Source: Rhodospirillales bacterium (lineage in GTDB: Bacteria > Pseudomonadota > Alphaproteobacteria > ATCC43930 > CGMCC-115725). Taken from it: DNA of 53,227 nucleotides. Below are positions 1 through 53,227 of the stretch, in pieces. How positions within the stretch are numbered: position 1 is the first letter of the stretch; every line of letters starts with the position of its first letter. The notes beneath the pieces were generated by a model that worked only from the letters and a program-made list of their open reading frames with translations, was not told the origin of the DNA and searched no databases. A program made the translations under genes and the position numbers. Where the stretch lies: the NCBI GenBank assembly GCA_028291405.1, contig JAQGID010000250.1:1-53227 (forward strand), given 5' to 3'.

Positions 1-1072
1 GCCGCATGAAGCTCGTCCGGTCGGCCTCGTTCGAGATCTTCGCGCCAAGCGTCTGATAGAGATCGCCGGCGCTTGATGCGCTGAGCGCGGCCTGCCTGAC
101 CAGCACTTTTGCGAGCGGACCGATGAATGTGGCCAGCTCCCTCTCCGCCCGATCGATTACCGTTGCATCGATCCGCGACGCGGCGATCTGCACGACCGTA
201 TGGTCATCCTCCGACCTCGCTCCGGCGGTAGCCGCGCGCTGCAGGGCCGTGACGAAGTCAGCTGCAGATGCAAAGCGATCGACCGGCGACTTTGCGAGAG
301 CGCGGCGCAGCGTTCCGTAGAGAGCGGAATGTGCCGATGCGCTTGCCGCGATCGGCGCCTGCGGGTCGCCGAACATGACCTGCGATATGATCGCGGCCTG
401 GCTGTCGCCGGCGAAGGCCGGCTTGCCGGTCAGCATCTCCCAGAACACGGCGGCAGCAGAGAATAGGTCGGCTCTGAGATCAACGGCTTCCCCGCGCGCC
501 TGCTCCGGCGCCATGTACCGCGGCGTGCCGATCACAACGCCTGCCTGTGTCGCCTGCCCGGTCCCGAGGCGGGCGATGCCGAAGTCGGTAATCTTAACCT
601 CATCGGGGCGCCGCATGAGAATATTCGGCGGCTTGATGTCGCGATGGACGATGCCGAGCCGGTGCGCATGGCCGAGTGCGTCGAGGATCTGAAGCATGAC
701 CGGGATCGCTTGCTCTGGCACTTGGCTGCCGTTCGTGCGCATCACATAGCGTAAATCTGGACCTTCGACGAACTCCATCACGATAAAGGGGGAGCCGTCA
801 TTCTCCGAAAAATCATAGACGGCAACGATGCCGCGGTGGGTGCAGCGCGCTGCCGCCTGCGCTTCGCGCATGAAACGCTCGAGATATTCGCTGCGCTCGC
901 CGGCGTCGAGCAGATCCGTCTTGATAAGCTTTACCGCGACGTCTCGGTCGAGCAAGGGATCATGCGCCTTGTAGACGACTCCCATTGCCCCGCGCCCAAG
1001 GACGGCGGCGACGCGATAGCGGCCGAAGGATTGCGGCAGGCCCGGCGGCGGACGAAGGATGCGGGCAACCAA
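1..1072 (-). CDS. Serine/threonine protein kinase (C-terminus outside window)
   Basis: Hanks-type kinase that phosphorylates Ser/Thr of unknown partners. About 357 codons are visible and the gene runs off the left edge. The glycine-rich loop GRGAMG lies near residues 26-31, the ATP-binding Lys in DVAVK at residue 48, the catalytic HRDIKPPN loop near 145, the DFG motif near 160, and GTPRYMAPEQ just after. Beyond the kinase domain comes a helical tail (sequence like ATFIGPLAKVLVRQAA) of the kind seen in proteobacterial kinases. I see no ATG before the glycine loop. A TTG at 1072-1070, preceded by GAGGGATAGAG that overlaps the end of the upstream gene, is the best start. The gene follows the haem-sensor gene by 5 nt, so the two are surely cotranscribed and perhaps work as a sensor-kinase pair. 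Family call is firm, start is uncertain. Confidence 0.9.
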   Translation of the reverse strand, partial: MVARILRPPPGLPQSFGRYRVAAVLGRGAMGVVYKAHDPLLDRDVAVKLIKTDLLDAGERSEYLERFMREAQAAARCTHRGIVAVYDFSENDGSPFIVMEFVEGPDLRYVMRTNGSQVPEQAIPVMLQILDALGHAHRLGIVHRDIKPPNILMRRPDEVKITDFGIARLGTGQATQAGVVIGTPRYMAPEQARGEAVDLRADLFSAAAVFWEMLTGKPAFAGDSQAAIISQVMFGDPQAPIAASASAHSALYGTLRRALAKSPVDRFASAADFVTALQRAATAGARSEDDHTVVQIAASRIDATVIDRAERELATFIGPLAKVLVRQAALSASSAGDLYQTLGAKISNEADRTSFMR

Positions 1073-1077
1073 GATCT

Positions 1078-1950
1078 CTATCCCTCGAGCAGCTTCATCG
1101 CGCTCTCGAGCGAGCGCCGCATCCGGGCAAACGAAGCGGTGAGCGACGAGATCTCGTCGCGTCCCGGCTTGACATATTCCTCGGCGGACATGTCACCGAG
1201 GCTCACGTCGCTCGCGATCTTTGATATCCGCACGACCGGCTTGATCACCACGAAATGGAGCAGGATGTTGAGAATGGCGAGAATGAGGATGAAGATCGCC
1301 ACCAGGATCGCCATCGCAACGACGAACGTCTGATTGGCGCTGGCGATAGGGACCGACATCGGTACCGAGACGACCTGCGCGCCGACAGTTTCGTTCATCT
1401 TCCAGCCGAACCCATTATTGTTGCCGTAAAGCCGGACCATGGACGGCGGCGCGTTGCTCGGGGAGCTGTGGCACGACAGGCAGCTCTGATCTTCGACCAT
1501 GATCGGCCGCGCCAACGTCAGGATCCGGCCATTCGGCGTGTCGCGCTCGGTAATCAACTCGATGCGTCCGGGATCGTTGCGGAAGATTTGGATTATATCC
1601 GCCTCCCAATCCGATGCACGATCGCTGAGATTGGTGGGATTAAGCGCCGCCTCCTTGTATGTGAAGTTCGGAAACTTCTTTTGGACAGCTTTAAAATTCG
1701 TCTGAGCGGCAAAGAAGGGAATGGAGATCGGCAGGAAGTTCTGGCTGCTCTCGGCAGCAATTGCTGGCCCGATCTGTTGGGCAGTGTACTCGCGGATCGC
1801 GTTTCCCGTTTCCAGCATGATACGAGCGTTCTGAACAACCTCTTGGCGGGCATCGGCGCGTGTCACCATTTGTAGAACGACGCCCGCAAGACCGAGACCG
1901 ACGATCAAAGCGGCGAGCACCGCCATGTTGAATTTTGCTCTCAAACCCAT
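1078..1950 (-). CDS. Membrane haem-sensor (Tll0287-like/DUF3365) plus HAMP protein
   Basis: A 290-aa bitopic protein. A membrane segment at about residues 9-28 is followed by a periplasmic domain of about 180 residues containing the c-type haem motif CLSCH at 157-161. A second membrane helix (209-233) and a cytoplasmic HAMP domain (about 234-285) follow, and the protein stops without an output domain. The periplasmic part resembles the Tll0287-like (DUF3365) domain, known as a haem-binding PAS-like sensor. A HAMP domain normally passes signals to an attached kinase or cyclase; here the next gene, 5 nt downstream, is a Ser/Thr kinase. Inference: a split redox or gas receptor whose output is the kinase. 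The haem is predicted only from the CxxCH motif. Confidence 0.85.
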   Translation of the reverse strand: MGLRAKFNMAVLAALIVGLGLAGVVLQMVTRADARQEVVQNARIMLETGNAIREYTAQQIGPAIAAESSQNFLPISIPFFAAQTNFKAVQKKFPNFTYKEAALNPTNLSDRASDWEADIIQIFRNDPGRIELITERDTPNGRILTLARPIMVEDQSCLSCHSSPSNAPPSMVRLYGNNNGFGWKMNETVGAQVVSVPMSVPIASANQTFVVAMAILVAIFILILAILNILLHFVVIKPVVRISKIASDVSLGDMSAEEYVKPGRDEISSLTASFARMRRSLESAMKLLEG

Positions 1951-2465
1951 GCCAATCCCCCAGACATGCCATCATTTTGCTTCGCCCGAGCTAAGTGCCA
2001 TCCGGCAATTGAGTCCCTCGCATCGCCGACGATCGGTTGGTCGATCTACCGGGCTTCGACCCGCACTGTACCCTTGCCCTTTGGAACAAACGGATGAATG
2101 CACGGGGTTGCCGCCTGTTGTGTCAAAAAAGGATCCGAAAGCTGGCCGCCGCTTCTATGTTGATGGAAGGATGCAATGGATGTCAGCTTCGGCGGATTTG
2201 CGCATCGCTGGCGTTGGCCCGTCCGGGGCTAGCAAGCCGCGAAGCGCGCCTATGGTGGGACGTAGGGGCGCCAATAGGCGCGATCGTTCCGCCGATCGTT
2301 CCGAGGCAGCCAAGTTTATCCAAAGCCCTTTTTACCAGATCCCGAACGGCCCCAATTCTTTCTACAGGATCGCAACCACGCGGGAGGGCGCACATCCCGA
2401 CCCGTCCTGCCGCATCGAGGAATTGACAACCGCGGCCCGACCTCGTGCTGGGAGGCCTCTTCGCC
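1951..2465. other. Intergenic region without a recognisable gene
   Basis: About 515 bp between the MetE-like gene and the haem-sensor gene, both leftward. Every frame is short or has unnatural composition and none matched a family I know. It should hold the promoter of the sensor-kinase pair. The only structure noticed is a short tandem repeat at 2281-2304. Confidence 0.5.
2281..2304. repeat. Two tandem copies of a 12-bp unit
   Basis: The unit CGATCGTTCCGC is followed directly by CGATCGTTCCGA (11 of 12 identical). It lies about 330 bp upstream of the haem-sensor start. It could be a binding site or a chance duplication. Confidence 0.5.
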
Positions 2466-3524
2466 TCAGACCCTAAGTTCCGCCGCCCGGACATGGGCGG
2501 CGAGCAGCGCGGGAAGCCTCGCGGGGTCGCCGCGCGCCATGCCGCATTCCGTGGAGATGCCGTCGACGCGTGTGTGGCGCCGCGCCACGGCGAGGCGGGT
2601 TGCGTCGCCTTGTGGGTCGTCATGATGAATGAGGCCCAGGTAGAGTTCGGTTCCGGCACCGAGCGCCAGCGTCTCCATGGGTAGGAAATAACCGTCATCG
2701 GTGCGCGGCTTAAGAACGGGGAGATGAAAGAACTGGATCGAGCGCTGCACGTTCTTAACGATCGCGTTGGTCATCTCGACCATGATTCCAGAGTCCTTCG
2801 GGAGGACCATGTGCTCGTCGGCCGGGCTGCCATAGCAGAGGTGATAGCCGAGTTCCATCGTCGTGGGCACGGCGTCGCCGATCTTGGTCAACACTTCGAT
2901 CGCCTCATCGCGAAAATCGATCGGACCCTTCTCGTAATAACCTTCCCAGGCGAGCACTTCCTGGCAGACGTCCCATTGGATGGCGGCACGGTTCGGGGGG
3001 ATCGCTGCGGCGATTTTCGCGACCTCGCCGATGAAATGCTGCGTCAGCGCCGGCAACAGGGCGGGCCGATCCGAGGGCACCATGTTGTTGTACGTCGGCG
3101 CGATCGGTGTCGGAATGCTGATCTGGAATCTCACCTCGGCAGGAATGACGCCCGCCTTCTGCAGCCGATCGAACACGCCCCACGAAGCGATTGCCATGTC
3201 TGCATAGCCGGTCGTGAAGTCGGCCGCGTCCGGCTTGGCACCCGGCTTGACGCGGAGGCGTGGGATCTCGCGCACGATCTTGCCGTCCCATTGCGTGAAC
3301 TTGAAGGGCGGCACATCCTTGGCCATCTCGATCGCCGGGCTCTCCGCAAGGACGTCCTGCAGGAAGCGAATCCAGCTCTTTCTGATACCGGTCTCGCCGT
3401 CCGGAAGTCGACGAAGATGACGGCCGGTGGCACTTGACAGGGTGCGAAAGACGATTTCTGCGTCCGTGAGTGGAATGCTGCCGACGAAGTGGATGATCGG
3501 ATGCCCGTTATGATCGGAGACCAT
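2466..3524 (-). CDS. MetE/UROD-like TIM-barrel protein of unknown substrate
   Basis: A 352-aa cytoplasmic protein resembling the cobalamin-independent methionine synthase/uroporphyrinogen decarboxylase superfamily, in the short stand-alone form rather than full MetE. It opens with HFVGSIPLTDAEIVF, then RRLPDGETG, and has an IQWDVCQEVLAWE strand in the middle. Zinc-ligand candidates occur in the C-terminal half (GYHLCYGSP, HHDDPQGD, STECGMARGD), but I cannot assign them with certainty. The start at 3524 is chosen over an upstream in-frame ATG at 3560 because GGGAGGAAGG sits 4-6 nt before it. The gene lies 98 nt downstream of the peptide importer genes and may be part of the same unit. Methyl transfer is the family theme; the true substrate is unknown. 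Confidence 0.75.
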   Translation of the reverse strand: MVSDHNGHPIIHFVGSIPLTDAEIVFRTLSSATGRHLRRLPDGETGIRKSWIRFLQDVLAESPAIEMAKDVPPFKFTQWDGKIVREIPRLRVKPGAKPDAADFTTGYADMAIASWGVFDRLQKAGVIPAEVRFQISIPTPIAPTYNNMVPSDRPALLPALTQHFIGEVAKIAAAIPPNRAAIQWDVCQEVLAWEGYYEKGPIDFRDEAIEVLTKIGDAVPTTMELGYHLCYGSPADEHMVLPKDSGIMVEMTNAIVKNVQRSIQFFHLPVLKPRTDDGYFLPMETLALGAGTELYLGLIHHDDPQGDATRLAVARRHTRVDGISTECGMARGDPARLPALLAAHVRAAELRV

Positions 3525-3622
3525 TGCCTTCCTCCCTCGCCGCGCCACTTTTTGCGGCATGCGGCATTGCTTGAAGTATATACCAGTCTAACGCATCGGG
3601 CGCCGGCCGCACCCACATTTCA

Positions 3623-4645
3623 TCAGCGCGCGGCCGGGTCAAAGGTTTCGGGGAGCCGGATGCATCGCGCCGAATGCCTGTCGCCGACGGCGACCGGCTC
3701 GGGGGTCGTGGTCGAGCAGGCGGCAACCGAAAATCGGCAGCGAGGCGCGAAGCTGCAGCCTTGCATCAGGACCCGCATGTCCGGCGGACTTCCGGCGATC
3801 GCCTCGATGTCCCTGCCGCGTGCCTCGGCGGTGACCGTCGAGGAGAGCATGCCGATCGTGTAGGGATGGCGCGGCTGCATCAGAACGTCGCGCGCGCTGC
3901 CCTCCTCGACGATCTGACCTGCGTACATGACGGCGACGCGGTCGGCGATCTGAGCCGCGACGCCGAGATCGTGGGTCACGAAGATCAGCCCCATGCCGAA
4001 CTCCTTCTGCAGTTTGCGAAGCAGGATCAGGACCTGGATCTGGACCGTCGCATCGAGGGCCGTTGTCGGCTCGTCGGCGAGTAGTAGGCTCGGGCGGCAT
4101 GACAGGGCCATCGCGATGAGCGCGCGCTGGCGCAGCCCGCCCGACAGCTCGTGCGGGTAAGCATGTAGGCGGCGCTCCGGCGACGGAATTCGCACCAACT
4201 GGAGGATCTCGAGTGCTCGCGCCCAGGCGGTCCGACGACCGCAGCGCTGGTGCCGCAGGATCGTCTCGGTGATCTGGCGCCCTACCGTGTAGACAGGATC
4301 GAGCGCCGTCATCGGCTCCTGGAAGACCATTGAGACGACCGAGCCGCGGATCTCGCTGAGGCGCCGCTCGTCGAGCGCGATCATGTCGTGCGCGCCGACG
4401 CGCAATTCGCCGGTGATGACGGCGCGCTTGCGCGGCAGCAGCCGCATCAGGGCCCGCATCGTCACCGACTTGCCGGAGCCCGACTCTCCGATGATGCAGA
4501 GCACCTCGCCGGGCATCAGATCGAACGAGACGCCGTTGACTGCGCGGACGGTTTCCTCACGGCTGACGAACGACACGTGCAGATCGCGCACCTGCACCAA
4601 CGGCGCTTTCGTCGCGACATCGGGGATCGCTTGCGCGAGACTCAT
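3623..4645 (-). CDS. Peptide/amide ABC importer ATP-binding protein (DppD/OppD type)
   Basis: A 340-aa ATPase of a peptide-class (Opp/Dpp) importer. Walker A GESGSGKS, the Q-loop MVFQEPMTALDP, the signature LSGGLRQRA, Walker B LLLADEPTTALD and the switch His in FVTHDLG are all present. The C-terminal extension with cysteines (QGCSFAPRCRFSVAAC) is the oligopeptide/dipeptide ATPase tail that in related proteins binds an Fe-S cluster. The start ATG at 4645 overlaps the stop of the upstream ATPase gene (ATGA), so the two are translationally coupled. An in-frame extension to 4822 exists but overlaps the previous gene and is low-complexity Arg/Pro/Ala, so it was rejected. Confidence 0.93.
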   Translation of the reverse strand: MSLAQAIPDVATKAPLVQVRDLHVSFVSREETVRAVNGVSFDLMPGEVLCIIGESGSGKSVTMRALMRLLPRKRAVITGELRVGAHDMIALDERRLSEIRGSVVSMVFQEPMTALDPVYTVGRQITETILRHQRCGRRTAWARALEILQLVRIPSPERRLHAYPHELSGGLRQRALIAMALSCRPSLLLADEPTTALDATVQIQVLILLRKLQKEFGMGLIFVTHDLGVAAQIADRVAVMYAGQIVEEGSARDVLMQPRHPYTIGMLSSTVTAEARGRDIEAIAGSPPDMRVLMQGCSFAPRCRFSVAACSTTTPEPVAVGDRHSARCIRLPETFDPAAR

Positions 4646-5757
4646 GACCCCGCTCGCGTACCGTCGGCGGCGGGCTGCGCCAGCGAAGGTGGCGCCTCGC
4701 CAGCGTGGCTGTGTCCTGAGCCGGGGTCGGCCATGTGGCAGGCGGCGAAATGCGCGGCGCTTCCATGGCCGCCGAGGAGGCCCGGCGCCTGCGCCGTGCA
4801 GAGTGGCTCGGCGAAGGGACACCGCGAGCTGAAGCGGCAGCCCGGCGGCGGATTGATCGGATTCGGCGGATCGCCGGCGAGCGGCGCCGTATCGACCCGG
4901 TGGTCCGGATCGAGGCCGAGCCGCGAGTCAAGCAGTGCTCGCGTGTAGGGATGCTTCGGCCGCGCGAAGATGGCCTCCACGTCGCCGATCTCCACGACCT
5001 GGCCGAGATACATCACGAGCACCCGGTCCGAGATGTACTGGACCACATTCAGATCGTGCGAGATGAAGATATATGTCAGGTTGAATTGGCTCTTAAGTTC
5101 GCGCAGCAGATTTAGAACCTGCGCCTCGACCGATTTGTCGAGCGCCGAGACTGCCTCGTCGAGGATCAGCGCGCGCGGGTTGAGCGCGAGAGCGCGCGCG
5201 ATGTTGACGCGCTGTTTCTGGCCGCCCGAAAGCTCGTGGGGATAGCGGGCGCCGAACAGGTCCGGCGCGAGCCCGACCCGTTGGAGCAGGTCGCGCGCCA
5301 GCTTGTGCGCCGCCGCGCCGCGCATGCCATGGACGCGCGGCCCGTAGGCGACAGACGCCTGGATCGGGAGTCGCGGATTAAGCGAGGAATCGCTGTCCTG
5401 GAAGACGATCTGCAGATTGCGCCGCAGCTCGCGCAACGACAGACCTCGCTGACCGCCCACCGGGTCGCCGTCGAAGACGATGCTGCCGCGATCGAGCGGG
5501 AGCAGGCACATGATGAGGCGTGCCAGGGTCGATTTGCCGCAGCCGGACTCGCCGACGATGCCGAGTGTCTCGCCTTTCGAGACCGAGAAGCTGACGTCGT
5601 CCACTGCTCGTGCGACGGCGACCTTGCGCGAGAGCACGCCGCCGCGGATTGGGAAATATTTTTGCAGGTGCTCGACGATGAGCATCGGCTGTGCGCTGCC
5701 GCCGCGATCGCGCGGGTCGGCCGGTGCGGTTGGGGAGAATGCGATGTCGGAGCGCAT
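4642..5757 (-). CDS. Peptide/amide ABC importer ATP-binding protein (DppF/OppF type)
   Basis: A 371-aa ATPase, the second nucleotide-binding subunit of the importer. The DppF-like N-terminus ([10 protein letters not shown]) is followed by Walker [21 protein letters not shown], the signature LSGGQKQRV, Walker [11 protein letters not shown] and switch His in ISHDLNVV. The C-terminal Cys tail ([14 protein letters not shown]) resembles that of its partner. The Walker B block has EAVSALD rather than the commoner EPTSALD, a normal DppF variation. It lies 12 nt after the permease gene. Confidence 0.93.
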
Positions 5758-5769
5758 GCCGCTATTCCC

Positions 5770-6696
5770 CTAGGACCTGACGTCCATCGCCTGGCGCAGC
5801 CCGTCGCTCACCAGGTTGAAGGAAAGTGAGACGATGAAGATCGCCAGGCCGGGCAGGGCGCAGATGAGCGGCTGGACGTAGATCGATTGCCGCAACGTCG
5901 AGAGCATCAGTCCCCAGTCGGCGGTCGGCGGCTCTACCCCGAGCCCGAGGAAGGAGAGACCCGCCGCCAGCAGGATCGACACGGAGATCAGGCTCGAGGC
6001 GTAGATGAGCACCGGCGCCGACACGTTGCGGAGCACATGGTAGAAGATGATCGAGGTCGCCGAGGCCCCGCTGGCTCGCGCCGCCTCGACGAAATCGCGG
6101 TCGCGGATCTGCGTCGTCGCGCCCTCCGCGACGCGGCAAAGCGGCGGAATGAACACCAGCGTCAAGGCGATCAGGCCGTTGACGACACCGCCGCCCAGAG
6201 TCCCGGAAATCGCGACAGCTAGCAGGACCGAGGGAAATGCGTAGAAAACGTCCATGGTGCGCATGATCAGCGCGTTCACCCAGCCGCCGAGATAACCCGC
6301 GACAAGCCCGAGCGAGCCGCCGATGGCGGTGGCGAGAATGACCGGCGTCAGGCCCATCATCAGCGAGCTGCGGCCGCCATAAGTCAGCCGCGACAACATG
6401 TCACGACCGAGTTCGTCGGTGCCGAGCAGGAATCCGCGATAGCCGATCGGCTTCAGGCGGTAGATCATGCTCGACTTATAGGGGTCGAACGGCGCGATCA
6501 GCGGTGCGAAGATCGCGGCGAGGGCGATGGCGGCGATCAGGGCGATGAATAACAAGGTCACATAATCGTAGCGCAGCCGTCGCGCGACACCTCGCCAGTA
6601 TCCAGCGGGCGCAGCGCGCGTACTCGTTTCCGCGGCGAGCGGCCGGCCGGCCGCGTCCAGCGTCGTCTCTGTCACGCGTCCATCCACGCTCGTCAC
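5770..6696 (-). CDS. Peptide/amide ABC importer permease (DppC/OppC type)
   Basis: A 308-aa inner-membrane permease with a long N-terminal tail, a first membrane helix ([20 protein letters not shown]), the DppC sequence [13 protein letters not shown], and the ABC-coupling EAA loop near [15 protein letters not shown]. At least six membrane segments are visible. Proposed start is a GTG at 6696 that overlaps the dppB-like stop (GTGA); other in-frame GTG codons at 6687 and 6675 are possible, the last with GGATGGA just before it. An apparent much longer open frame reaching 7848 runs out of frame through the neighbouring permease gene and is an artefact. Confidence 0.9.
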
Positions 6697-7649
6697 GCGC
6701 GCTTGATGCGGGGATCGACCGCGGTCTGCAGCAAGTCGACGGCGAGATTGATGCCGACGAAGCACAGCGCGAGAACCAGCATGGCGCCCTGCAGCATCGG
6801 GATGTCTCGCGTCAGGATCGACTTGCTCAGCAGCAAGCCGGTGCCGGGCCAGGTGAAGATCGTCTCCGTCAGGATCGAGCCGCCGACCAGATAGCCGAAT
6901 TGCAGGCCCATCACGGCGAGCATCTGCGGCAGGGCATTGCGCACCGCGTGGCGCAGCACCGCGCCGCGGCGCAGGCCCTTGGCCCTCAGCGTCTGGATAA
7001 ACTCCTGCGACAGCACTTCGGCCACTGCCGATCGCGTGGTGCGCATGATGATTCCAAGCGGAACGCAGGCGGTCGTCACGACCGGCAGGATGACGTATCT
7101 GAACTGCGCCCAGCGGGTGATGTCGAAGCTGTCCGATCCGTTCGGGCCCATGCCGGCGACCGGCAGCGCGCCGAGCTTGACGGCGAAGACGATGATGAGA
7201 ACGATTCCGAGCCAATAGTTGGGAATGCTGACGCCGAACACGGAAATCGCCGTGGCGAGGCGATCGGGGGGACGGCCGATCGTGAAAGCCGCCAGAGTGC
7301 CGAGCGCGAGCGCCAGGGGATAGGCGACGAGCACCGCGCCGATCGACAGCACGAGCGTGTGGGAGAGGGCGCGCAGGACTTCGCGTAAGACTGGCTGGTT
7401 GGTCTGGATCGAGGTCCCGAGATCGCCAGTCACCGCGCGGCCGAGCCATTTCGCGTATTGCACCGGGATCGGCTTGTCGAAGCCGTAGACTTTCTTCAGG
7501 TAGGCGACGTCGGCTTGGGTAGCATCCGGCGGCAGCAGCGTCTGCACCGGATCGCCGGGGGCGAGATAGACAAGGCAAAAGCAGATCACCGTCACGCCGA
7601 GCGCGATGGGAATGGCAAGAAGAACCCGTCTGGCGGCGTAGTACCACAT
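6693..7649 (-). CDS. Peptide/amide ABC importer permease (DppB/OppB type)
   Basis: A 318-aa inner-membrane permease. It starts WYYAARRVLLAIPIALGV, as DppB proteins do, and contains APGDP, a TGDLGTS segment, and the coupling helix with LRAKGLRRGAVLRHAVRNA. About six membrane segments are visible. Alternative starts at 7664 and 7721 would only add a poorly conserved polar leader; 7649 best fits the family. It is the first gene of the leftward importer operon, divergent from the solute-binding protein gene. Confidence 0.9.
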   Translation of the reverse strand: MWYYAARRVLLAIPIALGVTVICFCLVYLAPGDPVQTLLPPDATQADVAYLKKVYGFDKPIPVQYAKWLGRAVTGDLGTSIQTNQPVLREVLRALSHTLVLSIGAVLVAYPLALALGTLAAFTIGRPPDRLATAISVFGVSIPNYWLGIVLIIVFAVKLGALPVAGMGPNGSDSFDITRWAQFRYVILPVVTTACVPLGIIMRTTRSAVAEVLSQEFIQTLRAKGLRRGAVLRHAVRNALPQMLAVMGLQFGYLVGGSILTETIFTWPGTGLLLSKSILTRDIPMLQGAMLVLALCFVGINLAVDLLQTAVDPRIKRA

Positions 7650-7917
7650 GACATCCGCGTCCATCCTGGCGTCGGCTGCGGGATACCAAGCAATCTCGGT
7701 GCCAAGATTGTGGCGACGCAACGTCGCGTCGCGCCGCCGTCGCGCGGTGATCTCGCCGAGCGCTGCACAAGATTTGGCGTGCGCGGCCTATCAACGCGCC
7801 ACCTTGAGCTCTGCGCTCGACGGCGCCACCGAGCGCGGAGCTAGGCACACGAATTGCATTCGTGTCTCCACAGGAGAGCGGGCGATCGGCGCCCCGCTCT
7901 TTCGGAGGTATCGACCC
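7650..7917. promoter_or_regulatory. Divergent promoter region of the peptide/amide importer
   Basis: 268 bp separate the first permease gene (leftward) from the solute-binding protein gene (rightward). Both transcripts should start here. I could not pick convincing -35/-10 boxes by eye. The ribosome site TTCGGAGGT lies 8 nt before the solute-binding protein ATG. Confidence 0.5.
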
Positions 7918-9510
7918 ATGTTCGATCGCTGCAGGGCTTGTCTATCGACGATCGCGGCGTTCGCGCTTCTCGCCGCCGCCGCGGGACCGGGCAGCGCACA
8001 TGCGGAGTCGGTCTTGCGCATAGCCATGACCGCCGGCGACATCCCCGATTGGGCCGGTCAGCCTGACCAGGGTTTCGAGGGCTATCGTTTCGTCGGCTTC
8101 AATCTGTATGACGGGCTGGTCAATTGGGACCTATCTTCCAGCGACAAGGAAGTCGACATCAAGCCGGGGCTCGCGACGAAATGGTATCCTGATCCGAGCG
8201 ACCCCAAGAAATGGATCTTCGAGCTGCGCCGCGGGGTCAAATACCACGATGGCTGCGACTGGAACGCCGATTCGGCGGTCTGGAACATCAAGCGCCTGAC
8301 CGACGACAAGAGCCCAGCCTTCAGTCCGCTCAACTTTGCGCGTGCGCGCGCCCGCACGAACAACTTCGACCAGGTCGGGAAGATCGATGACTTCACGATC
8401 TCGATCAGCACTAAAACGGCGGAGTCGCTCTTCCCTTATAACATGGTGTTCGTGCTGATGATGTCGAACTGCGCGCTCGAGAATGCGGGTAACGACTATA
8501 AAGTATACGCGACCGCGCCGGCGGGCACGGGGCCTTACAAATTCGACAAGGTCGTGTTGCACGAGCGTCTCGAGCTGGTGCGGAATGCGGCATACTGGGA
8601 TCAGAGCCGGATACCCAAGCAGGACCGCGTCGTCCTGCTGCCGATGCCGGAAGCCTCGACGCGCGTCGCGGCGCTGCTCTCCGGCCAAGTCGACATGGTC
8701 GAGGCGCCGCCGCCCGATGCCTTGCCGCAGCTCAAGTCAGCCGGCACGACGATCGTGACGAATGCCTATCCTCACACCTGGCCATATCTGTTGAATTTCC
8801 ACCGCGGCCCCTTCCAGGATCTGCGCGTCCGGCAGGCCGCGAACTACGCGATCGATCGCAAGGAGGTGGTGGAGATGCTGGGCGGTGTCGCGGTGCCGAG
8901 CTACGGCACCTATGTTCCGAGTCAGCGCTACTACGGTCATCCGGTCGAGCCGCAGACCGATCCGGCCAAGGCGACGGCGCTGCTTAAGGAGGCCGGGTGC
9001 TATCCCTGTAATCTCACGGTGGCGATCTCGCCGTCGGGCTCCGGCCAGATGCAGCCGCTGCCGATGAACGAACTCGTCAAGGAGCAGCTCGAGAGCGTCG
9101 GCTTCAAGGTCAAGTTCGAGACCGTCGACTGGAACACGTTGCTGGACATTTACATCCGCGGCGCGGTGAAGTACCCACAATACGACGCGATCAATTTCAG
9201 CAGCGGCGCCAGCGACCCGCTCAATTTTCTCAAGGTCTACATGAAAATCTACGCTGCGCCGCTCGGCCCGAATTGGGGCGGCTACGAAAACCCCGAGGTG
9301 GACGCGCTGGCGCAGCAGGTGCTAAGCAGCTTCGACGACGAGGAGCGCGTCAAGCTCATCACCAGGATCCATGAGATCACGGTGAAAGACTCCGCCCGCG
9401 TCTTCATCGTGAGCGACCTCAATCCCCGCGCGCTGTCGCCGAAGCTCTCCGGCTTTGTCCAGGCGCAAAGCTGGTTCCAAGACATCACCCCTATCATCGT
9501 GCATCCGTGA
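7918..9510 (+). CDS. ABC importer periplasmic solute-binding protein (family 5, peptide type)
   Basis: A 530-aa exported binding protein that delivers peptides or peptide-like amides to the divergently encoded permease. A signal peptide covers about residues 1-29 (hydrophobic core AAFALLAAAAGP, cleavage near SAHA-ES). The SBP family 5 hallmarks are PKKWIFELRRGVKYHDG, GTGPYKF, and LRVRQAANYAIDRKEVV. GGAGG precedes the chosen ATG; an in-frame extension back to 7648 crosses the divergent gene and was rejected. The asparaginase-family gene follows after 25 nt, suggesting that the imported compound carries an amide bond or is asparagine-like. Confidence 0.92.
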   Translation: MFDRCRACLSTIAAFALLAAAAGPGSAHAESVLRIAMTAGDIPDWAGQPDQGFEGYRFVGFNLYDGLVNWDLSSSDKEVDIKPGLATKWYPDPSDPKKWIFELRRGVKYHDGCDWNADSAVWNIKRLTDDKSPAFSPLNFARARARTNNFDQVGKIDDFTISISTKTAESLFPYNMVFVLMMSNCALENAGNDYKVYATAPAGTGPYKFDKVVLHERLELVRNAAYWDQSRIPKQDRVVLLPMPEASTRVAALLSGQVDMVEAPPPDALPQLKSAGTTIVTNAYPHTWPYLLNFHRGPFQDLRVRQAANYAIDRKEVVEMLGGVAVPSYGTYVPSQRYYGHPVEPQTDPAKATALLKEAGCYPCNLTVAISPSGSGQMQPLPMNELVKEQLESVGFKVKFETVDWNTLLDIYIRGAVKYPQYDAINFSSGASDPLNFLKVYMKIYAAPLGPNWGGYENPEVDALAQQVLSSFDDEERVKLITRIHEITVKDSARVFIVSDLNPRALSPKLSGFVQAQSWFQDITPIIVHP

Positions 9511-9535
9511 CGCGACAGAAGAGAAAAGCTCCATC

Positions 9536-11227
9536 ATGCCCAAGCTGCGGATTGCCCATCTCGCGGGCGGCAACGCCACCATCCAGAACACGCCGCCACT
9601 GGTCACCTCCAACAAGGCTCGGCGCAAGCACAACCTCCCGCTGATCGAAGGGACGGAGGAGGGGCGTGCGCGCTACGACGTGCTGCGGCCGCAACGCCTC
9701 GCCGCGCCTGTCACTGTCTACGTAGAGCAGTTCAGCGCGCATCCGCTCGAGGCGGATGCTGCCGAGCTCTATTGCGCACCCGACGGCTACGTCGACGTCG
9801 ACGGCAAGTTCCACAAGGAACGCCGCAGCCCGGCCGACCGGCCGGTCTACGAGATCGAGCTCCGTCCCGAGGACGGCGTCTACCCTATGCCCTACATGGC
9901 GCGGCAGGCGGACGGGCGCCCGTGGGAGGAGGAATGCACCGACCCCTTTGCTCCCGACAGTAAGGCGCGGCAGGGCTTCTTCCCCGATGGCTCGCGCAGC
10001 TTCGAGGAGATCGACCGGCTCTGCATCGGGGCTAATGGGCTCGGCAACCTCATCCTGTCGAAGGCCGACATCGACTTTCACCGCATCATTCCGCCGGCGG
10101 GATACCGCAAGGGCCTTCCCGCCGCTTCACGCACCGACGTCGGCGAGGGCGACATTCCGCCGGAGGTACGCGGCCGTGATTTCTTTCCCTACAAGCCGCG
10201 CCATCTCAATGCCGCGCCGCCGATGCGCGCCCTGGCGAGCATCGTCAACAAGGTGCAGAAAATCGTCTCCAGCGACAAGTACGACGGCGCGATCTGGACG
10301 CAGGGCAGCCCGCGGATCGAGGAGACCAGCTATTGGCTCAACCTGTTGATCGACACGACGATCCCGATCTGCGCCAACGCGGCGCAGCGCCCGCACGGCC
10401 AGATCAGCAACGACGGTCCACAGAACCTCGTCGATTCCGTCGACTACATCGCATCGAAGGTCTGGGCCGATCCGCAGGGCAGGAACCTCGCCGGCTTCGT
10501 CCTCGTCCAGGACCAGCAGATCTACGCCTCGCGCGACGTCACCAAGATAGCGGCGCGTCCGGGCGGCTATATCTCGACGAGCGGCCAGAGCGGCGTGCTC
10601 GGGACCTTCGGCCATGACGGTCCGGTGCTTCACTATGCGCCGATGAGCCGCCATACGCATTGCTCAGAGGTGCGCGTGACCGTCCTGCCGAGCGAGGTCG
10701 CCGGCGTTCGGATGACCGAGCGCGGCATTGCGACGGTCCCGGTCGCGATCAAGAACGCGGGCGGGGATCTGCTCGAGACCGCCATTCCGGAGGTGGCGAT
10801 CGTCAAGAACGGAAACTACATCGCCGACGATCTCGATCCCGATGTCGCGCGCGAGGTCGATCTCATCGCCCTGATCGAGCACCGGCTTCGCCACGCCCCG
10901 CTCGCCGGCTTCGTGATCGAGGGTCTGGCACCCTACGGCAGCATTCCGTCGGTGGCCCGCAATAAATTGATGCTGCGTGCCGCTTACAGCGGCATGCCAG
11001 TCGTCTGCGTCGGCCGGGGAAATCCGCAGGAAGCGGTTCCCGAGGGCGGCCCGTTCGTTGCCGGCTCGAATCTTACGTCGACCAAGGCGCGTCTCTTGCT
11101 GATGGCCTGCCTGATGCGATTCGGCAGCATGCCGGTCGCGCACGAACCCGACAATCCTACGGCCGACGAGAAGGCCGCGACGGCTCACAAGGTTAAGGAA
11201 TACCAAGCGGTGTTCCACACGCACTGA
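9536..11227 (+). CDS. Asparaginase-family protein with altered catalytic motifs
   Basis: A 563-aa protein, longer than the usual 330-residue L-asparaginase. The asparaginase core is recognisable: the central segment DGAIWTQGSPRIEETSYWLN (about residues 250-269) matches the family's DGxVxTHGTDTMEET region, and the C-terminal segment YGSIPS (about 466-471) plus SGMPVVCVGRG matches the GxGNVP region. The TD pair that forms part of the catalytic triad in known asparaginases reads SP here, and the N-terminal GGTI motif reads GGNATI. So it is either a divergent amidohydrolase or a non-hydrolytic relative. There is no signal peptide. It is cotranscribed with the importer binding protein. Start ATG at 9536 follows GAAGAGAAAAG. 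Confidence 0.75.
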   Translation: MPKLRIAHLAGGNATIQNTPPLVTSNKARRKHNLPLIEGTEEGRARYDVLRPQRLAAPVTVYVEQFSAHPLEADAAELYCAPDGYVDVDGKFHKERRSPADRPVYEIELRPEDGVYPMPYMARQADGRPWEEECTDPFAPDSKARQGFFPDGSRSFEEIDRLCIGANGLGNLILSKADIDFHRIIPPAGYRKGLPAASRTDVGEGDIPPEVRGRDFFPYKPRHLNAAPPMRALASIVNKVQKIVSSDKYDGAIWTQGSPRIEETSYWLNLLIDTTIPICANAAQRPHGQISNDGPQNLVDSVDYIASKVWADPQGRNLAGFVLVQDQQIYASRDVTKIAARPGGYISTSGQSGVLGTFGHDGPVLHYAPMSRHTHCSEVRVTVLPSEVAGVRMTERGIATVPVAIKNAGGDLLETAIPEVAIVKNGNYIADDLDPDVAREVDLIALIEHRLRHAPLAGFVIEGLAPYGSIPSVARNKLMLRAAYSGMPVVCVGRGNPQEAVPEGGPFVAGSNLTSTKARLLLMACLMRFGSMPVAHEPDNPTADEKAATAHKVKEYQAVFHTH

Positions 11228-11237
11228 TCGTCACCGG

Positions 11238-11265
11238 GGGGCGGCTGCGGCTTCACCGCCGCCCC
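11238..11265 (+). terminator. Possible terminator after the asparaginase-family gene
   Basis: An 8-bp GC-only stem (GGGGCGGC at 11238-11245 with GCCGCCCC at 11258-11265) begins 10 nt after the stop codon. No U-rich tail follows, so it is a weak call. Confidence 0.4.
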
Positions 11266-11320
11266 TCGCGCTGACCCGGGCCAATCGAATCAGGATCCTG
11301 CGTGATCGGTAGAGATCTGA

Positions 11321-11461
11321 GGGCACCACGAAGCCTCGCCCCTCGGGCGGATCGGTACGCCCGACGACGTCGCCCCGGCGATCCTCTTCCTCTGCTGGGA
11401 GCAAGCCGCCTATGTCACCGGTGCCTTGCTCTCCATCGGCGGCGGCTTTCGGCTGACATAA
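11321..11461 (+). pseudogene. C-terminal remnant of a short-chain dehydrogenase/reductase
   Basis: This 46-codon stretch (after an in-frame TGA at 11318-11320, ending at TAA 11459-11461) reads SPLGRIGTPDDVAPAILFL, then AAYVTGALLSIGGGFRLT. That is the conserved end of classical SDR enzymes (PLGRxGxPEDVA ... YVTGxxLxVDGG). No start codon and no Rossmann N-terminus precede it, so it is a decayed remnant of a gene once on the plus strand. It lies between the importer locus and the 3' end of the phosphonate operon, marking an old rearrangement boundary. Confidence 0.8.
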
Positions 11462-11483
11462 CCGCGGTAACCGAATCTTGTAA

Positions 11484-12254
11484 TCACACGCGGAATTTAT
11501 ACACCGCGCCGGGAGCGCGCTCGATGTCGGGGGGAAAGCTGGCGCGCTTCTCGACCAAATAACGGCTGCGATGATTGCCTGCCGAGGCTGCGTTGTAGGT
11601 AACATAGAGGATGCGACGCGGACCGTCAGTGCGATTGGGTTTGGAGGCATGCGGCGCATAGCTGTCGAAGAACAGCACGTCGCCCGGCTCTGTCGGCATC
11701 GGCATCAGCGAGACGCCCCCCATCTCCGGCGGCGACAGCGGGCGCCACTCCTCGCCGACGAGACGCGTGAGGCGCGGACCCGTGCCCATCTCCAGACAGC
11801 CGTTCTCTAACGTAGCGGGATCGATGGTGACGAGAGCGGTGACGAAGATCGGCGCGTAGCGCGACCAACCGGCCTGCTGGTCCTGATGCGGTTCGAAGCC
11901 GGCACCTCCCGGCATCTTGAAATTGACCTTCTCCTTGAAGAGGCAGGAAGGCTCGCCGATGAGACGATCCGCCGCGTCGCGCAGCTTTCCGCGGCGTACC
12001 AGACGATCAAAGCCCCTGTGATACGGGACGAAGTTCTCAATGCGCTGCACGATGCTTTCGCCGGCCGGGCTCTCCTCCCAATAAACCATGTGCTTCCCGG
12101 GCTCCTCCGGCAGCGCCAGGAGCTCGTCGATCCAGCGCGCGATGCGCTGGATTTCGCGCGAGCCAAAGAAGCCGCGCACCAGCACCCAGCCCGTGGCGTG
12201 GTAGGTCTCGATCTCGGCGTGCGCAAGCCGGTCCGCGATGATGACGTCAGACAT
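11484..12254 (-). CDS. PhyH-family Fe(II)/2-oxoglutarate dioxygenase, probable phosphonate hydroxylase
   Basis: A 256-aa cytoplasmic oxygenase of the phytanoyl-CoA dioxygenase family. The iron facial triad is visible as H123-x-D125 (FEPHQDQQAGW) and H202 (YAPHASKPN), and R213/R214 is the likely 2-oxoglutarate anchor. A lysine-rich KEKVNFKMPGG strand precedes the HxD, as in the phosphonate-acting members I recall. Last gene of the phosphonate operon: its ATG overlaps the nucleotidyltransferase stop by 8 nt. PhnY-type relatives hydroxylate C1 of 2-aminoethylphosphonate. No HD-type PhnZ oxygenase, which would cleave that product, is encoded in the window, so a biosynthetic rather than degradative role is inferred. 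The timing (free AEP or lipid-bound AEP) is unknown. Confidence 0.85.
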   Translation of the reverse strand: MSDVIIADRLAHAEIETYHATGWVLVRGFFGSREIQRIARWIDELLALPEEPGKHMVYWEESPAGESIVQRIENFVPYHRGFDRLVRRGKLRDAADRLIGEPSCLFKEKVNFKMPGGAGFEPHQDQQAGWSRYAPIFVTALVTIDPATLENGCLEMGTGPRLTRLVGEEWRPLSPPEMGGVSLMPMPTEPGDVLFFDSYAPHASKPNRTDGPRRILYVTYNAASAGNHRSRYLVEKRASFPPDIERAPGAVYKFRV

Positions 12255-13017
12255 GCGTCGGCTCCATCAGCCGCGGCAGAATGGACTCCTGCGCCCGGAC
12301 CACATCCTCCGCGAAATCGATTTCGGTCCAGGGCAGTTCGCTGATGTCCTCGGCCCCAAAGCGATTGGGATACGCCAGGATGAGGTCACGAATGGCGGCC
12401 TCGTATTCAAGCTCTGTCTCGCCTTGTCGCACGTAAGCGTCTGCGCGCGTGGCGAGAGCGTCCGCGAGCGCTGCCGAGAAACGGAAGAACCCCACGGACT
12501 CGCCATGCCAATCATGCGCCTCGACGGGGCGTTTAGCGAAATCGACGATGCGGTTGCCGCTCATGCAGATCTTGACCGGCTCATCGCCAAGCTCTATGGC
12601 GCGGTCAAGCAGCAAGACGTTCTCATGCGCGGCGGCCAGCAGACGCGCGATCAGACGGTGGTCGTAGAGTACATCGCCGTCCATCAGAAGTACCTCGCGC
12701 CCGGCCGCGAGCCACGCCTGCTGCATCCATAGCGAGACGATGCTGCCTTCCCGGTAGCGCGGGTTCTCGATGAGCGCAACGCGATCCGAGAGTTGCAGTC
12801 GCCGCAGTTCGGCAAAGACGTGAGCGGCCTCGTGCCCCACGGTGAGAGCGATGTCCGTCACACCCTCGGCATGGAGTGCGGCGATGTGACGCTCGAGCAA
12901 GGTCCTGCCGCCAAACTTGAGCAGAATCTTAGGGCCCTCGCCGCCGAGACGCCGCCCGACACCGGCGGCGAGAATTACGGCGACGGGCCGCGCCTCCGCT
13001 GAGTGAACGCTCCTCAT
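12247..13017 (-). CDS. MobA/LicC-like nucleotidyltransferase, probable phosphonate cytidylyltransferase
   Basis: A 256-aa single-domain nucleotidyltransferase. The N-terminal motif VILAAGVGRRLGGEGPKIL is the LAAGxGxR...PK nucleotide-binding loop, and LLMDGDVLYD supplies the metal-binding Asp. The layout resembles LicC-type phosphocholine cytidylyltransferases and the PntC domain that activates AEP as CMP-AEP. It is the second nucleotidyltransferase of the operon, the other being fused to PEP mutase. Start and stop overlap both neighbours (ATGA at 13017-13014; 8 nt at the 3' end). Nucleotide and acceptor are inferred from context. Confidence 0.85.
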   Translation of the reverse strand: MRSVHSAEARPVAVILAAGVGRRLGGEGPKILLKFGGRTLLERHIAALHAEGVTDIALTVGHEAAHVFAELRRLQLSDRVALIENPRYREGSIVSLWMQQAWLAAGREVLLMDGDVLYDHRLIARLLAAAHENVLLLDRAIELGDEPVKICMSGNRIVDFAKRPVEAHDWHGESVGFFRFSAALADALATRADAYVRQGETELEYEAAIRDLILAYPNRFGAEDISELPWTEIDFAEDVVRAQESILPRLMEPTHV

Positions 13018-14168
13018 CGACGTACTTCCGCGGATGCGTCGAAAGACTGAACCTCGGCGGCGCGTTCCGGTGCCAACCCGAAATCGTCCAAGACAGAGGC
13101 GATCGCGGCAACTAGCTGCTCGAAATCCGCCGGCTCGAGCGCGCCGATGCAGCCGATTCGGAAGCTGGCGTTCCCAGTGAGCTTGCCGGGATAGATAATG
13201 AAGCCCCGCTTTGCGAGTGCGGCATAGAAGGCGTCAAAGCGGAAGCGTTCGTCCCCAGGCGCGTGGAAGGTGGCGATGATCGGCGCTTGGACGCTCGGAT
13301 CGAGGAAAAGCCGGAAGCCCAGCCGCTGCATCCCTTCGGCGAGAGTACGGAAATTCGCGGCGTAGCGGCGGGCGCGCGCTCGAGGTCCGCCCTCGACCTC
13401 GAGCGCGCGCAGCGCTTCGAGCAATGCGGCGACTACCTGCACGGGCGGAGTGAATCGCCACTGGCCATTGCTCTCCAACCCCCGCCATTGATCGAAGAGG
13501 TCGAGGCTGAGGCTTGGTGCGACACCTTTGGCGCGCGCGATCAGAGACCGCTCGATCAGCGCGAAGGCGATGCCAGGGACACTTTCGAGGCACTTATTAC
13601 TGGACGCCAATAATGCCGCCACGACAGTCCCACCGAGATCGAGCGGCAGCGCGCCGAAGCTGCTCATCGCGTCGAGGAGGAGTGGCTTTTTGTGCCGCGC
13701 GGCGATCGTCGCCACTGCTTCAAGTGGGTTCAGCAGCCCGGAGGTCGTTTCGCAATGCACGAGCGCGAGATGAGTGATCGCCGGACAATCGATCAGCGCA
13801 CGCTCGACCACGACCGGGTCGACAGGACGGTTCTCCGGCCAGCGGAGCACCTCTATCCGACGGCCCAGCCGGCGCGCGATCTCTACCATGCGGTCGCCAT
13901 AGGCGCCATTCACCAACACGAGCAGCAGGTCGGAAGGTGCCACCAAGGTGCCGATTGCCGCCTCGACGATGAAGGTACCGCTGCCTTGAAGCGGGATGGC
14001 GACGTGGCTCGAGCGAGCGCCCGCGATGTCCAGCAGGCGCTCGCCGAGCTCGGTGGTCATGGCGGTGAAGGCAGGCTCGCGCGATCCCCAATCATCGAGC
14101 ATGGCACGCCGCGTTTCTGTGCGGGTGGTGAGTGGTCCCGGAGTGAACAACAAGGCAGCTTCAACCAT
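13014..14168 (-). CDS. phnW: 2-aminoethylphosphonate-pyruvate transaminase-like PLP enzyme
   Basis: A 384-aa fold-type I, class V aminotransferase. The opening LLFTPGPLTTRTETR, the QGSGTF cofactor-phosphate motif (61-66), LLLDAMSSFGALPLDL with the PLP-contacting Asp, and the Schiff-base Lys192 in ASSNKCLESVPG match PhnW. In the biosynthetic direction it would convert phosphonoacetaldehyde to AEP. The start at 14168 is set by GGGAGG 6 nt upstream; an upstream in-frame codon at 14198 is not needed. It overlaps the phosphatidyltransferase gene by 8 nt. PhnW is also found in catabolic loci, but neighbouring pepM and ppd make synthesis the natural reading here. Confidence 0.9.
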   Translation of the reverse strand: MVEAALLFTPGPLTTRTETRRAMLDDWGSREPAFTAMTTELGERLLDIAGARSSHVAIPLQGSGTFIVEAAIGTLVAPSDLLLVLVNGAYGDRMVEIARRLGRRIEVLRWPENRPVDPVVVERALIDCPAITHLALVHCETTSGLLNPLEAVATIAARHKKPLLLDAMSSFGALPLDLGGTVVAALLASSNKCLESVPGIAFALIERSLIARAKGVAPSLSLDLFDQWRGLESNGQWRFTPPVQVVAALLEALRALEVEGGPRARARRYAANFRTLAEGMQRLGFRLFLDPSVQAPIIATFHAPGDERFRFDAFYAALAKRGFIIYPGKLTGNASFRIGCIGALEPADFEQLVAAIASVLDDFGLAPERAAEVQSFDASAEVRR

Positions 14169-14799
14169 GGCGAACCTCCCTATGCGATTTTCCGGCATTG
14201 TCCTGTCGGAGGCTGAGCCGTCTGAGCCGCCAACCGGTGATCATCATCATGCAGGTGCTACCGAGGCTTCCGCCCACCAACAACGGCACCAGCCAGCCGA
14301 GCCAGATGATCGGAGCGATGAAATAGAGAAGATCATCCAAATCGAAGCCGAAGGCGCCGGCATAAGCCTTCGTGCCTGGGCGCTCGCGGCGCTCGAGTTG
14401 CTCCGACCAAGTGCCGCAAAGGAAGAGAGCAAGCCCGGTCCAAAGGCCGAGCCAGACTGCGTCTGCGCCCAGCGAGGATTGTCGCAGGCCAATTCCGGCA
14501 GCGATAAAGAAACCGCTATTCACCAGCGTGTCGGCAATATAGTCGTAATGATGGCCAGTCGGTGTCGACATGCCACCGATCCGCGCGAGCTCGCCATCGG
14601 CACGATCGAGAAATGCCGAGACGAGCCAGAGCCACGCACTGCATGAAAGCCAAGATGGATCGCCTGCGGCCAGGGTGGCGCAGGAGGCCGCACCAGTCAG
14701 CAGGCGTAATGTCGTAAGATGGTTGGGCGTGACGCTCCGCCCGACCAGCGGCCGCACGGCGAGTCGCGCCAAGCGGTGGGTCCAGGAGGTTCCGATCAC
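14161..14799 (-). CDS. CDP-alcohol phosphatidyltransferase (candidate phosphonolipid synthase)
   Basis: A 212-aa integral membrane enzyme. The catalytic CDP-alcohol phosphotransferase signature Dx2DGx2ARx8Gx3Dx3D is complete: D65, D68-G69, A72-R73, G82, D86 and D90. An N-terminal VRPLVGRSVTPNHLTTLRLL segment and several membrane helices follow the usual layout. It should move a CMP-activated headgroup onto a lipid alcohol or the reverse. Between phosphonate genes, the likely donor is CMP-AEP and the product an AEP-lipid. The GTG start at 14799 overlaps the upstream stop (GTGA). A longer open reading to 15312 is out of frame with the neighbour and was rejected. Confidence 0.88.
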   Translation of the reverse strand: MIGTSWTHRLARLAVRPLVGRSVTPNHLTTLRLLTGAASCATLAAGDPSWLSCSAWLWLVSAFLDRADGELARIGGMSTPTGHHYDYIADTLVNSGFFIAAGIGLRQSSLGADAVWLGLWTGLALFLCGTWSEQLERRERPGTKAYAGAFGFDLDDLLYFIAPIIWLGWLVPLLVGGSLGSTCMMMITGWRLRRLSLRQDNAGKSHREVRHG

Positions 14800-15797
14800 G
14801 GCACCAGTTCCCACTGACGCGGGGGTGCCGCCGCTCGCCCGCGGCGGAGGATCAGCCGGCGCTCGAGGATATGCCAAGCTAGGAGACCGGGGATGCCGAG
14901 CGCCACTTCGCGGATCCGCCTCAGTAGCGAAAGCTCGATCGCGGCCTGCGGGCCAATCCCCACCAGACCGCAAACGAGGATGTTGCCGGCCTCCTGCACG
15001 CCCATGGCACCGGGAACGAAAAAACCCATGGCGCGCGTCGCCTGGCCGAGGCTTTCGATAACGAGCGCATCGCCGAGATCGACCGGCACGCCCAGCAGAT
15101 AGAGCGCCAGCATTACCTCGAATCCGCCCAGCAACCACGAGATTAGGTGATGCATGAAGCCCAGGCTTAGACGCACCGGCTGGCGGTAGAGCGCCCCAAC
15201 GGCAGCATGCAGGCCGCGGACCTCGCCCAGCGCCGCCCATCCGACGCGATCCGACAAACTCACCAGGATGCGTTCGAGCAGTTGAACGATGCCGAGCCGC
15301 TTCGCCAGCCATAAGGAGAGAACGATCCCGGCGGCAATGATCGTGCCCTCGGCGATCCAGCGCGTCGCATCAAGCTGCGGCGCGGTTCGAAGGAGGATCG
15401 CGAGCCCAAGCAACGTGAAGGCGACTTGGCTCATCATCTCTAGGATGAGATCCACGGCGACGGTGGCACCGGCGGCCGCGAGCGTCACCCCCTGGGTGCG
15501 CAGCAGCCTCGCACCGACGACCTCGCCGCCGATCTGCGCCACCGGCAAGAGGGCGTTCACCGCTTCGCGAATCCAACGAAGCCGCGAGATGGTGGCGAAG
15601 CGCTGTTGCGGCAGCAATGCCTGCAACGCGAGCGCGGAGAACACGATCTGCACCAGATGGTACGCCACGAGCGCGAGGATGCCCCAACCGGCCCCGCGGA
15701 TGGCGGTGCCGATCTCGGCCGCGCCGTAGAGGGCGATCAGCGCGACTGCGATCGCGGTGCCCGCGGCAGTTGCGATTAAAGCGCCGAAAAGCCTCAC
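14796..15797 (-). CDS. Flippase-like membrane protein (LPG synthase TM / HpnL type)
   Basis: A 333-aa protein with about seven to eight membrane segments, starting with a helix at residues 2-24. The family is the lysylphosphatidylglycerol-synthase transmembrane/AglD/HpnL group; the segment FFVPGAMGVQEAGNILVCGL is typical of it. Such proteins are thought to flip lipids or lipid-linked groups. In this operon it could move a phosphonolipid between membrane leaflets. Its ATG overlaps the decarboxylase stop (ATGA) and its stop overlaps the phosphatidyltransferase GTG. Confidence 0.82.
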   Translation of the reverse strand: MRLFGALIATAAGTAIAVALIALYGAAEIGTAIRGAGWGILALVAYHLVQIVFSALALQALLPQQRFATISRLRWIREAVNALLPVAQIGGEVVGARLLRTQGVTLAAAGATVAVDLILEMMSQVAFTLLGLAILLRTAPQLDATRWIAEGTIIAAGIVLSLWLAKRLGIVQLLERILVSLSDRVGWAALGEVRGLHAAVGALYRQPVRLSLGFMHHLISWLLGGFEVMLALYLLGVPVDLGDALVIESLGQATRAMGFFVPGAMGVQEAGNILVCGLVGIGPQAAIELSLLRRIREVALGIPGLLAWHILERRLILRRGRAAAPPRQWELVP

Positions 15798-16984
15798 CGG
15801 CGATGATCCGGGGCGGCCGGGCCTCTCCCCTTGCCTGCCTGCGCGAGGTACGTCTTGAAACGGCGCGCAACGGCGTCCGGGCTGATGGTTGGGCGGCCAA
15901 GCTCGCGCATCGAGCCCGGGGCAATGCGGGCGTGGACGAGGGCGGGCTTCGGCGCATCCGCGGCGAGCTTGACCGCCGCCGTGAACCCCTGAAGGCTACG
16001 ACAGGAGACGGCGTAGCGATAGCCGCAGGCCAGCGCAACGGCGGCGAAATCGACAGAGGCCGACACGGTCGGCTGACCCCCCGTCGAATCATGGACGCCG
16101 TTGTCGAGCAGGATGTGAGTGAGATTGCCGGGACGATACGCCCCGATGGTGGCAAATGTACCAAGCTTCATCAGCGCCGCGCCGTCGCCATCGAGCGCGA
16201 TGACGGGCAATTTCGTGTTGAGTGCTACCCCGAGCGCCATCCCCGGAGCGCCACCCATCGATCCCACCTGGTAGAGATGCTGCGGCCGGTCGGCAAGCGT
16301 GAAGAGCTCGCGACCGCACTTTCCCGTGGTGGCAATGATTGCTGCATCGGCATCCACCGTGGCCAGGAAGCGCTCAAGCACGGCCGCGCGTGTCGGCAGC
16401 GGGTCGTCCATCGCCATGTCCTCGCGGGTGCCGATTTCGGCCCGCGGCTGTGACCATGGAACGAGCGCCTCGTCGCGCAAGCTGTCCTTCTCCATCACAA
16501 GCGCGAAGGGACGATTCGTGTCCGCCATGTGCTTCGCCGCGAGAGTCAAGGTGGCCAGCAGCAACTCCGGCGTACGCGGAAACGGCGCATGCTCGACATT
16601 AATGACTGAGAGCAGGCGTTGGGTGATTTCCCCCATGACCTTGTGCTGCGGCTCGTCTGGAATCCCCGGCTGACCGCGCCAAGTGGTAATCAGCAGCGTT
16701 GGAATGTGGAACGGCGCATTGAGCGACGTGAGCGGGTTGACGGCATTGCCGAGACCCGAGTTTTGACAGAGCACTACCGTCTGTCGCCCGCCCAGCCAAG
16801 CGCCCGCGGCGATCGCCACCGCCTCGCCTTCGCTCGCCGCGCCGACATAGTCGAGCCGGGAGCTGCCGAGCACGGCATTGATCAAGGGCGTCAGAAAGCT
16901 GCATGGGACCCCGGTATAGAAATCGAAGCCGCGCTGCGCGCCCTCAGCGATGAAGTCCGCCGCGGTGATCATGGGCGAGGTCAT
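15794..16984 (-). CDS. ppd: Phosphonopyruvate decarboxylase (ThDP-dependent)
   Basis: A 396-aa thiamine-diphosphate enzyme that makes phosphonoacetaldehyde from phosphonopyruvate and so pulls the unfavourable PEP mutase reaction forward. The N-terminal segment [15 protein letters not shown] is typical of Ppd. The cofactor-activating Glu is in [12 protein letters not shown] (E52). The ThDP/Mg motif runs from GDG at 266-268 to N295 in [13 protein letters not shown]. It overlaps the pepM stop by 4 nt (ATGA). An alternative ATG four codons in is possible. Related sulfopyruvate decarboxylases were considered, but the pepM neighbour settles the function. Confidence 0.93.
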
Positions 16985-18633
16985 GTGAAGTTGCGCGCGT
17001 TCGAGAGATCCTCAAGCGTGTCGACGTCCAACCAGTGGCCGGTGACGTAGTGGACGCGGACAGAGTGCCGCTCGGCGAGGCGCGTCAGAAGGAAGGGCAA
17101 ATCGGCCCTGTCCAGCGTGCCCTCGGCCTCGACGAGGTTGATTTCCTCGCGCAGCCACCGCGCCCCTTGGGCGGTGAAGCGCGCAAGGCCTATCCATTCG
17201 CCACAGCATTCGGGGGCCGGCAGCGCCGACGAGACCGTGATCAGGCGGACTGGCTCGTCGTCGAGATAGTTGCCCGAGAAAGGGCGGTCGGCGGCGACAA
17301 GATCGCGCAACACCGCGCCGGACCGCGGGTGCCCTAGCGTATCGACGGCGATCACGATGTCGCCCTCGGCATTGAGCAGCCCATCGAGGATGTAGCGGCG
17401 GAAGAGGATGTCACCGTACACGACGATGGTCTCGCCATCGATCTGCGCCCGGGCACAGGCCAGCGAGTAGGCTTCGCCAGCCTCGGCATACCGGTCATTG
17501 TCGACATTTATAATCCCGGGCAGCGTGATCGCCTCTTTGCGATAGCCGCGAACCACGGTCACATTGCGCACTCCGCTGTCGGCGAGCACGCCTACAAGGC
17601 GCTGCAGCAGCGACTGGCCTCGCACGTCGATCATGCATTTCGGTTGGTCATAGGTGAGTTCGCCCAAATCGCCGCGTGAGGCCGCCAGCACGATGGCGCG
17701 GTTCGTGGTGCGGCCCGGCAGATAGCGCTTCTCCGCCGCTTCCAGCTCTGCATTGCCGACCAAGCGAAAGATGTCCTGCACGCTGGCGACGCGACCTTCC
17801 ACCTCCTGCAAGGATTCGTCCTCGGCAATGCGGCGGCAGGTGTCGCGCATTGCCGTAATCGCGGCGCGGAGCGTGTGATTGGCCCAGATCACGGTCGAGA
17901 TGCCGGCATGGCGGAAGAGTGTCGTAGGGGTCGCGTGATAGGCGGTCGGCACGATCACAACCGGACAACGGTTCTGCCAGCGCTCGGCGAAGGCTAGCAC
18001 CTCGCAGGCGGTCGACTTCTTGGAATGGATAAGGATCGCGTCCGCGCCGGCCGCGCGATAGGCTTCGGCGCGACGCAGCGCCTCGCCAAGCCCGAAACCC
18101 GAGACCAAAGCCTCGATGCGGGCGACGAAGACGAAATCCTCATTGCTCTGACTGTCCTTGCCAGCCTTGATGCGGCCGCAGAATTCGCTGATTTCGGCCA
18201 GCGGCTGGGCCTCGCCGATGAAGGAGTTGGTCTTCGGAAACAGCTTGTCCTCAATACACACGCCGGCAATCTGTCGCTCGCACAGTTTGCGGACGAGGCG
18301 GCGAACGTTGTTGAAATTGCCGTAGCCTGTATCGCCATCCACAAGGATAGGCAGTTGAGTGGCGTCGGCCATGGACTCCAGTACCTCGAGCACTTGCGTC
18401 CAGGAAGCCTCATTGCTATCGCGCAAGCCGAGGCTCGCTGAAATCGTGAGGCCTGAAGCCCAGATGCCGCGGAACCCCGCCTCTTGCACGATCTTGGCGG
18501 AAAGGCCGCTATGCGCTTCCATCAGAAACGAGAGAAAAGGGGAGAAGATTTCCGCCCGCAGCGAGGCCGCACGGCCGAGCGGCGGGGGCGAACCGGGGTA
18601 GTCCGACGACAGCAGCGTCTGGTGGGAGCTCAC
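16981..18633 (-). CDS. pepM: PEP mutase fused to a C-terminal nucleotidyltransferase
   Basis: A 550-aa bifunctional protein and first gene of the phosphonate operon. Residues about 25-300 are an isocitrate-lyase-fold PEP mutase: the exact signature EDKx5NS is present as [10 protein letters not shown] (128-137), and VDGDTGYGN (98-106) carries the Mg-binding acids. This domain forms the C-P bond (PEP to phosphonopyruvate). Residues about 313-550 are a nucleotidyltransferase (IVLAASRG, then [18 protein letters not shown]), likely to activate a phosphonate with CTP; such fusions are known in phosphonate clusters. The start at 18633 keeps the N-terminal leader; a later start near residue 38 would cut into the barrel. 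Confidence 0.95.
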
Positions 18634-18942
18634 AGTCGCTCACCTCGCGTTCTTGCGGTGCCCGTTGATTAGAAGCACAGCTCAGCTCCTCGCCACCGCA
18701 CGAGAGCCGCTGTCGTGATCGTCACAATATTGAAAAGGTTCCCCTGTCGTAAACTAAGCGAGCTTCGCAGAACCACTGCGCATAATGCGCCGGCACTATT
18801 GCGCGTGGATGTGGTCAAAACCTGAGTTTGGTGGCGCCCAGTCACTCGTCCGCTGCGACTTAGATCGAAATGCGCGATGGCAAGTGCGAGGAGCACGCAG
18901 TCGTCTGATCAGCCACCTGGGCGAGATGCGAACGGGAGTTGC
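18634..18942. promoter_or_regulatory. Region upstream of the phosphonate operon
   Basis: About 310 bp between pepM (leftward) and a decayed phosphatidyltransferase gene (rightward). No open frame looks coding. It must hold the operon promoter; no operator was recognised. Confidence 0.5.
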
Positions 18943-19210
18943 ATGAGCCATAACACGTGGACCGAATCGTGCGTCCGCTTATCGGCACCGCGGTGACACC
19001 CCATCATCTCACCGCGCTACGCCTGCTAACCGGCATCGCCGCTGCCCTGCTCATGGCTCGGGACGATCCCTTCAGGCTAGACTTCGCCGGCGCGATCTTC
19101 TCATGTCATTCCTGCTCGACCATGCCGATGGCGAATTGGCGCCGCAGACCGGGGTAACTTTACCCGACAATCATCGCTTCGATCTCTACGCCGACAAAGT
19201 TAACCGCCGT
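18943..19210 (+). pseudogene. Frameshifted, truncated second CDP-alcohol phosphatidyltransferase
   Basis: Three frames read in succession rebuild a homologue of the operon's phosphatidyltransferase. It starts MSHNTWTE (ATG 18943, GGGAG just before), shifts to RIVRPLIGTAVTPHHLTAL near 18960, then shifts again near 19100 to FLLDHADGELAPQTG and FDLYADKV. In the 22-residue segment VRPL...LLTG, 17 positions match the intact copy. The catalytic signature is damaged: Arg of AR reads Pro and the central Gly reads Asn. The C-terminal half is missing, replaced by unrelated sequence ending at TAA 19231. It is divergent from pepM, so this flank once held another phosphonolipid-type gene. Confidence 0.85.
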
Positions 19211-19212
19211 GA

Positions 19213-19500
19213 TCAAGGTTGGAGAGCATAAGGAGGCCCGCAATTCTCGGCCACGCCTTGGTCAAGAGCCGGGCGAAGCGGCGGTTGGGCGGTATTTGGT
19301 GACGGCTCCGCAATAGCCGCCAAAGCGGCGCCGGGTGCGGCGAGAACGACCGTCGCAGCACAGACCGGAACTTTGAAGGCGAGCAGAAGCGGGGTGCCGA
19401 TGACCGAGACGAAACCGTGGGCACTCTCTGGAGCTGTCGATTGGCTCGTGCAGGCGTAAAGCAAGTTGACGATCGTGGCGGCGATCAGGGCTCTGTGCAT
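19213..19500 (-). CDS. Small lipoprotein-like/membrane protein next to the type II secretion genes
   Basis: A 95-aa protein starting MHRALIAATIVNLLYACTSQ, a short signal-type helix ending in the lipobox-like LYAC, so Cys17 may be lipidated. A second hydrophobic stretch follows (ATVVLAAPGAALAAIA, about 49-64), then a Pro-rich tail. GGAGAG lies 7 nt before the ATG. It is 52 nt downstream of gspC in the same direction and may be cotranscribed. I recognise no named family. Confidence 0.65.
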   Translation of the reverse strand: MHRALIAATIVNLLYACTSQSTAPESAHGFVSVIGTPLLLAFKVPVCAATVVLAAPGAALAAIAEPSPNTAQPPLRPALDQGVAENCGPPYALQP

Positions 19501-19552
19501 CGGACTGCTCTCCGACAAGGATGAAATGCGAAATGATCGTCGCGTCGGTATT

Positions 19553-20104
19553 TTATGATCGAGGAAGGGGGCTATTTGTCGGACCCGGTGCAGGGCGACG
19601 GCTGGTGGCGGCCTTTCCTGCATCGGTTGGATTTGGACCTGGCTTGACCTCCGCGAGGCCCGCGGGGTTTCGGACGATGATGCGGTCGGGCAAGATTTGC
19701 TCGATTGTCCAGTTGCCGACCCGGCCTCCCTCGGTAACTCGTTCGATGCTTGCCGGCTGACCGATCTCGACAATCGCCAAGCGCTTGAACTCGGAGAATA
19801 CAATTCCGATCAACCTTGAGGGTGTCGGCTGCGACGTTCCACTTGCGGCGGCTTCGGCTTCGGGGCGCCGCGTGGCCGAGAACAACGGCCGGTCCAAGAC
19901 CTCGCCGAAAGACCGGAGGGGGGGCATCGTGAAATCCTGTGATTCGATAGCCTGGATAACGCCGCTTCGAGGCGCTGATGTTCGTCCCAGCATCGAAACG
20001 CCGGGCTGTAGATTGACCTCCCAATAGATGACGCTGGCGAGACAGCAAATTATCAGCGCCAAGGCAGAGCGGAGGTAGGGAGGCCCTCGCCTAAACCTTC
20101 TCAC
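19553..20104 (-). CDS. gspC: Type II secretion inner-membrane protein GspC (short form)
   Basis: A 183-aa bitopic protein: a short basic cytoplasmic tail, one membrane helix (about 11-29, ALALIICCLASVIYW), and a periplasmic part. The segment VLDRPLFSATRRP followed by LIGIVFSEFKRLAIVEIGQ is the homology-region (HR) domain that contacts the secretin in GspC. A PDZ domain, present in classic GspC of about 270-300 residues, is absent; the protein ends with a Pro-rich tail. It follows gspM with a 4-nt overlap. The call rests on fold features plus context. Confidence 0.75.
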   Translation of the reverse strand: MRRFRRGPPYLRSALALIICCLASVIYWEVNLQPGVSMLGRTSAPRSGVIQAIESQDFTMPPLRSFGEVLDRPLFSATRRPEAEAAASGTSQPTPSRLIGIVFSEFKRLAIVEIGQPASIERVTEGGRVGNWTIEQILPDRIIVRNPAGLAEVKPGPNPTDAGKAATSRRPAPGPTNSPLPRS

Positions 20105-20673
20105 GCCGGCCTCCGCATGTAGCCCGATACATCGAGGCGTAGATCGAGACTCGGCGCCGGCGCATCGGCTCGGGCGGGGCCTGTCGTGACCCGGATGTCC
20201 ACGTCGTCGAGAAACAGATACGGCGAATTTGCCTCCACCGCATAGAGGATCCGTTGAACCGCCGCCAAGCTGCCGAAAATCTGACCGCGTACAGTGATCC
20301 GGCGAAAACTGCCGTCGTCGCGCGGCGGGACGATCTGCGTGCTTTTCAAGTCGGCCTTAGCGGACTCGGTGATTGTCTTCAGGCGGGTCTGCAATTCAGC
20401 CGCGGCAATTGATTCGTTCGCGCCTGCCAACAGCCCCGCACGATCGTTCTGCCGGGATTTCAGGTGTTCGACGCTCGCTTTAAGCTCGGCGAGACCATTG
20501 GCTTCGATGCCGGCTCGCTCAAGCGCTGGACCAAGACTTTGGATCGTCGCCTGTGCGTCACGATAACTGTCGAGCAAAGGTTCAACGACCGCCGACCAGC
20601 CGAGAAACGAGACGGCTACGAGAAGCCCGATTGCGATGATCCGACGAATCACCGGCGACGGTTGGGCGATCAT
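20101..20673 (-). CDS. gspM: Type II secretion inner-membrane protein GspM
   Basis: A 190-aa bitopic protein with one N-terminal helix (about 10-28, RRIIAIGLLVAVSFLGW), a predicted coiled coil (about 35-80), and a ferredoxin-like periplasmic domain. The IPSP-style segment FGSLAAVQRILYAVEANSPYLFL is close to the GspM type b (T2SSM_b) pattern. It overlaps gspL upstream by 4 nt and gspC downstream by 4 nt. Confidence 0.8.
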   Translation of the reverse strand: MIAQPSPVIRRIIAIGLLVAVSFLGWSAVVEPLLDSYRDAQATIQSLGPALERAGIEANGLAELKASVEHLKSRQNDRAGLLAGANESIAAAELQTRLKTITESAKADLKSTQIVPPRDDGSFRRITVRGQIFGSLAAVQRILYAVEANSPYLFLDDVDIRVTTGPARADAPAPSLDLRLDVSGYMRRPA

Positions 20674-21779
20674 CGTCCGCTCCCGGGCACGACACGCGCG
20701 CCAATCAGAAAACGTTCACGGCCGCTGCGGGCGTCCTGCGTCACGGGAGAGCGGAAATTTGTATCGCGAAAGACCCTGGATTCTTCCAGCAGCGCGATGA
20801 GCGATGATGCCGATGAGGCCATGCCGGCCATCTGGACCTCCGGGCCGGTAACATGGAACTCGGTGAGGGACGTATCGTCGGGGAGGAGACGGGTCGCTTC
20901 AAGCAACAGCTGCGAGATAGTGGGGCTCGTCCGCTTTTTGACGATGAGAAAATTCTGATCAGTGTGCAACGCGTCAAGGGTCCGCTGGGCGGCCGCGCGA
21001 GCGGTGGCCTGTTCCTTGAGGACCGCAAATCGCGCGGTTAGCTCGGCTGCCTCGTGCTGCGCCGCCACGAGGGGAAGCGATATCGCAACGGCAGTGAGGA
21101 TCGCGACCATCATTGCGAGGGCCCACGAGAGCGCCGAACTGTGCTTCGGCTGACTGGGCACTACGTCTTGGAGGAAAAGCGTAGTGGACGATTGGTTGGA
21201 GGGGTCGGCCGCTGCGACATCGACCTCGTCCGTCTGCAGTCCGAGCTTGGTCGCGAGCGTCAAACCCTCTTCGACGACCTGACGTGGTACCACGGTGATC
21301 GCCGCGCTAAGGATCCCCGTGGTTCGGTCGAGCTTCAGCAGGCGACATCCGACGAAAGCCTGGCTCGCACGGAACGGCGTGTGTCGGTCGAGCTCGAACG
21401 TTACTACCTCTGAAAGGTTGTCGGCCGCCGCGGCTGGCAGCTCCACCGTCGTCCGTAACGCGCACTCCGAAGATAGTCGGAGACGAACTTCCAGTCGGCC
21501 GCTCGAAAGCCGTCGTGTCAGGCCGCGACGCTCGATGAGGGTCTGTATCTTGGCCTGAGCTGTCGCCAGATCAGCGAGGGCGACCGTCCCGAGTGAGCGC
21601 GGTCCCCGAGATCCCTCCAGCGAGAGCAGAATGGCGCCGTCTAACACCTGCAGGACCAGCCGCTCCGTTTCGGACAATAGCCCGAAGAGCTTGACCGGCA
21701 GCATTCCGAGCAGTTCTGCGGTCCACCAGTTCCAGAACTCCCCTACCAGGTAGAACAATCGCATCGCTGTCGCTGTCAT
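20670..21779 (-). CDS. gspL: Type II secretion GspL/PilN-like assembly protein
   Basis: A 369-aa protein. The N-terminal part (about 35-205) has the actin-like PilM/GspL cytoplasmic pattern, e.g. VVTFELDRHTPFRASQAF. A single membrane helix (about 222-243, LSWALAMMVAILTAVAISLPL), a coiled coil, and a PilN-like periplasmic domain (SQLLLEATRLLPDDTSLTEF) follow. GspL recruits the GspE ATPase to the inner membrane. It is the first gene of the leftward gspL-M-C unit. Confidence 0.82.
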   Translation of the reverse strand: MTATAMRLFYLVGEFWNWWTAELLGMLPVKLFGLLSETERLVLQVLDGAILLSLEGSRGPRSLGTVALADLATAQAKIQTLIERRGLTRRLSSGRLEVRLRLSSECALRTTVELPAAAADNLSEVVTFELDRHTPFRASQAFVGCRLLKLDRTTGILSAAITVVPRQVVEEGLTLATKLGLQTDEVDVAAADPSNQSSTTLFLQDVVPSQPKHSSALSWALAMMVAILTAVAISLPLVAAQHEAAELTARFAVLKEQATARAAAQRTLDALHTDQNFLIVKKRTSPTISQLLLEATRLLPDDTSLTEFHVTGPEVQMAGMASSASSLIALLEESRVFRDTNFRSPVTQDARSGRERFLIGARVVPGSGR

Positions 21780-22083
21780 GGGCGCTGTCCGATTCGTGGC
21801 CGCTGCCCGCCGAGGCTTTTGGCAAGGGAACGCAGGCCCTGGTCAATCCGCATGCTGATTAGCTTCACGATCCGGCAATCTCGTCCTCGGCCAGTCGCGC
21901 GACGTTCCTCGGAAAACCGGACGACCTCTAGTTGCTTTACTTTGACCCTGTTTTCCCGTTTACGCGGCTCTTTCTTGGCTATTGTTAAGTTTTCAGAACT
22001 CTTCAAAAATTCATTCGAATAGTACGTCAATTGCTTTACCCTCGCAATCGGCGGCAAGCCAAACTCAAGACGGGAGGACGCGA
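21780..22083. promoter_or_regulatory. Divergent promoter region of the type II secretion locus
   Basis: 304 bp between gspL (leftward) and gspE (rightward), noticeably more AT-rich than its surroundings (21940-22040). The 9-mer TTGCTTTAC occurs twice in the same orientation, at 21932-21940 and 22031-22039. GGGAGG at 22072-22077 serves the TTG start of gspE. Confidence 0.55.
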
Positions 22084-23775
22084 TTGTCGCCGGATCGAGA
22101 GACGTTCGAACGGCTGCTAATGTCTCGGCTAGTCGGAGCCGGCAAGATCGAAAGGTCCGCCGCCGATCGAGCCTTGCGGCTGAAAGGTGCCGGGAAGGAG
22201 CCGCTCGAGCGAATTGTCACTCGGCTGGGTTTGGCACATGAGCGCGACGTCACCGAGGCGATGTCGTGCGAACTCGGAGTGGCATTGGTAACCGCTTCTG
22301 ACTTTCCGGATGCCCCTGTCCTGGAAGCGGCGAGCGCTCGGTTTCTCCGGCAGACACAAGTCCTGCCGCTGCGCGAGACGCCCGAAGCCGTCACGCTCGC
22401 CGTCAGCGATCCACTCGACGACTATCCGGTGCGGTCGCTCGCTCTGCTTGCCGGGAAGCCGGTCGAGGTGCGCCTCGCAGCGCCGTCGGATATCGAAGCT
22501 GCGTACGAGCGACTCTACGGACACGAGAGCAACGCGATCAATCAGATTGCAGATGGAATCGACGTTGCCGAGGACACGAGCTCCGACGAGGACGTCAGTC
22601 GGTTGCGGGATCTCGCTAGCGAGGAGCCGGTCATACGCTTGGTCAACCAGCTGATCGCGCGGGCGGTGGAAAGCCAGGCCTCAGACATTCATGTTGAGCC
22701 GTTTCAAGATCGCCTTGTGGTTCGCTATCGCGTCGATGGCTTGTTGCGCCCAGGTGCGACGCCGCCGACCCGGCTGCGCGCGGCCATCGTGTCGCGAATA
22801 AAGATCATGGCGAAGCTCAACATCGCGGAGCGCCGTCTCCCTCAGGACGGGCGGATACGCATTGCGGTGCGCGGCCGCGATTACGATCTCCGCGTCGCGA
22901 CGGTCCCGACCCTGCACGGCGAGGGCGTCACGATGCGGATACTTGACCATGCGAGTCTCGTTGAGGACTTCACGGTGCTCGGCTTCACGCCGGAAACACT
23001 CAAGCAATACTTGAGTCTTTTGGAGCAACCCCAAGGGATCTTGCTGGTTACGGGGCCGACGGGGAGCGGCAAGACGACCACGCTTTATACCAGTCTTCTC
23101 AGGCTGAATACGCCGGACAAGAAGATCTTTACGGTCGAGGATCCAATCGAGTACCAGCTCGACGGCGTAAATCAAATCCAGGTCAAGCCGCAGATCAAGC
23201 TGACCTTCGCCGAGATTTTGCGAACCCTGCTGCGGCACAACCCGAATATCATCATGATCGGCGAGATGCGCGATTTTGAGACCGCGCAGATTGCAATCCA
23301 GGCGGCTCTGACGGGCCACCTCGTGCTTTCCACGCTTCACACCAACGATGCTGCGAGCTCGGTGACACGGTTGCTCGACATGAAGGTCGAGGACTATCTG
23401 GTGACGTCGACCCTGAACGGCGTGACGGCGCAGCGTCTTGTCCGAAGATTGTGCGAATCATGTCGGAGGCCGCGCCGGGTGCTACCCGAGTTTCTCGAGC
23501 GCATGACGACCGAGGCTGGCGCCGCGACGCTTTACGAGGCGGCGGGCTGCGATGCCTGTCATGGCAGCGGCTATCGCGGCCAGGTTGCCCTCATCGAGGT
23601 TCTGCCCATGTCGGACGCGATCCGCCGGTTGGTCCTCAGGCACGCCGAGGCACGCGAGATCCAGGCGACGGCGATCGAGGAGGGTATGGCGACGATGTAT
23701 CAGGATGGGATTCTCAAGGCGCTGGCTGGCGTCACGACTATCGAAGAAGTGCTGCGCGTCACCCGGAACGTTTGA
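22084..23775 (+). CDS. gspE: Type II secretion ATPase GspE
   Basis: A 563-aa hexameric ATPase that powers pseudopilus assembly. The N-terminal domain (LGLAHERDVTEAMSCELGV) resembles the GspE/PilB N-terminus. Then follow Walker A GPTGSGKTTT (about 324-333), the Asp box, Walker B IIMIGEMRD, the His box and the Cys4 zinc motif (CESC, CDAC). The TTG at 22084 is chosen because GGGAGG is 6 nt before it; an open extension back to 21982 has no ribosome site and lies in AT-rich DNA. gspF follows after 3 nt. Confidence 0.95.
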   Translation: MSPDRETFERLLMSRLVGAGKIERSAADRALRLKGAGKEPLERIVTRLGLAHERDVTEAMSCELGVALVTASDFPDAPVLEAASARFLRQTQVLPLRETPEAVTLAVSDPLDDYPVRSLALLAGKPVEVRLAAPSDIEAAYERLYGHESNAINQIADGIDVAEDTSSDEDVSRLRDLASEEPVIRLVNQLIARAVESQASDIHVEPFQDRLVVRYRVDGLLRPGATPPTRLRAAIVSRIKIMAKLNIAERRLPQDGRIRIAVRGRDYDLRVATVPTLHGEGVTMRILDHASLVEDFTVLGFTPETLKQYLSLLEQPQGILLVTGPTGSGKTTTLYTSLLRLNTPDKKIFTVEDPIEYQLDGVNQIQVKPQIKLTFAEILRTLLRHNPNIIMIGEMRDFETAQIAIQAALTGHLVLSTLHTNDAASSVTRLLDMKVEDYLVTSTLNGVTAQRLVRRLCESCRRPRRVLPEFLERMTTEAGAATLYEAAGCDACHGSGYRGQVALIEVLPMSDAIRRLVLRHAEAREIQATAIEEGMATMYQDGILKALAGVTTIEEVLRVTRNV

Positions 23776-23778
23776 ACC

Positions 23779-24999
23779 ATGCCGCGCTTCCGCTATGTCG
23801 CTGTCGAGCCGTCATCGGCAACCGTCGAAGGCCTGCTCGAAGCTGTCAGCCGGGCGGCTGTTGTCGACCGCCTCCGCGCTGCGGGAAGCATACCCATCCG
23901 GGTCGACGAGGTATCGCGCCTTTCGCCTGCCGGAATCGACCTAGGGAACATCTTCGGGGCGAGGGCAGTCTCGCCGCGCACGCTCGCTCTCATGACCAGC
24001 CAGCTCGCGACGCTGCTACAGGCCGGGCTGGCGATCGACGAGGCATTGAGCATTCTGATCGATCTCCTCGAGAAGCCGCGCGACCAGGCGTGCCTGCGCA
24101 CGCTTCGCGATCGGGTCAGCGGCGGCGCCACCCTCAGCGCCGCGATGGCGGAGCAGGAAAAGGTCTTTCCGGACTTCTACGTCAGCATGATCCGGGCTGG
24201 CGAGGCCGGAGCCACCCTCGACACAGTGCTCGCGGGACTCGCTGAGTTCCTCGAAAGGTCCCGGGCGGCGCGCGAGCACGTGAAATCGGCGTTGCTTTAT
24301 CCGCTCGTCGTCGCGGCGACATCGTGCGTCTCGATCGGCGTCCTCTTCGTTTTCGTTGTTCCGCGGTTCCGGCCGCTTTTCGAGCAGGCCGGCGATGCGC
24401 TGCCGTTACCAGCGCGCGCGCTTCTCATCGTTTCGGACGGACTCGCCAAGGATTGGTGGATAGGCTGCCTGGTGGCACTCGTCGGTGCCATGCTGCTAAG
24501 GCGTCAGTTCAAAAATCCGTCGTCGCGGCGAGGTTGGGAGCGGCGGCTTCTCAAGCTGCCGCTTGTCGGGGACATATTGCGGAAGAGCGAGGTCGTACGA
24601 TTCAGCCGGACGCTCGGCACACTGCTCAAGAATGGCGTCTCCTTGCTTCCGGCGCTGACGATAACGCGACAGACGATGAGCAATCTCGTGTTTCGCGACG
24701 CGGTGAGCACGGTAATCGAGAAAGTCACGACGGGAAAAGGTCTCAGCGGCCCGATCGCGGAGGCGAAGATATTCCCGATGATCGCGACCCACCTGATCCG
24801 CGTCGGCGAGGAGAGCGGCCGGCAGGACGACATGCTCCTGAAGATCGCCGACATTCTCGAAGGCGACACGCGCCGAAGCATCGACCGCATGCTGGCGCTG
24901 CTGACGCCGACGTTGACGATCGTCCTCGGGGTCATCGTCGCCGGCGTCATCGGTTCGATCCTGACGGCCGTGCTGAGCGTCTATGACTTGGCGATGTGA
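23779..24999 (+). CDS. gspF: Type II secretion inner-membrane platform protein GspF
   Basis: A 406-aa polytopic protein with two repeated T2SSF helical domains (about 70-190 and 275-395), each followed by membrane segments (LVVAATSCVSIGVLFVFVV; TIVLGVIVAGVIGSILTAV). The sequence TSQLATLLQAGLAIDEAL is the typical GspF start of domain 1, and FSRTLGTLLKNGVSLLPAL that of domain 2. It forms the rotor or platform under GspE. Confidence 0.95.
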   Translation: MPRFRYVAVEPSSATVEGLLEAVSRAAVVDRLRAAGSIPIRVDEVSRLSPAGIDLGNIFGARAVSPRTLALMTSQLATLLQAGLAIDEALSILIDLLEKPRDQACLRTLRDRVSGGATLSAAMAEQEKVFPDFYVSMIRAGEAGATLDTVLAGLAEFLERSRAAREHVKSALLYPLVVAATSCVSIGVLFVFVVPRFRPLFEQAGDALPLPARALLIVSDGLAKDWWIGCLVALVGAMLLRRQFKNPSSRRGWERRLLKLPLVGDILRKSEVVRFSRTLGTLLKNGVSLLPALTITRQTMSNLVFRDAVSTVIEKVTTGKGLSGPIAEAKIFPMIATHLIRVGEESGRQDDMLLKIADILEGDTRRSIDRMLALLTPTLTIVLGVIVAGVIGSILTAVLSVYDLAM

Positions 25000-25005
25000 G
25001 GGCGA

Positions 25006-25455
25006 ATGGCAGGTCCGGAGATGGCACAACAGATGAACTCAAACCCCCCAGCCGTGGCCGAGGGCGACGCCGGTTTCACGCTTGTCGAGCTGCTCGTCGT
25101 GCTGGCGATTCTCGGCATGTTGGTGGCCGTCGCGACGCCGCAAGTGTTGAAATACCTGGGCCGTGCTAAGGTCGACACGGCACAGATCGAGATCAAGAGC
25201 CTGACGACCGGCGTCGATCTCTTCCTGATCGACGTGGGCCGCTATCCGACGCAGCAGGAGGGTCTCTCAGTACTCGTGGCCAATCCTGGCGGTCTTGCGT
25301 CGTGGAACGGGCCTTATCTTAAGGCGAACTCCGTGCCGCTCGATCCATGGGGGCGCCCCTACCAGTATCGGATACCCGGGCAGCATGGTGATTATGACGT
25401 CTTCACGCTTGGCCCGGACGGGACCGGCGCGCCGCCTGGCGCGCGAGGCTCATGA
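25006..25455 (+). CDS. gspG: Type II secretion major pseudopilin GspG
   Basis: A 149-aa prepilin. Processing site G|FTLVELLVVLAIL with Glu at +5, a long hydrophobic helix, and the GspG-specific C-terminal part (YPTQQEGLSVLV, LDPWGRPYQYRIPG with calcium-site features) are clear. The leader is long; ATGs at 25021 and 25033 are alternative starts. The stop overlaps gspH (ATGA). Confidence 0.93.
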   Translation: MAGPEMAQQMNSNPPAVAEGDAGFTLVELLVVLAILGMLVAVATPQVLKYLGRAKVDTAQIEIKSLTTGVDLFLIDVGRYPTQQEGLSVLVANPGGLASWNGPYLKANSVPLDPWGRPYQYRIPGQHGDYDVFTLGPDGTGAPPGARGS

Positions 25456-25922
25456 GCAAGAAGGTGTGGCGCGCGGATGGCTTTACGCTCATCGAGCTGC
25501 TCGTCGTCATGACCATCGCTGCCCTTCTCTTCGCTCTTGTCGCTCCTTCTGGCGCTCGCCAGCGCGACCGCGCTGAGCTGGCGGGCAGCGCACGCGCGAT
25601 CGCGGCAGCTCTTCGAATGGCGCGGAGCCGGGCAATTGCCAGTGATCGGCCAGCTATCTTTGCCGTCGACGTCGAGGCCGGCCGATTCACCGGCGCGATG
25701 GCTGGTACCACGGGCGAACTCCCGCGCGGCGCCTCTGTCATGCTCACCACGACGCAGGACGAGACTGCGAGTGCGTCGCGCGGCGCCATTCGTTTCTATC
25801 CGGATGGGAGCTCGACGGGGGGCGGGCTCACGATTCTGCGCAGTGCGGACCGTTACGACGTTCTCGTCGATTGGCTGACAGGAGCGGTCTCGATCCATGA
25901 GCAGCATGCTTCCGCGCGCTAA
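25452..25922 (+). CDS. gspH: Type II secretion minor pseudopilin GspH
   Basis: A 156-aa prepilin with a short leader and site G|FTLIELLVVMTIAALLFAL, then a GspH-like domain (ALRMARSRAIASDRPAIFAVDVE; end strand SADRYDVLVDWLTGAV). Starts inside gspG (4-nt overlap) and is overlapped by gspI. Confidence 0.9.
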   Translation: MSKKVWRADGFTLIELLVVMTIAALLFALVAPSGARQRDRAELAGSARAIAAALRMARSRAIASDRPAIFAVDVEAGRFTGAMAGTTGELPRGASVMLTTTQDETASASRGAIRFYPDGSSTGGGLTILRSADRYDVLVDWLTGAVSIHEQHASAR

Positions 25923-26298
25923 CGATCCGACCGCAGGGTTCACTCTCATCGAGGCGTTGGTGGCGTTCGCCGTCGCGGCGGTCCTGCTCGGGGCGATCTA
26001 CGATATCTACTCGACGGGAATGCGCGGGGCGACCGGCGGGGCGCGGTACGGCACGGCAGTGTTGATCGCACAATCGGCCCTCGAAAGCCTGACGAACGTG
26101 CAGCTATCGCCGGGAGAGACCACCGATCGAGTCGGTATCTTCGCACGCCATACGACAGTCCGTGTGCGTACCGACCTTGTCCCGCCCGGCAGTCAACTCG
26201 CTCTGACGCCGTACGAGGTCGTGGTGCGCATCGACTGGCACGAGGGAGTGCGCCAACGCGCCCTTTCGTTGTCGACGCTCCGCCTTTCGCCGCCTTAG
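25897..26298 (+). CDS. gspI: Type II secretion minor pseudopilin GspI
   Basis: A 133-aa prepilin with site G|FTLIEALVAFAVAAVLLG and a small globular domain (ALESLTNVQLSPGETTDR; YEVVVRIDWHEG). The EAL after FTLI is typical of GspI. The ATG at 25897 lies 26 nt inside gspH; 25906 is an alternative. Confidence 0.88.
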   Translation: MSSMLPRANDPTAGFTLIEALVAFAVAAVLLGAIYDIYSTGMRGATGGARYGTAVLIAQSALESLTNVQLSPGETTDRVGIFARHTTVRVRTDLVPPGSQLALTPYEVVVRIDWHEGVRQRALSLSTLRLSPP

Positions 26299-26306
26299 GT
26301 CGACCG

Positions 26307-26939
26307 ATGCGCCCCTCGGAACGAGGCTTCACATTGATCGAGTTGCTGATTGCCATCGCCCTCGTGGCCTTGACGACGCTGATGCTCGCCGGCGGCGTCC
26401 GCATGGTAGCGGGTCATGTCGGAGGTCGCGAAGCGGGACTCGATCAGAGCGCGAAGTTGACCGCCGTCGACGATTTTCTTCGCGCCGAATTCGCCGACGC
26501 ACGGCCCCTTCCGACGCCTGCTGGCGCCGCCTCATTCGACGGCCGACCGGATGGCGTCACGTTCGTTTCGTCCGCGCCGGAGAGCCTCACCACCGCCGGT
26601 TTGCTGAACCTGTCGCTCGTCGCCGCGCCGGCGATGAACGCGATGACCGGATTGAAGTTGATGTGGCGTCCTTATCGGGAGACCGCTCTTGCCGGGAGCG
26701 GCGCCGCCGAGCGGATGCTCCTCGATCACCTTGCCCAGGTACGCTTTGCCTATTTCGGTTCGGCACGGACGGTCGATGCCCCGCAATGGCAGGATACTTG
26801 GTCCGGCATGTCCTCGCTTCCGATGCTGGTGCGGCTTCGAATGACCCTGGCCAATGGCGAGGAACTCCCCGATTTGGTGATCGCGCTACGCCTCTCCCCG
26901 GGCTCCGGTGATTTGCGAAATGCGCGTCGTCGCTTTTAA
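26307..26939 (+). CDS. gspJ: Type II secretion minor pseudopilin GspJ
   Basis: A 210-aa prepilin with a very short leader, site G|FTLIELLIAIALVALTTLML, and a GspJ-type domain (FLRAEFADARPL; GVTFVSSAPESL; MLLDHLAQVRFAYFG; LVRLRMTLANGEELPDLVIAL). Starts 8 nt after gspI. It caps the pseudopilus tip with GspI and GspK. Confidence 0.9.
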   Translation: MRPSERGFTLIELLIAIALVALTTLMLAGGVRMVAGHVGGREAGLDQSAKLTAVDDFLRAEFADARPLPTPAGAASFDGRPDGVTFVSSAPESLTTAGLLNLSLVAAPAMNAMTGLKLMWRPYRETALAGSGAAERMLLDHLAQVRFAYFGSARTVDAPQWQDTWSGMSSLPMLVRLRMTLANGEELPDLVIALRLSPGSGDLRNARRRF

Positions 26940-27085
26940 AGTCCGGCTTCCGCGAGGGGGCGATGCGCGGAAGCGGAAGTCGTCGCTGAGCGCCGCGCGC
27001 ATCGGCGATTCGCCATTGTCGCGTTGGGGAAACGGGGCGGATCTCATTCCGCGTTCTCTTTTGTGTGCGTCAGGGGAAGGTATCA

Positions 27086-29392
27086 ATGCATCGCAAGGCT
27101 TTAGGAGCGAGAACGTGGAAATGGCGCATATCGACGACGCTTTGCGTGTCGGCCGCGCTTTTGTGCAACGGCTGTGGCCTTGCGCCGGAACCTGCTCCGT
27201 CGATCATCGGCGCTCCTGCCGCTGCCGCCGCCAGTCCCGCGCCGGCGGGAGCGCCAGTTGCGCTCGCACCGAGCGCTGCGGAATCAACCCTGCCACCGCG
27301 GCGAGCTCAGGCGCAGATCGTCTCGGGAACAGGGACGCTGGTCGCAGAGCCCCCACCCTCGCCCATCGCGCAGGTGGATATCGGAGGTGACGGCGGGGTA
27401 AGCTTCAACTTCGTTAATGCCGATGTGCGCGAAGTGTTGCGGGAGACGCTCGGCGAACAGCTGCATATCGGTTACGTCGTCGATTCCCGGGTGCAGGCGA
27501 TGATCACCGCGCAGACCGGCGGTCCCTTGCCGCGTCAGGCCATTCTTCCGACCCTCGAGGGAATACTGCGCGCCAACGGATTAGGAATGATCCAGAACGG
27601 CGGTATCTATCGGATCTCGCCGATCGACGATGCCGCGAAGAACAGCCTCGGTGGCGCGGCGCAGAATCAGCCCGGCTTCGGCATTCGCGTCATCCCGCTA
27701 CACTTCGTCTCGGCCGCCGAGCTGAAGACCGTCCTCGATCCCTATGCGCCACCTGGCGGATCGATCCAGATCGATGGCGCGCGCAATTTACTCATCGTCA
27801 ACGGGGCGCAGAGCGACCTGACCGGCATCGAGAGTCTCGTCAAGCAATTCGACGTCGACTGGTTAGCTGGCACCTCGTTCGCCTTGTATCCGCTGCGAGT
27901 CGGGACCGCAAAGGAGGTCGCCGGCGAGCTCGGCAATATCTTCGGCGAAGGAGGTACCGGGCCGCTGGCCGGCATCGTCCGCATCGTTCCCCTCGATCGG
28001 CTGAATGCCATCCTCGTCATCTCGCCGCAGCGACGTTATCTGCAGGAGGTAAAGAACTGGGTCGACCGCCTTGACTATGGTGACGATGAGACGACGCCGC
28101 GGCTCTTCGAGTACCACGTACAGAACAGTCGCGCCGTCGATCTGGCGGCGGTTCTGACGAAGCTGCTTTCGTCCGGTCAGGTCGGCACGGTGCAGCCGGA
28201 AGTCGCCCCGGGCGCTCGCGCGACGGCGCTGATCCCGCAGACGGCATCAGGGGGCCCCGGGTCGTCGAACTCAGGCGGCGGTCCGCAGCTCGGATTGATG
28301 GGCGCGCTGCCGTCCGGAAGCAGCGGGACGCGGGGCCCGGCGCCCCCGGGACTCGGATTCTCGCCGGGTGGCGCCTCGGGGCGCTCCGCGCGAAACACGA
28401 TCGACCAGGCTCTCGATTCCGGCACCGGCACCGGAACGGGTATTGGACAAACCGGGACCGGGCTGGAGCTGCCCCCCGTGCGGGTCGTCGCGGACGAGAA
28501 GAACAATGCCGTCGTCACCTATGCGCGTCCCCGCGACTATCGGATGATCGAAGACGTCATTCGGCGGCTCGATATCGTGCCATTGCAGGTCTTGATCGAG
28601 GCGACGGTCGCCGAGGTCACGCTCAACGACGAGCTGAGCTACGGGCTGCAATTCTTCCTGAAGCGCGGTGCCAATATCGCGGGGTTGACGGCGCCGACGA
28701 TCAGGACGGCGCCGACCAACGGTACCGGCTCGATCGCTGACATCACCTCGGTATTCCCCGGCTTCAACTATGTTCTCTCGACCGGCAGCGCCCGAGCAAT
28801 TCTCAACCTTTTGAGCTCTGTCAGCCATGTCGATGTCGTCTCGTCGCCGCAGCTTCTCGTGCTGGACCATCAGACGGCAGCGCTCCAAGTCGGCGATCAG
28901 GTGCCGATCATCACCCAGTCCGCGATAAGCGTCGTCACGACAGGGGCGCCGGTTGTCAACAGCGTCGATTATCGAAATACCGGCGTGCTCCTGCAGATCA
29001 CCCCGCGCGTCAATGCGAGCGGCCTCATTACTTTGGACATCGACCAAGAGGTGAGCGACGTGAAGGCGACAACGACGTCGACGATCGATTCGCCGACAAT
29101 CACGGAACGCCGGATCGTCAGCTCGGTCGTGACGCAGGACGGCGAGACGATCGCGCTCGGCGGTCTCATTCTCGACAAACAGGACAACGAGCGTAGCGGC
29201 ATCCCGCTGCTTTCGGACATTCCCGTTCTCGGTCCCCTGTTTCGCTCGACCACGAAAAGCCGGGGCCGAACCGAGCTTCTCGTCCTGCTGTCGCCGAAAA
29301 TTATCCGCGACGCCCGTGAAGCTCGCGGCATGACCGAGGAGTTGCGCAACCGGATGACCGCGGTGAAGCCCCTTGCCGCAAAGATTCGATGA
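27086..29392 (+). CDS. gspD: Type II secretion secretin GspD
   Basis: A 768-aa outer-membrane channel protein. The signal region ends in LCNGCG, a lipobox-like site (Cys near residue 32), so the secretin may be a lipoprotein that self-targets. Then come the N0 domain (VSFNFVNADVREVLRETLG), N1-N3 repeats, a Gly/Ser/Pro-rich linker of about 80 residues between 385 and 465, and the secretin core (LLVLDHQTAALQVGDQVPI; NTGVLLQITPRV; GIPLLSDIPVLGPLF). The ATG at 27086 is preceded by GGGGAAGG. It is placed after gspJ rather than first, unlike the classic gspC-D order. Confidence 0.95.
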   Translation: MHRKALGARTWKWRISTTLCVSAALLCNGCGLAPEPAPSIIGAPAAAAASPAPAGAPVALAPSAAESTLPPRRAQAQIVSGTGTLVAEPPPSPIAQVDIGGDGGVSFNFVNADVREVLRETLGEQLHIGYVVDSRVQAMITAQTGGPLPRQAILPTLEGILRANGLGMIQNGGIYRISPIDDAAKNSLGGAAQNQPGFGIRVIPLHFVSAAELKTVLDPYAPPGGSIQIDGARNLLIVNGAQSDLTGIESLVKQFDVDWLAGTSFALYPLRVGTAKEVAGELGNIFGEGGTGPLAGIVRIVPLDRLNAILVISPQRRYLQEVKNWVDRLDYGDDETTPRLFEYHVQNSRAVDLAAVLTKLLSSGQVGTVQPEVAPGARATALIPQTASGGPGSSNSGGGPQLGLMGALPSGSSGTRGPAPPGLGFSPGGASGRSARNTIDQALDSGTGTGTGIGQTGTGLELPPVRVVADEKNNAVVTYARPRDYRMIEDVIRRLDIVPLQVLIEATVAEVTLNDELSYGLQFFLKRGANIAGLTAPTIRTAPTNGTGSIADITSVFPGFNYVLSTGSARAILNLLSSVSHVDVVSSPQLLVLDHQTAALQVGDQVPIITQSAISVVTTGAPVVNSVDYRNTGVLLQITPRVNASGLITLDIDQEVSDVKATTTSTIDSPTITERRIVSSVVTQDGETIALGGLILDKQDNERSGIPLLSDIPVLGPLFRSTTKSRGRTELLVLLSPKIIRDAREARGMTEELRNRMTAVKPLAAKIR

Positions 29393-30251
29393 TTCGGCGG
29401 GGGCGGGCGAGCGCGGCGTCGCGCTCGTCCTCGTTCTCTGGCTGCTGACTCTGCTTGCCATCCTCGTGGTCGGCTTTGCCGGCGACGGGCGCACGCAACT
29501 GCATCTGGCGCGCAATCAGCACGAGTCCGCGGCGGCGCAAGCCCTCGCCGACGCTGGCGTGGCCTTTGCTGTTCTCGGGATCTTCGATCCCGCGCCCTCG
29601 ACGCAATGGCGCGCCGATGGGCAAGTGCACGTCGTGCAGTACGGCGGTGGCGAGTTGCAGGTCAGCGTGCAGGACGAGGGCGGCAAGCTCGACCTGAATG
29701 TCGCGCCTTTGTCTCTGCTGGCGAATCTTTTCCGTGTCCAAGGCGTGGCGAACGCAGATCAGCTCGCGCGCGCCGTGGTGGCGGGCCGCCCGGCGGCGGT
29801 CTCGAACGATGGCGGACAAGGGGCGGCGGCGATCACGCCCGCCTTTGTTGCCGTCGAGGATCTCCGTCGCATGCCGGGCGTTGATTGGAAGATTTACGAT
29901 CTCATCGAGCCCTTTGTGACCGTCTATTCCGGCTCTCCTCAGTTCGACCCGATGACGGCGCCGCGCGCCGTTCTGCTGAGTTTGCCCGATGTGCAAGAGA
30001 ATACGATCGACGAATTCATTATCGAACGCACCGCGCCGGCTGCGATCGGAGCGGATTTCTCGCTGGTTGTCAGCCATGGCGATGTTGCGGCGGCTGCGCC
30101 GCTTCGCGTCTTTACCGTGCGGGCGGAGGCCACGACCGCGGTTGGTGCGCGCTTTGTCCGCGAGGCCGTGGTCATACTGACCGCTCAAGCGGAACTGCCC
30201 TATCGGATCTTGTCGTGGCGATCCGCGCATCGCAACGACGGAGCCTCGTGA
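29373..30251 (+). CDS. gspK: Type II secretion minor pseudopilin GspK
   Basis: A 292-aa protein with a prepilin-like N-terminus (ERGVALVLVLWLLTLLAILV; Glu at the expected place is replaced, as is normal for GspK) and the large helical GspK domain (QDEGGKLDLNVAP; VEDLRRMPGVD; VYSGSPQFDPMTAPRAVL). The start is a TTG at 29373 that lies 20 nt inside gspD; no ATG in this frame precedes the membrane helix. Confidence 0.88.
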   Translation: MPQRFDDSAGAGERGVALVLVLWLLTLLAILVVGFAGDGRTQLHLARNQHESAAAQALADAGVAFAVLGIFDPAPSTQWRADGQVHVVQYGGGELQVSVQDEGGKLDLNVAPLSLLANLFRVQGVANADQLARAVVAGRPAAVSNDGGQGAAAITPAFVAVEDLRRMPGVDWKIYDLIEPFVTVYSGSPQFDPMTAPRAVLLSLPDVQENTIDEFIIERTAPAAIGADFSLVVSHGDVAAAAPLRVFTVRAEATTAVGARFVREAVVILTAQAELPYRILSWRSAHRNDGAS

Positions 30252-30263
30252 GCCGAGAAAGGA

Positions 30264-30291
30264 CGACCCGGCATCGTTCGATGCCGGGTCG
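30264..30291. terminator. Strong hairpin between convergent gspK and phosphoesterase genes
   Basis: CGACCCGGCATCG (30264-30276) pairs perfectly with CGATGCCGGGTCG (30279-30291), giving a 12-13-bp stem with a tight loop. It sits between two convergent genes and can serve both strands, although no clear U-run follows. Confidence 0.75.
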
Positions 30292-30327
30292 GTTGGCGAC
30301 GAAGGATGTGAGCGGCGGTCTCTCGCC

Positions 30328-32256
30328 TCAGAGCTTGTCGTGATCGAAGTCGAACATCTCGAAAAGATCGCCAATCGCCGGGCCGTTGACCGGGACGTAG
30401 GGGTTTTCCGGCGATGCGGTCGGGTTCGGCAGGTTGTCTCGGCTGCGGCCGGTGATCGGCGACAGTTTCCAATTCCGGTTGATGAATTTGACCAGCGAGG
30501 CATGGTCGTAATAGGCGTGCTCGACATGCCCGCCCCGCGAGAAGGGGGATACCACGATCAGCGGAATCCGCGTGCCGTCGCCGAAAAAGTCGACCGGCTG
30601 AATATAGCCGGAATCGTAATATCCGCCGCCTTCGTCGACGGTGATGATGATCGCCGTGTCGGCCCAGAGCGTGGGATTGCGATGGACGGACTCGACGATC
30701 TTTTGGGTGAAGGCTTCGAAGAGATTGAATTTCGAGGAGGCGGGATGTCCGTCCAGCAAGCCGCCCGGCTTGACGAACGAGACCGCCGGCAGATCGCCGC
30801 TGCTGATGTCGGCGTAGAGATCGGTCGTATCTTTCAAGTGCGCAGTGCGGACCGCCTCATTGGTCATGATTGCGGTCTCATAGAGAAACGGATTGCAGAT
30901 GTTGCAGTAGACGCTTGTCTTCGGGGTCGTGACGAAACTGTTCCACCCTTCGCCGTAATATTTCCACGAGATGTCGTGCGCCAGCAGCGAGTCCGCTATC
31001 GTACGGACAGGAGACGGGGGAATGGTGAACGGACTCTGATTTACCGTGCCGTCGCCGTTGAATCCGGGATTGTAGTTGTTCAGCAGATAGTAGGTGCTGG
31101 CTGCGCAATTCGGGTTGGGGTGAGAGTTTATGGACTTGAGGTAGTCGATGACGGCGGCAACGCCGGGCGCCGTCGGATCCGAGCAGTTGCTGTAGCTGCC
31201 GCCGGAGTAGCCGTCCTGGGTGTAGTAGTTGTTAGTTCCGGACTGAGGATCGGGGTTTTCGATCTCGTTGGTCGGCGGCGAGGCCGGACTGCCGCCGGCG
31301 TCGGTAAAGTAGAACGCGTCGGCCGCGCCGATCATAATGCTGTTGGCACCGGTGCCGCCCATGACGGGCTGGTGATAGTTGTCGCTGATCGCGTAGCGGT
31401 TCGCGAGGGCGGTGAAATAGGGGACGTCGCCAATGTTGACGTTATAGAAGCCCATGGCCGTCGCGCCTTCGCGCGTGGTCTCGTCGTTGAAGCCGGCAGG
31501 CTGCGGGGCGCCGTTGCTGCCCGCTCCGACCGATACTTCGACCCAGGGGAAGAGATCCAGGAGACACCCGCTGGGATTGTCGGCGCTGGCGTGAGAGGCG
31601 TCGCAGTCCACCTGCTGCCACATCTGATAAAAGCGATGGACCGGGCTGTTGGCATACTCGTCGTAGCCAAGGCTTGGGCTCAGCTGGAAGGCCCCGTTCG
31701 GTAGGTTGTTCACATTCGGGATACGCGTGTCGATGACTCCGTTCGGAAGGCCGGTCGCGCCGGTCGTGAGAAACGCGAGGGCGGTCTTGGGCAACGCGTC
31801 GCCTTCCAACTCCGCAGCGACCGCGAGCGTCGCAAGGGGTGGAGGATTGGTGTCGCTCGCAGAAGTCGGCGCGCTGCCGGTGTTTGGGGGTGGAAGCGTA
31901 GCGTAGAGTGTCTTGCTCGACGGGCTGATCGTGTATTTGGCCGATCCCGTGACATTGGCCTTATATTGCTGCGCGAGCGCAAAATTCGGTCCGGGCGTGC
32001 CGTCGGCGTTGATGATCCCTTTCGACAGGAGGTTCGATACGGTCTCGCCGTGCGGCGGCTGATAGGCGCCGAATACATGATCGAAAGTGCGGTTCTCGCC
32101 GACAATGATGATGACGTGCTTGATCGGACTGGCAGTGTCGCTTTCCGGCTTCCGATCGTTTGCGTGTGCCGATAGGGGTACCAGAAAAGCGGCGGCCAGC
32201 AAGGATGCGGCGGCGCCGCCGGCTAGTCTGATCAGATTTGAATCAGGCGACCACAT
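30328..32256 (-). CDS. Exported phospholipase C/acid phosphatase-type phosphoesterase
   Basis: A 642-aa exported hydrolase of the phosphoesterase family that holds bacterial phospholipases C and AcpA. A signal peptide covers about residues 1-33 (AAASLLAAAFLVPLSAHA). The metal-site motif IKHVIIIVGENRTFDHVFG follows at once; YHQPVMGGTGANSIMIG and ITVDEGGGYYDSG complete the active-site landmarks. The ATG at 32256 has GGAG 6 nt before it. It would release phosphate or diacylglycerol from phosphoesters outside the cell or in the periplasm. It lies convergent to the type II secretion genes, and relatives are common substrates of that system, so export by it is a fair inference. Activity on phosphonolipids is untested. 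Confidence 0.88.
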   Translation of the reverse strand: MWSPDSNLIRLAGGAAASLLAAAFLVPLSAHANDRKPESDTASPIKHVIIIVGENRTFDHVFGAYQPPHGETVSNLLSKGIINADGTPGPNFALAQQYKANVTGSAKYTISPSSKTLYATLPPPNTGSAPTSASDTNPPPLATLAVAAELEGDALPKTALAFLTTGATGLPNGVIDTRIPNVNNLPNGAFQLSPSLGYDEYANSPVHRFYQMWQQVDCDASHASADNPSGCLLDLFPWVEVSVGAGSNGAPQPAGFNDETTREGATAMGFYNVNIGDVPYFTALANRYAISDNYHQPVMGGTGANSIMIGAADAFYFTDAGGSPASPPTNEIENPDPQSGTNNYYTQDGYSGGSYSNCSDPTAPGVAAVIDYLKSINSHPNPNCAASTYYLLNNYNPGFNGDGTVNQSPFTIPPSPVRTIADSLLAHDISWKYYGEGWNSFVTTPKTSVYCNICNPFLYETAIMTNEAVRTAHLKDTTDLYADISSGDLPAVSFVKPGGLLDGHPASSKFNLFEAFTQKIVESVHRNPTLWADTAIIITVDEGGGYYDSGYIQPVDFFGDGTRIPLIVVSPFSRGGHVEHAYYDHASLVKFINRNWKLSPITGRSRDNLPNPTASPENPYVPVNGPAIGDLFEMFDFDHDKL

Positions 32257-32826
32257 GAGCGTCTCCAATGCGCAGACTTCGGGACAACTCAGCGTAGTCT
32301 GTTTGTGTTACAGTATTAGTTAAGAATGTCCCTTTCTTATCTAAGAAGCTTGTCGCGTAAAGTGTTATATTATTTGCGGCCCTCTCGCGTAACCCTTTAG
32401 TCAAGTGATCCATAAGGATGTGCGATCCAAGTGTCGCGGCAGATGAACGCGTCAAAGGGACGGGCTGCGGCGAGTATGTGCCGCGACGCGAAAGGTGATC
32501 GACATTCGATCCAGATGAAAGGCGCCGGCTCCCAGCTGAACCACGTCCGCAAGGCTTCCCACGTCGCGCTGGGCGACAGCTGCAGCGATGAGCTTTGCGT
32601 GGCCGAGACCGATGCCTTCGCGGTGTCGAACAAAGCGTTAGGTACGATGGATTGCGACGACGGTCATAGCGGGCGGCGCCATCAGCGACGTGCCCGGGAA
32701 CGCGAACCTGGTTGATGCTACGATGATCGCCGACGTCCCAGGAGTCAGTTCAAGCACCGTTCGGTGTCACTCGGTTGCACGACGAGCTTCGCGAGGTTGC
32801 TGAAAGACTATATCTAGGGAACGGTC
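32257..32826. other. Intergenic region, AT-rich in part, no assignable gene
   Basis: About 570 bp between the phosphoesterase and the beta-propeller gene, both leftward. 32285-32400 is AT-rich and likely holds the phosphoesterase promoter. At 32397-32633 on the minus strand a 78-codon frame with five Trp (e.g. WEALRTWFSWEPAPFIWIE) is open from a TTG, but it matched no family I know. On the plus strand frames are short. It may be decayed DNA. Confidence 0.4.
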
Positions 32827-32850
32827 GGAAGGGGGCGGTGCCCCCCTTCC
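32827..32850 (-). terminator. Hairpin terminator after the beta-propeller gene
   Basis: GGAAGGGGG (32827-32835) pairs with CCCCCTTCC (32842-32850), loop of 6 nt, beginning 12 nt past the stop codon of the leftward propeller gene. A U-run is lacking. Confidence 0.6.
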
Positions 32851-32861
32851 TTGCCAGCCGT

Positions 32862-34145
32862 CTACTCTGTCGCTTGGTCGTCGGCCTCGGGGTCAGTCGG
32901 AGCGAAAACGGCGATGCAACCGTTGTTTGGCGCCGCTCCGCATACCGTGTTGTTCCTCGGTATCGGGACGAAGACTTGGTTCGTCACGTAATCGGCCGCG
33001 ACCGAGTGAGGGTTTCCAGGTGCCTTGTTCGGATTCGTCGGAATGTTGGTGTCGAAAGCGACCGGCTTGGCGTCGATGATGCCGAGTTGCTGATTGCAAG
33101 CGCCGAGATAGTGCTGGTCGCCTGGATTGAACCAGACTTCGTCGCAGCTCGCCACCTGCGCAATGGTATTCAGTACCTTCGCCGTCTTGATGTCGACGAC
33201 CTGCACCGGGCCGGCATTGCAGCCGAGGAACAACACCTCGTTCTTCGGCCCCAGCGCGAGTCCATTTGACGAGCAGTTCGTGACCGTCAATTTCCGGGTA
33301 ACTTTGATGCCCTCTTCCTTGTGGGTACCCGGCTTGATGACGGCTATCGCGCCTGTGGTCGCAACAGCTCCATCCTGCGGCACGGCGATGTAGAACTGTC
33401 CGTCCTTCGGATTCCAGACCGACTGTTCGATGCCGTTCGTTGCGTCGGGTGTTCCGTTCGAACCATCGAACACGATCCTCGCGAGAATCTCGTGCGTGTG
33501 TCCGGGCTGCACCGGCCGCGTCGAGATCAAGGTGACGAAGGGCTTCGTCGGACCCTTTCCGATATCTTGCTCCCCGGGATTTGCCACGATGAAGATCTGA
33601 TCCCGCGGGTCGAACGCGACCTCGTCCGAACGAAAACAGCCGCCCGTGTTGATGGTGTCTGTTACTTGCTGCGTGATCAGATCGATGACCTTGACCGAGC
33701 TGTCGCAGTTATCCGTCGCATAAGCGATCTTTGGATCGGCATTTTTCACGATGGGACCGGAGAATGTCGGCGAATCCGTGACCCATGCCTCGACGTTGTT
33801 GACCGTGACGACGCCGTTCGGGCCGGAAACGTCATTCGGCGCCGGGTCGACGTTCGGGTCGGAGACGAGACCTGTGAACTTGTCCGATCCCGTTGGAGAG
33901 ATGATCGTCGGCGTGCCGGTATTGAGATCGATGAGGTCGAGTGAAAAATTCGTCCGGTCGGCAAGCAGGTAGACCCGCGACAGCGGATCGACCCAGCTGA
34001 TGTCGAACGATGAGAGCGATTTTCCACCAGGCAATGCGATCGCCTTCTGGAATGTTATCGTGTCGCTCTCATCGGCCCAGGCACCGCCCGCCAAGAGAGC
34101 TACAGAGGCGACAAATGCTGCGAGTTTGATGCTTTGAATCGTCAC
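32862..34145 (-). CDS. Exported beta-propeller (YVTN/YncE-like) protein
   Basis: A 427-aa secreted protein with a signal peptide (about 1-24, LAAFVASVALLAGGAWA-DE) followed by repeating blade motifs: AYATDNCDSSVKVIDL, FIVANPGEQD, IAVIKPG, VLFLGCNAGPVQVVDI, LGACNQQLGIIDAKP, VFVPIPRNNTVCG. Several Cys pairs suggest disulfides, fitting an extracytoplasmic place. No enzyme motif is visible. GTG start with GGGAGG 5 nt upstream. The AT-rich leader upstream (34146-34340) suggests a regulated promoter. It may be secreted by the nearby type II system. Confidence 0.8.
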   Translation of the reverse strand: MTIQSIKLAAFVASVALLAGGAWADESDTITFQKAIALPGGKSLSSFDISWVDPLSRVYLLADRTNFSLDLIDLNTGTPTIISPTGSDKFTGLVSDPNVDPAPNDVSGPNGVVTVNNVEAWVTDSPTFSGPIVKNADPKIAYATDNCDSSVKVIDLITQQVTDTINTGGCFRSDEVAFDPRDQIFIVANPGEQDIGKGPTKPFVTLISTRPVQPGHTHEILARIVFDGSNGTPDATNGIEQSVWNPKDGQFYIAVPQDGAVATTGAIAVIKPGTHKEEGIKVTRKLTVTNCSSNGLALGPKNEVLFLGCNAGPVQVVDIKTAKVLNTIAQVASCDEVWFNPGDQHYLGACNQQLGIIDAKPVAFDTNIPTNPNKAPGNPHSVAADYVTNQVFVPIPRNNTVCGAAPNNGCIAVFAPTDPEADDQATE

Positions 34146-34532
34146 GGATACCTCCCTACTCTACACATTATTGAAGACGGGCATATCAATTCCACCAAAT
34201 GGAAAAGTTGTAAATATAGAAAAAAGTAGAAATAATTACTTGTGGAGAACGTCTACGTTCTAAAGGTTCCAATACGTCTTTTGAATTCTTCTCATTCAAA
34301 TGTATGCAATTGATCCTGGCCTGCATCGCCTGGGAATACTCACGCAGAACGCGCTATCTTGATCCCGGTTTGCCGCCTGTGACCGCTAATCTCCGCGACC
34401 GGAGGCGCATGAGCAGTCTCGGCTCCGCCGGTTCTTTGAAATTGCCTTTCTGCGGCTGAACGCGAAATGCCGGATGGATCTTTGCTCGAATGGCGTTGGT
34501 TCCGAGATAATGCGTCTCCTGGCACTGAGCCG
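34146..34532. promoter_or_regulatory. AT-rich intergenic region upstream of the beta-propeller gene
   Basis: About 390 bp. 34190-34320 is strongly AT-rich compared with neighbours and should carry the leftward promoter of the propeller gene. 34330-34530 holds the 3' side of the RND permease gene; no gene was recognised there. Confidence 0.5.
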
Positions 34533-37500
34533 TTATCTCGCCGCGTTTCTGGACGGACGCGCCGTCAACCCGATCAACACCGGCATCGCGAGCAGGACCA
34601 GCGGAAACTGCAGGATCAGCCCGGCGATGATGGCGATTGCCAATGGCTGCTGCATCGCCGATCCCTGGCCGATCGCCAGAGCGAGTGGGAGGAGGGTCAG
34701 GATCGCCGCCAGCGTGGTCATGGCGATCGGCCGGGCGCGATTGCGGCTCGCTTCGATCAGCGCCTGGCGAGGTGCCATCGCGTTGACGAGCTCGGTGTAT
34801 TCCGAGACGTAGAAGATCGCCATTTCGGTTGCGATGCCGATCACCATCGTCATGCCGATCAGCGCAGTGATGTTGAGTTCGACGCCGGTCAGCCACAGCC
34901 CGCTGAATACGGCGCTGGTTGAGAGCAGCGCCGCGCCGATGATGATCGTCGGCAGCCAGAAGCTCTCGTAAAGGAAGAGCAGCAGGACGAACTCGGCGAT
35001 GAGCGCGGCGGCGAAGACCTTGGCAAGGCCGGCAAAGGCGATCTGCTGCTGCGCATAGAGGCCTCCGAGTTCATAGGTGACGCCGCTGCCGAGCAGCCCC
35101 GGCTTATCCAGCTCCGCTTTGACGTCGGCGACGGTCGAGCCGAGATCGCGCCCCTCGATGCGCGCCGTCACGGCGATCATCGGCTGCAGATTGTCCCGGC
35201 CGAGCTCGGGCTGGCCAGGATCGGCCACCAGCGTCGCAATCCGGCTCAGCGGGAAGATATGACCGTCCGGCGCGCTGAGCGGGATGGCGGCGAGATCGCT
35301 GTCGCGCCGGCGCAGCCCTTCGGTCAGGCGGACACGGACGGCGGTTTCCTTGAGCGCGCCGGGCAATCTGGTCGCGATCGCGCCGTTGAGCGAAGAATCG
35401 AGCGATTTCGTCACCGTGTCGGGATCGACCCCTTCGATCGCCGCTTTGACGGGATCAATGCGGATCAGCAGCGCGTCGCCGGCGAGATTGACGCCGTCTT
35501 TGACCTCGACGACGCCACCGACTTGGCCGATTGCCGCCGCAACCTTGCGAGCTTGCGGAATGAGCTGGCTCGGGTCGGTTGCAAAGAGCTTGATCTCGAT
35601 CGGTTGCGGCACTGCCGTGAGGTCGCCGATCAGATCTTCCATGAGCTGCGCCAGCTCGACCTCGACGCCGGGGACCCGGCTCTGAATCGCAGCGAGCACG
35701 TCCGCCATCACCGCATCGATCGGGCGCCGTTTGCCATCCTTGAGACGGACGAAGAAATCGCCCTGGTTCGGCTCGTTGAGGCCGCCGCCGAGGCCAAGAC
35801 CGGTTCGGCGCGAGAAAGTCGCGACCTCAGGCGTCGCACGTAGGATGTCCTCGATCTGACGCAGCTCGCGATCGGTCTCGTTAAGAGAAGTGCCCGGCTT
35901 GGTGCGGTAGTCGAGCACGAAGCCGCCCTCGTCCATCGACGGCATGAACCCGGTGCCGACGTTGCGATAGGCGAGATACCCCAGCGCGATCAGCGGCACG
36001 ATGACGAGCGCGAGCAGCCAGGGGGTATGGAACAGTCGTTCAAGGGCGGCGCGATGCCAGGCGGCGATCCTGCCTTCGCGCCCGGCGCCGGGATCGCGCC
36101 AGCGCGCGAAGTCGATGATCCAGCGCGTCAGGACCGGCACTGCGAAGGCCGTGAGCAGATAAGAGATGATCAGCGCCGCGCCCATGGTGACCGAGAGCGC
36201 CTTGCTGAAGGCGCCGGTGACGCCGGTCATGAAGCTGAGAGGCAGGAATACGATCAGCGTCGCCAGGCTGGAGCCGCTCAGCGGCGTCAGGAACTCGCGT
36301 CCTGCTGGCAGCACCGCGGCGCTGCCGCCATGGCCTTCGCCGGCGCGGCGGGCGATATGCTCGAGCATGACGATGACGTCGTCGATCAACAGCCCGACGG
36401 CGGCGGCGATGCCGCCGAGCGTCATGATGTTGAAGCTCATGCCGAGCAGGCTCAGCACCAGGATCGTCGCGGCGAGCGTCGCCGGCACGACGATCACCGC
36501 GACGAGAGTCGCCCGCCAGCTGCGCAGGAAGGCGAGGAGGACGAGCCCGGCGAGCGCCAGCCCGATCAGCACGGAATCGCGCACGCTCGCCGCCGATTGC
36601 GTCACGAGCCCGCTCTGGTCGTACCAATTGGCGAGATCGACCCCTTGCGGCATGCGGAAGCCGGCGAGCTTCTGCCGCACAGCGGCGGCGATCGCGACGT
36701 TGTTGCCGTCGGGTTGCTCGTAGACGTTGAAGAGCACGGCCGGCTTGCCGTCCTCGTCCACCTTGATCCATTCCGGGGCCGTTCCCGGCGCGACCTCGGC
36801 GACATCGCCGACCCGGATGATGCCGGCCGCCGCGGCCTTGACGACGACGTTCCGTACGTCCTCGACGTGGCGCAGCGTGCTGTCGGAGACGACGAGCGAC
36901 AGCCGATCATGATCCTCGATGCGTCCGACTGCGCTCAGCTGGTTCGCGACGCCCAACGCCGTCGCGACGTTCGACATGGTGACGCCGTGCGCGGTGAGCC
37001 GGTAGGGATCGACGAGCACATGGATCTCGGCCGTGGCGCCGCCCTGCACGTCGACGCGTGCGACGCCGGCGATCGACGACAGCAGCGGCACGATTTGATA
37101 GAGCGCAAGGTCGCGCAGCGCCACTGGCGAGACGGTCGCTGAGGTCAGGCCGTAGGCGATGATCGGAAACGTCGTCGGGTCCATTCGGCGGACGTTGTAG
37201 CTGGTGCCCGGCGGCAGCGACGGCAGCACCTGTGCAATGGCGGCGTCGACCTGCAGCGCCGACGCGATCATGTCGCGACCCCAGCCGAAATCGAGCGAGA
37301 CGCGCGCCGAACCGCGGCTCGACACCGAGCGCACCTCGAGAACGCCAGGGACGAGGCGGATCGCCTGCTCCACCGGGCGGGTCACCAGCAGCACCATCTG
37401 ATCTGCGGGCCGGTCGCCGGCATCGAGGCTGATGACGACGCGCGGAAAGCTGACCTGAGGGAAGAGCCCGACCGGCAGCGACAGCGCGGCGACCGCGCCG

Positions 37501-37571
37501 GCCGCGGCGAGCGCCACCATCATCACGATGATCGAGCGACCATGACGCTCGACCCAGGCAACGAAACTCAT
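34533..37571 (-). CDS. RND efflux permease (HAE1-like), system 1
   Basis: A 1012-aa inner-membrane pump of the AcrB/MdtB superfamily, with twelve membrane helices in two homologous halves and two large periplasmic loops. Landmarks: N-terminal GLFPQVSFPRV, docking-domain text, and helix 4 GLLIDDVIVMLEHI with the proton-relay Asp pair, which points to the drug/organic (HAE) rather than heavy-metal class. It is the third gene of an outer-membrane factor-adaptor-permease operon, overlapping the adaptor stop by 4 nt. Substrate unknown. Confidence 0.9.
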   Translation of the reverse strand: MSFVAWVERHGRSIIVMMVALAAAGAVAALSLPVGLFPQVSFPRVVISLDAGDRPADQMVLLVTRPVEQAIRLVPGVLEVRSVSSRGSARVSLDFGWGRDMIASALQVDAAIAQVLPSLPPGTSYNVRRMDPTTFPIIAYGLTSATVSPVALRDLALYQIVPLLSSIAGVARVDVQGGATAEIHVLVDPYRLTAHGVTMSNVATALGVANQLSAVGRIEDHDRLSLVVSDSTLRHVEDVRNVVVKAAAAGIIRVGDVAEVAPGTAPEWIKVDEDGKPAVLFNVYEQPDGNNVAIAAAVRQKLAGFRMPQGVDLANWYDQSGLVTQSAASVRDSVLIGLALAGLVLLAFLRSWRATLVAVIVVPATLAATILVLSLLGMSFNIMTLGGIAAAVGLLIDDVIVMLEHIARRAGEGHGGSAAVLPAGREFLTPLSGSSLATLIVFLPLSFMTGVTGAFSKALSVTMGAALIISYLLTAFAVPVLTRWIIDFARWRDPGAGREGRIAAWHRAALERLFHTPWLLALVIVPLIALGYLAYRNVGTGFMPSMDEGGFVLDYRTKPGTSLNETDRELRQIEDILRATPEVATFSRRTGLGLGGGLNEPNQGDFFVRLKDGKRRPIDAVMADVLAAIQSRVPGVEVELAQLMEDLIGDLTAVPQPIEIKLFATDPSQLIPQARKVAAAIGQVGGVVEVKDGVNLAGDALLIRIDPVKAAIEGVDPDTVTKSLDSSLNGAIATRLPGALKETAVRVRLTEGLRRRDSDLAAIPLSAPDGHIFPLSRIATLVADPGQPELGRDNLQPMIAVTARIEGRDLGSTVADVKAELDKPGLLGSGVTYELGGLYAQQQIAFAGLAKVFAAALIAEFVLLLFLYESFWLPTIIIGAALLSTSAVFSGLWLTGVELNITALIGMTMVIGIATEMAIFYVSEYTELVNAMAPRQALIEASRNRARPIAMTTLAAILTLLPLALAIGQGSAMQQPLAIAIIAGLILQFPLVLLAMPVLIGLTARPSRNAAR

Positions 37572-38647
37572 GACTTCGGACCGCCCGATTTCTGGACGTC
37601 GGGTTTCTTGTCATCCGCCTCGTCCGGCTCTGTGCGCACGTCCATGCCGTCCGACAGTTGATAACCGCCCTCCGTGATCAGAGGGCGCGCCGGGTCGAGG
37701 TCACCGTCGACGACCGTCCAGTCGCCGTCGCTCCCGACAATCTTGACGGGGACCGCCGCCGCCTTGCGGTCGGCGAGCTGAAAGACCCGGTCGCCCTTGC
37801 CGTCGTTCAGCACCGCAGCACGTGGCACGATCCAGCCGGAGAACTCGCCGACCGTGACGATGGCGCGGAACGCGGCACCAGGCAGGACCCCGTCGCGCGG
37901 CACATCGACCGTGGCCTCGATCTTACGGCTCCTGGGGTCGAGCATGGCGCCGACGGTCGCGACGGTGCCGGCGACCGCGGCGCCGCCGTCGAGCGGCTCG
38001 AGCCTGACCGTCTCTCCCGGCTTCAGCTTGCCGCGCTGCGAAGGCTCCACCCCGATGGTGACGACGATCGCATCGACGCGGAGCAGCGTGGCAAGGCTCG
38101 TGCCGGCAGCGACGCGGTCGCCGGCATTGACGGGGATCGCCATAACGACGGCCTCGAACGGCGCCGTCACGGTTTCGAAAGGTTGGCCGCCGCCTTCGCG
38201 GCGCAGCGCGTCGATCGCCGCCTGGGCGTCGCTGACCGCTTTCTCGGCCTGCGCAAGCTGCGAGCGCGTCGCCAGCTGCTGCTTCAGCAGCTGCTCGACA
38301 TGGGCGCGTTCCTCACGGGCGAGGTTGAGCGCCGCCAACGCCTGTTCCCAGGCCATGACGGCCGCCGCATCGGCAGCGAAGGTCAGGATGGCGTCGCCTG
38401 GGCGCAGCTTCTGGCCCGGTCGCACGACGATCTGCTGGATCCGTCCGGCGCGCGGCAGGCTGATGCTGCTGGTGTTGCCGGTCTGCGGCTCCGCCGTGCC
38501 ATAGCAGGTCAGCGTGTCCGGCAGCGTGCCGCGCTGGACCGGCACGGTTGCCACCAGGACGCTTTGCTCGGCCGCTTTGTCCTGGGCGATGGCGGTGGCC
38601 GCAAGCAGCGAGAGCCCGACTGCAGTGGCGATTAGCCGCTTCGTCAT
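37568..38647 (-). CDS. RND periplasmic adaptor (membrane fusion protein), system 1
   Basis: A 359-aa HlyD/AcrA-type adaptor with a signal peptide (about 1-21, ATAVGLSLLAATAIAQ), a biotinyl-lipoyl half (VVRPGQKLRPGDAILTF), an alpha-helical hairpin (about 100-150), a second lipoyl half (APFEAVVMAIPVNAGDRV), a beta-barrel and a membrane-proximal domain. The tail is charged (DEADDKKPDVQK). Overlaps both neighbours by 4 nt. Confidence 0.88.
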   Translation of the reverse strand: MTKRLIATAVGLSLLAATAIAQDKAAEQSVLVATVPVQRGTLPDTLTCYGTAEPQTGNTSSISLPRAGRIQQIVVRPGQKLRPGDAILTFAADAAAVMAWEQALAALNLAREERAHVEQLLKQQLATRSQLAQAEKAVSDAQAAIDALRREGGGQPFETVTAPFEAVVMAIPVNAGDRVAAGTSLATLLRVDAIVVTIGVEPSQRGKLKPGETVRLEPLDGGAAVAGTVATVGAMLDPRSRKIEATVDVPRDGVLPGAAFRAIVTVGEFSGWIVPRAAVLNDGKGDRVFQLADRKAAAVPVKIVGSDGDWTVVDGDLDPARPLITEGGYQLSDGMDVRTEPDEADDKKPDVQKSGGPKS

Positions 38648-40005
38648 TCCATCTCCGTGGTATCCGGCAACTGGACCGTCGGCATGCCGATGCCGAGCAC
38701 CGTCGTCAGCGCGACGCGCTGCTCGAAGAGGAGTTGCTCGATCGTGATGATCTCCTGCTGCTTGGCGATCCGCGTCATGGTCAAGTCGATGTAGCCGCGC
38801 TCGTCGATGTCGCCGTTGGCAAACGCTGCCTCGGCGCGATCGGCGATACGGCGTGCCGCCGCCAGGTGGCGGCGAGCGGTCTCGATCTGGCCTTCGAGAA
38901 GGCGCTGCTGCGCCAGCATCGCGCCGATCTCGCCGCTCGCGGCCGTGAGGCGCGCGGCGAACTCGTCGTGCAACTTCCGCCGCGTCGCCCGGGCGATCGC
39001 GATATGTCCCTGGTTGCGGTTGAAAATCGGCAGCTCGAGCGAGATAGACGGCCCGGCCGTATAGATATGGCTGGAGTCGGTCCCATAGTTGCCGCCGAGG
39101 ACCAACGCGGGAAACTGCGCCAGGATGGCGCCGCGCAGCGTCTCCTCCTGAGAACGGTAGCCGAGCTGCAGCGCGATCAGATCGGGACGCCGCCGCGGCA
39201 GGTCGTCGAGCATTTGCGTTGCCGCGCCGGCGTCGACCGACGGCAGCTCGACACGGTCGGTGAGAGGGAGCTCGACCTCCGGCGCCAAACCGATCAACGC
39301 ATTCAGATCATGCCGGCGGGTAAGGCGCAGCCGGTCGGCGTCGGCGATCTGCCGGTCGATGTCGCTCAGCGTGGTCAAATCCGGAGCCACGGTCGTCAGG
39401 TCGGCGTTTCCCTGCTCGAGCGCCCGCCGGCCGCGGTCATAACGCTGCGCAAAGAGCGTTCGCGTCTCCTCGAGGAGTCGACGGAGGGCATCGCCCTCGA
39501 CGAGATCGACCGCGAGGAGCCGCGCCTTGCCGACGACCTGCCACTCCTGCCACAGCAGTTCGGCGTCCACCCGGCGCACGGCGTAACCGGCGCTGCGGCG
39601 CTGCGCCGAGAGCGTGACCAGCGCCCTGATGTCCTCGGTCAAGCCGGCGCTCCAGGCATCGAAATTTGCCGGACCTTTGATCAGCACCCCATAGCTGCCG
39701 TTGAGCTGCGGATTCGGCAAAAGGCCTGCCTGCAGCAACTCGGCCTCGGCGATGCCCCGGGCGTTTCGCGCCGCGCGCAAGTCAGGGTTGTTTTCTAGCG
39801 CAAGAAGAACAACCGTTGCTACGTCGAGCGGCCGATCGAGCTCCGCCGGCGCGCGCCAACTCAGCTCGGCGAGGCCTTTCGCCACATGCGGCGTCTCGTC
39901 GAGCGCAAGCGGTTCGTAACTCTGGCACGCGGTCACCCCGACCACGACGCTGAGCGACGCGAGCAGGCGCGCGACAAACTCGCGAAATCCGATCGTTCTT
40001 TCCAT
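38644..40005 (-). CDS. TolC-like outer-membrane factor, system 1
   Basis: A 453-aa protein of the outer-membrane efflux family with a lipobox (VVGVTAC, Cys near residue 27), so it is likely an OprM-type lipoprotein. Two OEP repeats are visible (ALENNPDLRAARNARGIAEAEL; RRPDLIALQLGYRSQEETL). The ATG at 40005 places the lipobox correctly; an open extension to 40095 was rejected because it covers the promoter area of the divergent regulator gene. First gene of the leftward pump operon. Confidence 0.87.
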   Translation of the reverse strand: MERTIGFREFVARLLASLSVVVGVTACQSYEPLALDETPHVAKGLAELSWRAPAELDRPLDVATVVLLALENNPDLRAARNARGIAEAELLQAGLLPNPQLNGSYGVLIKGPANFDAWSAGLTEDIRALVTLSAQRRSAGYAVRRVDAELLWQEWQVVGKARLLAVDLVEGDALRRLLEETRTLFAQRYDRGRRALEQGNADLTTVAPDLTTLSDIDRQIADADRLRLTRRHDLNALIGLAPEVELPLTDRVELPSVDAGAATQMLDDLPRRRPDLIALQLGYRSQEETLRGAILAQFPALVLGGNYGTDSSHIYTAGPSISLELPIFNRNQGHIAIARATRRKLHDEFAARLTAASGEIGAMLAQQRLLEGQIETARRHLAAARRIADRAEAAFANGDIDERGYIDLTMTRIAKQQEIITIEQLLFEQRVALTTVLGIGMPTVQLPDTTEME

Positions 40006-40117
40006 GCGGCGCAACGATGACGGGGCCAAGCTTACGGGGCAATGCCGAAAACATTGGGAATCGGTAACTTGACGGCGCGAGGATTGCGCTCCCAATGGAA
40101 CGCTCAGGAGGGGCGGA
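40006..40117. promoter_or_regulatory. Divergent promoter of pump system 1 and its two-component regulator
   Basis: 112 bp between the outer-membrane factor gene (leftward) and the response-regulator gene (rightward). The regulator has a strong ribosome site AGGAGGGG before its GTG. The arrangement suggests that the regulator controls the pump. Confidence 0.55.
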
Positions 40118-40795
40118 GTGAAGATCTTGCTCGTCGAGGACGATCCCGAGGTGGCGGATTACGTCAGACAGGGTCTGCAGGAGGAGCGACACCACGTCGC
40201 CACCGTCAGTGACGGTCGCGAAGCCTTGTTTCGTGCGAGCGGCGAGGATTGGGATCTGCTCATCGTCGATCGGATGCTGCCGCAGCTCGACGGTCTGGCT
40301 CTCGTGCGAACGCTGCGTGCCGCTGGTATCGGCACGCCGGTTCTGTTCCTCACGGCGCTTGGCGGGATCGATGATCGGGTCGCCGGGCTGGATGTCGGCG
40401 GAGACGATTATCTGGTGAAACCCTTCGTGTTCGCCGAGCTTATAGCTCGCGTCACGGCGCTAGGACGCCGTCCACGGCTGCTCGCCTCGGAGACGCTCCT
40501 CGTCGTCGGCGATCTCGAGATGGACTTGCTGGCCCGCCGCGTCACCCGCGGCGATGTCGAAATCCAGCTTCAGGCCCGCGAGTTCAGTTTGCTGGAATAT
40601 CTTTTGCGCCACGCCAATCAGGTTGTTACCCGCACGATGTTGCTGGAAAGTGTCTGGGACTTTCATTTCGACCCCCGCACCAACGTTGTCGAGAGCCACA
40701 TCAGCCGGCTGCGCGGCAAGATCGATAAAGGCCATGAGGTCGAGCTTATCCAAACGGTCCGCGGTGCCGGGTATCGCATTCGTGCGCCTGAGTAG
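40118..40795 (+). CDS. OmpR/PhoB-family response regulator
   Basis: A 225-aa DNA-binding regulator. The receiver has the acidic pair VEDDPEV, the phospho-acceptor Asp in LLIVDRMLPQLDG (about D51), and the conserved Lys in YLVKPF. The winged-helix output covers about 125-225 (LEYLLRHANQVVTRTMLLESVW; SHISRLRGKI; TVRGAGYRI). GTG start with AGGAGG 6 nt upstream. The sensor kinase gene overlaps its 3' end by 14 nt. Its target is probably the divergent RND operon. Confidence 0.93.
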   Translation: MKILLVEDDPEVADYVRQGLQEERHHVATVSDGREALFRASGEDWDLLIVDRMLPQLDGLALVRTLRAAGIGTPVLFLTALGGIDDRVAGLDVGGDDYLVKPFVFAELIARVTALGRRPRLLASETLLVVGDLEMDLLARRVTRGDVEIQLQAREFSLLEYLLRHANQVVTRTMLLESVWDFHFDPRTNVVESHISRLRGKIDKGHEVELIQTVRGAGYRIRAPE

Positions 40796-42323
40796 GCTGT
40801 TCCGAACATCGAGTTTTCGGCTGACGCTGATCTACGCCGGACTCTTTGCGGTCTCCGCAATCATTCTTTTTGGGGTCATCTATTGGACCACAGCATCCTT
40901 TATGGAAGGCCAGTTCGACGCTTCGGTCGGTGATGAGCTTAACGAGGTTTTGGGCGACGCCGGGGGCGGAGGGGCGGATAGCTTGCGCGTCGTCGTGCTA
41001 TCCAGCGTCAGGCGCGATCAGAAAGGCTGGTTCTACCAAATGAAAAACGCGGCAGGCGAGGTGCTGGCGGGCAATCTGCCGACACCCGCTCGCTTCAACG
41101 CCGTAGGCGAACAGCGCGATGGCCGGCGCACGGTGACGATCGCGAGCCGCGGGGCAGCCATCCGCGGCAGCGAACTGCGGCTTGCCGACGGAGGGACTCT
41201 GTTTGTCGGCGCCGACAGCTCGCAACTTATGAGGACACAGGCTCTGGTTGCGCGATCCTTCTCGATCGGATTATGCGCGGTGCTTCTGCTGGCGATCGGC
41301 TCAGGCGCCGTGATCAGTCATCGGCTCATCCGCCGTATCGAGGGCATAAGCCGTACGAGCAGCGAGATCATGGCAGGCGACCTTTCGAGGCGCATTCGGA
41401 TCCACGGCACCGACGACGAATTCGATCACCTTGCCGTCGGCTTGAATGCGATGCTTGAGCGCATCGAGAAGCTGATGAGCGGCCTCCGGGAAGTATCCAG
41501 CGATATCGCTCACGATCTCCGGACGCCCCTGTCGCGATTGCGCCACCGCCTGGAGATAGCGAACCGGCGCGGCGAGACCATCGAGGAGCTGCATGAGGCG
41601 ATCGATGGCTCCGTCGCCGATGTCGATGCGATCCTCGATACGTTCGGAGCCTTGTTGCGAATCGTTCAGATCGAAGGCGGGTCCCGGCGCGCTGGCTTCG
41701 CGAGCGTCGACCTCGGCGAACTTCTGCACACGATGATCGAGGTCTATCAGCCGGTCGCTGAAGAAAAGGGACAAGGCGTCACTGGCGAGATCGATTCTTT
41801 TCTTCTCGTTCGCGGCGACAAGGAACTGCTGACGCAAATGCTGGCGAACTTGATCGAGAACGCGGTTTGTCACGCGCCGAACGGGACGCAAATTAAATTA
41901 CGCGGCAGTCGCCGAAACGACGGCATCGAGGTGCAAGTATCGGACGACGGCCCCGGCATTCCTGAAGCGTTGCGCGGGAAAGTCTTCCAGCGCTTCTATC
42001 GGATAGAGCCGAGCCGGAGCACGACTGGGAACGGCCTCGGTCTTAGCATCGTGGCGGCAATCTGTGCGCTGCACGAAGTCGATATCGATCTTGCCGATAA
42101 TGGACCGGGGCTGAAGGTCAGCCTGCTTTTTCGGCCGCAGTCATCAACCTTCACAGCGCGAAGCCTTGGAGATATTCAATGGAATGCTTGCGGCGCACTC
42201 GCTTTCGGCACAGCCGGTGCCAGCCTACCGGTTGACGATGTCGGTCGCCCTCGGAGCGCCCGACCGCTGGGACTACGTCGTGTTCGATGCAAGTTCGCAT
42301 CGCGTGTTCGCCGCGCACGGTGA
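40782..42323 (+). CDS. Sensor histidine kinase, C-terminus extended by a probable deletion junction
   Basis: A 513-aa membrane sensor kinase. It has two membrane helices (about 12-34 and 165-187) around a periplasmic domain, a HAMP domain (ISRTSSEIMAGDLSRRI), HisKA with the phospho-acceptor His in SDIAHDLRTPLSRL, and an ATPase domain with N-box ANLIENAVCHAPNGT, DDGPGIPE and GNGLGLSIV. Kinases of this type normally end soon after LKVSLLF. Here the frame continues about 60 residues in Arg-rich sequence that is merely the out-of-frame 5' part of the next gene. The GTG at 40782 starts inside the regulator gene; the long upstream extension is out-of-frame regulator sequence. Confidence 0.88.
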   Translation: MRLSRLFRTSSFRLTLIYAGLFAVSAIILFGVIYWTTASFMEGQFDASVGDELNEVLGDAGGGGADSLRVVVLSSVRRDQKGWFYQMKNAAGEVLAGNLPTPARFNAVGEQRDGRRTVTIASRGAAIRGSELRLADGGTLFVGADSSQLMRTQALVARSFSIGLCAVLLLAIGSGAVISHRLIRRIEGISRTSSEIMAGDLSRRIRIHGTDDEFDHLAVGLNAMLERIEKLMSGLREVSSDIAHDLRTPLSRLRHRLEIANRRGETIEELHEAIDGSVADVDAILDTFGALLRIVQIEGGSRRAGFASVDLGELLHTMIEVYQPVAEEKGQGVTGEIDSFLLVRGDKELLTQMLANLIENAVCHAPNGTQIKLRGSRRNDGIEVQVSDDGPGIPEALRGKVFQRFYRIEPSRSTTGNGLGLSIVAAICALHEVDIDLADNGPGLKVSLLFRPQSSTFTARSLGDIQWNACGALAFGTAGASLPVDDVGRPRSARPLGLRRVRCKFASRVRRAR

Positions 42324-43170
42324 TCGCGTGTCAGTCATCGATGGGCATGACGGCGCCGTCTTGGGTCAGGTGGAGGGAATGCCGGGCGGCACGCATGGGA
42401 TTGCAATCTCTTCCGCAACAGGCAAGGGCTATACCGACGACGGAAAAGCGGGGATCGCCGTAGCATTCGACCTGAAGACGCTGAAGACCGAAAGCAGAAT
42501 TCCCGCCGATGTGGACGCCGATGCGATCGCCTTCGATGGCGCTACCGGCCATATCTTCGTGATCGAAGGCGATCCGGCGAAGATCACCGTGATCGATCCG
42601 AAGACCGACTCCGTGATCGCGACTATTGGTGGTGGGGGAAAGCTAGAGTATGCGGTCGCCGACGACAGCGGCGCAGTTTATGTCAACGGAGAGGAAAAAA
42701 GGGAGATCGTACGCATAAATGCGCGGACCAATACAGTCGATGCGCATTGGCCGATGCCTGCTTGCCTCAGTCCGCACGGACTGGCGATCGATGTGGTCGC
42801 ACACCGCCTTTTTTCGAGCTGCGTGAACGGCGTTCTGGTCGTGGTGAACACCGATACGGGCGCCATCGTTGCAAACGTTCCGATCGGCAAGGGCAGCGAC
42901 GCCGTGGCGTTCGATCCTAAGCGCAACCTCGTCTTCAGTTCGAACGGCCTCGACGGTACCGTTTCCATACTGCGGGAAACGGACGCAAATAACTTCGTGC
43001 CAGTGGGCACGATCAAAACCTTGGTCACTGGGCGGACGATGGCCGTAGATCCCGAAACCGGGCGTCTTTTCATCGCCGCGGCTGACGTCGATCCAAGCGC
43101 CACGCCGGGCGGACGACCTCGACCGCATCCCGGCTCGTTGAAGTTGCTCTTTCTCGACCCCGTTCATTGA
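42166..43170 (+). CDS. YncE-like beta-propeller protein with a missing or damaged signal peptide
   Basis: About 334 aa from a TTG at 42166, or 328 aa from the ATG at 42184. Blade motifs are clear: YVVFDASSHRVFAAHGDRVSVID, IAFDGATGHIFVIEGDP, AVYVNGEEKREIVRI, LVFSSNGLDGTVSIL. Family members of this kind are exported. Here the sequence before the mature part, LAAHSLSAQPVPAYRL, looks like only the last third of a signal peptide ending at SLSA, and no basic N-terminus or full hydrophobic core precedes it. The gene begins within the kinase reading frame (158-nt overlap), suggesting that a deletion removed the intergenic region. It may be poorly expressed or unexported. Confidence 0.7.
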   Translation: MEIFNGMLAAHSLSAQPVPAYRLTMSVALGAPDRWDYVVFDASSHRVFAAHGDRVSVIDGHDGAVLGQVEGMPGGTHGIAISSATGKGYTDDGKAGIAVAFDLKTLKTESRIPADVDADAIAFDGATGHIFVIEGDPAKITVIDPKTDSVIATIGGGGKLEYAVADDSGAVYVNGEEKREIVRINARTNTVDAHWPMPACLSPHGLAIDVVAHRLFSSCVNGVLVVVNTDTGAIVANVPIGKGSDAVAFDPKRNLVFSSNGLDGTVSILRETDANNFVPVGTIKTLVTGRTMAVDPETGRLFIAAADVDPSATPGGRPRPHPGSLKLLFLDPVH

Positions 43171-43207
43171 GCCGTGACGAGGCAGGCTTGCGGGTTCCGA
43201 CTGCTCC

Positions 43208-44428
43208 TCACTTTGCATTCGATCCGCTTTGGCCGGTGGGGCCTTGCGGCGCAGTCTGCGGTGATCCCGACGAGGCGATCGCGGCCGCAACCTGGACGGT
43301 ATCCCCGCTTTGCAATGTCTCGGGCGGGCTGTCGATCACCCGATCTTGCGGAGTTAGGCCAGCAGTCACCTCGACACTGTCGCCGAAGTCGCGGCCGAGT
43401 TGGACGGCCTTGAGGGTTGCCTTGTTATCGCTGCCAAGGACCGCGACCTGGACGCCGTGGTCGGCGGGGAGGAGCGCGGTGGCTGGTACGCGCACCATAT
43501 TCGGATCGGCGGGCAGCTGAAAATGCACTTGGCAATACGTACCTTGAGCGAACTTGCCATCGGCATTGTCGGCCTGCAGTTCGACGAGCATGCTGCGCGA
43601 GTTGGCGTCCATTGCGCGTGACGTCGTGACCAAGGTCGCCGCGAATTGCTGGCCGGGGTATTGCGGTACTTCGAAACTCGCCTTCATTCCAGTGGTCAGC
43701 CCCGCGGAGAAGGCTTGCGGGACCTGCACGTAGATGCGGATCTTGTGCAGGTCCGAAACCTCGAATAGCGGCAGGCCCACGTTGCCGCCACTCCCGACAT
43801 TGACCAGGGCCCCGACATCCGTGTTGCGTTGCGTGACGACCCCGTCGAACGGAGCGGTGATGTTCTTGAAGTTCTCCATCGCTGAGAGCTGCCGCACATT
43901 CGCCTGGGCGGCGTCGGTCAGTGCCTTGGTCGACGCGGCAGCGCCGGCCTTGTCGTCATATGCCTGCTGCGACACCCAATGCGAGCCAACCAGACTCTTC
44001 CAGCGCTCTGCAGTGACGGCCGCGAGGCGCTCATTGGCCTGAGCCGTGTCTAGATTGGCTTCCGCTTGTGCGAACTGCTGATCGAGGTCGGGCGTGTCGA
44101 TCGAGGCCAGAATCTGTCCGGCTTTCACCTCGCCGCCGATGTCCTGCTCCCAGCTCTTGAGGTAGCCGGCGACCCGTGCGTAGATCTCAGCGCGAAAAAA
44201 GGCCTGAATATTACCGGGAAGCACTAGGCTTTGCTCGCCTGGGCCACGGTCCAGCTGGGCAAGCTGTACGGTCGGCACGGCTTGCTGGGTCGTCCACGTC
44301 GCGAGCTGTCGATCGGCTTCGGCGCGCCTAACGATGCCGACAGCAGCGATGACGCCGGCGACGAGGCCCGCCGTTCCGAGTAACAAAAGCAAGCGTCGTG
44401 ACGGGATCTTGGTGGGCTGCGTAGGCAT
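43208..44428 (-). CDS. RND periplasmic adaptor (membrane fusion protein), system 2
   Basis: A 406-aa AcrA/MdtA-type adaptor. An N-terminal membrane anchor (about 12-33, LLLLLGTAGLVAGVIAAVGIV) is followed by the lipoyl half (VAGYLKSWEQDIGGEVKAGQILA), a helical hairpin, the second lipoyl half (NITAPFDGVVTQRNTDVGALV), a beta-barrel and a Ser/Gly/Pro/Gln tail. It is the last gene of the leftward system 2 operon, 17 nt after the permease. GGAG precedes its ATG. Confidence 0.9.
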   Translation of the reverse strand: MPTQPTKIPSRRLLLLLGTAGLVAGVIAAVGIVRRAEADRQLATWTTQQAVPTVQLAQLDRGPGEQSLVLPGNIQAFFRAEIYARVAGYLKSWEQDIGGEVKAGQILASIDTPDLDQQFAQAEANLDTAQANERLAAVTAERWKSLVGSHWVSQQAYDDKAGAAASTKALTDAAQANVRQLSAMENFKNITAPFDGVVTQRNTDVGALVNVGSGGNVGLPLFEVSDLHKIRIYVQVPQAFSAGLTTGMKASFEVPQYPGQQFAATLVTTSRAMDANSRSMLVELQADNADGKFAQGTYCQVHFQLPADPNMVRVPATALLPADHGVQVAVLGSDNKATLKAVQLGRDFGDSVEVTAGLTPQDRVIDSPPETLQSGDTVQVAAAIASSGSPQTAPQGPTGQSGSNAK

Positions 44429-44445
44429 CGGTCGCTCCGAACGAA

Positions 44446-47400
44446 TCAGGTGCTGGTTGATGGGGAAGATCGCGACGAATCCTCGCTCGCCTTTTCATCG
44501 CGGCGATGGACGAGGCAGAACACGGTCGGGACGAGGAAGAGGGTGGCGCAAGTGGCGAAGAGCAAGCCGCCGATCACCGCACGGCCGAGCGGCGTGTTCT
44601 GTCCGGGTTCGATCGCCATCGGCACCATGCCGATGACCATGGCGAGCGCTGTCATCAGCACGGGACGGAACCGCGTGCTGCCTGCCTCCAACGCCGCGGT
44701 CATCGCATCGATGCCGGCCGCCATCCGCTCGCGGGCGAAGGCGACCACCAAAATGCTGTTCGCCGTGGCGACGCCCATGCACATGATCGCGCCGGTGAGC
44801 GCCGGAACGGAGAGCGTGGTTCCGGTCGCGAAGAGGATCCAAACGATGCCGGCAAGCGCCGTCGGCAGCGCCATGATGATCACGAAAGGGTCGAGCCAGG
44901 ACTGGAAATTGACGACGATCAGCAGATAAATCAGCACGATCGCGAAAGCCAAGCCGATTAAGAGCTGCTGATACGCGCTCGTCATCGTCGTTACTTGGCC
45001 GCGGAGGACGATGCTGGCACCATTCGGCACATCGTGGGCCGTGTCTTGCATCACCTTGCGGACGTCGGAGGCGATGCCGCCGAGGTCGCGTCCCTGCGGC
45101 GTCGCGTAGATATCGATGACGGGGCGAACGTTGTAGTGCGAGGCGACCGCATCGCTTGCCACGCGCTGCACCGTCGCCAAGCCACCGAGCAGCTGCGCGG
45201 CGCCGCCCGTCCCGGCGCCGGGGGTCAACGGCAGGTTCTGCAGCCCGCTCATGGTGTCGATGTCACGCTGCGGCGTCTGCACCGAGATCGGATAGGAGAC
45301 GCCGGTCTTCGGATTCAGCCAGTAGGTCGGATTGGTCTGTGTGCTCCCGGCAAGGGTGTCGAGCATGGCTGTCGCTGCATCCCTCTCGCTGAGGCCGACC
45401 AGCCCGGCCAGCGAACGGTCGACATTGACGTTGAGCGTCGGCTGCTGGAAGGCCTGCTGGACCCTCGCGTCAGCAATGCCGGGGATCAGCCTGATCCGTG
45501 ACAACAGCTCGCTTGCATACTTTCGGTCTGCCTGCAAGTCGTTGCCGACCACCTGCAAATCGATCGGTGCGGGCGCGCCAAAATTCAAGATCTGGCTGAC
45601 CATATCGGCCGGCAGGAAGGCGAAATTGGTGCCGGGAAACAGGCGCGGCAGCTTTTCCCGCATCGCCTTGACGTAACCCGCCGTCGCCGCGTGATTCGGA
45701 TTCAGGCTGATCAGGATGTCGGCGTCCTCGACGCCGATCGTCCCGGAGTTGTTGTAGGCCATGTTGATGCCGCTCACGCTGAGGCCGATGTTGTCGACGA
45801 TGCCGCCAAGCTCGTCGGCCGGGATGATCGTGTGGATCGCATCGCCGACGCGATCACAAAGCAGGGTGGTTTCCTCAATACGGGTGCCGGTCTGCGCCCT
45901 GACATGTATCTTGATCTGGCCGCCGTCGACATTCGGGAAGAAGTCCTGACCGAGATACGGGGCAAGCCCGAATGAGAGCAGAGAGAAGCCGAGGAAGCCG
46001 GCGACAAGCTTACTGCGGTTGTTCAGACACCGCTGCAGGAGGCCGCCATATTGCAGCCGAAGCGCCTCGAACCGGTGCTCGAAGCCTTTTTGAAATCGGA
46101 CCAGCGGATTCCGGCTCGCCGACTGGGCGCTGGCCTCGCCTTTGACTTCGTGCTCGCCGCTCCGGGACTGGTTACGCAAGAGATAATTCGCGAGTGTCGG
46201 CACGAGCGTGTAGGTCAGTAAGTAGGAGGCGATGAGGGCGAAGACGACCGCCTCGGCGAGCGGACGGAACAGATAGCCCGCGACGCCTCCCAATCCGAAC
46301 ATCGGCACGAAGGCGATGCAAATGCACATGAGAGAGACGGTCGCCGGGATCATGATCTCGTGGGCGCCCTCCAGGATCGACGTCTCGATATCTTGACCGA
46401 GGTCAAGGTGCCGGTTGACGTTTTCGATTGTCACGGTCGCGTCGTCGACGAGGATGCCGACGGCAAGCGCCAAGCCACCCAGCGTCATCACGTTTATCGT
46501 CTCGCCCAGGAGTGAAAGGGCGGTGATCGACGCGAGAATGGCGAGTGGGATCGATACTGCAATGATCAAGGTCGAGCGCCAGCTGCCAAGGAACAGCAGT
46601 ATCATCGTCGCCGTCAGCACCGCCGCGATCAGGGCTTCGCGAATGACACCGGACACCGCGCTGGTGACGAATACCGACTGGTCGCCGACAGCCGTCAGCT
46701 TCAAACTGGCGGGCATGGTCTTTGCGACGCTCGGCAGCAGGGCCTTGATGCCGGAGATAATGTCCAGCGTCGAGACCGCGCCCGCCTTCACGACCCCCAA
46801 CAGCACGGCGTTCTTGCCGTCGACGTGCACGACGTTGGTCTGTGGTGGGCTCCCATCATGAACATGCGCGACGTCGCGCATGTAAATGACAGTGTTGTTG
46901 ACGGTCTTGATCGGCAGATCGTTGAAGGCCGCAATCGTACTGGGCGAATCGTTCAGATTGACCGTGTATTCCAGCTTGCCGATCTTTTCGGTCCCGACGG
47001 GGGTGATCAGGTTCTGGATCGATAAGGCATTGACGACGTCGTTTGCGGAGATCCCGTAGGTGTGCAGCGCCTGCTGGTTCAGGTCGGCCTGCACCTGCCT
47101 GACCTTGCCGCCATACGGCAGCGGGATGGCGGCTCCCGCGACCGAGGCCAGCTGTGGACGGATGAAGCTGCTCGCATCATCGTAGAGCGTCGTGTCGGAG
47201 AGCTTATCGCTCGATAGTGCAATCTGCAGGACCGGAACGCTCGAGGCGTTGAAGCTCAGGATGGTCGGCGGCGTGACGCCGGCGGGCATCTGCTTCAGCA
47301 CCGTTTGCGACATCGCAGAGACCTGCGCCAGCGCCGCGTTGATGTTCACGGTCGGCTGGAAGAAGATCTTGATGATCCCGTAATTCGGGATCGACTGCGA

Positions 47401-47649
47401 TTCAATATGCTCGATGTCGTTGACGCTCGTCGTGAGGGCGCGTTCGTAGTAGGTAACGATCCGGCCAGACATGTCGTCGGGGGGAAGGCCAGTGTAGCTG
47501 AATACGACGCTGACCACCGGAATGTTAATGTTCGGGAAAATGTCGGTCGGCGTGCGCAGCGCAGAGCTCGCGCCGAAGATGAGGATCAGTACGGCCATTA
47601 CGACGAACGTATATGGGCGCCGAAGGGCGGTCTTGACGATGCCGATCAT
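44446..47649 (-). CDS. RND efflux permease (HAE1-like), system 2
   Basis: A 1067-aa pump with twelve membrane helices. It starts with the usual PTDIFPNINIPVV segment; helix 4 carries GILVDDATVTIENVNRHL with the proton-relay Asp pair of hydrophobe/drug pumps. A 30-residue loop rich in Ser/Glu/Arg separates the two halves. No outer-membrane factor gene accompanies it; the pump may share the TolC-like protein encoded at 38644-40005. GGGAG lies before the ATG. Confidence 0.92.
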   Translation of the reverse strand: MIGIVKTALRRPYTFVVMAVLILIFGASSALRTPTDIFPNINIPVVSVVFSYTGLPPDDMSGRIVTYYERALTTSVNDIEHIESQSIPNYGIIKIFFQPTVNINAALAQVSAMSQTVLKQMPAGVTPPTILSFNASSVPVLQIALSSDKLSDTTLYDDASSFIRPQLASVAGAAIPLPYGGKVRQVQADLNQQALHTYGISANDVVNALSIQNLITPVGTEKIGKLEYTVNLNDSPSTIAAFNDLPIKTVNNTVIYMRDVAHVHDGSPPQTNVVHVDGKNAVLLGVVKAGAVSTLDIISGIKALLPSVAKTMPASLKLTAVGDQSVFVTSAVSGVIREALIAAVLTATMILLFLGSWRSTLIIAVSIPLAILASITALSLLGETINVMTLGGLALAVGILVDDATVTIENVNRHLDLGQDIETSILEGAHEIMIPATVSLMCICIAFVPMFGLGGVAGYLFRPLAEAVVFALIASYLLTYTLVPTLANYLLRNQSRSGEHEVKGEASAQSASRNPLVRFQKGFEHRFEALRLQYGGLLQRCLNNRSKLVAGFLGFSLLSFGLAPYLGQDFFPNVDGGQIKIHVRAQTGTRIEETTLLCDRVGDAIHTIIPADELGGIVDNIGLSVSGINMAYNNSGTIGVEDADILISLNPNHAATAGYVKAMREKLPRLFPGTNFAFLPADMVSQILNFGAPAPIDLQVVGNDLQADRKYASELLSRIRLIPGIADARVQQAFQQPTLNVNVDRSLAGLVGLSERDAATAMLDTLAGSTQTNPTYWLNPKTGVSYPISVQTPQRDIDTMSGLQNLPLTPGAGTGGAAQLLGGLATVQRVASDAVASHYNVRPVIDIYATPQGRDLGGIASDVRKVMQDTAHDVPNGASIVLRGQVTTMTSAYQQLLIGLAFAIVLIYLLIVVNFQSWLDPFVIIMALPTALAGIVWILFATGTTLSVPALTGAIMCMGVATANSILVVAFARERMAAGIDAMTAALEAGSTRFRPVLMTALAMVIGMVPMAIEPGQNTPLGRAVIGGLLFATCATLFLVPTVFCLVHRRDEKASEDSSRSSPSTST

Positions 47650-47686
47650 GCTTGGCTCCCTACGGAGGTGTCATGTTGAAAGCCGT

Positions 47687-47854
47687 TCATCGCGTTGCGA
47701 GCCATGCGGTGCCCGCGAGCACGAGTGCCGGAACAGCAAATACAGCCCATGCCGCATGGTTGCTGCCGACCAGCATGAGCTCGGTGGCAACGACAATGGT
47801 CACGACCGCACTGGTCGGGGCATCCCCGAAAAGCGTCTTCAGCAGCGCGCGCAT
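47687..47854 (-). CDS. Small membrane protein (55 aa) in the RND system 2 operon
   Basis: Starts MRALLKTLFGDAPTSAVVTI and ends WLATR. Two hydrophobic helices (about 16-31 and 34-51) make it a small integral membrane protein. It lies 17 nt after the multispanning membrane gene and 37 nt before the pump gene, in phase with a compact operon. It resembles short conserved proteins I have seen beside RND pumps, but has no assigned function. It could be an AcrZ-like accessory subunit; that is a guess. Confidence 0.65.
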   Translation of the reverse strand: MRALLKTLFGDAPTSAVVTIVVATELMLVGSNHAAWAVFAVPALVLAGTAWLATR

Positions 47855-47871
47855 AGCAGAGTCTCCATCGT

Positions 47872-48579
47872 CTATCGCTGGTGCAGCACGGCCATGAGGT
47901 TGAGCCCGCCCAGTGCGTAGAAGGCAGCGAGCGCGAGCAAGCTCCAGTCACCTGCCGGCCACGTGCCGGCGCCGGCGAGGGCTTCGAGCGTCCAGAAGCT
48001 GCCGAACGCCGTAATCATGGCGCCGACCGCAAACTTGATCGCGTTTTCAGGGACGCGCCGGAGCGGCGCCTGGACCAGCAGTCCAGCAGCGACTACTACA
48101 AGCAACGCCGTCAATGCTCCCGCCGCACCGCTGACCCAGGCGCGCCCGTGCAGGCCGAAAGCGACCACGACAAGCCAGACCTCGAACCCCTCGAGCAGCA
48201 CGCCCTTGAAGGCGATCAGCCAGCCCGCGACCCGATCGCCGCGGGCGAGTCGCTCTCGCGTCGAAGCAAACTCTGCTGCCTCATCGCGGAGGGCCTTGAT
48301 ACCCGCCCCGCGCGCGACGGCCTTTGCCAGCCAGCGCACGCCGAAGAGCAGCAGAAACACGCCAATCGCCAACTGGAGCCATCTGACGTCTAAACCGAGC
48401 CCAAGCAGACCGCCAGTGGCGGCCGTCATCGCGGTGAGCGTGCCCAAAGCCGCGATGGCAGCGCCGGCCGCCGCGCGCTTTCCGATGCTCAGGCTCACGG
48501 CGAGTACGATAGTGAAGGCCTCGACCCACTCGACGGCAGCGGTGAGGAAGGCGGTAACAATCGTGGACCAGTCGAGCAT
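47872..48579 (-). CDS. Polytopic membrane protein (COG4280-like)
   Basis: A 235-aa protein with six or seven membrane helices. It opens MLDWSTIVTAFLTAAVEWVEA, then FTIVLAVSLSIGKR; a charged loop of about 40 residues (ALRDEAAEFASTRERLARGDR) separates the two helix groups, and GVLLEGFEVWLVVVAFG carries paired acidic residues inside a helix. The repeated E-x-x-E-type acidic helices recall FTR1-like or COG4280 predicted transporters. The ATG at 48579 has GGAGTAGGAG before it; an open extension to 48663 was rejected. Confidence 0.7.
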   Translation of the reverse strand: MLDWSTIVTAFLTAAVEWVEAFTIVLAVSLSIGKRAAAGAAIAALGTLTAMTAATGGLLGLGLDVRWLQLAIGVFLLLFGVRWLAKAVARGAGIKALRDEAAEFASTRERLARGDRVAGWLIAFKGVLLEGFEVWLVVVAFGLHGRAWVSGAAGALTALLVVVAAGLLVQAPLRRVPENAIKFAVGAMITAFGSFWTLEALAGAGTWPAGDWSLLALAAFYALGGLNLMAVLHQR

Positions 48580-48663
48580 GGCTCCTACTCCGTCGCAATC
48601 GGGCGGTGCAATACGGTTCCGGACGTGCACTCGCCAGCCGCAATTTGGGTCTGGGCCGACCAT

Positions 48664-49362
48664 CTACCGTGCATCGCTGTTCTCGCGGGCGAGGGGAAAA
48701 CGATCGCCACGCTGAGCGGTGGCGACCAGCTCGACGAGGTAGGCTCCGCCCAGTCTTATGGCTTCTTCAGACAGCGCTGAGCCAACCAATGAAACTCCGC
48801 GCGCATCGATGCCGCGCAGAGCGAGCAGCTCAATGATATCGCGCAAGCTGCTTTGACCGATGTGCCGATCTCCGATGCACTCGATCAGCCGGACCTTGCG
48901 GTCCACCTCGAGAATGCGGCGCAGTGGCGTCATCGGCTTGGTCGAATACGCGAGCACACCAGCGCAACGGATGCCCTGGCAGAGCACCATGTGCAGGGCG
49001 AGCATGCCGCCATACCCGAATCCGCCCAACACGAGGCGGCTCGCATCGAGCCGACGGCTACGTAATTGCTGGTCGATTACCGGCGCGAGACGCAGCGCCG
49101 CGACCTCCAGCATTGCCAGATTGGCTTTGGCGAGGTAATCCGTCGGTTGCTGCGGGACCCGATCCGAGGGCAGGTCGGACGGCGCGCTTCCAGGGAGCGC
49201 GACGAACGCCGTCGAGGGCACAGCCGAAGCCCAGCGCGCCGCTATGGAGGTCAGGGACTCAGCGGTCACATCGAAATCATGCAGTAGGACCACCAGCGCC
49301 TTCGGCGCCCCCTTGGTGATCGGATCGAGCCGCAACCCATGAGAAAATTGACGCCAGGTCAT
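48664..49362 (-). CDS. Phospholipase/carboxylesterase-fold protein without catalytic Ser and His
   Basis: A 232-aa alpha/beta-hydrolase of the dienelactone hydrolase/carboxylesterase-2 type (ALVVLLHDFDVTAESL; FVALPGSAP). The nucleophile elbow, normally GFSxGG, reads LGGFGYGGML, so Ser is replaced by Gly116. The terminal GHxxxxE region, which should supply the catalytic His, reads LVGSALSEEAI. Unless the sequence has errors, it cannot be a serine hydrolase and may bind a ligand. First gene of the leftward RND system 2 operon. The ATG at 49362 has AGGAG 6 nt upstream. Confidence 0.75.
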   Translation of the reverse strand: MTWRQFSHGLRLDPITKGAPKALVVLLHDFDVTAESLTSIAARWASAVPSTAFVALPGSAPSDLPSDRVPQQPTDYLAKANLAMLEVAALRLAPVIDQQLRSRRLDASRLVLGGFGYGGMLALHMVLCQGIRCAGVLAYSTKPMTPLRRILEVDRKVRLIECIGDRHIGQSSLRDIIELLALRGIDARGVSLVGSALSEEAIRLGGAYLVELVATAQRGDRFPLARENSDAR

Positions 49363-49445
49363 GCATCGCTCCTGAGCCACACGGCCGGCCGGTCGGAGAG
49401 TCCGTGGTCGGCGATGCGTCTGGAGCGAATTTGGGATCGAAGTTC

Positions 49446-49464
49446 TAATGCGGCAAATGCATTA
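49446..49464. promoter_or_regulatory. Palindrome fitting a LysR-type operator
   Basis: TAATGC (49446-49451) and GCATTA (49459-49464) form a perfect 6-bp inverted repeat with a 7-bp spacer, 84 nt upstream of the first gene of the RND system 2 operon and just after the lysR stop. Dyads of this size containing T-N11-A are typical binding sites of LysR-type regulators. Confidence 0.55.
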
Positions 49465-49502
49465 ATATCACGAGGACATGTTTAAAATGAATATCCCGCG
49501 GC

Positions 49503-50402
49503 TTACAAGCTCTTGGTCACCGATAGAATGACGCCCCGCAGCCAGCGATGGGCGGGATGGCTGTCGAAACGCCGGTGCCAGAGCATTGCCGTCCCCACGC
49601 GCGGCGAGACATATGGCGGCTCGCGGATCTGCAGCGGGTGGTTGCGGACAAACTCTTGCGCGATGCGGCGGCTCAGTGTGGCCACCATGTCGGACTGGAC
49701 GAGGATCGACGCCGCCGAGAGATAGGGCGCCCGCAGCACTATGCGGCGGGTGAATCCGCGCTCTGCAAGCCACTGCTCGACAAAGCTGGTGTCCTCGCCA
49801 CTCGACGAGATGTCGAGATGGGATAGGGCAGCAAAGACCGCCGCCGAAAGCTTGCGCTGGCTCGCCGGATGGCCGCGCCGCATCACTGTAACGAAGGAAT
49901 CCTCGATCAGCGCTGCCGTTGTAAAGCGCTCACCCGGGGCTTGGATGCTGCCGAGCGCGAGATCGAGATCGCCGCGGTCGAGATGGACGATGATGTCCAA
50001 AGTTCCGCTCGGCCGCAGGTCGAGCTGGACTGCCGGCGCCGCGGCCGATACGGCGGCGACGAGCGGCGGGGCGAGCACTACCGCTGCGTAGTTGTTGACG
50101 GCAAGCGCAAAACGCCGGTCGGACGTCTCCGGGTCGAAAGCGGAGGGCTCAAGGGCAAGCTGCATCTCGCTCAACGCATTGCGCAGCGGCTGGGCGAGCG
50201 TCTCGGCGCGTGGCGTCGGCACCATGCCCTCAGGCGTGCGGACAAACAACTCGTCCTTGAGCATATGACGCAGCCGGTTCAGCGCGTGACTCATTGCTGG
50301 CTGGCTCAGTCCGATGCGACTCCCAGCGCGAGTGACGCTGCGCTCCTGCATCACCGCGTCAAAAACGACGAGAAGATTGAGATCGAAAGCCCCCCAATTC
50401 AT
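49503..50402 (-). CDS. LysR-family transcriptional regulator
   Basis: A 299-aa regulator. The N-terminal winged helix (FDLNLLVVFDAVMQERSVTR; LSQPAMSHALNRLR) is followed by the effector-binding domain (about 90-299). The subgroup resembles NodD/LinR-type members (RTPEGMVPTPRA). It lies upstream of the RND system 2 operon on the same strand, with 140 nt between; it likely regulates that operon through the palindrome there. Confidence 0.93.
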   Translation of the reverse strand: MNWGAFDLNLLVVFDAVMQERSVTRAGSRIGLSQPAMSHALNRLRHMLKDELFVRTPEGMVPTPRAETLAQPLRNALSEMQLALEPSAFDPETSDRRFALAVNNYAAVVLAPPLVAAVSAAAPAVQLDLRPSGTLDIIVHLDRGDLDLALGSIQAPGERFTTAALIEDSFVTVMRRGHPASQRKLSAAVFAALSHLDISSSGEDTSFVEQWLAERGFTRRIVLRAPYLSAASILVQSDMVATLSRRIAQEFVRNHPLQIREPPYVSPRVGTAMLWHRRFDSHPAHRWLRGVILSVTKSL

Positions 50403-50549
50403 CTAGGACATGTATCTGCATCGCGAATTCGTTTCAAGCATGTCTATGCCGACCGCCTGCAGTCAAACTGACGCTTCCGGCGCCGTCGGGCCACATCCGG
50501 ACCCTCGTGATTCTTGATCCCGCTCCGGAGTATTCGGACTGTTAGGGAT

Positions 50550-51100
50550 ATGGCGATGGAGGATATGGCGGAGCGGAGGCAGCGCCGTGACCGTATAACT
50601 GGGCACCTGATTGCCATGCGCGTACATGTCCCATCTGTCTCCCTCAGTGCGCACGACCACCACTCCCCCAAGCTTCGCGATCGGATCCTCGCCAAGCTGC
50701 AGGCGTCGATGGCGAAGACGGCGTACCATATTCTCATGCCGGCACGGCTGCGCGCGCTCGTCGACATCGATTCGCCGGAGGCGCCGGTGCTCAGCTTGTA
50801 CCTGAGTCTGACACCGGAGCGGCGCGTCGGGCGCGCCTGGCACACCGTCTATTCCAGCATGGTCCGCAAGGAAACGACGGGATCGCCGATTGGCGGCAGC
50901 GCGCGGTTGTGACGGAGGAATTCGAGCGGATCTCACTGCAGCGGTATGCTTTTCAGCGGATCGAGTTGAAAGGCGACGGGAGAACCGCCGTGAGGCGATG
51001 GTGGCTGGTCTCGACGATACCGACTGGCGGTATGCGTCCGCCGCGAGGGTGCTATGCGATCGCCTCGGCTCACCGCCTGCTGACGGGAACTCGTAACCCC
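50550..51100 (+). pseudogene. Decayed bacterial release-factor-like (baeRF/Vms1-type) gene
   Basis: In frame from 50550 the sequence reads LRALVDIDSPEAPVLSLYLS, then LTPERRVGRAWHTVYSSMV, which is the N-terminal start of bacterial archaeo-eukaryotic release-factor-like proteins (disease/host-attachment ERF1 homologues). The frame stops at 50910. A different frame continues with RQRAVVTEEFERISLQ, the expected next helix, and another has EAMVAGLDDTDWRYASA. The protein is thus broken by at least one frameshift and lacks most of its usual 360 residues. Family assignment is from memory of the pattern. Confidence 0.55.
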
Positions 51101-51657
51101 GGATGCTTATTCCAACGGGTGACCGACGCAGGTGCTCTCGGAATTGACAGGCGCCATGGCGCCGCAGCCTCGCCCGCGGCACCTTGTCGGCCGAGCCATG
51201 AAATCCCTCCCCACAGGTGGCTCGAACTCAGCCTCGCTCGGATCGCCGACGCGAGGCTTCCTTTCTGCGGTGACAAGGCCTCGCCGAGAAACGAGATGGT
51301 ATTCTCATGCGCTCAATAAAACATAGTATAATGTTACCGCTCGAATCAAATTTTATAATAGTTTACAAGTTTTTGCCGAATATTTTTCGAAATCTGTGGT
51401 TGTGTATAAGATAAATGGACGCATATCTGACGTAGCGCGGCCCGATTTGATTACAACTAAGGTCGCTATGGGAGACGAGACGGCAGAAGGTAAGGGAGGG
51501 GCCACTCGATTTCAGGATCTTTGTAGATATCCGTCGGACGCATTCGGTGGTGATCATTGATGGTACCAAAACTCGTTCACCGTGTGGACGCAGCCGCTGC
51601 TGCCGGAGTCCCGCCGGCATGAAGCCGCGACGTGCTAGGTGACGGGGAGCGACGGCG
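51101..51657. other. Intergenic region with an AT-rich core, no gene seen
   Basis: About 560 bp between the decayed release-factor-like gene and the sensor kinase. 51310-51430 is AT-rich and may carry the kinase promoter. A minus-strand frame across 51363-51971 is the shadow of the kinase gene and is not considered coding. Confidence 0.5.
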
Positions 51658-53227
51658 ATGGCCGACTTGAAGCTCCTAACGAATCGGTTGGATGGGCTGC
51701 CGGACGGCACGGCGGCTCTACGCAACTGCATTCGCGACCTGATCGCGTTGTCGGCGCTGCCGGTGGTGTGGAAGAATAGTGGCCCGCGCGAGATCGGCGA
51801 CGTCGTTGCCGGAGCGCTGCTCGGGATGGTCGACTGTGACCTCGTCTGCGTCTCCATTCGGCCGGCAGGCGATGAGGCGGCTATCGAGATTTCACGCTCG
51901 ATTGATGGGACGCATCCCGACCTCGCTCTCGCGGTTTCGATGGCGCTCGTCGATGGCTCGCGGATTGGCATCGGGCACCCAACGTTCGCGAGTCGAACAA
52001 TGGAAGGTCCCCGGACCGTCGGAATTGGCGCGTTCCGTATCGTCTCGTTTCCGATGGGCTCCGGCGGTGACGCGGTGCTCGTTGCGGCCTCGCGACGGCC
52101 CGATTTTCCGAACGAGGCGGAGCGGGCGCTGCTCGGGGTCGGGGCCAGTCAAGCGGCCATCGGACTATATCGCTGGAATGCGGAGGCCGATCAGCGCCGC
52201 TTCGTCTCGTTGATCGAGAACTCGCCGGATTTTGTTGGATTCGCCAGCCCTGCCGGCGTGCCGCAATACCTCAACCCCGCCGGTCTCGCGCTGGTCGGGC
52301 TTGACGATTTGGGGCAAGCCGACATCAAGAGCGTGCTCGATTTCGTTGCCCCGCACGATCGAATACGGGCTCATGATGAAATCTGGCCGCTGGTGATACG
52401 GCGTGGTCGCTGGCGTGGCGAGCTCGGATTTCGGCATTTTCGGACCGGCGTCACGATACCTTTCCTGATCGACTGGTTCCGCATCGACGAGCCGCGCACC
52501 GGACGCCTGACGAATCTCGCGGTTGTGGCCCGCGACCCGACGGCGCATAGGCAGTCGGAGGCGAAGTTGCGCCAACTCAACGAATTGCTGGAGAACCGGG
52601 TGGCGCGGCGGACCGCCGAGCTCGCAGCGTCGAACGCCAAGCTGGTCGCCGAGAGCGTCGAGCGGGAGCAGGCCGACGCCCGTCTGCACCTCCTTCAGTC
52701 AGAGCTCTATCACGCAGCCCGTCTGAGCGCCGTCGGCGAGATGGCTGCGGCGCTGGCGCACGAGCTCAACCAACCGCTGACTGCCGCAGCCATCTCGTTC
52801 AAGGCAGCCCGCCGTCTGCTTGCCCGAGGCGATCCTGACCGCTCCGATGTCGCCGAGGTCATCGGCGAAGGGGCGGAACAAATCCTGCGCGCCGGCGAAA
52901 TCATCCACCGGGTGCGGAACTTCGTGGTCGGTGACGCCGAGAGGCGGGAAGAGAGCGTCGCCAAGTTGATCCGGGAGGCGAGCGCTCTCGCCTTAACCAA
53001 TGCAAGGACGCTCGGCGTCGAAGTGCGCTTTGATCTTGATCCGAAAGCAAGCAAGCTCTTCGTCGATCGAATCCAAATCCAGCAAGTGCTCGTCAATCTG
53101 CTCCGCAACGCGCTCGACGCGATGGGAGATTCCGTATCGCGCGAGCTCGTCGTGACGACGCGGCTGCTGGACCCCGGGACCGTCGAGGTCACCGTGGCCG
53201 ACACCGGCGCCGGAATTCCCGAGGATC
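51658..53227 (+). CDS. PAS-containing sensor histidine kinase (3' end outside window)
   Basis: 523 codons are visible and the gene runs off the right edge. The N-terminal 165 residues look like a GAF-type sensor (VVAGALLGMVDCDLVCVSI; IVSFPMGSGGDAVLVAASR). A PAS domain follows (about 182-295, FVSLIENSPDFVGFASPAG), then a coiled coil (LLENRVARRTAELAASNAKL), HisKA with His in GEMAAALAHELNQPLTAAA (FixL/NtrB class), and the ATPase N-box NLLRNALDAM and DTGAGIPE. There is no membrane helix, so it is cytoplasmic. ATG at 51658 with GGGGAG upstream. No partner regulator is in the window. Confidence 0.92.
   Translation, partial: MADLKLLTNRLDGLPDGTAALRNCIRDLIALSALPVVWKNSGPREIGDVVAGALLGMVDCDLVCVSIRPAGDEAAIEISRSIDGTHPDLALAVSMALVDGSRIGIGHPTFASRTMEGPRTVGIGAFRIVSFPMGSGGDAVLVAASRRPDFPNEAERALLGVGASQAAIGLYRWNAEADQRRFVSLIENSPDFVGFASPAGVPQYLNPAGLALVGLDDLGQADIKSVLDFVAPHDRIRAHDEIWPLVIRRGRWRGELGFRHFRTGVTIPFLIDWFRIDEPRTGRLTNLAVVARDPTAHRQSEAKLRQLNELLENRVARRTAELAASNAKLVAESVEREQADARLHLLQSELYHAARLSAVGEMAAALAHELNQPLTAAAISFKAARRLLARGDPDRSDVAEVIGEGAEQILRAGEIIHRVRNFVVGDAERREESVAKLIREASALALTNARTLGVEVRFDLDPKASKLFVDRIQIQQVLVNLLRNALDAMGDSVSRELVVTTRLLDPGTVEVTVADTGAGIPED

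Follow-up and report, generated by a model that had tools for sequence, protein, structure and literature searches.

The question raised by the seven-gene operon located in a 53,227-nucleotide stretch of DNA from a Rhodospirillales bacterium (contig JAQGID010000250.1, below referred to as the window) is what the operon makes and which lipid, if any, receives the product. Judging from the sequence, the product is rather probably a membrane lipid that has aminoethylphosphonate (AEP) as its head group, which is probably hydroxylated at C1. The seven open reading frames (ORFs) are all present on the minus strand within positions 18633-11484, and both the gene order given by the initial annotation and the short overlaps at each junction were confirmed from the ORF coordinates. 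Successive genes overlap by 4, 4, 4, 8, 4 and 8 nt, figures that assume that the CDP-alcohol transferase begins with the GTG at 14799 and the AEP transaminase with the ATG at 14168 (an alternative upstream ATG at 14198 is possible for the latter). A longer listed ORF of the transferase (14161-15312) overruns the upstream neighbor and was not accepted as a gene. The family assignments of the seven genes also hold, by the scores of curated or domain models. The same gene content recurs together in many other genomes, which implies that the clustering is more than chance, and pepM is found together with CDP-alcohol transferase and PhyH genes, e.g., in marine Rhodospirillales MAGs.

The synthesis of AEP by the operon, proposed initially, is established at the level of equivalog models, with all three enzymes scoring above curated cut-offs. 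The pepM gene (16981..18633, minus strand, GTG start) encodes a 550-aa protein consisting of a PEP mutase and a C-terminal NTP_transf_3 domain; it scores 379 bits against TIGR02320 (cut-off 320), carries the EDKxxxxxNS motif, and its nearest solved structure is the Mytilus-type PEP mutase 1m1b. PepM would convert PEP to phosphonopyruvate, which the 396-aa phosphonopyruvate decarboxylase Ppd (15794..16984, minus strand; 418 bits against TIGR03297, cut-off 313) would turn into phosphonoacetaldehyde. The PhnW-type AEP transaminase of 384 aa (13014..14168, minus strand; 468 bits against PRK13479, cut-off 296, and 429 against TIGR02326, cut-off 401) would then yield AEP. The GxG(T/S)R motif is not kept in the nucleotidyltransferase domain fused to PepM in any of 13 aligned sequences. 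A separate nucleotidyltransferase (256 aa, 12247..13017, minus strand) has the PntC of Treponema denticola (6pd1, E 4.9e-12) as its best match among solved structures, and in a profile search the same structure (E 4.8e-25) comes ahead of LicC. Replacement of R15, K25 or K153 was shown to decrease the activity of T. denticola PntC to less than 10% (PMC6697681). These residues correspond to R23, K30 and K162 of the window enzyme, and the AEP-contacting E196 corresponds to E206; all four are invariant in 17 homologues, and the other AEP contact of PntC, E104, is Asp113 here. The nearest structure and the catalytic residues thus support the PntC-type CMP activation postulated at the outset, and the catalytic residues with the AEP-contacting glutamate mark the enzyme as PntC-type. 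On the grounds of this strong homology, it is predicted to activate AEP or hydroxylated AEP as a CMP ester.

The phosphonate of the CMP ester would be transferred to a lipid hydroxyl by the CDP-alcohol phosphotransferase (212 aa, GTG start, 14161..14799, minus strand). Its presence in the operon, as annotated, is supported by the score against CDP-OH_P_transf (PF01066; 51 bits, cut-off 22), by the retained active-site motif D65xxDGxxAR(x8)GxxxDxxxD90, which is invariant in 14 homologues, and by the model (pLDDT 88), whose fold matches those of AF2299, PIP synthase and CPT1. Motif and fold make the protein a member of the CDP-alcohol phosphotransferases. The finished lipid would be flipped by a membrane protein of 333 aa (14796..15797, minus strand, GTG start; LPG_synthase_TM) that was initially described as flippase-like. 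This description is correct and can be narrowed to the HpnL subfamily, missed earlier, since the protein scores 276 bits against TIGR03476 (cut-off 196). Also missed was a decayed second CDP-alcohol transferase gene located divergently upstream of pepM (~18943-19196, plus strand, in three frames), in which a tblastn search with the intact transferase finds 43% identity over 76 columns and 50% over 32 in another frame, and which keeps an MSHNTW start resembling that of relatives. The cassette of several marine relatives contains two or three CDP-alcohol transferase genes, and therefore the window cluster has probably lost one. A search for a Pho box upstream of pepM gave nothing that would beat shuffled sequence.

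The last gene of the operon encodes a PhyH-family Fe/2OG dioxygenase (256 aa, 11484..12254, minus strand), the proposed hydroxylase of the AEP moiety. It scores 85 bits against the PhyH domain model (PF05721, cut-off 22), its H123, D125, H202 and R213 are invariant in 28 orthologues, and its model (pLDDT 92) has the expected fold. The orthologues, 45-53% identical to the window protein, are found in Alphaproteobacteria, Gammaproteobacteria, Cyanobacteria, Omnitrophota, Acidobacteriota and Melainabacteria, and their genomic company bears out the suggested tie to AEP pathways. Genes for PepM, Ppd, PntC-like proteins or CDP-alcohol transferases flank 21 of the 28 orthologue loci in the fetched flanks, and PepM is encoded elsewhere in the genome for six of the other seven. 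PepM (E<=1e-70) is present in 13 of 20 genomes with a PhyH orthologue and in 17 of 299 background genomes from the window's phylum, two sets that were drawn differently, which makes the p-value a rough guide. On pC5.7d of Rhizobium rhizogenes, the order is PntC-like, PhyH and LicD, with Ppd nearby, pointing to a different acceptor served by a hydroxylase of this type. AEP being the factor common to these contexts, we infer that PhyH likely hydroxylates the AEP moiety; C1 as the site would follow from analogy to PhnY*. The initial annotation had the lipid flipped and hydroxylated afterwards, an order that we do not find supported: PhyH resembles a soluble Fe/2OG enzyme, and a relative sits between PntC-like and LicD genes in a glycan-type cluster; hence hydroxylation more likely takes place in the cytosol, prior to transfer or at that step.

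Several observations speak against this account. The best NCBIfam model for PhyH is the PhnY* methylphosphonate hydroxylase (NF052437), and the score, 173 bits, is far below the cut-off of 500; a rhizobial homologue, whose cluster is of another kind, reaches a similar score. G001, a genome of the same genus, carries an intact pair of PhyH and CDP-alcohol transferase genes and no PepM, a Roseomonas cassette described below lacks PhyH within the 16 kb that were read, and clusters of the Burkholderia type contain a different, HalD-like oxygenase, perhaps a non-homologous replacement of the hydroxylase. The sub-threshold PhnY* score and G001 could mean that PhyH acts on something other than AEP, such as a lipid or a hopanoid side chain, and one orthologue (54%) is indeed flanked by hpnB and dxs within a hopanoid operon (L031, a locus that also contains shc, hpnE and hpnC). 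Yet PhyH orthologues occur together with PepM in five genomes that yielded no hopene cyclase (G509, G511, G512, G517 and G526), which led us to reject hopanoid as a universal substrate of PhyH, and elsewhere they accompany genes for PntC-like and LicD proteins with no lipid transferase present, leaving AEP as the common factor; we therefore regard a substrate other than AEP as unlikely. Phosphonate catabolism by a PhnY*-PhnZ pair was also rejected because the window's own genome has no TIGR03276 match above the cut-off and no PhnZ is found beside PhyH orthologues. The PhnZ loci in the class sample contain no PhyH relative of the window type. The placement of PhyH relative to the Rhodococcus PhnY* relative on a tree was unreliable owing to long branches, and an apparent fusion of PhyH to AEP transaminase in Azospirillum thermophilum was discounted, since the linker appears to be read out of frame.

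The new element is a clue to the lipid acceptor, which was left open initially: the cassettes of relatives lie among hopanoid genes, which suggests that a hopanoid is at least as well pointed to as diacylglycerol. In a set of 47 genomes with PhyH, PepM or both, squalene-hopene cyclase is encoded in 27 of the 28 genomes that carry the window-type transferase and in three of the 19 that do not (Fisher p 1e-8). The association persists when each known family is given one vote (6/6 with the transferase versus 2/8 without, p 0.01) and among the PepM-positive genomes drawn from the phylum, counting that of the window (4/4 versus 2/13, p 0.006). The single exception among the 28, G520, has hpnH adjoining pepM, so its cyclase may be merely absent from the assembly. 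In marine Rhodospirillales MAGs, the cassette is part of a full hopanoid locus with HpnM, HpnL, HpnN, CDP-alcohol transferases, Ppd, PepM, PhyH, PntC-like, HpnA, IspH, HpnH, HpnG and SHC. In Roseomonas marmotae p1318-3, shc-hpnG-hpnH-ispH are joined by genes of the CDP-alcohol transferase, AEPT, HpnL, ppd, pepM and PntC-like, followed by those of a polyprenyl synthetase, dxs and HpnN. This cassette is related to that of the window (identity of 70% for PepM, 66% for ppd, 63% for AEPT, 56% for PntC-like, 47% for HpnL and 44% for the CDP-alcohol transferase) and differs from it in being placed among shc, hpnG, hpnH, ispH, dxs and HpnN and in having no PhyH in 16 kb. In G520 and G522, PntC-like, pepM, ppd and AEPT genes lie beside dxs, hpnH and hpnM, and in Mycetohabitans dxs adjoins AEPT. 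The gene order of the hopanoid-linked cassettes varies among lineages, meaning that the linkage outlasted rearrangement. The window genome itself carries a hopene cyclase (G000:C32, E 1.9e-239); of the hopanoid genes tested, only the HpnL-type gene is found in the window, and the hopanoid operon occupies a different contig (L112).

We thus slightly favor a hopanoid as the acceptor over diacylglycerol or another lipid, though at somewhat less than an even chance: (hydroxy)AEP would be linked, by its phosphonate, to one of the hydroxyls of a bacteriohopane polyol. HpnL would flip the resulting phosphonohopanoid, and HpnN would move it on in some relatives. Consistent with this are the co-occurrence of the window-type transferase with hopene cyclase, the HpnL subfamily of the flippase, the positions of cassettes in or beside hopanoid genes, in varied order, in marine Rhodospirillales, Roseomonas, G056 and gammaproteobacterial-type MAGs, and a 2021 survey that noted a link between pepM and hopene cyclase in Roseomonas and suggested a terpene-phosphonate (PMC8776678). 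However, we found no report of a phosphonohopanoid lipid in the papers searched, the hopanoid operon of the window genome is on a separate contig, relatedness among many of the positive genomes may inflate the association through shared ancestry, and the linkage could mirror the joint handling of outer-membrane lipids. Alternatively, it is quite possible that the acceptor is diacylglycerol or ceramide, as in the proposals of 2013-2018 and in the sphingophosphonolipid of Bdellovibrio, and that hopanoid genes are near because both products are membrane lipids. The published pathways (PMC5987646, PMC8154272) point this way, as does the best single-sequence structure match of the transferase, the human choline/ethanolamine phosphotransferase, which uses diacylglycerol. 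The profile and fold of the transferase are, however, equally close to those of AF2299, IPCT-DIPPS and PIP synthases, so that the acceptor cannot be read from the fold; the strong hopanoid association, moreover, is not something that a diacylglycerol or ceramide acceptor predicts. The head group might instead be destined for a cell-surface glycan, given that glycan decoration was proposed for most characterized PntC systems and that a PhyH relative adjoins LicD, but the window operon has a CDP-alcohol transferase and an HpnL-type flippase and contains neither LicD nor a glycosyltransferase, which makes this very improbable.

Phosphonolipids withstand ordinary phospholipases, and the bulk of bacterial phosphonate capacity is thought to be destined for cell surfaces. 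A hydroxy-AEP lipid was reportedly found in Bdellovibrio in 2001. With all the necessary steps encoded in one compact operon, the window lends itself to testing a hydroxy-AEP lipid pathway in a heterologous host. Should the slightly favored hopanoid acceptor be the true one, two bacterial membrane chemistries would be joined and hopanoids would gain a novel type of head group, which would matter for marine phosphonate pools and for hopanoid biomarkers. The transferase type is, in the genomes checked, nearly confined to hopanoid producers.

The initial annotation knew of no assigned bacterial pathway for hydroxy-AEP lipids, which is too strong a statement, although what exists are predictions (PMC5987646, PMC8154272) and not proofs; our reading turned up no biochemical demonstration of either the transfer or the hydroxylation. 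A cluster of a lichen Nostoc consisting of CDP-APT, OG-Fe(II) oxygenase, NTPT, pepM, ppd, AEPT and hpnL was published in 2018 (PMC5987646, Fig. 7) together with a homologous Burkholderia cluster, with HAEP listed and with a pathway whose source is given there as Yu et al. 2013, in adapted form. According to PMC8154272, the presence of HAEP in phospholipids had been postulated "on genomic grounds". The pathway outlined for the window is therefore a prediction already made, the same seven functions having been proposed for Nostoc and Burkholderia. All seven are also found in the window operon, which by gene content belongs to this type of predicted HAEP-phosphonolipid cluster and whose product would be of the same kind; the likeness to Nostoc is one of published gene lists. 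The Burkholderia and Mycetohabitans records differ in gene order and in having a HalD-like oxygenase, while that of the window is PhyH. The 1-hydroxy-AEP sphingophosphonolipid of Bdellovibrio stolpii, as relayed in PMC8154272, has the same proposed head group, a comparison made by head group, on a sphingolipid backbone. PntC systems (PMC6697681) share with the window the CMP activation of AEP and the catalytic residues of the T. denticola enzyme, but have LicD-like or glycosyltransferase genes where the window operon has a CDP-alcohol transferase. PhnY*-PhnZ degradation, finally, employs a homologous PhyH-type Fe/2OG enzyme (identity is 34% to the PhyH of a PhyH-PhnZ pair from Rhodococcus), whereas the PhyH of the window is part of a biosynthetic operon, with no PhnZ above the cut-off in its own genome and none beside the orthologues.

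The operon is flanked downstream, at 3623-11227 of the window, by oligopeptide-type ABC transporter genes and a gene for an asparaginase-domain protein, and upstream, at 21982-23775, by an ORF whose product, judged from its translation only, resembles a type II secretion/pilus ATPase (GspE-like). Divergently from pepM, at 18943-19196 (+), a second gene of the CDP-alcohol transferase type survives as remnants distributed over three reading frames. In the nucleotidyltransferase domain fused to PepM (window 16981-17700), the arginine of the GxG(T/S)R motif is lost in all 13 aligned sequences.

Relatives of the PhyH dioxygenase, the proposed AEP hydroxylase, are encoded in several other settings. 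In G001, a genome of the same genus as the window, a PhyH gene is paired with a CDP-alcohol transferase gene (locus L029, 7956-9306) and both are intact, although PEP mutase was not found in this genome. An orthologue of PhyH is part of a hopanoid locus in the compared genome G056 (L031, 907-10705), which contains shc, hpnE, hpnB, PhyH, dxs and hpnC. On Rhizobium rhizogenes pC5.7d, PntC-like, PhyH and LicD genes are consecutive (L116, 8148-10409) with Ppd encoded close by, and this cluster looks like a hydroxy-AEP glycan variant. The rhizobial PhyH homologues of loci L095 and L120 (26-30%), which adjoin a gene for a lysine/ornithine N-hydroxylase and one that is class I tRNA-ligase-like, belong to a different, unrelated biosynthetic cluster. 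Finally, the phosphonolipid clusters of Mycetohabitans and Burkholderia differ from the operon of the window in that a HalD-like oxygenase is present instead of PhyH (L122, 9131-9838; L123, 6026-6718).
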